A stretch of 64,000 nucleotides of DNA from the NCBI GenBank assembly GCA_947034885.2, contig OX344750.2:15246053-15310052 (forward strand), given 5' to 3'. Origin of the DNA: Thuidium tamariscinum. Lineage: Eukaryota; Streptophyta; Bryopsida; Hypnales; Thuidiaceae. The position numbers were made by a program, and so were the translations under genes. The notes under the pieces are model-generated. The model was not told the DNA's origin. It worked only from the letters and a program-made list of their open reading frames with translations, and did not search any database. Of the stretch, positions 1 to 64,000 are shown piece after piece (within the stretch, counting starts at the first letter, position 1; every line of letters starts with the position of its first letter).

Positions 1-3000
1 TTGATTGACTTCACATTGATTATAGTCGTAATTCAATTCTTGAATCTTTTGCAAATAGTGTTGACCATTATATATTTGATGAGGAGATCTATCATTTGAA
101 GCACTATACTTGTTTGACTTTTGAAGTTGATCTTGGGGTATATAATTAGTTGATTTTGTATATGGACTCCTAAACACACAATTATGATTGTTTATAGGGT
201 ATTGGAATGCAGGGTAAGAATGATGAAATGTCCATAAAAAAGGGATTGTACTAGAGAGCATGTCTCTAGGGACCTCACCCACACAAGGACTACCATCCAA
301 ACTTTGTAGGTGTAGGACAAGAAATAATAGAGTTGAACGATATGCACTTGCTTTGCATACAGGGTTAGTGTAACCACCAGATTCGAAAACAATCTCTTCC
401 AAATGAGAGCAACCTCCCAATATCCACAACTCACACAAGTACTCGATACGATTGTCACGTAAATCCAAATGTTGTAATGCATATCTGCATTCATAACCAT
501 AATGTTGGAATGACCAATAAGGCTTCAGTAATTGCAAATAGTTGGAAAACACTCGAATTCCTAAATAACAATTGGTTCAAGGGTACTTTAAAAGACCTTT
601 AAAATTTTATAAATTGCTTAGAGCAAGGCAATTAGGGGCTATAAAAAAGATGACCGTTTCACTAAGGATCTCATTAAAATTCAACAAATCTCTAATTGAG
701 GTTAGAATGAAAATAGAGTCCCTAAAAACTAATCTCATAGACCTTTATATTTCTTAAATAACCTCTAAAGACTATACTTTCAGATTTTGAACAATAACTA
801 AATGCAAACATGCCTTGAATATGCAAAACCTTTGTTTTTATTTACATCTAATATTTGTAAATTCTTATATTTCTCTTACACTTGCATGGTGTAGATTTTT
901 TCAACTTCCCTATGAAAGTCTTCTATAATTCAAAGAAAATAGTTTTGTTTGACTTCAAATACTAAACTTTCCAATTCAATTTCAAAATTCACTTTAAAAA
1001 ATAGGTAAAATCAAAATCTTTTAAAACTATTATAATTACAACTTAACATTTTGAACTAAAGGAAAAAACATCCTTAGAAGAATTACAAATATTTCATCTT
1101 CTATTAGCTTTTAATATGGCAAGAATGTTGAATTTGAAACCAATTTTTGGTTTCAATTTTTTTAAAGGATTAGTTAATGTAGAAACCCTATTGATGCAAT
1201 CTATAGATCATATTTTAATACTTTTTCTTGAAATTCATCATTATATTAATACTCTAAACTGCATTATATAACACATTTCTACAATATTAGAAATCTCAAC
1301 TACTCGTGGAGTTTAAGAAGTTAATATATATTCTATACTACTATTCTTACAAAAAATTGTGGATAAGCTACATGATAATCCCTATCATGGAGATTCCTAG
1401 CTAGACATGCATTGAGATTGTGACAATAATAAATATTAGGCCCAATAATAGGAACAAATGAACAATGTTTCAATTCAATTTCAGCAAAATTGATAAATTC
1501 AAATTCAAGATGGCGTAAAAAGATAAGGGAATCTTTCCAACTCAACCATTTAAGGATGTAGAGATTTCTAGAGATTTCTTCAAGCTATTTTGGTTGTTTT
1601 TTAGGAACAATAAGCGTCAACATCTTTAGGTGCTCATAATGGTTAAAATCATAATTTGCTTGTTAAATTAGATTAGGACTAATTTAGTATCAACTGAAAC
1701 ACTATTCAAATATGAGAAGAAAAAACAACTTACAAGGGGCCTTGCAAAGCAGATAATCCACCCAAGACATTGATTTCATTATGAGAGAGATTGAGAGTCT
1801 TGAGAGCCACCAACCCTTGTAAACCAGCAATCTCATGGATGCAATTGTTGGATAGATTGAGAACCTTGAGGTTTGTCAATTGGGATAAGCCTTCCATCCA
1901 TGTAATCCTATTGGATGACAAATTGAGAGTAACAAGATGGTGTAGTACCTCGAGCCCTTCAATTCGCTCAATTTGATTGCCATGCAAGCTTAAGGTTTGT
2001 AAGTGAGTGAAATCAGACAACCCTATAATTGCATTCATAGAATGTAAACCTGCTCCATAGGCATAGATGTCTTTCACCTCCTCATCTAGAAGCCAAAAAA
2101 CAATGCATCACACATCAATGAAAAATGGCATGAAGACTAATGAATTGGAAATGACAAAAATTATTGAAAAGACTCTCCCTATAGATCCAATGTGACAATG
2201 TCCTATAGTCCATGTAAAAGTAAAGATTATGAACTTTCAATCAAAGTGTTCATTAAAAAAATCGTTAATGAGATCAATTCCTATGGATCTCTACTTAAAT
2301 TTTTTTTATTACATCTAATAGAGTTTGCATACATTGTTACATTTGTCTCATTTCTATCAAAATCCTTACTTCTTTGATTGAATTGCCTTCAAGGAAATCT
2401 CCATTACAAATTTAGAAAAATATGACCAGGTTTTATACAATAACATTCTTCTTTGGTCTACAATTATCATAGCCATCAAAGAAAAATATTACTTATGCAT
2501 CTCATTTGAGACAACTTTAAAATTGCCAATTTTATTTCAATTTAAAATTGAATTTACATTTGTGATATAAGATGTCCAAACATTGGTCTCAAACTACCTA
2601 AACCTCCAAGTTCTTAGGCATAGAAGAGGAAACCCTATAGTCTATGAGTTATACTCTATACTACAACTACATAACAAAAAGTCATTTCAACTTTATTGAC
2701 AATTTTTTAATTGTCAAAAATGAGATGCATAAACTGTTTTCTTCTACAACTAGTGCAAGGCTTGGTGTTTTGTGAGTTTAATTGCACTAAAATGTTTCCA
2801 TTTCAATCAAAAATTGCCGTAATATATAGAAATCCCTTTACATGATTGAATTGACAACAAAAATTGTAACTGCATGTTTATTAGCAATTGCTAAAAAGTT
2901 AGAACAAGAACTTTGATTAGAAGAGTGCTAAAATTCTCAAAGTTGCATGCAACCCTAAGAATAAGCAAAACTACAAAGACTAGAATGAATACTAGAGACA

Positions 3001-3966
3001 AAACCATGAAGAATTAAGAAAGAAAATTTTTAACTACAACATTTACAATTGAAAGAAAAGTTTTTAATCACATACTATGAATTGCAAGAGCTCTATAATT
3101 CTCGAAGTCTCCAAGATAGTCTTGTGCAATCCTAAAAATTATTTAGAAAAATTACAAAGATTGGAATTGATATGAGAGGATAAACAATGTAGAATTTTAA
3201 AAATAATTGTAACTAAACTTACAAAGCAAGCTTCTTGAATTGTGAGACCCTAATATTCTCAAAGGCACCAAAAAAACCACATGCAACCCTAAAAATCAGC
3301 AACAATACAAAGATTGCAAAGATTGGAATTGATACAAACCATCAAAAATTGAAAAATGAAGAAAGAAATTTGTAACTATAGAATTTGCAATTGAAAAAGA
3401 AAGCTCTAGAATTGGCAATTTGAATGGAACTTCTCAAAGTCATAGAGATAGCAACATGCAAATCTAAAATTATGAAGACAAGCACTTATATGTGAGATAC
3501 TTAGAGAGCAAGCTATTATAATAAGAAAAGCTCTAATATTCTTGAAGTCACCAAGAAAGGCACATGCAATCCTAAAAATCAAGAATTTTGCAAAGCCTTG
3601 AAATTTAAAACTAATATAAGAGACCAAATAGTATTGAATTAGCAAGAAAAAAATTATAATTACATATTTGCAATTAAGAGAGAAAGTTACATAGTTAGCA
3701 AAGTGACTTGAGGGAGCTCTAAAATCCTCAAAGTTGCAAAGAAAGCCACATCCAAGCATAAGATTACAAAAAACAGAAATTCATATGGAAAATCAAAACC
3801 AAGTATAGTTGATGAAAATGTAAAGAATGAGGTGGAATGCAAAAAAGGGAAGAGAAAGAAAGGAAGAAATACCCAAAGTAGATCCATGAGAGCTAGGAGC
3901 GTCGCGCACATCCAAAATTGGCCATGTAGTAGGCAGAGAGGACAATGGTGGAAGCTCCATTGTCAT
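1..3966 (-). CDS. LRRCC1/VFL1-like leucine-rich-repeat protein, 5' part of gene (partial)
   Basis: Three exons join in phase: 3873-3966 (ATG at 3966-3964), 1734-2085 and 1-484, where the frame runs open off the window edge. Donors are GTATTT after 3873 and GTAAGT after 1734; acceptors are CTAG before 2085 and TGCAG before 484. Exon 2 begins E-E-V-K-D-I-Y and encodes about five SDS22-type repeats of 22 residues (GLxxLxxLxxLNLSxNxI). Exon 3 continues with LQHLDLRDNRI, then a repeat-capping segment with NPVCKASAYR and LQSLDG. After this comes a low-complexity N/Q/S/Y-rich stretch. That order (SDS22-type LRRs, DNPVC..YR cap, LDG) is what I know of LRRCC1 (vertebrate CLERC) and algal VFL1, centriolar proteins that position basal bodies. 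The coiled-coil half would lie outside the window. A general SDS22/dynein-light-chain-1-like LRR protein is the alternative. Exon 1 is the weakest part; it rests on phase and one plausible donor. Confidence 0.75.
485..1733. other. Intron 2 of the LRRCC1/VFL1-like gene
   Basis: This AT-rich 1.25-kb intron is bounded by GTAAGT (1733-1728) and TGCAG (ending 485). Apart from a decayed LRR-like coding relic around 1333-1640 on the minus strand, it holds nothing recognisable. Confidence 0.7.
1333..1640 (-). pseudogene. Decayed LRR (NLR-like) coding fragment inside an intron
   Basis: Read on the minus strand from about 1640, one frame gives HLKMLTLIVPKKQPK, a stop, LEEISRNLYILKWLSW, then LRHLEFEFINFAEIELKHC and CHNLNACLARNLHDRDYHVA. 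The spacing of L-x-x-L-x-x-L blocks and the charged linkers resemble the last repeats of plant NB-ARC-LRR proteins. There is no NB-ARC motif, the frame has an internal stop, and the fragment lies inside the intron of an unrelated LRR gene. I read it as a relic of an inserted or captured LRR gene. The family call is tentative. Confidence 0.3.
2086..3872. other. Intron 1 of the LRRCC1/VFL1-like gene
   Basis: This intron of about 1.8 kb runs between the proposed short first exon and the first LRR exon. Its 5' half (2.9-3.77 kb) is a degenerate tandem array. The rest is unremarkable AT-rich sequence. Confidence 0.55.
2905..3770. repeat. Degenerate tandem repeat, about six units of 100-190 bp
   Basis: A block resembling GCTCTAATATTCTCAAAG, followed by CACATGCAACCCTAAAAATC, AATTACAAAGATTGGAATTG and AAGAAAGAAATTTGTAACTA, recurs in the same order. 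Unit anchors fall near 2925, 3089, 3240, 3427, 3529 and 3714. Units differ by many substitutions and indels. The array lies wholly inside intron 1 of the LRRCC1/VFL1-like gene. Confidence 0.6.
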
Positions 3967-6900
3967 AGATGTCTCAATTAGCTAGTCAATTAAATCATCA
4001 ATGAATTGATTGGCAACAAAGCTTGCAACAAAATAGGAAACACAAGTCTCATTGGAGAAGCAAGCAAGAAAGACAAAGAAGAAGGGAAGGGATTAGCAAA
4101 ATTGAGCTCATTGTGGACAAAATTCTATTAGAGGTATACATTTTAGAACTTGAATGTACACCACCATTTTCATTTCACTCAAAAAAGGGTTGCTCCCATT
4201 TTGCCCACACATGACTTCAATGACCTTGACAAGATTGAAACATCCCTTTAATACAAAGTCCTACACCTTTTTATAAATCAAATCAAATTGTTCAAAATAT
4301 TCTTTCAATATTCTTGCCCACATGTTGCTAAAAGTTCAAAAATTATTGCAAAAGTAAATATTTAAAAGATATTGATGGCAAATTAGAGTTATAGGACAAG
4401 AAAAGGTCATATTTGTTGTAGTAAAGCTTTCTCCAAGAAATCCAATTGAAGAAACCAAGACCTCTAGGCTTTCATTGTCACCTATGACCATCCCTGTGAA
4501 ACAGAATAAATGGCGGGGTGGAGGTACAAAGCCCCTTCAATTAAAAAACAAACAAGGTTATATAAAAAACTAGGGGACCTTAAAATGCCAGGTCTTGCCA
4601 AGGAAGATGCAAAAGAATGACCTATAACCATCCCAAACACAATATAAACCAATATAAAGTCAATGAAGATGTATGAGGTGTTTGCAATTGATGCCAATTT
4701 CTATCTATAGTGACAAACAAAATTGAGTACAATTGTGAAATGTTTTTATTCAAACAACCATATTGTAAGCATCAATGGATAAAGTCGAAAAGTATAAACA
4801 CAAAAGTTGTAGTATGCAACATACTCTATATTATTGTGGAAGTTTGAAGAAAAGATTAGTTGTGATTTGAAAGAAAATTAAACTCAAAGTGAGCCATGCT
4901 TAAGACTCAATTTTGTTCAACATGATTTGGAATTGCTCTATCTTTTATCAACTTTTCTAAACCCTAAAAATTAGCCTTTTGAAGATGAGAGTTTAAGGTT
5001 ATTTTAAATACTTCTATTTAGCACTTTGAAAATTCATAGTTTTTTCAAAAATTGCATTCTAAGAAGTTTGAAGTGTAAACGTGACAATAAATTTGATCAA
5101 CTATATGAAGGTATTGATCCAAATTAAAATCTCCTAAATGGGCAATCAGATATAGTTTATATTGTTTAAATCTTTTTATGTATTATATTATTAGATCTCA
5201 TTCTGATTTTCACATAGCATGTATTTTGTATAATTTGTTTTTACATTTCACATAATTTTATAAAGGTTCATTTTAGAAGGTCTAAACTTAGTGCACATGT
5301 TTTAAATAGAGAATTAGTTAAAGGAGTTTATTGCGTGACTAGGAATTTACATGAACGTGCGAACATTGCCCTATCAACCCTTAAGTAGTGTTTACTAGTT
5401 TTCGTAGGGCTAAAACAACAATTTTCAAATCCATGAGAAATACAATCATTCATTTACTAAGCTTGAAGAAATTAAAGTATCAAAGATTCAAAATGTACAA
5501 ATAGGAAAAAAAAAATTCACTTTACATTTTTAACATTACAAAAATATATTTAGAAAGTTGAAATAATCTTGTATTGCAATATATGAAGCCGTTACATTCA
5601 ACTAAAAAGTGCCAAAATGAAATTTTCACACCATATTTGACAAATTCACATCACCTTGGACTAATCATAAGATGTGTGGCATTTTTTTTGACAAAAACAA
5701 CTTAATGTATGTCAAATCTAACAGTTACATGAGGTAGCTTTGTGAATTCGACACTTACTTTTATTTTAGGCTATTGGACAAGATTTAGAACAATTGTATG
5801 TAATTTTAAATTCATAGTATAATCTTATAAGTTATATAAGATAAACCTACCTATGACAAGCAAACCACCTATGATAAACACCTAGAAAACTATCCATTAG
5901 AGTCGTCATAACAAAAAAATTCTAATAAATGGGATTAGGACTACATTAGGTTGATTTGAGGCTATAATCAATACCTTGGAGTTACTAATTTAAAACCTTT
6001 ATTAAAAAATTATTTTTTAATAAATTTCCTTCATATCATGGCCATGTAAGGAAATTTTGTAGTGATGACCATTGTGGGGACACTGTATGCTAATTTGGGG
6101 TAATCTAGAGACTCTTCTTGGTCCAATTGGGCAATACACTCCAAAAAAATTTTGTTTTGTCCAAAAAATAAAATTTTGATTGCATCCATTTCTCACATTT
6201 GTCTTTTGTATGAAAAAAGATTTGTATTTTTTTTGCTAATGTTAAGAAGCCAAATCATTCATTTTGCTTGACATAGGTAGGATTACATTATACTTGAATT
6301 ATTCGTAAAGTACCCTAAACCGGGATTTTAACCCATGAGTTTTGTGAAAAAAACTGGTTGAGTTAAAAAAATCAAAATGAAAGTAGGTATGAAACTTATT
6401 TTTCCATCAAAATGGTGCCTAAAAAAGTTTGATCCCCACTTTAGAAGTCGTGTGACATAAATATCTTGCAAAAATGTTTGATGCTTCAACTATAGTTGCC
6501 TTCTCAACTTCAAAAAAATCATGCCCAAAGTGAGGGGGGGGGAATTTACTAATAACTCAATTGTCCTCAATTTTTTTGGTAAAACTTAAGATCCTTCACT
6601 GTAAGGACACCTCATCCATTTACACAGTTTGATAGAAAATCACACTTGTGGAAATAACGATGACTGTTCCCATGTGAGAATCAAGAGCACTTCAGTTGGC
6701 ATCATCTCTCAATGATCTCCACGAACCTCAAGTTCATCAGCCATCCTGATTTCTTAACACGTCTGCAAGTCAAACTGTACTGAACAAAAAAGTTTCTTAT
6801 ACGGTAATATAGTCTCACACCTGGCATGAGGTAACAGATAACGCAGGAAACCGAAATTCAATTTCACTTACGAAATTTATTATAATTGGATATTCCCAAA

Positions 6901-7363
6901 CCAAATCAACGGTGAATCAGTTGAACACTAACGGGATCTGACACACAAAGCCAAAACATGACAGCGCATTCTACCTGCAATCACACTTCGCTTTCGATCT
7001 CCCTACCTTAGTTTTTGAGAAGCTGAAAATTTGCGTTGCAGCACAAGACGAGTTCTTGGACATGCGCCAACTACCTTGGTAAGCTTGCCCTGATCTAAAA
7101 GCTGAATCGACTACGCATCTTATTCTAGAAAATCCTTTTTATTACATTCACATTCAGCATAACAAGAACACAACCTTAAGACAGGCATGATCTGATGCAG
7201 AACAGACTTAGTACTTGACCTACCAACAATCTTGATCTCTCTCTCCTCCACGATTTCGTCACACGCCACCAAACGAAAAAGCCCCTCTGATGTGCTCTCA
7301 GATCCATTCACCAGAGTGCTACTTTGCAAACAAAGGTAGGCAAAGAAAGAGAATTGATTTAGA
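3967..7363. other. Intergenic sequence without recognised genes
   Basis: This AT-rich stretch lies between the start of the LRRCC1-like gene and the stop codon of the DUF7086 gene. From about 6.6 kb base composition becomes more balanced, which fits the 3' untranslated end of the DUF7086 gene. No RNA gene, repeat array or transposon end was recognised in 4.0-6.6 kb. Confidence 0.5.
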
Positions 7364-9075
7364 TTAGTCATTTGGCAAATATTTACCGGCCGGATTGAGT
7401 TGTTTCAACAGGCCCCCATAGGTGGAGTAAAGGACGCGATCTTTTGCCCCTGTTCGGTGTTTGTCGTTATGTTTGCAGAAGAACTTGAGCTGGTCGAGAG
7501 TGCAAAGACCCAGTGTCTGAGTAAGCAAGAGAAATAACCAATTTATTTCTCTTTTTTTCTCCGCTATAACTGGCTTCACACAATCATTTTGATGGCACAA
7601 TGTGCAATCCAGGAGACGTGGGACCATCCAGTGCTTGGGTGCGCGGTCATGCATGGAGTGCTTGTTCTCAATAAAGTATCTCTCAAGCTGAACAAAAGCG
7701 GCCTGAATTCAAAAAAACACCTCATACAATCAGCAAGAGTTGTAACACTCAAGTGTCCACAACAAACTAAAAAAACCAACCTGGATTCATTGATGGGAGG
7801 ATTTGCATTACAAATACCGTGCTTGATCTCCGTCCCAAATCAGGTATAAAGAACGAAGAATACAAACCTGAAGATTGACCTCGACGGTTGTCATTCCGTC
7901 ACACCTTTTGCACTGCACCTCGCCTCCAATAGTGCTCATTCCGCGCCTCAATATCCACTCGAGGCTATGGTTCTTCGCACGGTACTCTGTAGACCAAGGA
8001 AAAGGTGCCGGCACGTGAGGACCTTTCTTTGCTGAGTTGCCACTAGTCGCTGACAACCGCTCACCTGCCACAATCCCCAAAAATAAAGCGGCATTCAGCA
8101 TTCACCTTTTCTCTGAACATCACGGCAAGTAGATGAGACTTCTAATGAACCTAAAATGTCAAGCAGGCACCAGTAAAGACAACATGGCATAATGCACATG
8201 AAACTTTGAGTAGCTTCCACATAGCAAACCAAGCGCATATAATCAAAAGCAAATCACTGTACAGCGACACTGCATCAATCGAAATTCAAGAGTTACCAGC
8301 GTCGTGCTGTAGCTGTGTCGAGACCTAAATCAGGGCTCTTCACGCAAAACAAACACGCAACTACAACACGTGACCGCAAACAAACTCTACACGGGAGGAG
8401 AAAAGTGGGGGCGGGGGAAGGAGGAGAACATTGTGAGAAAAGTTCAATTCGTCGTCCTCACGAACAAAACTAGCAATCTCATCGTCGATGTCTTCAAATT
8501 ATCGCCAATATATACTACTCACAGACACTGCAGTACTTCAAGACAGGCTGAACTGCAAAATTCTACCAAATGGTTGGAATTCCGCTGCGATAGAAAGCTT
8601 CAGATGGGTGGGTGATCGTTGCACTCCGCAGTCCGCTTCTTCAACCCTCACCACTCGACTACTCAGATCTTCAACCTCAAATCAAAAGCCATTCTACTAC
8701 TACATCTCGACAAAGATTCTAACGCTTACGGATACATGCAGATTGCAGAACCAGAACCAGAAACGATTGCATCGAAGATTTCCAGAAATAGAGAGGTCAA
8801 GCACGAATTAGTCGAGTGCACACAATACAAGATTCATGTAAAAAACCGTGGTACTGACTTGAACATAGAGTTCCTGGGGCCAACGTGCGCACGGGAGTGC
8901 GTCTCGGTCGGTAGTGTTCATCTTCTTCTGTCGAGTGCGTCGACCCGGTCGAGCCCGGCTGCTGCTGCTGCTGCGAACGGAGTAACAGATCTTGCGAAGA
9001 CGACAGCCGAGACGATGAGCCCGGCGGCCCTAGAGTCAGTCTCAAACTGTCTTCTTCGTCCTCAGGATCACTCAT
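7364..9075 (-). CDS. DUF7086-family protein with paired CxxC motifs
   Basis: Three exons give about 254 aa: 8847-9075, 7868-8064 and 7364-7702, stop at 7364-7366. The conserved region starts at about residue 95 (PAPFPWSTEYRAKNHSLEW), then GEVQCKRC (C128, C131), SMHDRAPKHW, C175/C178, VKPVI, INWLFLLL, FCKH, HRTGAKDRVLY and a C-terminal LKQLNP. This motif series is the signature of the plant DUF7086 family, whose function is unknown; the cysteine pairs suggest metal binding. Exon 2 ends EVNLQ/GTTTGT and exon 3 opens after TTCAG. The N-terminus is acidic and Ser/Gln-rich, starting MSDPEDEEDSLRL; an in-frame Met further upstream at 9195 is possible. The exon 1 donor (CACG/GTTTTT) is weak and was chosen because it keeps phase. 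Conserved exons are firm, the exon 1 end is not. Confidence 0.8.
8065..8846. other. Intron 1 of the DUF7086 gene
   Basis: This 0.78-kb intron is inferred from a CAG acceptor (8067-8065) and a phase-compatible donor at 8846. It is moderately GC-rich and contains no repeat I recognise. Confidence 0.45.
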
Positions 9076-10300
9076 GAAGGACTGCCGTCGAAAGTCCAGC
9101 CTTGCCCGCTTACTGGACCCAGCCACCGTGACCTCCTCCCACACACGCCCCTTCGCCACCCACGAGAACCAACGAAAAACGCGCCTCCGCTTCACGTATC
9201 GTCACTATACATCTACGTACACGTCGCGTCGTCGTCCTCCCTTCCGTTGCCCTAACTTTTCATCAGAAGCGCTTCGCAACGCCACCAAATCTTTCCCAAT
9301 GTCGCCCACGCCGCATTGTAGGCAAACAACATGCACCGCGAATTTCGTTCCGTTCCGTTCCCTTCCGTTCCGTTCGGTTCCGTGGCGTTCGGTTCTCGCT
9401 CCAATTCCACACCCAACGCTACACCAACAGTAGACTTCACCTACATAAGAAAGAACGAAAGAGACTGACGAGAGAGACAAACTCCAAACTCCAAATCCCA
9501 AATCCTATTACCCAAGATATGACCGCGAGGAAGAAGTAAACCCTTGCCGGGAACGGGAACGGAAACGGCCCTGTTGAAAAATTGGAGATCGGGACCAGCG
9601 CCGGACTGGAAGTACTGTACGACGGCCGGACCAGACTACCAGAGCTACAGAGCCAAATCTCTGGGACTGAACTGAACCCAGTCTTCAAAACCTAACTTAA
9701 ATTCCTTTTTTAAAGGCAGCAGCAGCAGGAACAGAACAGAAGCAGCAGAGGACGAAATCAACGACCAAAGTCCGAGGGAGGGACAAGCGATGTGACAAAA
9801 AGATGCGGCCCGGCGCACGGTCAGAACGACAGTGGAATGACTAGATAGCGGCGGACGGTACGATGATTCTCTTCGAGTTCTCTCTCTCTCTCTTCTCCCC
9901 CGGAAGAAAAATACCCGGAAAAACCAAGAAAAAACGTGGAAAATGAAGGAAAATTTGAGGAAAAAGGCAAGAAAAAATTGGGGAAAAACAAATGCGAGCG
10001 GCGATTTGGAACCAGCATCTGGCACTTCAGCAGCAGCCAGATGAGGATTTCGAGTTGGGATTTGCGGTCGCAGGGGCTTGGATGGGCTGAAGGGCTGCGA
10101 CGACGATGACGGACGGGATCACGGGACGCTTGCCCTGACTGGGGTACTGTACCGGCCGGCCCGTAGACCAGGCCCGCATCTGCAGGGAATCAACCGACAT
10201 AACCCTAGAATGGCTCCCAAACTCCGTCCACCCCGGTACTTTTTCTTCTATTTTTTTTTACTTTTTGGGGTTTTGTTTTGGGGAGGGGTGTAGATTGGTT
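8850..10300 (-). promoter_or_regulatory. GC-rich 5' island of the DUF7086 gene
   Basis: Base composition changes sharply from AT-rich flanks to CpG-containing, GC-rich DNA covering exon 1 and about 1.2 kb upstream. On the plus strand it contains a degenerate CCGTT/TTCCG pentamer run (about 9345-9400), a CT-dinucleotide tract (about 9880-9895) and many purine blocks. I infer promoter plus 5' untranslated sequence for the minus-strand gene. The exact transcription start cannot be read from sequence. Confidence 0.5.
9345..9400. repeat. Degenerate pentanucleotide repeat (GGAAC)n upstream of DUF7086 gene
   Basis: The plus strand shows consecutive CCGTT/CCCTT/CGGTT pentamers, broken once by GTGGCG. 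It lies about 270-330 bp upstream of the chosen start codon, probably in the 5' untranslated region or promoter. Confidence 0.7.
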
Positions 10301-10397
10301 CTCATTTGGCCTTGGGAGTCAATGAATATTTATATTTTGTCTTGATGCAAGAGCACAACACACTCTAGAATCAATAAGTAGGTCAAACAAATCATCC

Positions 10398-10693
10398 CAT
10401 TAGGGAGGATTTGAAGCTTTCAGAGGGCTGTTTCGGGACTGTTTCCAAAATTGTTTCCGTAATTGCTGGCCGCTGTCAAGCCATCAATTGCCAAATAAAA
10501 TAAAATAAAATTGTGGGTACTTGAAATGTAAAAAAAAGTCCAAAATTTTATTTTATTTTTCAAAAAATAAATAATAATGTGGCACTCTCTCGACTACGTA
10601 GGATTCTTATAATTTTGCGTTCTTGTGATAGTTTTTGCATTCCTACACTGTGAGAATTTGCAGTCTTTCAGAGGCCTCAAATCTCCCCTAATG
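10398..10693 (-). mobile_element. Non-autonomous inverted-repeat element, GGGACTG/GGGAAC family, copy 1
   Basis: The left end CATTAGGGAGGATTTGAAGC and the right end read backwards (CATTAGGGGAGATTTGAGGC) form degenerate terminal inverted repeats of about 28 bp. The interior carries GGGCTGTTTCGGGACTGTTT, TGGCCGCTGTCAAGCC, GTGGCAC and ACTGTGAGAATTTGCAG. The same blocks recur in the copies at 39.5, 45.1 and 60.9 kb. It has no coding capacity. Confidence 0.55.
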
Positions 10694-10869
10694 AATTGTG
10701 ATCATCCGCGATAGTAATTAAAATTAGGAAAGTCGATCTAAATATTGGTGAATTTTATATTTTGTAGAGGTGCTTTCTGGAGTGATTTCTATTTTTTTTA
10801 CTTTTTTCAAATGTAAAGGGAGTGAATTCAAAAATCAAGTGAAATTTTTTGAAATTTGTCAAGAAAAAT

Positions 10870-11560
10870 TTACTATTGGTATTTGGTAGGGAGATCTTAA
10901 TGAAGACAAGATATTTATAGTCAATTATACTACCTTGATATGTCTAAAAATTGATTTTAAGGTCTTGAAATTGAATTAACCCTAATGCCCAAGGCATCAA
11001 AATTTGGTCTTTGTGAAACTTTGAAGTTAAATAAACCTAATCAAGTTGTTGTTTTTAGTATTTTATATTTTTGAATTTTTTTTGAAGTCTAGCTAGTTTA
11101 AGTATCAAAAATCCAATCTTCAAAATGATTGATTATAATTTTTCTATTCAAGATTTTGTACAAGGTGTCCCTTACAATCTTGACTTTCCATAGTATCGAG
11201 GGCTCTTAAAAATGAGCCTCAAATACACTAGATCTTGGAGAAAAAATCACATTCAAAATTCATTTAAGAGAATTGTAGAGTAGATTTTGAAAAGTCATAA
11301 ATTGCCAATTGGAGTTATGCAATCTAGGCCCTTCAAACTCTTATTTTTTTGGCAACCAAATTTTTAGATTTGTCATGTGAAAAGAAGATTAAAAGACTTC
11401 AAGTTACTTTTGAAGTTTTAGTACCCTCATAATCAAACATTATAATCCTTCAATCTATAAGTGAAATCTTTGTGTTTTCTTTTCTTGAGTGATCTCTAGC
11501 ATATCTAGTTTGAATTTACATGAATACATTTTAGAAAAAATTCCTAAAGCTTATCAAAAT
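10870..11560 (+). repeat. Dispersed repeat, second copy at 42.9-43.56 kb
   Basis: Blocks such as TACACTAGATCTTGGAGAAA, ATTGTAGAGTAGATTTTGAA and CCCTTCAAACTCTTA, with the surrounding 600 bp, recur in the same order and orientation at 42.9-43.56 kb with many substitutions. The leading part (TTAACCCTAATGCCCAAGG, near 10977) also resembles sequence at 52.66 kb. It has no open frame and is probably an old transposable element. Confidence 0.5.
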
Positions 11561-12612
11561 GTTGGCTCTTTGTTCAAAATAGAGAAAATTTGTAGAAGCC
11601 TAGAAAAGGCCTTCAGAATTTAGGGGTTAAGGGTCCAAGTAACTTCAATTTCTTCGCCATCTACATGTACCAATCTCAAACACTTCAACCAAAAACAAAT
11701 CCATCTATTTTTAGTAAGAATTATCTTAACCCCCAAAAGACTATAGAATTCACATAGTTTTTTTGAGAACTTAGGTAGACTCTATTGACCTTACAATTTT
11801 CATTCTAACTAATATTGCAAGATTTGTGAAGATTTTTTCAATTCTATTGTCAAATTTGGTACCAAAATGTATATTCCTAAAAAATTTAGACCTCAAAACT
11901 TTTAGCAACTTTCAAGGTATTTTTCATACTAATTTTGTAAATTACAAAGAATTGAAGCTCAAAGGGCAATGATTCATTTTTAGGCAACATTATATGAGTG
12001 ATCTTGTAGAAAGCCATGTCCTTATTATTCGTACAATGTTTGGTTTCAATCCAAATCATAGATTGCAAGATTATAACATAGAAGTGAAGGTTACTTCAAG
12101 AAAATCCATATTTTGGCATATCTAAAATTGTCCTTTCATTGTCTCTTTTTGGACACATAACATTTTAGAAAGTTGACATCTTAGGCTCAATCCCATGAGA
12201 ACTAACTTGCACATGCATGGAAACAAGTCTTGTATTTTTAGAACCAAAAATGAGTAAGAAGATAGTCTTATGTACAATACTACAATAGTAATCACTTCAT
12301 TGTTAAATTTAAGAAAAAAAGACAAACGAAAGATTTATGACAAATTTAGATTCAAAATTATAGATCAAACATAGTATAATGAAAGAACACAAGAAAAGAC
12401 ACACAACGGGAACAAAAAAATTTAAAAATAGCTCAAATTCAAATGCAAGATATATATTCTAGTGGTTGTCACTAGATACATATCAAGAAGAGGTGCAAAA
12501 ACACATGCATCCACCTCATTGGCCAAACTTCCCTATCCAATGATTCTTTTAATTTTTACCTTTAGGCCACCTATGCTTTGGAAATTTTTATAAATTCAAT
12601 AGTCAATCTTAT

Positions 12613-13751
12613 CCCCTAGAGGACCAATTCTATTTTTCTGTCAAAACTCTTTCAAAACTGCCATTTCTGTTGCATTCATCCAAGAAAACCAAATTTTCTT
12701 TAAAAAATCTAACCATAGAATCTTATACTTAACTTTACTAAGATCATGTGGTAAAAATTTCATAAAGTTTGACCTTTTAAATTAGAAGATATGAGCATTC
12801 AAAGTTGGAAATACAAGTTTTTTTAACCCTGAAGCGCTCCGACATCCATATTCTGGACGATGAATAGAGGCCTTCAAAGCACTGTTTCATCCAATTAACT
12901 TCTCATTTATCAAATGTAACACTTAAATCTAGAGAACACAACCTTCCTTAATGACCAAATTCATTAACTTCTGGAAAATGAAATATATGTACAAAGCTAT
13001 AAGTGAAAATGAGCAAAAAATCAAAAAAGGATTGAGACATTTCATGGTTAAACTATGGTCTGCAATTTTAGATGACTTTGACTGCCATTTGTAAAACAAA
13101 TTTGAATTGTAGAACTTGAATTTATAATTTTTTGTGTTAAGAAATTGAGTTGAGAGACTAAGAAAAAAAATTCAGACAAAAAACATGTTATTTTCATTCT
13201 TTAAAAAATTGTTAAGTAGACATATGTCTAAGATTGAAAGAAAAACTAAATGGTTAATAACTCTAAGGTGGGATTAAAATACAATAATTCCAATGGTGAG
13301 ATTGTTCTAGCAAGTAAACATAACCTTGTCCAATAATTTTTTTGAAAAATTGTGAAAATTGCATTCAAAAATAAATCCTATAAGTTATTTTTTCAAGAAG
13401 ATGTTTAGATTGCCCGAAAAACAAGACTATCTATAACTTTCTCATCATAAGTCCAAATAGAATGAATCAAATCTTTATGTAGGCAAAAATATATTATTTT
13501 AAAAAAAAAATTTAATTAAATTCTGAATTTTTGAAAAAAAAAATTCTGCCCGCTAAATGAAAATTTGGACTTTTTGTGGTATAACTTTTGCTCCTAGTTA
13601 CCAATTGAAATAAAATTACATTCCCACGAAGCTAATCAATTTTTCTATCTTGTGAGAAAGTTTCAAAAGGTTTCACCAAAAATTGAAGTCATAGGAACCT
13701 ACCCGAAATCCATTTTGTCCCCCGAGGAGAGAGAGAATGGTCTTTTAGAGG
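12613..13751 (-). mobile_element. CCCCTAAAGGACCA family element, copy A, with nested insertion
   Basis: The left terminus CCCCTAGAGGACCA and right terminus TGGTCTTTTAGAGG are degraded inverted repeats, flanked by TTAT (12609-12612) and TCAT (13752-13755). The interior aligns in reverse order with copies B and C, for example the block GGAACCTACCCGAAATCC next to the right end. It is about 220 bp longer than the others because of an insertion at 12827-13047. Confidence 0.75.
12827..13047. mobile_element. 221-bp TTAA-flanked insertion nested in copy A
   Basis: Copies B and D give the uninterrupted site, TTTTTTTAAC followed directly by the next conserved block. In copy A this is split by 221 bp with TTAA on both sides (12823-12826 and 13048-13051). 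The ends are CCCTGAAGCG and, read inward from the right, CCATGAAATG, a weak inverted repeat. TTAA duplication with CCC-starting ends is the hallmark of piggyBac-type transposons. The assignment is an inference. Confidence 0.6.
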
Positions 13752-15060
13752 TCATTCTAAATCCAAATGCACCACTTCATAGCTAACTTTATTCTATTGA
13801 GAATGAGACCAAGAATAAGTGACTTTTGCATTTCTAAATCTAGAAATGGATGTTTAAAAAACAAATCTACCATATCATAATTGATGAAAAATTTAAGGAT
13901 TAATTCATTTCTAAAATTTTCAAGGCAAAATAACTTTTAATCTAAATACTTGTTCTGAAAAAAATTATATTTTGAATGAAGGGGGTATACATTTGCGTCA
14001 CTTTATATCAAATTTTATGAACATCAAACCAAGATTCACATTTTGTGTAACTACCTTGAGATCTTTTGCATATATTAAATGGTCTTAGAGATTATGTAGC
14101 TTGGTCAATGTAGAAGATATACTTGAATTGATATATCTTTCTACATTTTCCTTTTGAGATAAGGTAGCAAATTCCATTTTCACATTTTTTTTCTTTTAAT
14201 AATGACCAGAACCTCTTTTTAGAGAGATAGCAATTCAATGTTACTAATGCTGCTCATGCCTTGCTGTCATTCCAAAAAAGTATATTCAATGACAATTTAA
14301 TGCAATTTAGAATAGGAATTGAAAAAAAGTAAATGAAGATTACATTTTATAGATAATTCTAATATGTATCTAATTAAATATACATAATTATTTCTTTCCA
14401 AACTAAGTATAAATTTATTTATTATTATTTATTTTTTAATGGATTTTCAACCTTTATTCATATATTAGTAACATAATATTGATATAAACAATTATTATAT
14501 TGTAAATAGAGCATGTGGCATTACAAAAAAAATTGAAAATTTGAAGAATATAGGCTCAAATCTAGGAATTGTCTTTTGTATGAACCAACTAAGAACAATA
14601 TATTTTTATAATTTCACTCAAAAGCTCCAAAATTCAATTGATAAAGACAATCCCATCAAAATACATAAAATTGGCTTGACAATAAGGAACCAAAAACCCA
14701 AGTCATCAAGATTATATAAGTGATCTTGTTGCAAGCCCACCATGGTTCATTGATAGAATTGAGAGACTTTTTGTTGAAATGGATCCAACCTACCTCTTAC
14801 AAAATTTTGATATTTTCCACTCATTGCAAAAATGCTAAAAATTACAGTTTCTTGCATGTTCAAAATATATCTGATCTTGGAGTGTTTATATTAGGTATCA
14901 TTAAGAAGAAGATGAAATTTCTTACAAATCAAGAGATTATTTCAAAATTGTAGTTGAAAAATTAGTTTTACCCTTGAAGGTTTACAGAGACACAAGATGT
15001 TTTTTGCAACTACATCATGAACTACATTTGTTGAAAATTCAAAAATGTAAACATCACTTA

Positions 15061-15290
15061 TAGTCTATGAATAGTAAAGAGATCCTAAATCTAAAGGACC
15101 TTATCCACCCTCCAAAAATTCACCAAAAATTGCTTAATTGATCATTTCTTAATTTAGGATCTCTTTTTTATTCATAGTCATAGTCTATTAGTTTTCACTA
15201 AATCTATCAATCTAATCCAATTAAGAAATGATCAATTGTTCAATTTTGGTGAATTTTTGGAGGATGCGGAAGGTCCTCTAGCTCTTTACT
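15061..15290. repeat. Interleaved inverted-repeat complex
   Basis: Two inverted pairs are interleaved. 15061-15087 (TAGTCTATGAATAGTAAAGA...) pairs with about 15163-15190. The arm starting AAAGGACCTTATCCACCCTC at about 15092 pairs over about 60 bp with about 15211-15284. The outer AAAGGACC/GGTCCTCT ends resemble the inner half of the CCCCTAAAGGACCA terminus, so this may be a small derivative of that family. Confidence 0.6.
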
Positions 15291-17413
15291 AGAGATCTCT
15301 ATATCTTTTTTTTGTTCATTTAAAGATGATCTAAAAAAATTATACTTCAAAATCATGATGACTTGTAGCCATGGAAAATAAACTACAAATTTTGGAGAAC
15401 TTTTGACCATCCCCATTTCAACATATGTTTAAAGTATAGTCTAATAGAACAACTTTCATCAATCTTGTCAAAAGTCGCATGCTCTTAAAATTGTGTGATT
15501 TTGTCAATATTTTTTTTGATAGAAGAGCAATATAAGTCTTCTTTCATTTCAATGGTAGCAATCATTAAAATTATTTTACAAGAATGAGAAATCAAGCTTG
15601 TTACAAGAGCTAATCAAGAAAACTATAGCTATATTCCCACCCATCCCTCTAGTCCTTTAGGGGGTTAAAGTAGTACAATTGAAACTAACACACTAAGGAA
15701 AATGATGCTATAGTAGTTGCCTACATCTAGCTGCATCAATTGCGCACCATCAGAACATACTCTTGTTTTTTGGTGCTTTATTGGTTTAGGAGTACTAGCC
15801 TTGAGCTATGACTACTTTTTAATTTTATAACCATTCAATTAATTGTAAATCATCTAGATTTTTAACCTTAAAAAAATAATATAGCTGAAAAGTAATTGAT
15901 ACATGACTTCCTAGGTTGTTGTAGACATGAAGAATGCACCTATTGGTTAAAAATCAAATTATTGGTCATAGGCTAACGTCCCTCTATAGTTGACTTTGTA
16001 AAGACATTGTTTTTTGGTTTTCTTTTTAAAAAAAATGAAACAAAATTTCATTGCAAAGGGAAAAATACAAGGTCCAAAATACAGGTAGCCTATAGGAGGA
16101 CAACAATATGGACAAGGAAAATTTATTGAAAAATATTTCAAGATGTTTTACCTCCTCAAAATTCAATTTCAACCCTTAAATAGATGTAAGGACATTGTTG
16201 AGATGAAAGGTGTAATAGATGACTTCACTATTAATTGTAAAAACAAAGAATAAACCTATTGATCCAATAGTTGAAGTATTTTGGTGACTACCTTAGTCAT
16301 GGATCCATGTCTTTTTAGGATTAGCCCTAATTGATTAGTTGGTGAGTGTAGAAATCATCCCTTTTGGCATTGTTTAACATCATTTCCTTTGATCCTTTAC
16401 ATACTAAGAATTCATCAATTTTAGTTGCAAAGTTTGATTGATCATATCATAAAAAGTATAATCTTAATGAATTTTCCTTTACTACATCATTAGTTTGAGT
16501 GAAGAACTTTGTAAATTGATTTAAATATAATAATTATTAAACCTTGAACGAGATGGTGATTGTGGAAATTGTGAATTTTGATACCATAAGAATCGTTGGT
16601 TCAAAAAAATCCAAAAGCACTCTTTGGAAGTCAAAACACTTTAAAAGATCTTCTCTTTCCACCCCTAATTTCGAGGATGAATAGTTGTAGTTCTATCCTA
16701 CACAAAGAGATTCTCTCTCATTCATCAACTAGAAAATGGCCCCTACATCATTTATAGATTAAACTAAAATTTAAAAATCCCATAAAAACTATTCAAAATT
16801 GGTCAAAAATGTGAATCCCAATTTAGACTTTTTAGTACAGAAAGGGTTAACAAAACCAAAAGTGTTCATTAAAGGTCAAACTATTGTGCATGATCTCCCT
16901 TTCTTCTACAAAATTCTAAATTACACTTCTTTTGTTGCTAAAAAAATTCTTTATCATTTATTGGCCAAAAATGGCTACAACGTCATTTAATGTGATTTTT
17001 CTTCACTTTCTCTTCAAAAATTCTCATAAATTCAATTTTCCTCAAAAAATATTAAAATTTTCGAAAGTACAATTCTTCATTTTAGAAATATTGCACAAAA
17101 AAGGGGAGGTCATGAACAATAGTTTGGTCTCCAATGAATACTTTTGAAATTTTTTAAGTAGATGATTCATACTATTGCAAAAAAGATGATTTCTACAAAG
17201 ATTAGCCTGTTCTTACAGAATTATCTTTAATCCATGAAGGACTAGTCAAGCACTTTTTGGTTGATATTGACACTTTTTCATAGATAGCCAAAATTTTAGA
17301 ATGAATTCAAACATAGACAAAAGGGGATGGGTGTGGAGAATGGGGATTTTGAATGCATTGAAACAAGAATTACAATAATTAGTGCTAACAATTAGTTTTA
17401 GCAAGAAGACTAG

Positions 17414-18335
17414 CCCCTAAAGGACCATCACCCCCTCGGGGGACAAAATGGATTTTGGGTAGGTTCCTATAACTTCAATTTTTGGTGAAACCTTTTGAAA
17501 ATTTCTCTGAAGATAGAAAAACTGATTAGCTTCGTGAGAATGTAATTTTTATTTCAATTGGTAACTAGGAACAAAAGTTATACCACAGAAAGCCCAAATT
17601 TTCATTCAGCGGGCAGAATTTTTTTTGGTAAAAAGTCAAAATTTAATTTTTAAATTTTTTTTCTGAACTGATATATTTTTGCCTACATGTGAAGCTTTCA
17701 TTCATTCTATTTGTACTCATGTTGAGAAAGTTATAGACAATCTTCTTTTTTAAGTAATCTAAACAATTTCTTAAAAAAATAACTTTTAGGATTCATTTCT
17801 AAATGCAATTTTCACAATTTTTCAAAAAGAATTGTCAGACAAGGTTATGTTTACTTACTAGAAAAATCTCACCATTGGAATTAATGTATTTCAATCCCAT
17901 CTTAGAGTTATTAACCATTTAGTTTTTTTTTCAATCTTAGACCTACATCATTTTGACAATTTTATAAAGAATGAAAATCAAGTGTTTTTTGTGTGAATTT
18001 TTTTTTCTAGATTCTCAACTCAATTTTTTAACACAAAAAATTACAAATTCAAGGTCTGTGGTGCAAATTTTTATTTCAAATGCTAGTCAAAGTCATCTGA
18101 AATTGCAAACCATAGTTAAAAAAATTTATATTTCCAACTTCGAATGCTCATATCTTCCAATCTATGAAGTCAAACTTCATGAAATCTTTACCACATGATA
18201 TCAATCAAGTTAAGTACAAGATCCTTTGGTTAGATTCTTAAAAAAATATTTTTTTGTTTTTTTGGATGAATGCAACAAAAATGGTAGTTTTGCAAGGTTT
18301 TTGACAAAAAAAAAAAGGCCCTAATCCTTTAGGGG
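17414..18335 (+). mobile_element. CCCCTAAAGGACCA family element, copy B
   Basis: This is a 922-bp element with left terminus CCCCTAAAGGACCATCACCC and right terminus TAATCCTTTAGGGG. It is flanked on both sides by CTAG (17410-17413 and 18336-18339). Internal order matches copy C throughout, including TTAGCTTCGTGAGAATGTAA near the left and GGATGAATGCAACAAAAATG near the right. No open frame suggests a transposase, so it is non-autonomous. Confidence 0.85.
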
Positions 18336-18504
18336 CTAGGGGGTGAGAAACTAACAAAATGTGGGCTGAAAATACAAAAAATTTCCAACCAGAGAATCTT
18401 CAATTGTTAGAAAATTTATTATAGAGGCCAATTTTATTATTATAGTTAGATCTTCAAAATGCATCATAGTTTGGTATTTTTTTCCATATTTAGCTTAAGA
18501 CTAG

Positions 18505-18951
18505 CCGTTGGTGTTTGCTATGCTATGCAATCATCATTAGAATTTAGAAAATTGATATCATGAAAGCTCAAATTTCACAAAAGTACTAAATCATAGAAGT
18601 GCAAAGAAGCGGTAAGCCAAGAAAACCAATGGATTTGCTACCTCTATTATATCTTCTTGTGGATCCTCTTTAATATCACCTTCATTGCAACAACTACATT
18701 ATTTTTATAATATCACTCTTTGTAAAAAGTGATATTACTAAAGTGATTGCAAATTGCTACTCCTTTTCTATAATATCACATTGTGTGACAATAAGATTTT
18801 CATGTATTCATGATTGAAAACATTCTTATAAAATACTTCAAATAATTATTCTAAAGACTTATTGAAATCAATATCATGCATTCTATTCAAATATATAAAT
18901 TTTTTAGTAATATGTGATACAATGAATGCATAGCATACCAAGCACCAACCC
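18505..18951 (+). mobile_element. 0.45-kb inverted-repeat element (CTAG-flanked), copy 1
   Basis: The ends carry imperfect inverted repeats of about 25 bp, GTTGGTGTTTGCTATGCTAT and ATAGCATACCAAGCACCAAC. CTAG lies at each side (18501-18504, 18952-18955). The same element is found inverted at 42417-42864 with nearly the same length and high similarity. CTAG could be a target duplication or the outermost part of the terminal repeat. There is no coding capacity. Confidence 0.75.
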
Positions 18952-20226
18952 CTAGTATTAATGATAGCATTTGTAATATTAGAGAGGGAGTTATGATTTT
19001 AATAGTATGATTAGAAAATATTTTGTCCACCCCAAAAATCAACCACAATTTTTAATGGATTAAATGTCAAAGCAAACATTTTGCATCCATTGAATGACAA
19101 AATCTTTCTATGTAGGACAAATGTGCAACTATTCATCCTCATTCCTACAAGTGAAAAGGGGAGATCTTCTACATTACTTTGACTTCCACCAAGTATATTT
19201 GGCTCATTCAAAATAGATGATGTCGCACAATATCAAAATGCATGATCTCCATGGCCACGGATCTGTCCTTCAAGGGTTAAGGGTTAGATATCTTCACCAA
19301 CACATGAAGATTTTAGATTCAAACGTTTTCCATGAAGCGATTTGGGGTCTCAAAAACCTGTAATACTTTAGGGGTTCAGTCACATATTCTATTCTCCAAA
19401 CAAACTATATCATTGATAAAATGGAATCTAAAAACAAAATAACAGCTTCATGTCAAATTCGACAAGTTCAGAATGTCACATTCGTACAACTGTAAAGAGG
19501 ACAATTCTAAGCTTCTTGTAACAAAATATTCTAAAGCACTGTTACCAAACATCTTTTCGATACCGCTGAAGCGTGGTCGGCAATACGAACACTTAAAATT
19601 AGCTCCTTTCAAGAATGTTATGAAACGCACTTGGTCATGGAATCCACTACACGAAATTATGCAACAAATGCGCCACACATCCACTCAAACTCAGTCAAGG
19701 CCTTATCATCAAGGAGGGGGTTATAAAAATGTAAGAAAATACTTCTGCATCCTAGAACTCATAAACAATGACAAGGTCAGTGCCTAGGATCCATGTCAAT
19801 AACGTCGCCAGATTTCAGACATCAAAAACATAAGCGTACTGAACAGAAATACACATGTCAGCATTACACCGTATGCTTACAACCTAACAATAGCAGGACA
19901 GAGCCTGGAAAGAGCGGGTTATCAACACGGACGCACTAATGTGGTGGAACATTGTGACCAAATTAAAATAAAGACTTGGAGTATTTGGTAACAACAAAAG
20001 GCGCCTGAGGAACGCTCGTTCCATGAAACAGAAGTCTATGGACTGAAAGATAACTCAAACAGGATTTCTGACCGTTACCAACCAAAAGCACCTCGAACTT
20101 CAGGTGAACCGAATCAGACTTGAAATAGAAACTTCTGTATTGTTTACTAAACGGTTGATTTTGATTACCAATAACCAGTCGGCCTCATGAATACTGAGCA
20201 ATCCATCATTGAGCACCTCCCTCACC

Positions 20227-22033
20227 CTAAGACTTTTTATTCGTAGTATTCTTCAGAATCTGCAAGCGAGACACAAAATGGGCAACCCATAAGGATAAAA
20301 AGAGACGTCTTGAAACAGTCAGTTTTGGATCTTGAAACAGACCTGACCTCAGAATCAGTTAAAAGACAATCTTAAAGAGATGACGAAAGGTTCATAACTA
20401 ATATAAAATACCTAATTGCATATTGACTAGTGTGCCCTGTGCCGTTGCCACAGTCAAATCCAAAGTAAAAGATATTTTCTAATTTTTTAATTCATAAAAA
20501 ATTTGAAATTCAATAACTTTTTTACCATGAGTCCAAATGCCCTGAAACCAAGCCCCAAGCCCGTGCACCCCTCCTCAGCGAGAGCTTTCCGACGGTACCG
20601 AGCACGCGACCGGGGTACACACGGTCCGGGAGATCTCAACGTGAGAAACAAACAAAACAAACTACCTGTCTTAAAAATATAGATTCCAAGGTTCTTTTTG
20701 CTAACAGAAGCCAATACCTGTCGCAGCATCTGATTCTCTCTTTGAAGAGTGGATACTTTCTCTTCCAGCTCGGCATTTCGATGCTCCAATTCCTTGGATC
20801 TGACCTCCAAGTCGCTTAAGTATGCTTTTTTTCGTTCTCTCGCTTGCTGAGCCGACACACGATTCCTAAGCAGCCTATTTACACAAAAACAACTGGTTAA
20901 TTAAAGTCCACGGGCACACGAAGTAAACCTACTGAGATGACACAATATTTTCCAAAATTCTTCGCAGCAAGATCTAAATGTTTGGTCACAAAGATGTGTA
21001 CCTCGTAGAACGACAAAAGAAGGAAAGAAGCTAGAATTGGCTTTAAGCAAAAACAAACTCTTCTAGTGTGGGGATTTTCACATTTACAAACAAGAACATC
21101 TTTTTAAACTTTGGACAGTTCTTCTATAATCGAGTTAGAAAGTTCATTACCTTCACACTATACCACCGAAACATACACTGATCTTTTATTAAATAAATTC
21201 TGAAAGTAAATTTTTTAGTCTCAAATGTGAATATCTTAAAAATAAATAAATTATACAGCATCCAGACCATTCTAAAAATAGCAAACTACATAGAATTTAA
21301 GCAAAATGGTCATATTAAGAGCCAGTTCTTTGACAGGGACAAAAGTAAATAAATTAGCTCTAAAAAAACCTTACAACTCTCGCAAATTAAGAGCTGTACC
21401 TCTTCACAATAAAAGAAAGAGTCAAGGACACAGCGCTATAAGATAGGCGTTAAATATGTGAATAAGGACCTTTTCAGACGCTTGTGTTCCTTATCTGCAG
21501 AAGCCCCGCCTCGTTTTCGATGAGAGGATCCAGTCGGACCTTTCTCTTGCGTATGTGACAAACCTGGAACCCCTCCACCGGTCTTCGCAGACAACTCTGG
21601 AACCCTCCTAACATCACAATCGCTTTCATTACCTGCCACACCAAATCCACCGTAATGAGAAACGATTTATAGCCTTGCAATCCGCCTCCACGACTTCCAA
21701 ACAACGAAGTGGAGAAAATTGGCAATAGAGATAGTAGAGAGGAATACCATCTTTCATGAGTTTGTCACCAGTTACATTAGCCAAAGGCGGTGATACTGAC
21801 ATGTCAGTGCCTGTCTGCTGCTTTGATGAGGCTGGAGAAGAAGCGGGCCCTGCAGTGGAAACCTGCATGGGCAAGATTTCCTCCAATTCTTGGTGCTCAC
21901 CAAACATGACAGGTTTCCAACTCCGGCCACTATCAATCTCTTCTCTGAAACCCCTCCTGCTACTATTTGCAACACTATTGTTGGTCCCAATAACTGAGCT
22001 CAGGAATCTCTTCCCGTTCCCTGCGCGTGCCAT
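20227..22033 (-). CDS. HY5: HY5-type bZIP transcription factor
   Basis: Four coding exons give exactly 212 aa: 21748-22033, 21470-21632, 20718-20874 and 20227-20259 (TAG at 20229-20227). Residues 98-108 read [11 protein letters not shown], the COP1-binding motif with the V-P pair. Residues about 150-170 are the basic region ([20 protein letters not shown]154-x7-R162), followed by a leucine zipper ([19 protein letters not shown]) and the short tail [10 protein letters not shown]. This matches the HY5 group of plant bZIPs, nuclear activators of light-regulated genes held in check by COP1-dependent degradation. The COP1 motif lies about 97 residues in, rather than near the N-terminus as in Arabidopsis HY5. 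The basic region is split after codon-phase 2 of R150, and the last exon is only 33 bp. HYH-like paralogy cannot be excluded. Confidence 0.9.
20260..20717. other. Last intron of HY5 gene with a GC-rich patch
   Basis: The intron is bounded by CAG/GTATTG (donor 20717) and TTGCAG (ending 20260). The interval 20530-20640 is strikingly GC-rich compared with the rest of the intron. Reading through the donor would give an alternative C-terminus ([11 protein letters not shown]...), but the 33-bp exon restoring ILKNTT is the better fit to HY5. Confidence 0.55.
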
Positions 22034-22087
22034 TCCATTTTCTCATTTAGTTGCACTACCGTTCCTTCCAACATTCTTCAATTCCTG
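22034..22087 (-). promoter_or_regulatory. HY5 5' leader adjacent to start codon
   Basis: A strong acceptor (TCCCTTTTTCATTGCAG, ending 22088) lies 54 bp upstream of the HY5 ATG, so the start codon is probably in the second exon of the mRNA. An in-frame TGA occurs four codons before ATG, ruling out a longer protein through this acceptor. The site is a NAGNAG-type tandem acceptor (GCAGCAG). Confidence 0.55.
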
Positions 22088-23621
22088 CTGCAATGAAAAA
22101 GGGACCCAGCGAACCTCGCCAAATGCTAGAGCAAGCCTTTCAACTGAACACCCTCAAACCAATGAATGACTGCCCAAATCTGTTCACTCCAGTGCCAAGG
22201 AATCCTGTAAGTCGTGGACGATTAAAAATAGCAACAGAAACCCCACGAACCTACAATACATACACTAAGAGATGATACACCCGCTGATTCGCACCTCAGA
22301 TATATTATTTCAATAGTATTCTTGCGTTGTTACATTATGCTTTCAGAACCTGAGTACATCCCTGAACCTTTGATTCCAAAACTGAAACGAATCCTTCATA
22401 AAATAACTATCGAATTACCTCAACATGAATTGTAGTTCGGATCCAAGTTGGATCAACATTGATCACTGATACAATTTATATCACAAAAACCATTCAACCT
22501 AAAATTTAACTGTGTCCTGTAGCTTTTACATACAAAGATCATAATTCAGATCTTTGAGATTCCTTCTCACTTTCTCCGGCACTAGTATACTGAAAACAGA
22601 GAATGACGAAAGGCCTAACTCCCAGAAGTGCTCTAGTGATCTACTCTATGACAAAATTGAAAACGCCTTAAAAATGTGATTCTCCGTTCCCATCATTCTA
22701 AAAACATTTGTAAAGAATCGAACACAATTGCAAAAGATCAAAATTGGGACCTTGGCTATGGGGCTGAAACGTACATAATCATGTCACAGGCTCAGCGAAC
22801 TATGTTATCTCGGCTATAAATTGTTGGACTCAAGCTTAGTAACATTGTAGAAACCCTATGATCGTCCCTAACGATACCCCTAGATACCTTCCTCGATTTC
22901 GACCAATCAGTTGTACTTTCCCAACATTCTCTCCTGTAACCATTCATAAGACTAACTACACATGAAACGGTGGTGTCCCAACTATCTCAAGAATGTTCGG
23001 TTCCATGAGTTATCCTCTACATTGAGCTGCAATGATCCAGCTGCAAAAAGAAGAAAGGGAAAGGACACAAGGGAGTCCCCACTTAAGAACTTGCCACACG
23101 AGCATTGCAAGGGCAATCAAAACTAGTCAATCGCTTGCCCCAAACAAAAACCGTTCCCCAACACTGAAATACTCCTACTGCATTTCGACACAATTCGCGC
23201 AACCTTTTCACTGACCACTAATCAAAAGATTCACCGACCATCTGTAGCAACCCCATCGACACGAATACGAACCAAGCAACATGACAATCATCCAAGCATA
23301 CCAAACAATTCACCGCTCATGCCACATAGAGCTCCTACTTCGCAACAACTCTCACCTCCCGGCGAAATAATGCAATTACACTCACCCCCCTCCAGAAAAA
23401 ATAAAATTGAAAATTGAAATTAAGAAAAAATTACTCATACAACAAGAAAGCCTCAAACTGCTCGAACATCCTCAACCAAAAACCAAAAACTACTCCATCC
23501 AACAAATCAGGTTAAGAACCAGAGCCAAAGAGGAAAAAATAATTAATTAATTAATTTCTGAAAGAAAACGAGAAAGAACAAAACAGAAAGCCAAAGACGA
23601 CTCCACGAAGCAAATCCTAAC
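22088..23621. other. Probable 5' leader intron of HY5 gene
   Basis: This 1.53-kb interval lies between a CAAG/GTTAGG donor (23621-23620) and the pyrimidine-rich CAG acceptor at 22088. It contains no recognised repeats or exons. Confidence 0.45.
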
Positions 23622-23862
23622 CTTGCAAGTGGTTGGAAGTACACGCTGCGGGATCCGTCACGTCCGGCACTTCGGCATCGGTCTCGTCGCCGGAGTCGCC
23701 CGACGAGTAACAATCCGAGGGATGATCCGCGTCGGAATCCGCGTCACACTGCACCTTGGAGGAGTCCCCGTGGTTAACCTCATCAAAGTCTGTCATTAGT
23801 TCCCTCCTCCCCAACACTCCTACCCTCTCCAAACCCTTCCAACCCTTTCCAAACCCTTCCAA
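23622..23862 (-). CDS. Upstream exon of HY5 transcript: possible uORF or N-terminal extension
   Basis: An open frame from 23862 (or the internal Met at 23796, reading MTDFDEVNHGDSSKV) encodes an acidic Asp/Ser-rich stretch and ends at a CAAG/GTTAGG donor after 23622. Spliced to the strong acceptor at 22088, it would run ten more codons (AGIEECWKER) and stop just upstream of the HY5 ATG, making an upstream ORF. Spliced instead to a weaker GCGCAG acceptor inside the first HY5 coding exon, it joins HY5 in frame. It could also belong to a different transcript. No homologue is recognised. Confidence 0.35.
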
Positions 23863-24500
23863 CCCTTTTCAAACCCTTGGAACCCGGCCAAACCCTCGGT
23901 CCAGCGTCCCAATCCGCCACTCCCTCGCCTCTTGTTCTCGCGGCCACTCCTTCCGAGCCGTCACAACAATAACCAAAAACGAAAACACTACACTACACTA
24001 CTACACTACTTCCTCACGGAACTCCAAATCCCTGGCATCCTCTGCATCCCTAGCATTCCCTCAGCCCCAATTGAGAGAATGCGGCAGCGGCTGAGAGAAT
24101 GCAAAATGGCGGGCGGACGGTGGGGTGAGGCGAATGCCAGCGGCGAAAAGCTGGAGACGTTGAAGCCAGTCTTAGTGTTTGTGGCACAGACTGCGAGTAG
24201 GAGACTGAGCTATGGCGATGGCGGACGAGTTGAGTGTCAGCGTTGCAATGAACGAGGAAGGCCGCACAGGCGGCCACGTCGTTGATGTTCTGGCAAAGGG
24301 GGAAAGGGAAAGGGAAAGGGCAAGAGAAGAACTAGGTTCATTAGGTTAGGCCGGGTGGGAGGGGTGCAGTGGACGGCAGGTCCCACGGCCTAACTTACCG
24401 GGCGGACTTGCAGTTCTCTCCTTTCTGGACGGGGCAAGTGGGGACGGTGGCATGGCCAGTGTAGAGGGGCGTGGGTGCACCGGGCCGCACTAAAATTGAC
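23863..24500 (-). promoter_or_regulatory. GC-rich promoter region upstream of HY5
   Basis: GC-rich, CpG-containing DNA begins with the upstream exon and ends abruptly at about 24.5 kb, where AT-rich repeated DNA starts. It contains CCTTCCAACCC-type short direct repeats at 23.82-23.88 kb and GGGAAAGGGAAAGGG at 24.3 kb. I infer the promoter and transcription start region. Confidence 0.4.
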
Positions 24501-24506
24501 ACACTA

Positions 24507-25346
24507 CAGTGGAAACACCCAAAACCGTCCAAATAAGGAATTCAGCATAGTTGGAGGCAACGTTTTCTAAAAACGATATTTTTTTAGTATTAGCAAGTGA
24601 AAATCATGAATACTCAAAAAAGAAATTAGATTTTTCGGATACATTATGTAATTTCTACAAATTTTCAAAGTGTTGGCTCCCAAGACCTCTGGAATCGTCC
24701 TGTAGGTGCCCCCCATACAGAACCGTGCGAAAATCAGGACTCAACCAACCAAATTTTCCTATGTGTCCTTTAGATGTGTCAGCAAATTACAATCATACAT
24801 GTGGCGAATACATTAAGGGAAGTCTACTGACGCATTTCGGTGAATCTATAGTCCACTACAAAGAACAAGTGCGGGAATGGGTGTTTTGCCCTTAAGGGAC
24901 GGCAAGGTGTTGGAAATCAACTGATACAGTGGAAGCACCCAAAACCGTCTAAATAAGGAATTCAGCATAAGTGGAGGGAGATTTTCCTAAAACTGGTATT
25001 TTTTTAGTATTAGCGAGTGAAAAGCATGAATATTCAAAAAAAGAAATTGTATATAATTTTTATGTTTTTTTGAAGTGATGGCTCCCTAGACCACTGAAAG
25101 TGTACAATAGGTGCACCCAAAATTGAACCCTATAGAAATCAACACTCAGCCAACCAGATTTTCCTACGTGTCTTTCAACTGTGTTAGCAAATTACAATCA
25201 CACATGTAGCAAATACATTAAATGCACTCTAGGGACATATTTGGGTGACTCTATAATCCATTGCAAGGTAAATGGACGGGAATGGGTGTTTCTCCCTCAG
25301 CATTGGTGAGATGGAAGCAAAGATGTGTAACTTTTCTAATTGACAC
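24507..25346 (+). repeat. Two-unit tandem duplication, 420-bp period
   Basis: CAGTGGAAACACCCAAAACC at 24507 recurs at 24927, exactly 420 bp on. The following blocks (AAATAAGGAATTCAGCATA, TTTTTTTAGTATTAGC, AACCAGATTTTCCTA-like, CAAATTACAATCA, GGGAATGGGTGTTT) repeat in order with scattered substitutions. Unit 1 has a short open frame that unit 2 does not keep, so it is unlikely to be coding. Confidence 0.75.
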
Positions 25347-25480
25347 TTGAAAATTGAAATTGAAAATCATTAATTTTAGAATTTCTTTAAGGTAATATAT
25401 TGAATTTGTACAAATAAAATATAAATGATTGAAGTTCAAATCTCTATGCATGTTAAAATCATTTTCTACATTTAGTTTAA

Positions 25481-25623
25481 CCCCTCACCGCACAGAAGGA
25501 ATCTAAAACTCAAAATCTACAACTTTTGTTTGTATCACGATTCCAAAATATTCTTCCAAATAGTACTTTATAATGATTTTTCTCAAATTGTCAATTTTGG
25601 AAATGATTCCAAGTGCTTAGGGG
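25481..25623. mobile_element. Small TTAA-flanked element with CCCCT ends
   Basis: This 143-bp insert lies between TTAA copies (25477-25480, 25624-25627). Including the flanks, TAGTTTAACCCCT and AGGGGTTAAACTA are perfect 13-bp inverted repeats. The ends share CCCCT with the larger 0.92-kb family, but the interior does not. Confidence 0.5.
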
Positions 25624-26026
25624 TTAAACTATAGTACCTACTTTAATTGGTGCCAATAACAATATTGGAAAAAACTAATAGAATAATATAATGTAATATA
25701 TGTGTGCTTGCAATGTTTATTCTTTTGTTGATGCTAACAAAATTCTGAAAAAAAATTAAAAAAATTAAAAAAAAAAATTGATATCTTTTACAATATAATC
25801 ACAGATGATTATTTAGAGCAATACAAAACTATGATATTAATATTAATATTTATATTTATAATATTTATAAATAATAATAAACAAGAAAATTGAAAAAATT
25901 ATATCATTGAATGTTTGACCTTGAAATGCATGAGAAGACATTTTGGTGTCCTTTAGATGATTTTTTAAAGGGCTTGTGAATAGAAAAATATAATTTTTCA
26001 ATCAGTTTTTTGAAGGGAGTGCTTAA

Positions 26027-26950
26027 CCCCTAAAGGACCAAGAGTCCCCTCGAGGGACTTTAAGAATCCGGGTTGGTACTTGTGACTTCAATTTTTAATG
26101 AATTTTCTTGAAATTTTCACATAAGATAGAAAAACTGATTAGCTCTGTGGGAATATTATTATTTTTTCAATTGGTGACCGAGAGCAAAAGTTATGCCATC
26201 TTAAACATAATTTTCATGTCGCCGGGCAGAAAAAAAAAACTACAAAAACTTCAAAATTAAAAAATTAATTTTTTTTTCTTATAGATTTTATTTTTGTCTA
26301 CAAGTGAAGCTTTGATTCATTCCATTTGGATTAGTAATGTGAAAGTTATGAACAATCTTGTTTTTCGGGCAATCTAAGCATCTTCTTGAAAAAATAACTT
26401 ATAGGATTCATTTGTGAATGCAATTTTCACAATTTAAAAAAAAAAATTGTTGGACAAGGTTGATTTTTCTTGCTAGGAAAATCTCACCATTGGGATTATT
26501 GTGTTTCAATTCCATCTATGAGATATTTGCAATTTAGTTTTTCTTTCAATCTTGGACCTACATCTACTTGACAATTTTTTAAAGAATGGAAAAAAAGTCT
26601 TTATTTTGTGAATTTTTTTTTCCTAAGCTCTTAGCTCAATTTATCAATAGAAAAAAATTTAAAATCAAGGTCTGTAGTGCAAAAAAATTACATAAATGGA
26701 GGACAAAGTCATTTGAAGTTGCAAACTAGAGTTTAAAAAAACTTTGTTTTCCAACTTTGAATGCTCATATCTTCCTATCTATACGGTCAAACTTCATGAA
26801 AGTTTCACCACATGATCTTAGTTAAGTATAGTACAAGATCGTATGGTTAGATTCTAAAAATTTAGTTTTTTTGTTTTTCATGGATGAATGGAGCAGAAAT
26901 GGCAGTTTTGAGTGGTTTTGGGTTGAAAAACGGCCATGGTCCTTTAGGGG
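26027..26950 (+). mobile_element. CCCCTAAAGGACCA family element, copy C (best preserved)
   Basis: This 924-bp element has perfect terminal inverted repeats: with the flank, TTAACCCCTAAAGGACCA at 26023-26040 is the exact reverse complement of TGGTCCTTTAGGGGTTAA at 26937-26954. TTAA on both sides is a 4-bp target duplication. The interior matches copy B from end to end. It is non-coding. The TTAA target and CCC ends suggest piggyBac-like insertion, but copy B has CTAG, so the superfamily is left open. Confidence 0.85.
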
Positions 26951-29104
26951 TTAAACCTAATTTCAATGAAAGATGTATTTTCTTTTCTTATAATAATTTT
27001 TTACTTTCCTTCATAAAAAAATGACAAATCTATAAATCCTGGTATTTTATAAGTAAATGATTTCTATTATTTTTCTCTAAATATGAATTTAAGCTATAAG
27101 AAGTATTTTTTTTAATAACATCAACTAAAAAAATGATGTTGTTAAAGTTGGTATTTACTCTAATTTGAAAATTTCCTAAACTTGAATATTTTATTGAAAT
27201 TTGAACTTGAAATATTTCACCATACTTAGACATATATGCTTCTATTTCGAAATGATTGTTTTTTTAATTTTGATATATGTTTTTGCATCATTATAGTGTA
27301 CTACATTATAATATACATATAAAAAATCAATTTTAGAACATTTATAATTTGAAGTTTCTAATCAAATTAATCTCTCATTGAAAAATTCTTCATTGCACCA
27401 ATAATGAAGTCTAATGTTATATCTCCCTCTAATTCTCATTAGTTGACAATGTTATTTATCCTATTATATAGCTACCTCTAATTCTCAATAGTTGACAATT
27501 ATTGTTCAAGTTGGACACTGGTTTAGTACAAAGTGAACCATCTTGGTTCTAATTTAGCTTTTTAGATAGAAATTTAGATGATGATCAATATTCATGTTGA
27601 CATTTAGTACTAGTAATATTACCAACATTTGATACCATTTAGCATTAGAGTTCATAATTAATGTTACAAACACAATATTGTACCAATTCCACCCCATATA
27701 CTACATATAGAATAAAAATCCAATAATATTTGGAGTTGATGTCAATGATCTTCTCAAATTCTATAGCCAAGCATTTGGGTTCTATACTTGAATCATGTCA
27801 ATATGGCAAATTGGCAACTTGTTCCCACAAAGTCAATGAGATTAGAAGTACCGTAATTAGTCTCCCCAAATACTAATGCACAATAACTGAACATATATCC
27901 CGTTAGATATCATAGCATCTTGAATTGGCATAATAACCAACTCCATCAATACTGAAGTGCTTCCTCGATTCCCTTGCATGTTCCAACCAATGTAAACCCC
28001 CTTACAATCATGAGAAAATATTGCAAGCGGCATCAAAGTAATAATGAAAAATTACTGTGAAATTCCGTTACCTTTGTGTCAAAAAGAAAAAGAAAAAATT
28101 ACTGAGAAATAAACCAGGGACCAAAATCCAAGTAGTAAGGTAATGAAACCAGCGACTTGAGGAAGGTCAAACAACTTCCAATATTCTCTCAGATGTGTTC
28201 GACAAATCATTATTGCATCACTTTTGGGGGACGGTCAAATGCAAGACTGCCAACCAGTCCGTCAGATGCGCTTTACCAAAAATTTAATGCCTGCTGTTCC
28301 AATAAACATGAACTTACATAAAGTCTACTTATTGAGCTGCAAAAATGAGGAATCATTACTCCATAGATAAAAGCCATTGGCGAGTATCTGCACAAATTAG
28401 GCATACGCTTCAGGGAAGTTGGTGAACAATTGGTGAGAATGAAGAGCAGAAAAACAATCGACGGGTACGTTAGGTGGTGGACGATCCAAAAAGTGGGTAC
28501 AAAATATTAAATGTCATTTCATCAAGCAGAATTGGTACATTATACCAAGTCCACAAAAAAATTCACGAGCACACTACGAATGCACTCGGAATGAAATAAG
28601 TTCCAAATTGTGGCAGACTGTAGCATGAAAATAGAGAGTGGTGATTAGGGTACCTCAAGGAGTGCACACACGGAGGTCACTGAAGTAGTCTGGTTTCCTC
28701 CGAAACCCCATATTGAGACCCTGCTTTGAGCTATGTTCACCTTGAATCAGTGTTGAAATCTACGTAACTTGTATGTACCTACAGGGTGCCACACTATTCT
28801 TTTGTACATACAACAATGTGGACCTCATATTCGAATCCACAGCCAGTACAACAAGAAGAGGGCCCATTAACAGCTAGGAAACTATCGAAACAAAAAAACT
28901 CAATACGGCTGCTGCTGACTTGATTCATTTACTGCTACTTAAACCCAAATTGTGCAAATGGTGCTCCCAATCAGCGGTCCGACTAGCAGAAGCCTTCTCA
29001 CAACCTCATTGTAGGAGCTCTAGACATCTCTCCACTAGAGCACCTATCTGTGCTGTCCAAGACATCAACCAGTAAGGGTCAAGTCGACAGATCCATGTCG
29101 TGAG

Positions 29105-32786
<3,682 letters not shown>

Positions 32787-34280
32787 ATTCTGCAAACGCG
32801 CAAACTCGATGAGCGCCCACGTGCAGTATGCGCACCCGCGAACAACAGCTAAGACGAATTGTACATGAAGGTAATAGCTTCGGCACAATGAGGCAAAGCC
32901 TAAACATCACGCCATTCTACATGATCACACAAACTAGGACATCACTTCCTCGAAACCCTCGAGTACCTTTAGCCTCAAAACACTCAAAACAGGTGTCTTC
33001 CAAATTTCAGCGAACCGTCATCCATACGATTTCCAGAAGAAGGGAAAAAAACTACTACATTCGCTAAACACAGCGACATTACACTGATAGCAACTTCGCG
33101 GAAGCCAAACTAAGAGTTAAGCCACAGAATGACAAGCTGACACTGAAAACATTGCAAAACGAAAAAGCTAACAAATCATGATCAACATTCGTGATCTACA
33201 GCAAACTATGCCTAATCCCGTGATCAATAGTCACCAATACACATTCATTCAGCTGCAACCAAAAAAGTGGCATCGAAACCCTTGCCTCGTAACTCGTGAT
33301 GTGTAGGTGAAATCTAACCCTTACTTTCGCCCGTAAGAAGAGCTAAGAGATTAGTAGCCAACAAGATCTACACATCATCTACGAAAACCTATCATTCCAA
33401 GTCTCTTAAGACGGTTTCGTACTCCCAAGAAAAGACTTCCAAGAAAACGCCAGCCTCAAAAACTGTGCAACTCCACCGAATCGCCGAAAATCCACTCCCA
33501 AATCCACTCAAAAACCGAAACCATAACATTCCAAGTACATAAGCGAAAAGAAACGAAATCGAACAGAACAAAGGAGAACCACAATCACACACTTTCTCCG
33601 CGAATCAGCTGGCTGCATCCAGGCTCCCCTGCACCACGTCCGACGGTCGCCGCGGCGGGTTCACGATCCCGTTCTGCTCACAAGAGCGTATGCATTACAA
33701 CTACGACGACAACGACGATAACGAAGAGGACGACGCAACCCCTGGTCCTGCTGCGGTTGCCCTGCTAAACGTCGCAGAGCGAAACCGACTCTGCCTCATT
33801 CCACACACAGAAACACTCCACCCTCGTGTTCTCGTAGTTGTTGATGTCCTGACGGGCACGACGACGACGGTAAGCAAGGAAGAAAGGCAGCCAGGCTCGG
33901 CGATGGCGAGAGCGAGGAGGGTCTGGCAGAGGAATGCAAGCAAGGCACCGGCAAGGAACCCCCTGCGCAAGGACGAGCCAAGGCCAAATCGCACTGGGGG
34001 CGTTGTCCTGTAGCCTGCTGCCCTGCTCGAGTAGCTTCGGCCCGAACCTACATAGCTTTGGAATTGCTTCGGCCCGAGGCTCTCGGGGTGGGGCTTGGCT
34101 CGGCGAGCCTCGGTGGCCCCCTGCCTGCACTCTCCGAGAACTTCCTTACACTAACTCAAACTTATTGACCTCGCAGAAATTAGTGCGGCTTGCCGGGTAT
34201 CAATCTCACGGGCGCCGGACTCTCCGGGAGTCCGGGTATGTTCACATTGGGTTTCGGTCTAATAGTTTGCACTGGTAAAT
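32787..34280 (-). promoter_or_regulatory. MAPK 5' leader and GC-rich promoter island
   Basis: The first 0.8 kb upstream of ATG is of intermediate composition and may hold a leader intron. At 33.6-34.25 kb the DNA is strongly GC-rich and CpG-containing, then drops to AT-rich sequence at about 34.28 kb. It includes short palindrome-like segments (CGGACTCTCCGGGAGTCCGG at about 34.21 kb). I infer promoter and transcription start. Confidence 0.45.
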
Positions 34281-34414
34281 TATTTCGTAGTGATCAATTT
34301 CATGTGAAGAAATTCACAACTTCTGAGAGCATAACATTTTGTTGAAACTAAATTATGTATACCTAGAATTAATGCCAAAAATGTATAGGGCATTTATTTT
34401 GAATAGTGTAATTG

Positions 34415-34990
34415 TTGAATGTCAAGTAGTATAGTTTCCGAGGTAAGGAAATTTTGACACTTAGCAATTGTTTGGGAGAGCAACTGTACCACTAGAGGAA
34501 GAAGTGATTGAATAGCGAGTGTTGAATGTCAAGTAGTATAGTTTCCGAGGTAAGGAAATTTTGACACTTGGCAATTGTTTGGGAGAGCAACTGTAGTACT
34601 AGAGGAAGAAGTGATTGAATAGCGAGTGTTGAATGTCAACTAGTGCACTTAGTTCACTTTTGGATACCAAGTGGTGTAATTTCATAGGAAAAGAAATTTT
34701 GGCACTTTGTAGTCTTTGAAGAGAGTAACTATACTACGTTGAGGATGACAAAAATGAGTGAATAGCAACTATTGAATGACAATTGAGTACATTTGGTTTA
34801 TTCTTTAGTACAAAGTGGTGTAACTTCTTTGATAAAGAAATTCTAACACTTGAAACTTTTTGAGGAAAGCAATTGCATGATATAGAAGATGATGAAATTG
34901 AATATATAGCGATTGTTGAATGTCAAATAGTGTACTTTGTTCACTCTTGAATGCCAAGTGGTATAGTTTTCTAAGCAAAGAAATTATTTT
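34415..34990. repeat. Tandem minisatellite with two unit lengths
   Basis: TTGAATGTCAAGTAGTATAG-like unit starts lie at about 34415, 34522, 34629, 34772 and 34916, giving spacings of 107, 107, 143 and 144 bp. The first two units are nearly identical and lack a segment of about 36 bp (GTGCACTTAGTTCACTTTTG...) found in the later, more diverged units. It lies just beyond the MAPK promoter island. Confidence 0.8.
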
Positions 34991-36237
34991 TCAAAGCATT
35001 TTATTAACAATTACATTACTTCACCTTATAAGAACAAAGTAGTTAAAAGAGGAGCCATTGAATGACTCCTAATTGCATGTTTGATGCCTATTAAGCCATA
35101 GGCTTTCGTAACTAGATTGATTATTGTATTAGATTGAGTGACTTCAATTTTATAAAATTCATACTATTTTTAAGGTTGGTATAAATTCAAATAGGGATAA
35201 ATTGATTATAATGCTAGTTTTCAAAAAAGTGGCTATTCAAATTCATACAACTCTTCATATACTATTTGTATTTTTGGGACGTCATAATGTACTAAAAAAT
35301 CCATTCGTAGAGATTATAATATTTCCAGTAATTTTAGATTAATTCAAATTTTATACATTTACAAATTCATTAGAATACAAACTCAAATATAAACTACAAT
35401 ATTTTGCATTTGTAATTTACTAATAATATGATTCACAAATTTATAGGAATTAGAAAAACTAGAATCAATGGTGAATCAATGGAAATTGGTAAACTTAATT
35501 GCATTTTTTTTGTTTCACAAATTGTGATATAACTTAAATGACAAAAAAAAATCCTATATTAATTTGGATGAATTTTTTTATTTGTGAAGGATTTTGACAA
35601 TTTTTCTCATTTAGTCACTTCAAAGTACAATGAAAAAGTTGTATTGTCATTGTTTTTTGCTTCAAATTTTTGTAGAAGTGTGCAATAATTCATACGCCAC
35701 ATCTTTTGGTGTTTAAACTTTTACAATTTTTCCAGTCATTTCTATTGTATGCTTTTTTAAATACCAATATTTTAGATTAAAACTTACTTTAGTGAACCAT
35801 CCCCATGCAACCATCATAGGCTCATAGCATATTCTTTAAATGAAGTGGACATTAGAATAAATATCACATTTCATATTAAAAAATTTATAAAGTATATTAA
35901 AAGAGGTGGTGATTGTAAAGCCCTTTGTAACTTCAAATAACCATCAAATTAGAATAAGAAAACATTGATTTATAGTTTGTATTTCTTATGCTTAATTTTG
36001 AATATTGAATACATAATTTATTAATTTTGAATTAAATGCAATTGATAGTATTTGTTGGCAACAATCAACCTCATATAAATTGAATTGTCTTTGAAGACTT
36101 AATTTTTTTTTAACATGAAAATAAGGTCTTAACATCAATAGAGACAATACTTAGCAACTCTTAAATTTTATATTTTATTTAGAATAGGGATTTTATCTGC
36201 ATTTATAATTTGTAGTTTGGAATTGAATAATGTATAA

Positions 36238-36610
36238 TTGAGTGATGTTGGAATAAAGGTATTAGGTACTTAACTACTTTTTTCTAATAAAAAATGGAGT
36301 AATGGACTTGCAAATTATTCATATTGTAGTAAGAAATTTGAGGATCTCATCTTTAGAAAACATTTAGGTGATGTTTTAATAACTTGATATTAAGTACCTA
36401 TTGATGTTTATAATATAAAAATGGACCTACAAATCAATCAAATCATGGGAGAAGATTTTGAGATTCTTTTGTTTGGAATAAATTAAGTTAAGTGATGATG
36501 GAATAAAGGTGTTAGGTGCCTATTCACATTCTTATTAAAAATGGACTTGCAAATTAACCAAACCATGATACAATCTTTTGAACTTCATGTGTTTGGAAAG
36601 AATGGTAAAT
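36238..36610 (+). repeat. Three-unit tandem repeat, about 126-bp period
   Basis: Blocks GTGATGTTGGAATAAAGGTA, TTAGGTACTTA, AAAAATGGACTTGCAAATTA and GAAGATTTTGAGATTCTTTT recur at about 36241, 36368 and 36494 with substitutions. There is no coding signal. Confidence 0.65.
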
Positions 36611-36947
36611 CAATACGGTAAACAAGTCTTTATTTATATAATAAGCAAGTTTGATCAATTTTAGACATTTTTTTATTTTATATTCTCAAACAAAGACTAG
36701 ATAAAGTCATTTTTTTAACATTAATCTAATAAAAGTTTTGCAATGATTTTGTAGGTAATTAAGGCTACTATTTTTATATTGGTTCAATTGAAAATCTTAT
36801 CTAAAAAAATGTTGTGATGGGGTTTAATTACATTTGATATTGGTCTCTATTCTTTTTCTTACTATCATCTATTTATTATACCACATTTATGATTATTTCA
36901 TCCAACCCTAAAAGATAGGCATATTTAAATTAGAATTCACTATGTTT

Positions 36948-37188
36948 TACTACAAGAGAAAGGGATATTTTAAGTATAGTCCTAGGGATATGGCAAAAAA
37001 AAAGTATAGTCCTAGAAATAAGATTTTAAGCAATGACCTTTTAGTAGATTTTCAATAAGAAATACGTGTCTAATTGGTAAAATTTTACTAAAAAGACACA
37101 TATTTCTTATTGAAAATCTCCTAAAAAGGTCATTACTTAAAATCTTATCTCTAGGACTATACCTAAAACACCTCTTTCTCTTGTAGTG
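36948..37188. mobile_element. CACTA-type MITE
   Basis: This 241-bp element has terminal repeats (C/T)ACTACAAGAGAAAG and CTTTCTCTTGTAGTG, flanked by a 3-bp TTT duplication (36945-36947, 37189-37191). CACTACAAGA ends and a 3-bp target duplication are typical of the CACTA superfamily. The whole element folds into a near-perfect hairpin, with arms of about 110 bp around TTGGTAAAATTTTACT. The left terminal C has mutated to T. Confidence 0.85.
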
Positions 37189-37543
37189 TTTATATTATGT
37201 CCCTAAAAAATGCACACAAATGTGTGTATAAAGAATTCAACAGATATAACAAAAACAATGTGTGCCCCCTTCCTATATTTTGTGAATAAGATGATTTTTT
37301 ATCTTTGATGGTCTTTGGAATACATTCATTTTGAGACTACTAAGTGATTTTAACAAATAACAATTTGGAATCTTAGAATCTTGTGATTATAAATCACATT
37401 CATGCAATTGGATTCATAATTATGTTGAAAATTTAAATCATGAATAGAAATTCTCATATTTTTTTAATTATATATGTATAATGAATATATCTAAGTTTGA
37501 TACTAAAATGGATATATGTTAGTGAATTTTTCCATGAAACTTA

Positions 37544-38114
37544 CTCCCTCCGTCCCAAAATGATCTTCTTGTTGGACAAAATGCTTTGGATTAAGGCGAA
37601 AAATAATGTTTTTTCAAAAAAAATTGAGCTTTAAGTAGACTTTGGTGCACTCCTATCATCCCTAAATTTTGAGTTTCAAAGACCTCTCCAAATTGTAGTT
37701 TTAAGGTGTTCAAAAGTAAGATTTTTGAGGCAGTTTTGAGAAGCATCGTTGGCCACACAATTTTCTGATTGAGATGAGTAATCAATTGCTTATCAATGCT
37801 AATGATAGTGACCTCAACCCTCACCCTCTATCCACATCACATGTGGAATTCACTTGAGGCCTAATTAGGACTAGCTATTAGTGTCAAGATCAATGTGAAT
37901 AGCATACAATTTATTCGGGCACTTTTTTGATTGGAGTTCAGTTTTAAATAATTAGTCAACAATATATTGTTATTGTTTTCTATTGGCGTTCCATTCCATC
38001 TTTCAAGGCTTTGCCTCCAAAATCCTTCCTTCCATTATTAGTATATAAACCTAGAAGATCATTTTGGGACAAAAATTCAAAGACAATTGGAAGATCATTT
38101 TGGAACGGAGGGAG
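37544..38114. mobile_element. Stowaway (Tc1/mariner-type) element
   Basis: This 571-bp element has ends CTCCCTCCGTCCCAAAATGA and TCATTTTGGAACGGAGGGAG, flanked by TA duplications (37542-37543, 38115-38116). CTCCCTCCGTYCCAAAATGA with a TA target is the classic plant Stowaway terminus. A second copy of the subterminal motif AAGATCATTTTGGGACA lies inside the right end. No transposase motif is readable. Confidence 0.9.
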
Positions 38115-39499
38115 TATTAATATTGGTTTAAAACATGAGAATTTAGTTGTATTGATTGTTTGCAATACTTAATTACCTATTTCATTGAATTCAAATACTA
38201 TTGATTTCTGTTTTTGTGTGCATTAATGAATTCACTTCCTAAAGAAATCTAGATTTGCGTATTTAAATATATAATTTAGTATCAATAAATTAATTATTCT
38301 ATAATATTAGTGTAGAAAAGTTAGATAGCTAGGACAATAATACGACCTTTCTAAGAGCATATTTATAGGAAAAAAATCAAATCCTTATATAGAAATACAC
38401 TTTTGAATTCATTCATATTTTTAAATTTGCATATGGATATTTTAGGAGAATAATCAATATTTTTCATCCAACAATATATGGTTCAATTAGTAAAATTGTC
38501 TTTTATCTAGTCAGTAATAAGTTAGGTGCTTCAGATTTCAAATAAAATATATTATTTTGGTTATAATTCAATTTCTATTTTGTTTTCAAACATCTTTAAA
38601 GTTGTTAAAGATTCAATGAATGATCAAAGCTTAGCATTGTATGGCTATAGATCCCAAATGATTTTTCCTTTTAAGTAGATATTCCCCATAGGACTAGTTC
38701 TATTTCTATATAGTCTAATGTCAGTTCTTGAGTTCAATTTAGCATTTTTAATTCTAATTTAATGTTAAATTCTGATTACATAACATTATGCATTGTCAAT
38801 TATTTTGAAAAAAGAATCATTAAAGAAATTCTTTGAGAAAAAATTTATAACAAAATTTCAAAATGTAAGTTAATAAATATGACAAAAGAATACACTTAAT
38901 TTGAAATATTTATGTGAATTCTAAAGGACCTTGAAGTGTAGTATTAAAATATTAATATTAATATTATTTAAAAAATTAAAAACCTAAATTCCCAAAGGTC
39001 CAATCAACTATTTTATTGTTGTTGCTTGACTTTAGGTAGCATTGTGTCAAGCAAAAGAAATTCTTTTTTTTTGTAAAATTTTGATTCTTTAGTGCAAACT
39101 AATTTGGGCTATATTTTTAATTTTATATTCAAAACTAAGATCACTTTGATTAAATCAAAATTTTAAGAAAAATATTGCAATGTGATTAATATTGCAAAGT
39201 TTATTACTTGAAAAAAATGTTGATGTTCCCATTTCAATTAAATTCTATCTTTTTTTTACAAATAAATGAAACTATAATTTTGACCAATTGTAAAACAATT
39301 CACATTTTACAAACACAAATTGAATTTTTTATGAATTTTGTAAATCAAATCTTCAAAATTCATTTGAATCAAATCTATAAATAGCTTTCAAAATTTTGAC
39401 AATATTATTCTTTTCTACTTTTGATGCTTAATATTGTATCTTCTTCTCAAGGAGTGCACTAAGTTACATAAGGTGTTTGATGATCATGTGCATTAGAAA

Positions 39500-39790
39500 G
39501 GATTTGAGGCCTCCAAGAAACTATGAATTCCTAGATTGTAGGAATGTAAAATTGCCATGGCAATGTAGAAACTGTTGCGAGAATGCAAAAATGCAAGTGT
39601 TTGGATGTGGTTGAAATTGTGCCACATCATAATTATTATTATTTAAATTAAAAAAAATTAGATTTTTTTTGCATTTTAGGACCAAATTTTATTTATTTAT
39701 TTATTTAATTGATAATTGTTGGCTTGATAGAAACTAATAGTTTTGGGAACATTTCCAAGAACAAACCTAAAACAGCCCTTTAGAAGCTTC
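39500..39790 (+). mobile_element. GGGACTG/GGGAAC-family element, copy 2
   Basis: Blocks GAAACTATGAATTCCTAGAT, TGTAGGAATG, TTGTGCCACATCA, AGGACCAAATTTTATTTATT and TTTTGGGAACATTTCC...AAAACAGCCCTTTAGAAGCTTC follow the same order as copies at 10.4 (inverted) and 60.9 kb. Outer ends GATTTGAGGCCTCCAAG and AGAAGCTTCAAATTCC are degenerate inverted repeats. Confidence 0.55.
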
Positions 39791-42109
39791 AAATTCCTTC
39801 TAGCTAATGTATTTAAGCTCTTACAATGTGGGGCTATACAAGATGATTTTGTAAATTAATATTGGAATATTTTGACCTAAATTTCTAAATTCTTCTTAAT
39901 TCATAATTAGTGAACAATAGCTTGTTTCTTACAAATTTTGATGGGGTCATAGAAAGATCCACTAGTAAAATCAATAAATACATAAAATGGCATAGGTAAC
40001 AGAAGAAAAACACTCAAAAACAAGTTCCAAGCAAAAAATACTTTGAAACACAAGCCATACAGATACTAATACTAAATACAATACTAAATACAAACTAATA
40101 TATTGTTTAGTTTAGGATCAAAATGCAATGTGCAAAAATTAGTTTGTGTGCTAACAATGACAATATATCACATTTACAAGGAGTTGAAAAAATGAAGGCC
40201 ACACTAAGAAAGGTTCAAGGTTTTAGAATCAAAATGCAAGAGTAAAACATTTCTATATTACAAAACTAAAATCTTGAAAATTGAATAATAAATATAAAAC
40301 TACTAGCCTAACAAATGCATGATTATAGTGAATGTAGTAATTTTATGCAAACAACTTGTACATTTCCATAGAACTACCACAATAAAACAAATTGAGTAAA
40401 ATCTAAATGAAATTCAAAATCAAACAATTTAGCAATGCTTGGATATGATTTAGGGTGTTACCTCATTGTAATGCTTGGTTATCCACTTGTGAGGAGATTT
40501 GATCAAGCCATCTACCTTTTACACTATGATTTGTACATGTCATCTTTTACGAAGAATAGATTATAGTCAATGCAACTCTCTAATGCATAAATCATCAAGT
40601 AGCATCTTCCAAAGGTTTAAAAAAAATTCTAAGTCAACACTCTAGGGCTTCTTGAAGACATTGATGTTCATATTAGGCCTTTGCAGTGCATACTTTGCCT
40701 TGCTTCTACTAAGAATTCCATTGTAGTAAGTTCCATGTTGTACAATGCTAGTGAGAGCAATATATGAATCTAGTGCACACCTCTTTCACCTTAAATAGAA
40801 CTACCAAAGCAAAAACTAGGTACATCAATGAATGTGATCTTGTAAACATTGCAGCATTCAAAACAAACCTACTTACAATAAGAAAAGCAAGAAAATTCCA
40901 AAAGAAAGTCTAAAGGGCAACCTTAAGCTTGGAGGCTCTTGGAAATTGTAAATACCAAGCTTGGTCACCTAAAGAATTTAGAAAATTGCATGACATATCT
41001 AGAGCTCTTAAAAAATGCAGCAAAAAAATTTCATCATGTAGTATACTAATTATTTAGATATTGAGGACACAAGATTTTGTCGTAGATACTTTGTACAAAC
41101 TTATAGGATTTCTAAGAAGTTTGAATTTTTTTGGCAAAGCTATTGTATATAGTGATGCTAATTTACTCTCAAACCTTGTCTAAATTTTAGAACCAAAGTA
41201 ATTATAATAACCTTTATTTGATTGCATATATTTACAAAAAAAAAGTGACAATGAACTCCTCAAGATTCTCTTATGTAAATTCAAGAAATATTCTATTTTA
41301 AAATACACTTATATTTTGTCCAAAATCCTTAGGCATTCGTGAACTTAGTGATGACTTTTGAGTCAAATTACTACTATCAAGCTAAATATAGACTTTACAT
41401 GAATGATTGATAATATTAAAGCTATTGTAATTTTTAAAGTGTAATTACCAAAAAAATTGATATCAATTATTCTATATATGTTAGAATCATTTGAAATATT
41501 GACTAAAAATGAAAGATGATATGAGAAATGTTCATTATTTTGTAAACTAAGTACCATTGTAAAAATATCAAGCATCACTTTTAACCAATGTTTTCAAATA
41601 TTTTTTAATTTAATCAAATACTAATTAGATCTAATTAGAAAACAATTGTTGAAAATCATGTAGACTTAATACCAAATGTAATTGCAATTTGGTTGTGAAT
41701 TTTTTGTAAACAAAGGTTTAGGTTTTCTAATTTATCAAATATCTATAATCATGGCACAATCAATCATTAATTAAATGAAATAAATATGTCTTGAATTTCA
41801 AGTGATGACCTTTATATTGAAGCTTGTTTGTTTATTTTTTAAATACATTGGCATGTATAAGGTCCATTAATAAAGAAGAGGTATGCAATGAAAACTCAAA
41901 TATCAATCCACAATTCTTTCGACATCATTTTTGTAAATCCTTTTGTGCACTTTAGTTAGTAGGTATAAGTCTAATTCACTTTAAAACATTTATGTTTCAT
42001 GTATTTTGTCAAGAAAAAATGGTAGGCGTGAGCCTAACTACCATACCTTTTTTGTTCTCGTAACTTATTTAGATAAAAGCATGAAGGTAATTTATCTAAA
42101 TGGTGGATC

Positions 42110-42185
42110 AAACTTCTTCATTTAGATTGTTGTAATAGAGAGAGGATACAACCTTAATACTCATTACGACAATCTAAATGGAAAA
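42110..42185. repeat. Short hairpin (18-bp arms)
   Basis: CATTTAGATTGTTGTAAT and ATTACGACAATCTAAATG form an imperfect inverted repeat around a loop of about 25 bp. Its origin is unknown. Confidence 0.6.
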
Positions 42186-42416
42186 AAATGCAAAAGAAAT
42201 AGGTACAAGCCCTACTATATTTTTCCTTGAGAATTATAGTAATATGCATGCCCAATTCTTATTACATGAGATGATTTAAGTAGGAGAAGGTACATGCCTA
42301 CCATGTACCTTTTTCTTTGAAAAAAATTTGATATAAAATGTAGGCACTTTCCTAATCACATACTACTAAAATCATAACTCCCTTTCTAATGTCACAAATG
42401 CTACCATTATTACTAG

Positions 42417-42864
42417 GGGCTTGGTGCTTGGTATGCTATGCATTCATTGTATTACATATTAATAAAAAATTTATATATTTGAATAGAATGCATGATATTG
42501 ATTTCAATAAGTCCTTAAAATAATTATTTTAAGTATTTTATAAGAATTTTTTCAATCATGAATACATGAAAATCTTATTGTTACACAATGTGATATTATA
42601 GAAAAGGAGTGGCAATTTGCAATTACTTTTGTAATATCACTTTTTACAAAGAGTGATATTATAAAAATAATGTAGTTGTTGCAATGAAGGTGATATTAAA
42701 AAAGATCCACAAGAAGATATAATAGAGGGAGCAAATCCATTGGTTTTCTTGGCTTAACGCTTCTTTGCGCTTCTATGATTTAGGGCTCTTGTGAAATTTG
42801 AGCTTTCATGATATCAATTTTCTAAATTCTAATGATGATTGCATAGCATAGCAAGCACCAACCG
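42417..42864 (-). mobile_element. 0.45-kb inverted-repeat element (CTAG-flanked), copy 2
   Basis: This is the inverted counterpart of 18505-18951, 448 bp long and flanked by CTAG (42413-42416, 42865-42868). End repeats read GGGCTTGGTGCTTGGTATGC and TAGCATAGCAAGCACCAACC. Similarity to copy 1 is high over the whole length, including GATCCACAAGAAGATATAAT and ATTGGTTTTCTTGGCTTA. Confidence 0.75.
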
Positions 42865-42889
42865 CTAGTATCCATAGAAAATAATAATA

Positions 42890-43560
42890 TAATATAGAGA
42901 AATGGGAGTGGTGTTTGGTTGACTTCCTCCAAATATAACAAAAACTTGTAATTTAAAGTAAACCCCTAAATACTAGAGGTGCCAAATTTTAGTGTTGACA
43001 ATTCTTTGAAGTTAAATTAAACCTTACCAAATTACTATCAATTTTATTTATTTTTATTCTTGAAAATTTATTTTTAAATCTGAATTTTTTGAGCACCAAG
43101 AATCCAATTTTGAAAATAAATGATTATGATTTTTCTATTTTAGATTTTATACAAGGGTGTCTATTGCAAATCTTGAATTTTTTAGTGTTGATGTGTCCTA
43201 AAAATGAGCCTAAAATACACTAGATCTTAAGGAAAAAATTACATAAAAAATTCATTTAAAAAATTGTAGAGTAGATTTTGAACAACTACAAATTGATTGG
43301 AATTAGGCATCTTATGCCCTTTAAACTCATACTTTTTGGGTGAACATTTTTTTAGAATATATTTTGACATTTGAAAAGAACATTGAAAGAATTCAAATTA
43401 CTTTTACATTTTTCACACCATCATGAACAAACATTACTATTAATTTATAAATGAGATTATTGTGGTTTCTTCTCTCATGTCATCTCTAACATGTCTTGAA
43501 TTTGTAAGGTTACATATCTAAAGAAATTCATAAAACCTATCAAAATGTTGGATTTTAGTT
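42890..43560 (+). repeat. Dispersed repeat, second copy at 10.87-11.56 kb
   Basis: Matches the 10.87-11.56 kb repeat in order and orientation, including TACACTAGATCTTAAGG and ATTGTAGAGTAGATTTTGAA. Its first part (AACCCCTAAATACTAGAGG) resembles other TTAACCCCTAAA-starting repeats here. Confidence 0.5.
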
Positions 43561-44570
43561 CAATAATAAAGAAATAATAAAGTAAAGCTTTGAAAGGGAC
43601 ATTTGAAAATATATGCCATTTCCAACCATAAAAAAGTTCCTAACTTACAACTACAATACATCAATGACACACAAAACATCAATTTGGATTGTTATAAATA
43701 ATCTACAAAAAATTCCCATATGCTAAACTCCTAAATGTCCAAATTTCTTTTCTTATTTTTGGCAATATAGCAATTTCAGGCAACTCACTACAAATGGAGT
43801 TTTTATTTTATGTAGTTTTCATTGCTTGGCGGGACGCCCATGTAGCCAAAAAAGCTTCTATGAAAATTGTTTTTTAAATAAATAAAATTTTTAATTAGTT
43901 TTTTAAATTTAAATTTAAGTGGAAATATTTGAATTACTCTATTTTGATCAATGAGTCAAAACTTGTAAGGAGTTTTAGTTTATTGAAGTTTGTAGTTTGT
44001 TATAAGATTCCTACTCTACAAAAAGTTTGAAATCCTTTAATTAATTCAATTTTTAATATCTTTGAAAAATAACCAATAGGTGTAGATCAATTATTACAAC
44101 ATTCTAACTAGCATTGGCTAAGGATTGGCATTTTTCAATTCTATAAATCAATATGTTTATAGTTGATTATTGTGAATCATTTTCTACTTCTTTCTACTAA
44201 CTAGTGTCTTCCTACATGTCCAAATGATTTGAAAATTTTCAAGCATGTAGCCAACTTGTCTTAAAAAATGAATCCAAAGAGTAACCACCAATTTGAATTT
44301 TTTTTCTCACAAATGTGACCTTGTGAACTTGTGAAGTACAGCTGCCCATTATTTTGGAGGGCTAGAAAAATAATTTTTGCCAATATCTTACAATCTACAC
44401 AGTGAAAAATTTTGAAAAATTTTCTACATCTTTTCAAACTAGCATACTACAAGATTCTACAATTACATTTGTCAAAATTTTATTTTTTTCCCAAGTTTTG
44501 GTACTTGTATTAGAAATGGTAGTATTGAAACATTTTTGTGAAAACATAGTCAAAACCATTTAGAAGTTAA

Positions 44571-45770
44571 CTACAAAAAACCATGGCCAATAATCTATCA
44601 AAACTCACTTAAAATTTCCATTTCTACTGCAATCAACCATTAATAAAAAAAATTTTAAGACCTAAATATAGGATTTTGTACTTTACTTGTCTAAGGTAAC
44701 ATAATAATAACTTCAAGAAGTTTGACCACACAGATTGGAAGATATTAGCATTCGAAGTTAGAAATTAAAAGTTTTTTTTTAACACTAGCCTACAGTATTA
44801 TAAGACTTTGATTGCCATTTGGCAAACATTTTTGCACTATAGACTTTAAATTTCTTAAAAATAGGGTGAAGAATTGCATTGAAGCTTTAAGATAAAGTTT
44901 CAAATAAAAACATTTGATTTTCCTTTGTTAGAAAATTGTTAAGTAAAAGTAGAACCTAGATTGAAAAAAAAAACCTTCATTATTAATAGCTTTGAGATGC
45001 ATTGAAATACAATGATTCCAACAACAACATTGTTTTAGCAAGCAAATTTTTATTTTGTCAAATATTTATTTTGAAAAATTGTAAAAATTGCATTCAAAGA
45101 TGATAACTCATAAGAGGTTTTTTTGGGGTATTGAGAGACTGCTTTAGCCTCATTCTCTATTTTGTGAACCAGCTAATGTTGGTCAGAATAAAAAAATATT
45201 AAGAAAAATATTTTAAAAAATAAAAAATAAAATTTATAAAAAATATTTATTTATTTAATAAAATATTATTATTTGATGGGGCATTCTCTGTGCCACATCA
45301 GACTAGCTGCTGGGACAGTTTTCAGCAAGTTCCCACAGTCCGGGAACTCACAGTCTCCCAACATGGTAAGAAAACCTCTTATGATTAATTATGTTTTCAA
45401 GAAGATGCTTAAGGTGCCCAAAAAACAAGATTGCCTATAACTTTTACATCACAAATCAAAATGGAATGAATCAAAATTTTGCAAATAGAAAATATGATCC
45501 ATAAGAAAAAAATCTTTAAAATATAATTTCAAATTTTTGTGGATTTTTCTTTCTACCTAGCAACATAAAAATTATATTTAACAAGGCATAATTTTTCCTC
45601 TTAGGCACTAATTGAAATAAAAATTGTATTCCTATGAAAATATGAAGCCATTAAGTTATTCTATCTTACAAGATTTTTTTTTTAATCCACCAAAAATTGA
45701 GATCATAAGAACGTGCCTAGAATCCATTTTTAATTATCATTTGTTAGGACAATATTTGGTTCTTTAGGGG
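44571..45770 (-). mobile_element. CCCCTAAAGGACCA family element, copy D, with nested element
   Basis: TTAA lies on both sides (44567-44570, 45771-45774). The right terminus TGGTTCTTTAGGGG is well kept and the left terminus (CTACAAAAAACCATGGCC) is decayed. The interior runs opposite to copies B and C. Extra length is due mainly to an insertion at about 45110-45385. Confidence 0.7.
45110..45385. mobile_element. GGGAAC-family element nested in copy D
   Basis: CATAAGAGGTTTTTTT at the left and AAGAAAACCTCTTATG at the right are inverted repeats. The interior contains GTGCCACATCAGACTAGCTG, CTGGGACAGTTTTCAGC and CAGTCCGGGAACTCACAGTC, matching the GGGACTG/GGGAAC family. It interrupts an otherwise collinear part of copy D. 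Confidence 0.65.
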
Positions 45771-46389
45771 TTAATATGAATAATTTTGTAAAAATTAATT
45801 ATATGATCAATTCTATAAGAATTTATACATAGTCTAGAATATATGGATGATTATTTAATAAAATTATATTTTCTATAATCTGCAGTAAAAGATGTCCCTT
45901 AAACATCACTATGACTATGATATTGATTTTGGTCCATTCAATTATGCATTCACCTACTTTGTTAAATGTTTGGCTTTGTTTTGTCTTGGATGTCTTAGTT
46001 TTATAATTAATTTTCATCTCATTGATCAAAATAGTATGAATCAAAGGTAATTAAACAAACCTCCATCTATCTTATATATTAAAATTATTAAAATATAACT
46101 TTATATACATGTACGCATTGAGATAGAATTCAAAAAATCTTATGAGTATAATCTTTAATTTTTAGAAGTATAAAAGCACTAGATCATGGCCAAATTTGAA
46201 AAAATCTAAAGTATGCTACTCAAAATTCTAGTACTTAATAAATAAACCCTATACAAGGCAAACTCTAAATTTGCTCCAATCCAAACAAAAATGGTAGTTT
46301 GTGATTCTATAGAAGTGAGCTTAAGAGCTTTGAGTGTACCATTTGCAAGCCAAAAGATTTACTTTGAAAAAAATAGAAAATTTTCAAGT

Positions 46390-46790
46390 TTAATATTAAA
46401 AAATTCAATATTTTAAATTTTTTTAAATAGTAAATATTCATACTTATTATAGTTGACCTATGACCATTGATCTATTATTGTAAACCTACTAACATAAATG
46501 AATTACTATGAATCTACCAACAATTTAGAATATCACCTTCCTTATTTCTAGAATCTATATATCTACATTCAATATATTTAATAGTGACCTCCAAATATTC
46601 CAAGACAATTGAGATTTTCAACATTGTCTTCCAAAAATAAAGAAGGTGATATTCTAAATTGTTAGTAGATCCATAGTAATTTATTTACATTAGTAGGTCT
46701 GTAATAATAGATCAATGGTCATAGGTCAACTATTAAAAATATGTATATTTACTAAATTTTTTAAAGATTTTTAAAATATTGAGTACTCTA
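46390..46790. mobile_element. Fold-back element with arms of about 150 bp
   Basis: The sequence from about 46397 to 46550 (TTGACCTATGACCATTGATC, ATTACTATGAATCTACCAAC, TTAGAATATCACCTTC) returns as its reverse complement at about 46640-46785 around a loop of about 90 bp. No coding content. It resembles a long-arm MITE. Confidence 0.75.
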
Positions 46791-47294
46791 GATGCAATTG
46801 GGATTTTCAACCTAGGATAGAAGATTAAAAAAAAATTATAATTGTCGGATTCTGATAGTTAGAACTCTAGATATTAATGGATGAACTTTTAATTGGTAGA
46901 TTAGGAATTCAACTTCATCTGCCCATATCTTATAGGGATTAAGGTCAAATTAGGAGTTATTTTTTATCTTTTTGAAAAAGGTGTGAGAAGCTCTACAATC
47001 TACAACTTTCACTTCTTTAAGGTGATTCATTTTTATTATATCTAAGTGGAATTGTCATTGAACTAGCATTCTTCACTATTTCTTTTGATTACTTTATTTA
47101 GAGGAAAATAAATAAAAAATACACCATAATTAAGAGATCCATTGCTTGGATTTTAAATTACAATTTACAATGAAAGAGTGTAGTTGTATACACTTTATTC
47201 CAAAGGTGGGAATAAAGTGCCTATACCATTATGTAGCTAAGTAGGTTTTGTTATATGTCTTTTTAGTTGAGGCATTAAGTCTTTTTTCTTTAGG

Positions 47295-48437
47295 TTTTTG
47301 CAAGAGTTTGGGTTCAAATCAAAGCAAGATTGGTGGGGCATGAATGGGCTCTATATTTGACATGTTCTTCAAATTCCTTAACAACAATAAATTCAAAATT
47401 CAAAATAGTGATAGCTAAACATTTCTAATATAAATTTTCTTCTTTTCTACAATTGGATATTACTACAAATTTTATGAAGAAAATGCAATTTGAAATATTG
47501 TTTCATCTTAGAGCTACTATTTGACAATCTAAGTTCCAATTCTCATTCCAAGATCTTTTGGCTCATGAAGTTGTTGGAGTTAATGTAGGTTGAGACAACA
47601 TCTTGCAAAATTTTTATGCAAATAATGATGTTGTCATGAATGACAACATTCTTTAGAGGATTCCTCAAGAGAAGGCTTGTCCATTCATGCAAATGTTTAT
47701 AAAGTCAACTACTTCATCGAGTGGCCTTGTCATGGACTCCCATGCATCTACATGTTATTTTTGCTTTTTCTTCTTCTTTTCTTTAAGACTTATATAGATT
47801 GTTTTTATTTTGTTAAATACTAATGATTATTGTATCATCCTTCTTTGTTTGTGTTGGTTCAAACAACTATGCTTGCAAAGCCACTCATTGCCATATTTGA
47901 TTTTGGAAGAAGATAAGACTATATTTGAGACCCTTGCAACTCCATTCATTTGCATTGTTGTTGTTCTAAAGACACAATTGGAACTCCCTATGTCTCTTGC
48001 ACTTGATTTTAACAATGAGGTGCCAATAACTATTATATGAAGACACCTCAATTTAATAAATAAGTCTGTCTTTTATCTTCCAAACTAACGACTAAATTGT
48101 TGGTTATTGTACTTGGTTCTCATATTTATTTTCATTGTTTTTGTAGGCAAGCTTTGCAAATAAAGAAGTCAATGCAACAACCTTTCTTTGCAAATCCAAC
48201 TTTTTTTCCTAACCCCTTTTCCCTCCAATTTATTAGTTTCTAGTCTATACTTAGGCATTAGTTATCTAGTTTAAAACCCAGGATTCTAAACTACCTTCTA
48301 GGGCCCATTCAATAGATCCACATGTTTTGGAATTTAGAAATGACTATACTATAGAATCCGATGGCAAGTCATCAAATAGTAATGAGACTTCTACAGCTTG
48401 GTCTTCTACTTCTATTCTTCATAAGGATACTACATGA
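47295..48437 (+). other. Weak exon-like patches of an unknown gene or relic
   Basis: Three intervals have plausible acceptors and codon-like composition. These are 47295-47438 (after TCTTTAG, reading VFARVWVQIKARLVGHEW), about 47840-48018 (LPYLILEEDKTIFETLATPF and a hydrophobic stretch, ending at NNE/GTGCCA), and 48282-48437 (after ACCCAG, 51 codons of Ser/Thr/Asp-rich sequence ending in TGA). I recognise no family and could not join them in one confident model. They may be a decayed gene or chance. Confidence 0.2.
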
Positions 48438-50658
48438 ACCCTCTTTGCTTTGTTTTTATATAGTTCTAGAGTATTTTGAAAGCATTAATATTTAATATTC
48501 ATAAATTGTAAATAGCAAAAAAATTCAACCACAGTTGTAGATCCACATTCTAAAATCTTGAAAATTATGCCAAAATATAGAGACTGAGAAGCTCTCCAGC
48601 TTATGGATTCATGCTATGCGGCTCACAAAATAGCTAGTACCCCCACAATCCAAAGGTCATTATAACAAATACATGTACATTTTGCATATTAGATTTTTCT
48701 AGAGATTTATCACTTTGTCAAAGAGGTCACTTAGCCTAAGCCTTTGAAAAGAAAATTAATAAATCCAAATATAAATAGTTATTTTTAATGTTTTGTAATT
48801 AAAAACTTTCATTGGCCTATCACCAAGATCCAACATTGCTTGAGGAAACTCTCTTTTTTGCTTATTTAGATCTTTGGCACTTGTAGACAAAGAATATTGA
48901 ATCTTGTAGTGTCTTCTTCAACTTTGATGATTTTAATTCTTTATTGTCAAAATTTCCAAAGTCCTAAACAAAGTCTCAAAACCTTAGATGGTCTTCATCA
49001 GTAGCTTGGAAAGCAAAGGAGCCTTAGTCGACATTGATGAAAATTCAATGATTAACATTACAAAATAATACTTCATCTTTGCGCTTTTAAATTTAAAATT
49101 AAAAAATACTAAATTAGAATTTACGCATTTTTAGATGTTAAGAAAGAAATTTTGTTTTCAAAAATAATTAGACATTTAATATACTTTTTATTTTATTTTG
49201 GAATTAAAGAAAGTCATTTTAGAATTTCAAAATCCCAAAATGAATATTTTGTTTTGCCTACAAAAATTTTAAGAATGATGTTTTTTACTATCTACAAGTT
49301 GACCTGTTGACATCATTTATTAGAGAAAATCTAGTAGCATACTATCATTTCATACGAATTTCAATATAGGTCATCAAACCATCATTATCTAAAAGAAAAT
49401 TTTTGAATATTCAAGTATGTTCAATTCTTATTACAATATCTTCAAAACTACAATTGAACATGGTTATATTGGATTTTGCATAAAATAAGGGTTGTTTTGA
49501 TAGTCAACTTCAACCATTTGGATACATTTTGAGAAAAATTTTGCTAAAAATGTAATACAAGAGTCTTGAGGCAATAAGTCTTTCAATTGTTACTTCAAAT
49601 AAGTTAGTTGAAAATGAAAAGAAATTCTGAAAAGTAATTATAGACAATATCCTAGAATATTAAGTCATCATTTATTCAAGTTGATTGGATTTTGAAGAAT
49701 ATATATCAGCTTCAATATTTTCCCACTTTTCTAATATTTAAATTCAAAATTTATTATTCAAGGTATAAAACAACATTTTTTCACATTGTTATTTTCATTT
49801 TTCAATAATTCTTTTCTTGTCCTTTTACAAAGAAAAAGCATATATAACAAAAAAATTCAAGCCTTTGCCAAGGCTTTCATTGTCTTCTAATGTTTACTCA
49901 TAGTTAAATATATATATTTCCTTCAATTTTCATTACGTTAAAGTCATATGAGCCTATTCAATGATGGTTTAGATGAAAATTAGGTACAAACTTTTGAAAT
50001 TGTAAAATAAATGGGTTGATATGCAATGGCTAAAACACAAGATTTTAGTACTTATATAATCCAAGTAATTCACAAAAAAATATTATATTCAGTTTTTAAT
50101 ATACAACAATTGATATCTAAAAATCTTACATGTAAACTAATTTTTTATTTTTTATTTTTTATTTTATACATAAATAAAATAATTTAACTTTGGATTTATC
50201 TAAAAACTATTTTAATTACTTCAAAGGCTCATAATAGTTATTACATTTATTTCCTTGCTACTTCAAAAGTTTAACTTTGAGAATCAAAATGTAATTTTAA
50301 TTCTTTTTTAGAATTTACTTTCATTTGAATTAAATGACAATATTTTTATTAAATTTAATATCAAATAATTTCCATTTATATAGCTACAATGTAGGAGCAA
50401 TATATATTTTGTTTAGATTTGATGTTTAATACTATAACTATGATTTACCTTGAATTAGTTTATTGTATTGAATCAAAATACTAATTGTAATGATTACAAT
50501 ATATTTTAATCCTAGTTCAATTGAGATTTCTTATTTATACATTATTTCTTATGAACAACATTAAGATATCTTATTCAAAGCATAATTTTAATATTTCAAA
50601 AATAGGGTTTATAGCTATGAAAAATCATTAATGAATACAATACATTTATTCATTGTAG

Positions 50659-53600
50659 GTAATTGTTGTGTTGTGTTTTATTTTACTTGTTATTTGTTAT
50701 ATAGTATTTATTGCTCCACTTTTGTGGTTGGACATTGAAAAAAATGTTGCTATTGGAATCTATGGAATATTGGTATTTCTTTCATACTTGTTTTGTAATT
50801 TATACTATGTATATTTGAAAAATATTTGATATACTATACAATCATAGTAAATTTAGTATATGCATAGCATTCAAATTATAATATTAGATGGAATGTATTA
50901 CAACATATTTTTTAAAATTATAATTAAATGATGATTTATTTAGAATTAAAAAATATTTAGAATTTACAATATCAATGTGAGTATTTTATTTGATACAGAT
51001 TTTAGTAATTGTATTGTTGTTTCTACGCTTCATTAATATAGACCCATCAGATCCAAAAATAATAAAATTGCAACAAAATTTTATTAGAGAACAACAACCA
51101 TCATTTATTGACCATAATTGGAGCATATGTTATTTATATGCAAATTGTTGCTATCCACAAGATTGTAATTTATTTGATAAAAAAAATCATCAACCAATTG
51201 TTGAAGAAGAAATGATGTTTTGTACAGTTTGCAAAGCTGAGGTGACATTCTAAAATATTAAAAATGTTTCATTAGAAAATAATAAGTCTTTTCTACAAAT
51301 ATTTAATAAATAAAGGACAAAATTTCACAATTGAAGTATCTTATGTGAAATTATATTTTATCACATATACATTTGGATATCAATAGAATTTTAATACAAA
51401 ATGAAAAATATGTGTAACATTGAAATTTTTTAATAAGTTTAATATTTCATTCATAAACTCCTAAAATTTCATTGATCCTAAAAGAATTCAATGGATTTTG
51501 TTAGGTTCTTATGAACAAAAATTTTGGTGAAACTTTTTGAATTTTTTCAATAATATAAATAAATTTATTAGCTCTTCTAGAATATAATTCTTAATTTAGT
51601 TGGTACTCAAGACCAAAAATTATAATATAATAAACCCCAATTTGAAATTGGAAGGCAACAAAAAAAAAATCTTCAAAAATTTGAAATGAAAATTTAAAAT
51701 TTTATTCCTATTAAATTGTATTCTTTTCTATATGGAAAGATTCAATTCATTCCATTTGAATTTGCAACATCTTAGTCTAAACCACCTTGTTTTGTGAGCA
51801 ATTAAAGCATCTTTTTGAAAAAATAATGTATAGAATTGCTTTTGGACTCAATATTTACATTATTTTAGAATAATAATTTCACAAGGTTAATATTGATTGT
51901 TAGAAAAATATCACTTTTGGGATTAGTGTGTCCCAATTCTATCTAATCTCACATCTATTTCTACTTTATCATTTCTTAAGAATGACAATCATGCTATTTT
52001 TTATTTTTTATTTTTCAAAACTTTCTTGAACTCAATTCTTCATGACAAACTTACAATTGAGATGTTTCAAAATATGTAGTGCAATAGTTTTTAGGTAAGA
52101 TGATTCAAAGTCTTGTAAACTAGTTTGTCATGGTGCCAAAAATCATATTTTCTCTACTTTGAATGCATTTATCTTGCAATCTATGTAGTGAAAATTTCTA
52201 AAATGTCTTCTTTGCATTTTTTTACTAGTTTATTGCCAAAAAAATGTCATTTTTAGATTTTTTTTTCACTCTTTGCACCAAAAATGGCAGATTTTTATGG
52301 ATTTTGGCAAAAAAAAAACACCTTGAAACTTTAGGACTTTGTTTTTTGACACACAAATATTAATATGTAATATTTTATTATTGTAATCTATAGTTATACT
52401 CAACTATTGTTTTTTCGTATTCATATATACTTCATTATTGAAAATTTGTAGTAATTTAATGAAGTTGTAATGTTGCATCTAAGAACTTTCATTAATGTAT
52501 AAATATTCAATTAAAACTACTCTTCATGCCTTATATTAAATCTAAACTTGAATTGGCAACAATTTGCTATAATCTAGAACAACTACCCTAAACCTAAAGT
52601 TTTCTAGTTGTTATAATCAAAGTTTTGTGCGCTTTCCTTGTTGCAATGTGTTCAAAAACTATTCTTAAGGTTCCTAAATGCCCAAGGTACCAAGTCTTAG
52701 TATCAACAAAACCTTACCAAACTACTCGTTTTTCTACTTTGTATTTTAGAAGAAATTATTATGAGTTCTAGTTTGAGCATGATTTCTAACATGTCTTAAA
52801 TTGTTTACACTTACAATTCCAAATGATTTGATAATTTTTATGAAAATGCTAACATTAGAATAAATATGTATTTGCCTCAATAAAATCTATTTGATGTGTT
52901 TGTTGAGGCAAACGCAAAAACAACGTTGAAAAAACGCAAAAAATCACAGATTTTGCATTTACCTCAACAAACACATCAAGTAGATTTTGTTGAGGCAAAT
53001 GTAGATTTCTTTATAATTGTTGTTTCAATTTAGAGAAAACTTCAAGAATTTTTTTTTATCTACGTTTAAAGTAAAGAAAACAAATCTATTTGTACATTAT
53101 GGGACTAGATTATTTTACTTTGAACCTTCTTCACATAAATTTTTTGTACTACAAACTTTTGAGATTGAAATCTTTGTTGTGGAAAATTTAGTTGAGAATC
53201 TAGGAAAAAAATGAAGTCAAAAAAACTTAATTTTAATTCTTAAAAAGATTATTAAGTGTAAGTAGGTGCAAGATAGAAGGAAAATCTCATTTATTAATAT
53301 GTCTAAGATGAAATTAAAATGCATTGATTACAATGGTTCAATTTTTCCAACAAGAAAACTAAGCCATGGATTTTTTTTTAATGCAAAAATGGCATTTAAA
53401 AATGAATTCTAGAAGTTATTATTTCAAAAATATCTATAGATTGCCCAAATAACAAGATTGTCTATAACTTTTACAGAACTTATTGAAATGAAATTAATCA
53501 AAGCATTTCTTATAGGCAAAAAATATAATCTACAAGAAAAAAATTCAAAATTTTGAATTTTTGTTTTGACCAATCTCCCATATTTAGAGTTTATTTTGGC

Positions 53601-56600
53601 ATAAACTCTTGTTTCTAGGCACCAATTGAAAAATATATATTCCACCAAAGCTAATCAATTTTTCAATCTCCAAAAAATGTTTCAAGAAATCATAACAAAA
53701 ATTGAAACTATAGATAGTTGTGTCAATGGTCCTTTGAAGGTTAAATAAAATTGAAATAATAACTTAAAAAATCTTTGATGATCAATGATATTTATTTTAA
53801 ATTCTATAATTAGATCTACATTATAAATTCACCTTTTGAATTTAATACTTTACTACCTTGAAAACAATTGTCAAATTTTTTTTAAATCAAAAAATTTAGA
53901 AAATGTAAAACAATCAAAAGGATATAAGGAAAATGATTTATTAATTTTTATTCCACAATTTAATCTACAAAAAAATTTGACAACTAATGATTGTATTTAT
54001 AATCTTTTTGTCTTTACTTTTTTGAAGTCAAGAAATAAAATTTAACAACCATATATTTAATATGTTCAAATATTCTTTTTAGAATGAATTTTTTTTCATA
54101 ATGCATTAAATAATGAGATGTTTAAGAAAAATAATTTGAAAGAATGTAACACTTTATTTTATAATTCAGAAATTAAATGACAACATATTTCTCAGGTTAG
54201 AAAGTTAAGTAAGCATTGTAAAGCTTGTGATAAGTGCATTGAAGGATTTGATCACCATTGTTGGGTAGGATTTTCTACAAGTCAACCTAATATTTCATAA
54301 ATACTTTGCTTTAATTTTATCAATACTTTATAGAAATAAATTGTAAATACTAATTCTACCATTGGTAATCAAAATCTTGTTGTAAATAAATGAAGTAAAA
54401 TTAATGGTTTATTTTATTTAAAATATATTTATTTTTAAACATAGTGGTTGAGCAGGTGCATTGGTAAAAGAAATTACAACACATTTTTTACAATGTTAGC
54501 AACTCTTTTTGCAATTGTAAGAATAAAGACTTGTCATTTTTTAAATTATAAGCAAACAATTTGATATTTTTATGATGGTAACTAGAAGATTCATTTTTTT
54601 AATATTAAAATCCAAGGATATCACTCCTTATAATTTAAGGTATATACTTGAGTTAAAAAGGTACTTCATGTGGAGCTACTCACTTTAACTATTGCATTTA
54701 AGATGACAATATTTTTACATAAAATGCTACGGAGGTATATTTCAGTACCATTTGTGTTCTTTTTTAGATTTTTTCTTGTAGTTTTTAAAGGGGGATATCT
54801 TACATTAAATTTAACCCCTAAACACCCAAATTGAGTCTTTTTGGCAACATAGAAGTTTTGGGTAGTTTACTACAAATGGAGATTTTTTTGAAATTTCTTT
54901 GAAATTTTCACACAATATGTGCTCAAGGCAGGGTTTTCTACCCGGACAGCGCGACAGACAAATGTCATGTGACGTCTAGTAGAGCCCTCGCGACGTCCAA
55001 TAGTGTCAACATCATAAAAAAATTTAAAAAAATCATTAGAAATTTAAATTTTTGACATATTTAAGTTCGGTTTCAATTAAGTGTTTTAGTTTCATGATTA
55101 CATATTACATTTTATATTTAGATTCATAGTTATAGTAAGATTTTCATTTTTTTGAGTTGCTGAAAATGGACTTTCGTGACAAGGTGCGACACCCTTCGTA
55201 ACAAGTTGTCACCGTGACACGCGACGTCAGACGTCCTACACGACACCCAAACCCAAAAATATGTCTGACAAGACAACCCTGGCTCAAGGAGTAGCTTGAA
55301 GGCTCAACAATTTTAATAACTTTTGACTACATATTGAAAAAATTATTTTGCTGCAATTTTTGGAATTTTTGAGCATGTAATATACCATAGGGAAATTATT
55401 TTCAATACCTTTCCTATGAGGTATATTACATACCTCAAAACTCTATAAAATTGTAGTGAAAAATTACAAAAGAAGTTGATTGTCTACTATGCTCACATGC
55501 ACATACTAGAAAAAAAGTGTGTTGGAGGCCTCCAAAACGTGTCAAAAACTGCGTTGGAAGCTACACAACACATCATATGAATTCTGTTGAGTTCCATGTT
55601 TTTTACACAACATTCTGTAGACAATTATGCTAGACTGCATTTCTACGTTAGAATTCTATAGAACTCTAACTCAAAAATGCAATCCAATGTAGATGTCTAT
55701 AGAATGTTGAGTTGAAAACGTGGAACTCAACAAAATCCATATGATGTGTTGTGTAGCTTGCAATGTAGTTTTTGACACGTTTTGGGGGCTTCCAACACAC
55801 TTTTCTTCTAGTACAAAACCGTGACAAAAAGAATTGCACTCAATTTTGACTATGGTTTTTTTTACCATGTTTTGTTATAGTGCATACATATGTATAAGAT
55901 ATACAACCTAAAACCAATAACAATCAAATCAATTCAATTCAAGTGCCATTGATTAAGTGGTGGTTTTTAATAACAAGTTTACCATTACAAACATCAGAAT
56001 CCCCATTGAAACTATCTCATGAATATTTTGTTCAATATGAATGTGCTTAAGACATATGGCTTCAAATATTGAAGTTCAAAGGACCATAATCTTCATCACA
56101 ATGTTGTACAATTTTCAATTTGTTGATCCCCTTGACGTAAACCTTCCTATTCATGCAACATAATAACTTTTGCCACAAAGCCTTATTTACTAGATTGGGA
56201 CAATATGACCATTTTGAAACTTTGGAAACAAGAGTGCCAAACTTGATTGAACAAATGGTTGTTGAATCTAAAGATAAATAGAATCTACTTTACAACAAGT
56301 GTAGCACTTGTAGTCAATGCCTTACATATACACTTAATTTTTTGATCTATACACTTCTAGTACCAATTTCAATCAACTATTTTTAGTCACAGATTTTTTA
56401 ATATTCAATTTGCTTTATAAACTACACAAAATTATTTTCCTATATCAATTCTCATTGTGCTATGAAAAATTTGCTCAATTAATATCTATCAAGGCTAATT
56501 TATTAATAAAATTTCCTACTACATGATGTTTTTATATAGCTTCACTTATCTATATCAAAATATATAAGATTTCATGGACCCTATAAAATTTCTGCATATT

Positions 56601-59357
56601 ATATAAAATTTATCCCCTTTTAATTAAATGAACCCTATCTTTAATCCATGTAGTTTTCTAAAAAACAATTGACAATGATCTCTCTTGGCATAAAAGTATA
56701 TATGAAGTGTAACAATTGTATACTATATAATCAAAAATAGTTTATTTTTTTAATTAAAAAATTAGTAATAAATTTTGCATTGATTATCATTTTACTTAAT
56801 TAGAAAATGTATATATATATATATATATACTTCTTTTTTTTTTTTTTAAATTTCATGCTAAGAATTGCATTGAATGTATGAATAAAATAACACATTTTAA
56901 GTGTATGTACTACATGAATGAATATATACAATGTAGAAATTATTTAATTTTTAAAATTTCAAAGTCAGTCATAAAATTTCACAAGTTAAGAGATGCATAC
57001 ATTTTGGTAGAATAAATTTGAAAGATAAACCACTCAAACACAAAGCCATCTAAAAAACATATTTTTGAAGTCTTGAAGAATTCATCCTAAAATCAATGAG
57101 GTTTATTACTTTGAAATTTTAATACAATAATTAGAACTTCAACAACTTAGCTATATAATGTTATAGTTGATTTTTTCATGTAATATTAAAAAAATTCATA
57201 TTTAGTTGCTTGGTATGAAACTGAAAATACAATTTACTTCATAATTCTACTCTTGATTAATTATGTTAGGCACAAATTACACTGTAAAAAAGAAATTAAC
57301 ATGATATACATACCCTTGAAGATAAATTTTAAGAATAAACTCTAATGAATTTACAATGAGTTGTCAAAAAAAAAATGTCCAAAATGGGCTTAGAGTCTGT
57401 GAGGGGTTATTAAATGCATAAATCAAAATTTAGGATGAACTTTCTTTAACACCTTAGGAGCAAAAGAATAGTCAAAACTTTCAAATTTGTAAAGAAGTAT
57501 TTAAAATAAAAATTTGATGATGAATATCATGTAAAATAGTTAAACATAGTCCATCCATGAATTCAATTTAATATATTGTGAAATGCACATAAATTAAATA
57601 CTTTTGATTTTCATAAGATGTTTTCACTTTAAATTCAACACCAATTTTTTTTTTTGGAGGTATAGTCTAAAAACTAAAAGTGTTAATATTATACCTTCAA
57701 TCAAATAATAACTCTAAAAAATAACAACAAAATCTAACAATTACACTTCATAATATCAACCAAAAAATTCGGCATCTTCATAAAATCTAAAAAACAATAA
57801 AGTTCAAGTACAATATGCTTTGTGCTTATATTTATATTAAAATTCTTCATTCACAAATTCATGAAATTAATCTTGACACATTGTTGTTGTTTCTCTTAAT
57901 TTAAAAATTATTTTAAACTCAATTTGACCATTTAATTTATTTTTCATTTTTAGATGTGTAAGTACAATAGACTTAGTTATAGTTGACTAAATTTCCTATA
58001 TTGTGGAAAGTGAAATTTACAAAATAAATATTTATTAATGTACTGACATTCAAATATTAATTTAATTACATTAAAAATTTCAATGTATCAATTTTTGTCT
58101 AAAAATATTAGAATCCAAATTCCTAGAGACAAGACTAGTTTTATCTTCTCTACTAGAGTACTAGTGGTCATTTCAAAATAATTATTTTTACTTTTTGATA
58201 CACTAGTCCATTGCAAAGAATAAAAGAATATTGTTCTTTGTCTTGTCCATTTCATGATAATGTTCACTCTAAGAGTGCTCATCTAGTTCCTAAATTTTGC
58301 AATATTATATATATTGCTAAAAAACTAAAGAAAATCCTTATTCAATCATACTTTAAATTATATTAAGTTTCTTTTAGTATTTCAAATGGACTATTCAATA
58401 CTACAATTACAAAATTTTGATTTTGATAAATCTCTAAATTTAGACAATTTCTAGTGTTGTTTATTGGTGCCATTATGAACATATTAATGTCTTAATGTCT
58501 ATTTGATAAAGACAAAATCATAATATATCATTGTTACTTTGCATAAAATTATTCTTATTTTGCATAAAATTATTCTTATTTTTATTACATATTTCACTTT
58601 CATCAAAAATAATGTTTGTTAGTTACTACATTTCACATATTTTGCAGCTCACTTTAGAATTTTTGGTAGGCATAATCATAATTATTCGTTCAATTGTGGA
58701 TTTTGATATAATAGAAGACATTCATACTAAGTTTGGAAGTCAAATGACAAAATACTCAGTTATTGTTATTACAGTATGTAAAATCATCAATCAAAATCTC
58801 TATATATTTACAAGTCATAAGTAAATAAGCTTTTTGAACATGTACAAAATAACTATGATAGTATTATCAATTTTCTACTTTTTATTTTTGTACAAGTGTA
58901 AACTTAAAATAATTAAATTAAACATTTAAAACATTAAACTTGCTTTACAAAATTTTATATAGGCAATATTCACATTAATTTCTCTATTCCTATCATACCC
59001 AATTGGCGAACTCTTTTTCTTCCATCTTTTGTTAATAAAAAAGGTATTCTAAAATTATAATTTTATAATTAAAAATGATTGCAATTTAATACCACTATTT
59101 ATATCATGTCATTGAAGTAATTTCTACTTAAATCCATTTCTATAAGAAAGTCCTAATGCTTTAATTGAATTTGAATTATGCTTATTTAGGGCATCACTAC
59201 ATATGATTACATTATGGCAATAAGGGCACAAATGGAAGAAAACAATGAGTCAAGTATAATAAAATCAAATGTGAGCAATATTGCAAAATATTTATCATCA
59301 TTGATTTCTATATACATTTTATATGAAATCCATATACCTATAGATTTAAAATGTTGA
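50659..59357 (+). CDS. DHHC-type protein S-acyltransferase (PAT20-22-like), first exon not found
   Basis: Seven exons join in phase 0 throughout: 50659-50772, 50999-51241, 54196-54264, 54445-54516, 58648-58773, 58963-59043 and 59190 onward. The last may end at a GTGAGC donor (59271) or at TGA 59355-59357. They encode TM1-TM2, an acidic loop, then the cysteine-rich domain [40 protein letters not shown], TM3-TM4 (IGELFFFHLLLIKK) and GITTYDYIMAIRAQ, the TTxE-like motif. This order matches plant palmitoyltransferases, which attach fatty acid to cysteines via the DHHC cysteine. The usual CRWLNNC is CWWLSRC here, so three conserved positions are altered. Introns are large (2.95 and 4.13 kb) and full of transposons. 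The N-terminal exon and the Ser-rich C-terminal tail were not found. It is probably a real, diverged gene; a young pseudogene is possible. Confidence 0.8.
51458..52337 (+). mobile_element. CCCCTAAAGGACCA family element, copy E (degenerate)
   Basis: It starts CTCCTAAAATTTCATTG and ends near GAAACTTTAGGACTTTG. Interior blocks (GGATTTTGTTAGGTTCTTAT, TGGTGAAACTTTTTGA, TTTATTAGCTCTTCTAG, CACCAAAAATGGCAGATTTT) follow the order of copy C. Both termini are decayed, so boundaries are approximate. Confidence 0.6.
52870..53001. mobile_element. Short fold-back element with 50-bp arms
   Basis: ATTTGCCTCAATAAAATCTA...GTTGAGGCAAACGCAAAA is mirrored by TTTTGCATTTACCTCAACAA...GTTGAGGCAAAT with few mismatches, around a loop of about 31 bp. 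TGTA occurs directly outside each end (52867-52870 and 53000-53003) as a candidate 4-bp target duplication. Confidence 0.75.
53130..53740 (-). mobile_element. CCCCTAAAGGACCA family element, copy F (truncated)
   Basis: The right terminus TGGTCCTTTGAAGG is followed by TTAA (53741-53744). The interior (GAATTCTAGAAGTTATTATT, TGCCCAAATAACAAGATTGT, CACCAATTGAAAAATAT) aligns with other copies in reverse. The other terminus is missing. Confidence 0.6.
54929..55281. mobile_element. hAT-type non-autonomous element with 8-bp target duplication
   Basis: The 353-bp element has ends CAGGGTTTTCTACCC and (from the right, inward) CAGGGTTGTCTTGTC. It is flanked by a perfect 8-bp direct duplication, GCTCAAGG (54921-54928, 55282-55289). 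CAGGG ends with 8-bp duplications are diagnostic for hAT. The interior is unusually rich in CG/GAC repeats (GACGTC, CGACGTC, GTGACACGCGACG). It is inserted in a DHHC intron, within an older repeat. Confidence 0.9.
55370..55436. repeat. Hairpin ATGTAATATACC...GGTATATTACAT
   Basis: A 12-bp perfect plus 5-bp imperfect stem surrounds a loop of about 20 bp. No transcription context is known. Confidence 0.6.
55504..55813. mobile_element. MITE with long inverted arms (TACTAGAA ends)
   Basis: The left arm (TACTAGAAAAAAAGTGTGTT, CCAAAACGTGTCAAAAACTG, GCTACACAACACATCATATG) returns inverted on the right (CATATGATGTGTTGTGTAGC, AACACACTTTTCTTCTAGTA), giving arms of about 110 bp in a 310-bp element. No clear target duplication is seen. 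It lies in the DHHC 4.1-kb intron. Confidence 0.8.
56811..56829. repeat. (TA)n microsatellite
   Basis: About ten TA dinucleotides, followed shortly by a poly-T tract. Confidence 0.9.
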
Positions 59358-60091
59358 TTTGTATTGTTTTGATGTTCATTGAAAGGTATTTGTAGCACTT
59401 GTTAGTATTCAATATGTAATAAATATGAAGTAAATATTTAAGCCTTCATTTGATAATGCTTTGGAAAAATAAAGAACAAACATATTGTATATTAACTTAC
59501 AAATATTCAATATGTTTTAACTTTGTTGTCAATTCTCATTATGCCAAATACTTTTTACATCTAATCAAATTATTGTCAATCTAATGTTATAATAGTTTTT
59601 TATTTTTTCTATAGCATTTCACTATATCAAATGTCCCTTTTCAATCAAGAAATAAGCTTTGAAGTTTTGAAAACAAATCTCTTAGTTTCTATTCAATATA
59701 CTTGTCTACTATTTTTAGATTTTCAAATTTTTTGATCTACGCCTAAAAATTTAATGTAGTGTAATTAATTATAATTTATCTTATTATGAACCATAAATCA
59801 TATTTATTGATGGCCTACTTTGAAACAATATCAAAATTAAATAATCTAGTCAATTGAAAAAAAATTGTTGTTTTATTGATTAAATACTAAAAAAATTGAT
59901 AATATTATAATTTTTGTGATTATTTTATGTCAAAAATAAAAAATAAAAAAAGAGAAAATGACCAAAATTTCATAACATTTGTAAGTTGAGAAGTCTATTG
60001 CAACTTTATTAATGTGTGAAAAAATTTAAGTTGGAAATTTTACTTTCTACCTCTATTGACCATTTATATTCAAGGTTTAATTTGTAATTTA

Positions 60092-60733
60092 CCCCAAAAA
60101 TATCATTGTCCCTTTGAGGCACTAATTGGATTTTAGTCAAAAATACATAGTCTCAATTTTTGTCAAGATTTTTTGAAACTTTTTTGAGGATTAAAAAAAT
60201 GATTAACTTCACGGGAATATAAATTACTTTTTTCCAATTGGTTTTTAGGAACCAAAAATATGTCCAAATAAGCTCAAAATTTAGGCAACGAAAATATATT
60301 TAAAAGTTATGAATTTAAAAAAATAAAAATTCTCCTGGACTTTGTTTTTGTCTACATGGAAAGATTTGGTTATTTTCCTTTGATAAGATATGTAGGAATT
60401 ATGGACAATCTTGTTTTTGGGGCAACCAAAGCATTTTTTGTAAAAATAACTTGTAGAATTCACTTATGAATACAATTTTTATGACTTAAGAAAATCAAAT
60501 TCCACATGATTTAGTTTGCTTGCTATAAGAATTTCACCATTGGCATTAGTGTATTTAAACTCCATCTTAGAGATGTTAATAATTTAGATTTTCCTTTTAT
60601 CTCATATCTACTTCTCCTTAACAATATTTTTAAGAATGAAACTTAACTTTTATTGAATCAATTTTTTTCCTAGACTCTCAATTCAATTTCCCACTAAAAG
60701 GATTTAAAGCTCAAACCTTTATAGTGCAATAAA
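60092..60733 (+). mobile_element. CCCCTAAAGGACCA family element, copy G (truncated)
   Basis: It starts TTTACCCCAAAAATATC. Interior blocks (TCTCAATTTTTGTCAAG, ATGATTAACTTCACGGGAAT, GGACAATCTTGTTTTTGGGG, TTTCACCATTGGCATTAGTG) match the first two thirds of copy C. The right third and terminus are missing; the sequence changes at about 60733. Confidence 0.65.
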
Positions 60734-60884
60734 GACAGGTGGGACCTCAAGAATCACCTACAAAATCACATATTTTTGGAGAAAATTTTCCATTTAAGAG
60801 CTATCTAAGATGTGGTGTTGTAGCACAAGTGGTGTATGAAACTCACTTGTCTGCTTTGTATGTTTGTTATACCATTAGAAGAAA

Positions 60885-61145
60885 TTTGAGTGCATTAGGA
60901 GACTATGGGTTCCCGGACTGCGGGAACGCAGTTTTTGCCCTGTGAACTTGAATCCTACGTGGTTGGGACACTACCATGTAATAATTTATTTTTTTTCAAA
61001 TTTTTTTTGGGACTTATTTTCATATTTCAGGACCCAATTTTTTATTTTTTATTTTTGATAAAAGTCGGCCTGATAAGGGTCTGTGGCATTGGAAGCCGTT
61101 TTGGGAACAAACCCGAAACGGCCCTGTAATGCCCTAAGATTTCAT
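60885..61145 (+). mobile_element. GGGACTG/GGGAAC-family element, copy 4
   Basis: Contains GAGACTATGGGTTCCCGGAC, TGCGGGAACGC, TACGTGGTTGGGACACTACC, AGGACCCAATTTTTTATT and TTTTGGGAACAAACCCGAAA-CGGCCCTG. Of the four copies this keeps the most GC-rich, least decayed version. Ends near GCATTAGGAGACTATGGG and AATGCCCTAAGATTTC are approximate. Confidence 0.6.
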
Positions 61146-62059
61146 CTAATGCAATATCTTCTAGACCTTGCATTCTAATGCTACGCTCTTGGTACTATTA
61201 GAAAGCTCTTGGTGACGACACACATATATATTTTAATTTGGTGGCATTCCAACTTACGGTGTCAAAGTTATTGATTTTCAAAGTTTTTATTGAATTAAAA
61301 AATTAGAAAAAATATTTTTACTTTTATTTTGGCCCAATGATTTGAATGACATTAAATTTTTGAATAGTTTAGATTGTTTATTTGTCACATAAAGATCTAA
61401 CAACTACAAGAGAATGGGGTCTTTTAAGTAGTGTCCTAAGCGTAATGTCTTTCAATGTGGTGTTTAAATAAAATTTTACTCAAAAGATTGAAAATCATTA
61501 TATCTTGGAGTGATCTAAAAATTTTACTATAGTAGGAGAGAGCACAAATTTTCCAACAAGTTTGATTGAATTTGGGCATTGGATGCAAGAGTTACTCAAT
61601 ACTTTGAATTGGACTAGAAACTATATGAAGACAAATTCAATCCCCTAGGGCATTTAGAGGTTCCAAATAATCTAATGTAATTACATTGCATATAATCATG
61701 CCTCTTCATTCATGAATTACAAATTGAATAAGGAATGAAATGTAATCTAGAATTTTTTTTAAACAGGGACAAATACAAATGACATTTCAAGCCTAATACA
61801 GTAACTCACATATTGAGGTTGTATTTCAATGACAATATTGTATTTTCAAAGCAATATTTCACTATATTTGTGGATACAAAATTATAATCAGTTCAATTCC
61901 CTTATGCATCTATTTTTCTTTCTTTGGAAATTATCTAAAAATACTTTTGGTAATGGAAATCTTTCAAAAAGACAAACCATCCGTAAAAGGATTGATGAAG
62001 AACCAACTATCTTGCACAAAAATAGTGAGATAGAATAAAGGGTAGAATATCATGTCCAT

Positions 62060-63185
62060 TCAAATACATTTCTTTTGAGCAACCAAAGCAAGGCTTATTT
62101 TAGAGTTATTACAAATTACTTACATATTATAAATTACTTGTGAATCCATGCGTCAATCCAAGTGATTTTATATTTTTTTCAAGAATTTTTGGAATTACTT
62201 ATAAATTTTTACAAGTTACAAATTACTTATTACTTATGAATCCATGCCTCAACACAACAGATCTTATATTTTTTTCAAGCATTGTTTTGAATTACTTATA
62301 AATTCTTTTATAAATTACTTACAGATTACAAATTATTTACAAAATCCATACTTTGACCCAACTCATTTTATATTTTTTCAAGCTTTTTAAAAAGAAAGTT
62401 CTTAAATTTTTTTGGAAATTTCTTGTGAATCCATGCCTCAACCCAACTGATTGTATATTTTTTCAAGCATTTTTTTGAATTGATTATTAAGTTTTACAAA
62501 TTACTTACAAATCATGAATTACTTGTGAATCCATGCCTCAATCCAACCGAATTTGTAATTTTCAAGTATTTCTATTATTATTTATAAATTTTTACAAATT
62601 ACGAGTTACTTATGAATCCATGCCTTGTCCCAACTAATTTTATATTTCTTCAAGCATTTCTTTTGAATTGTTTATAAATCCATGCCTCAACCAAACTAAT
62701 TATATATTTTTTCAAGTGTTTTTTGATTCACTTATAAATTTTTACAAATTACTTACAAATCCATGCCTTAATCCAACTGATTTTATATTTTTTTCAAGCA
62801 TTATTTTGAATTACTTATAAAAAATTTACAAATTACTTACAAATTACAAATTACTTACAAATCCATGCCTCCAACCACTTGATTTTATATTTTTTGAGTA
62901 TTTCTTTTGAATTACTTATAAATTTTTCCAAATCACATACAAATTATGAATCACTTGTAAATCCATGCCTCAATTCAACTAATTTTATGTTTTTCAGGCA
63001 TTTTTTTGAATTTTTTACAAAGTTTTACAAATTACTTACAAATTATGAATTACTTATGATTCCATGCCTCAACCCTTATGATTTTATATTTTTTCAAACA
63101 TTTCATTTGAATTACTTATAAATTTTTTTACAAATGAGTGACAAACTAAAAATTACTTAGGAATCCATGCCACATGAGGTCCCAT
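62060..63185. repeat. Minisatellite, about 12 units of 65-105 bp
   Basis: AATCCATGCCTCAACCCAAC-like anchors recur about every 65-105 bp (near 62145, 62238, 62345, 62431, 62528, 62613, 62677, 62759, 62860, 62959, 63060 and 63160). They are linked by GATTTTATATTTTTTCAAGC, ATTACTTATAAATTTTTACA and short TACAAATTACTTA sub-repeats that vary in number. Units drift in sequence and length, with no open frame. Confidence 0.9.
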
Positions 63186-63365
63186 AAAAATTTATGTTAA
63201 GAAAGTTCAAGGTCAAAGAATCTAATCCTACAATGTACACAAATATTTGTTTTTTTACTTTAAACACAAATATCTTATAATTTCTCAAATAAATTTTTTT
63301 GAAATTTATACCCCACATTTGCATGCTAGTTAAGTATAATATCCTTCAACTAGACATCTAAATGT

Positions 63366-63367
<2 letters not shown>

Positions 63368-63413
<46 letters not shown>
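63368..63413. repeat. (TA)23 microsatellite
   Basis: An uninterrupted TA dinucleotide run about 46 bp long. Likely length-polymorphic. Confidence 0.95.
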
Positions 63414-63418
<5 letters not shown>

Positions 63419-64000
63419 ATAATCTAATATGTTCTTGCATATAGATAAACAATTTATTTTTTACTCCTAAAAGATTGAGGTTATTCTTGACCAAAAAACA
63501 TTCAAAATTGTTACTTGTTGAGCTATTGCTTGTGCATTGAATATAATTTTACTATTAAAACATTCTTCAAACTTCTAATCACCTAAGTTTGTACTAGAAT
63601 ATTATAAGATTTTCTTAGAAAATAATTTCATTTTTGGATGGTCCACCCAATAAGATCAACATAGTCTAACTCAACTTTGTGGAGTAGGTGGCACTATCAA
63701 CTAATTAATTAGACTATTGGATAGGTAGTTATATTAGTTACTTACAAACCATTGTACACAATGTCCTACCACGCATAATTTAAGGTGGATAGCATGCTCA
63801 ATTTGCACTAGCTTTGCATTGAAAATGTGGTATTGCATTAAATTATAGACTAGCATATTCACCCCTTCTTTTATAGACAAGACCTTTAACAAAAAATTCA
63901 TGACAAATCTTCCTTCACAATTCATTTTTAATAAACCTTGAAAAAATTTACTTTCTTAATCTTTTAGAATAGAATCTAAGATTTTGGCCTTCAAAGTTGA

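Follow-up and report, generated by a model that had tools for sequence, protein, structure and literature searches.

Transposons of the piggyBac superfamily are best known from animals, and Sola3 is a further superfamily that is specific for TTAA. The piggyBac transposase corresponds to Pfam family PF13843, and footprint-free excision counts among the marks of the superfamily. In the excerpt of PMC2872659, piggyBac elements are described by TTAA target sites, terminal inverted repeats (TIRs) of 12-19 bp and a CC[C/T]T end, and excerpts from the piggyBac literature add subterminal asymmetric repeats of 19 bp. Kolobok elements also duplicate TTAA, with ends given as 5'-RR...YY-3' in the excerpt of PMC9587614. 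As far as the excerpts go, plants enter the piggyBac literature only where hosts or superfamilies are listed, or where the system was introduced into them.

The locus compared here lies in a window of 64 kb, i.e., the whole stretch of DNA analysed, and belongs to a plant-like genome of 363 Mb in 19 contigs. It holds an element with ends CCCCTAAAGG, of the form CCCC...GGGG, and TIRs of 14 bp. An initial annotation had pointed to its piggyBac-like look, and the TTAA flanks, CCC ends and 14-bp TIRs bear this out. Judged by the titles and excerpts returned, none of the matches listed in a literature search by title describes the present TTAA family, and a text search of the literature with the opening 10 bases of the TIR gave no transposon title among the matches listed.

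Results

Within the window, blastn with positions 26023-26954 (copy C and its flanking TTAA) as the query recovered all seven places at which a dispersed family had been annotated, with E values from 4e-47 to 0. The six further copies are 68-79% identical to copy C per matching piece. Matches on the minus strand extend over 12609-13730 (two pieces), 44580-45632 (two pieces) and 53136-53706, those on the plus strand over 17411-18338, 51519-51945 and 60330-60733, besides the query itself at 26023-26954. The features of the seven copies are as follows.

26027-26950, plus strand: copy C, intact, 924 bp (blastn, TIR search, flank reading)
26023-26026, no strand: left TTAA target duplication of copy C (flank reading)
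26951-26954, no strand: right TTAA target duplication of copy C (flank reading)
26027-26040, plus strand: 5' terminal inverted repeat of copy C, CCCCTAAAGGACCA (14-mer search)
26937-26950, minus strand: 3' terminal inverted repeat of copy C, perfect (14-mer search)
12613-13751, minus strand: copy A, 914 bp without its nested insert; flanks ATGA/ATAA in element sense
12827-13047, no strand: 221-bp insert nested in copy A; TTAA/TTAA flanks; ends CCCTGAA.../CCATGAA...
17414-18335, plus strand: copy B, full length; flanks CTAG/CTAG
44571-45770, minus strand: copy D; flanks TTAA/TTAA; 3' TIR decayed; a nested insert adds to its length
51458-52336, plus strand: copy E; decayed ends; no clear duplication; ends approximate, by eye
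53136-53740, minus strand: copy F; 5' end with TTAA; 3' part missing
60092-60733, plus strand: copy G; decayed but present 5' end; 3' part missing

In an alignment of the seven copies, A, B and D run the full length of the element, the ends of E are decayed and F and G are without the 3' part. The nested insert of copy D is absent from the other six copies, and the 221-bp insert of copy A is absent at the same place from B, C, D and E. This 221-bp element has imperfect ends, CCCTGAAGCGCTCC and CCATGAAATGTCTC, of the CC...GG type, and relatives of it occur in two of the genomic loci described below (89% identity in L011; 93% over 84 bases in L040). Inverted and direct repeat pairs place copies A and B closer to one another than to C. 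The perfect TIRs of copy C with TTAA on both sides, and the CTAG words on both sides of copy B, were as first annotated; the 5' TIR of copy B is perfect and its 3' TIR has 2 mismatches, while the ATGA/ATAA flanks of copy A differ by one mismatch. Allowing up to 3 mismatches, the 14-mer TIR occurs 15 times in the window, where 2.9 occurrences are expected, and none of 100 shuffles reached 15.

A search of the genome with copy C gave 6583 candidates in a loose first look, a figure that is no copy number. Scoring of the best 40 of these yielded, besides copy C itself at 100%, at least 39 further copies that are full-length or nearly so and 95-97% identical to C; each of the 40 matches covers all 924 bases or lacks just the first. 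For the 40 loci (L001-L040, L001 being the place of copy C), the reading included 1.5 kb of flank, and an extra element at L011:160-1083, with 78% identity to the consensus, brings the elements read with flanks to 41. Thirty aligned copies lie 0.65-3.25% from the consensus and differ pairwise by 2.6% on average, values that are biased to young copies as these are the best matches to C. The consensus, the L011:160 element and copy B measure 922-924 bp and copy A 914 bp without its insert, yet they are about 21-23% apart.

The family had been annotated as non-coding and about 0.92 kb long when intact. This agrees with the 924 bp of copy C and with a consensus that has a single open frame reaching 50 aa, one of 52 aa. 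Together with the TIRs and the many copies, the lack of coding capacity is a trait of MITEs, or non-autonomous elements. Beyond 34.3 kb the window contains no open frame of at least 110 aa, and hence no single-exon transposase of such size is located there. The 40 loci contain 15 open frames of 120 aa or longer, and Pfam searches with 10 of these found no transposase; in the window (10 of 28 open frames), Pfam matches include a bZIP protein, a protein kinase, an LRR protein and DUF7086. The bZIP protein presumably resembles plant HY5, and we take the kinase to be similar to plant MAP kinases. At L030:952-3498, frames of 144-242 aa without Pfam match flank an element copy, as if a gene had been interrupted.

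At gathering scores, Rfam matched nothing in the window, nor did it on 26000-27000 at E 0.1. Long foldbacks with 85-95% complementarity occur at 52859-53011, 55504-55813 and 36949-37187 of the window, and weak Rfam matches to microRNA families, below gathering score, overlap them; these are probably mere foldback repeats. An array of tandem units, each about 100 bp long, also lies at 62074-63171 of the window.

TIR arms were compared in 42 sequences (the 40 loci, L011:160 and copy B). GGCCCA was present at both ends in 20 and GGACCA at both ends in 16, two loci were mixed and the remaining four were single cases. At TIR base 11, the same variant is found on both arms in 36 of the 40 loci L001-L040, as if both had changed together. 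Directly after the 5' TIR, a palindrome of the CCCCTCGGGGG type is present in the consensus, in L011:160 and in B, partly in A and not in D. It was the only subterminal feature noticed by eye, and repeats like the 19-bp subterminal ones of piggyBac were not among what was noticed.

A table of flanks from the loci read across the genome, of the kind that the initial annotation had proposed, gave matching 4-bp words, with TTAA/TTAA in 39 of the 41 elements of C type or near. TTAA makes up 0.94% of window positions. The two exceptions, L014 (TAAA/TTAA) and L016 (GTAA/TTAA), each show a one-sided change. As TTAA is its own reverse complement, flanks alone cannot tell a duplication from a longer element end. 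We hence took the 40 loci together with copies A to D of the window, joined the two flanks of each around one 4-bp word (44 queries, with L001 and C being the same place), and aligned the products to the locus and window DNA. Junction-spanning matches to empty sites were obtained for six of the 44 queries. Five of these (L037, L009, L011, L022 and L010) are gapless at the site against at least one un-inserted relative; L008 has a gap beside the site in both matches, and L037 against L036 has a gap in the site. The relatives are 68-85% identical, the matches of L010 being short (59-64 columns), and they carry a single word at the junction, namely TTAA for L037, L010 and L022, and a one-base variant for L009, L011 and some others. 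Identity between left and right flank extends to 5 bp in only one of the 40 loci, ruling out a longer duplication. From the one TTAA-like word in un-inserted relatives and the rarity of 5-bp identity it follows that the duplication is 4 bp and that the element starts at CCCC. The claim that the flanking 4 bp are a target duplication thus holds: for C-type copies, TTAA is the 4-bp target duplication and CCCC the true element end.

A pair scan over 216,991 bases covered exact CCC...GGG ends with up to 3 TIR mismatches and identical 4-bp flanks of any sequence. For the present family it returned 38 pairs with TTAA and one with CTAG (copy B). L001 was left out as a duplicate of C, and L014, L016, L039, A and D fall outside these settings, the three loci through unequal flanks or a changed last base. 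All ten other pairs had TTAA, some of them joining ends of neighbouring elements.

Five separate further elements with TTAA flanks and CCC ends were found at L002:152-890, L005:2426-3227, L014:2565-3526, L023:1091-1496 and L040:2870-3096, with a CCCT start in those of L014 and L040. By eye, the 739-bp L002 element is one long inverted repeat with ends CCCCTAAATGCCTA, and the 962-bp L014 element has CCCTAG ends and repeated internal units. In the window, 143 bp between TTAA words at 25481-25623 have CCCC...GGGG ends.

Discussion

Judged by their ends and target, the elements probably form a new family of young non-autonomous DNA transposons of the known piggyBac type. The TTAA duplication of 4 bp is present in 39 of 41 elements, with copies A and B differing, and the TIR length of 14 bp lies within the 12-19 bp of piggyBac. 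Of the CC[C/T]T motif, the first three bases fit and the fourth is C. A transposase made elsewhere would bind the 14-bp ends and perhaps also, directly within the 5' end, the palindrome of CCCCTCGGGGG type. The element would then be excised and joined to a TTAA site, and repair of the 4-base staggered cut would leave TTAA on both sides. We infer this cut-and-paste sequence, and a piggyBac-superfamily transposase acting in trans, from the observed ends and 4-bp duplication, the TTAA at nearly all C-type copies read, the low divergence and the want of a sizeable frame in the consensus.

The initial annotation had taken the CTAG flanks of copy B as a hint of an unusual superfamily. For the C type this suggestion is weakened, as TTAA flanks 39 of 41 elements, empty sites are TTAA-like and all ten other pairs have TTAA; CTAG as a regular target of C-type copies is ruled out by the first of these counts. 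What stands is that the A/B subfamily is off TTAA in both known copies, although these two come from the window and C-type copies were sampled genome-wide. Non-canonical insertion or mutation of the site may explain copies A and B. A different explanation would be an undescribed superfamily that has CCC ends and targets NTAN words in a relaxed way, with TTAA favoured; this would accommodate B at CTAG/CTAG and A at ATGA/ATAA, the two being mutually nearest, as well as the C instead of T at the fourth TIR base. The TTAA flanks of the C-type or near elements, of the other CCC...GGG pairs and of copy D speak against such a relaxed target, and the flanks of old copies may have mutated; we regard this explanation as unlikely.

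Still less probable is that the driver belongs to a TTAA-specific superfamily other than piggyBac, i.e., Kolobok or Sola3. Kolobok shares the TTAA duplication and is recorded in chlorophytes and rhodophytes in the excerpt of PMC9587614, but the same excerpt requires 5'-RR and YY-3' ends, and with CCCC...GGGG we have set Kolobok membership aside. It would be most surprising if the element had longer inverted ends TTAACCCC...GGGGTTAA that include TTAA, and the true duplication were TA or none. TTAA at nearly all copies read and the agreement of both TIR arms in 36 of 40 loci would suit such ends, yet the junction reads as a single TTAA-like word in un-inserted relatives, and copy A, with ATGA/ATAA, is more in keeping with a direct than with an inverted repeat. 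The junction alignments rule out a TA-only duplication with longer ends.

Beyond the piggyBac-type assignment, we may speculate, with a small though appreciable chance of being right, that a land plant harbours an entire community of CCC-ended elements specific for TTAA, 0.23-0.96 kb long in those read, which expanded recently. Its driver would be either a piggyBac-type lineage undocumented in plants or a new TTAA-preferring superfamily with an A/B subfamily that tolerates CTAG and ATAA. Given many young TTAA elements, a plant-like genome would be a good place to search for a native plant piggyBac transposase, which would be relevant to how genomes evolve and useful as a tool for seamless insertion.

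Among known systems, Kolobok (excerpt of PMC9587614) has the TTAA duplication in common with the present family and differs by RR...YY versus CC...GG ends. The piggyBac element IFP2 and the bee piggyBac elements, in the excerpt of PMC10140906, are alike in TTAA and in TIRs of about 14 bp; the bee elements encode a transposase of about 580 aa, in contrast to the present consensus with no frame above 52 aa. The coral CMITEs, piggyBac/TTAA MITEs in the excerpt of PMC2872659, share the TTAA duplication, the non-coding nature and the short TIRs, and the piggyBac elements tabulated there also have a CCC start. Compared with the CMITEs, the present family, with no autonomous partner among the elements read, is set apart by its length of 0.92 kb, its plant-like genome, CCCC instead of CC[C/T]T and the 5' palindrome.
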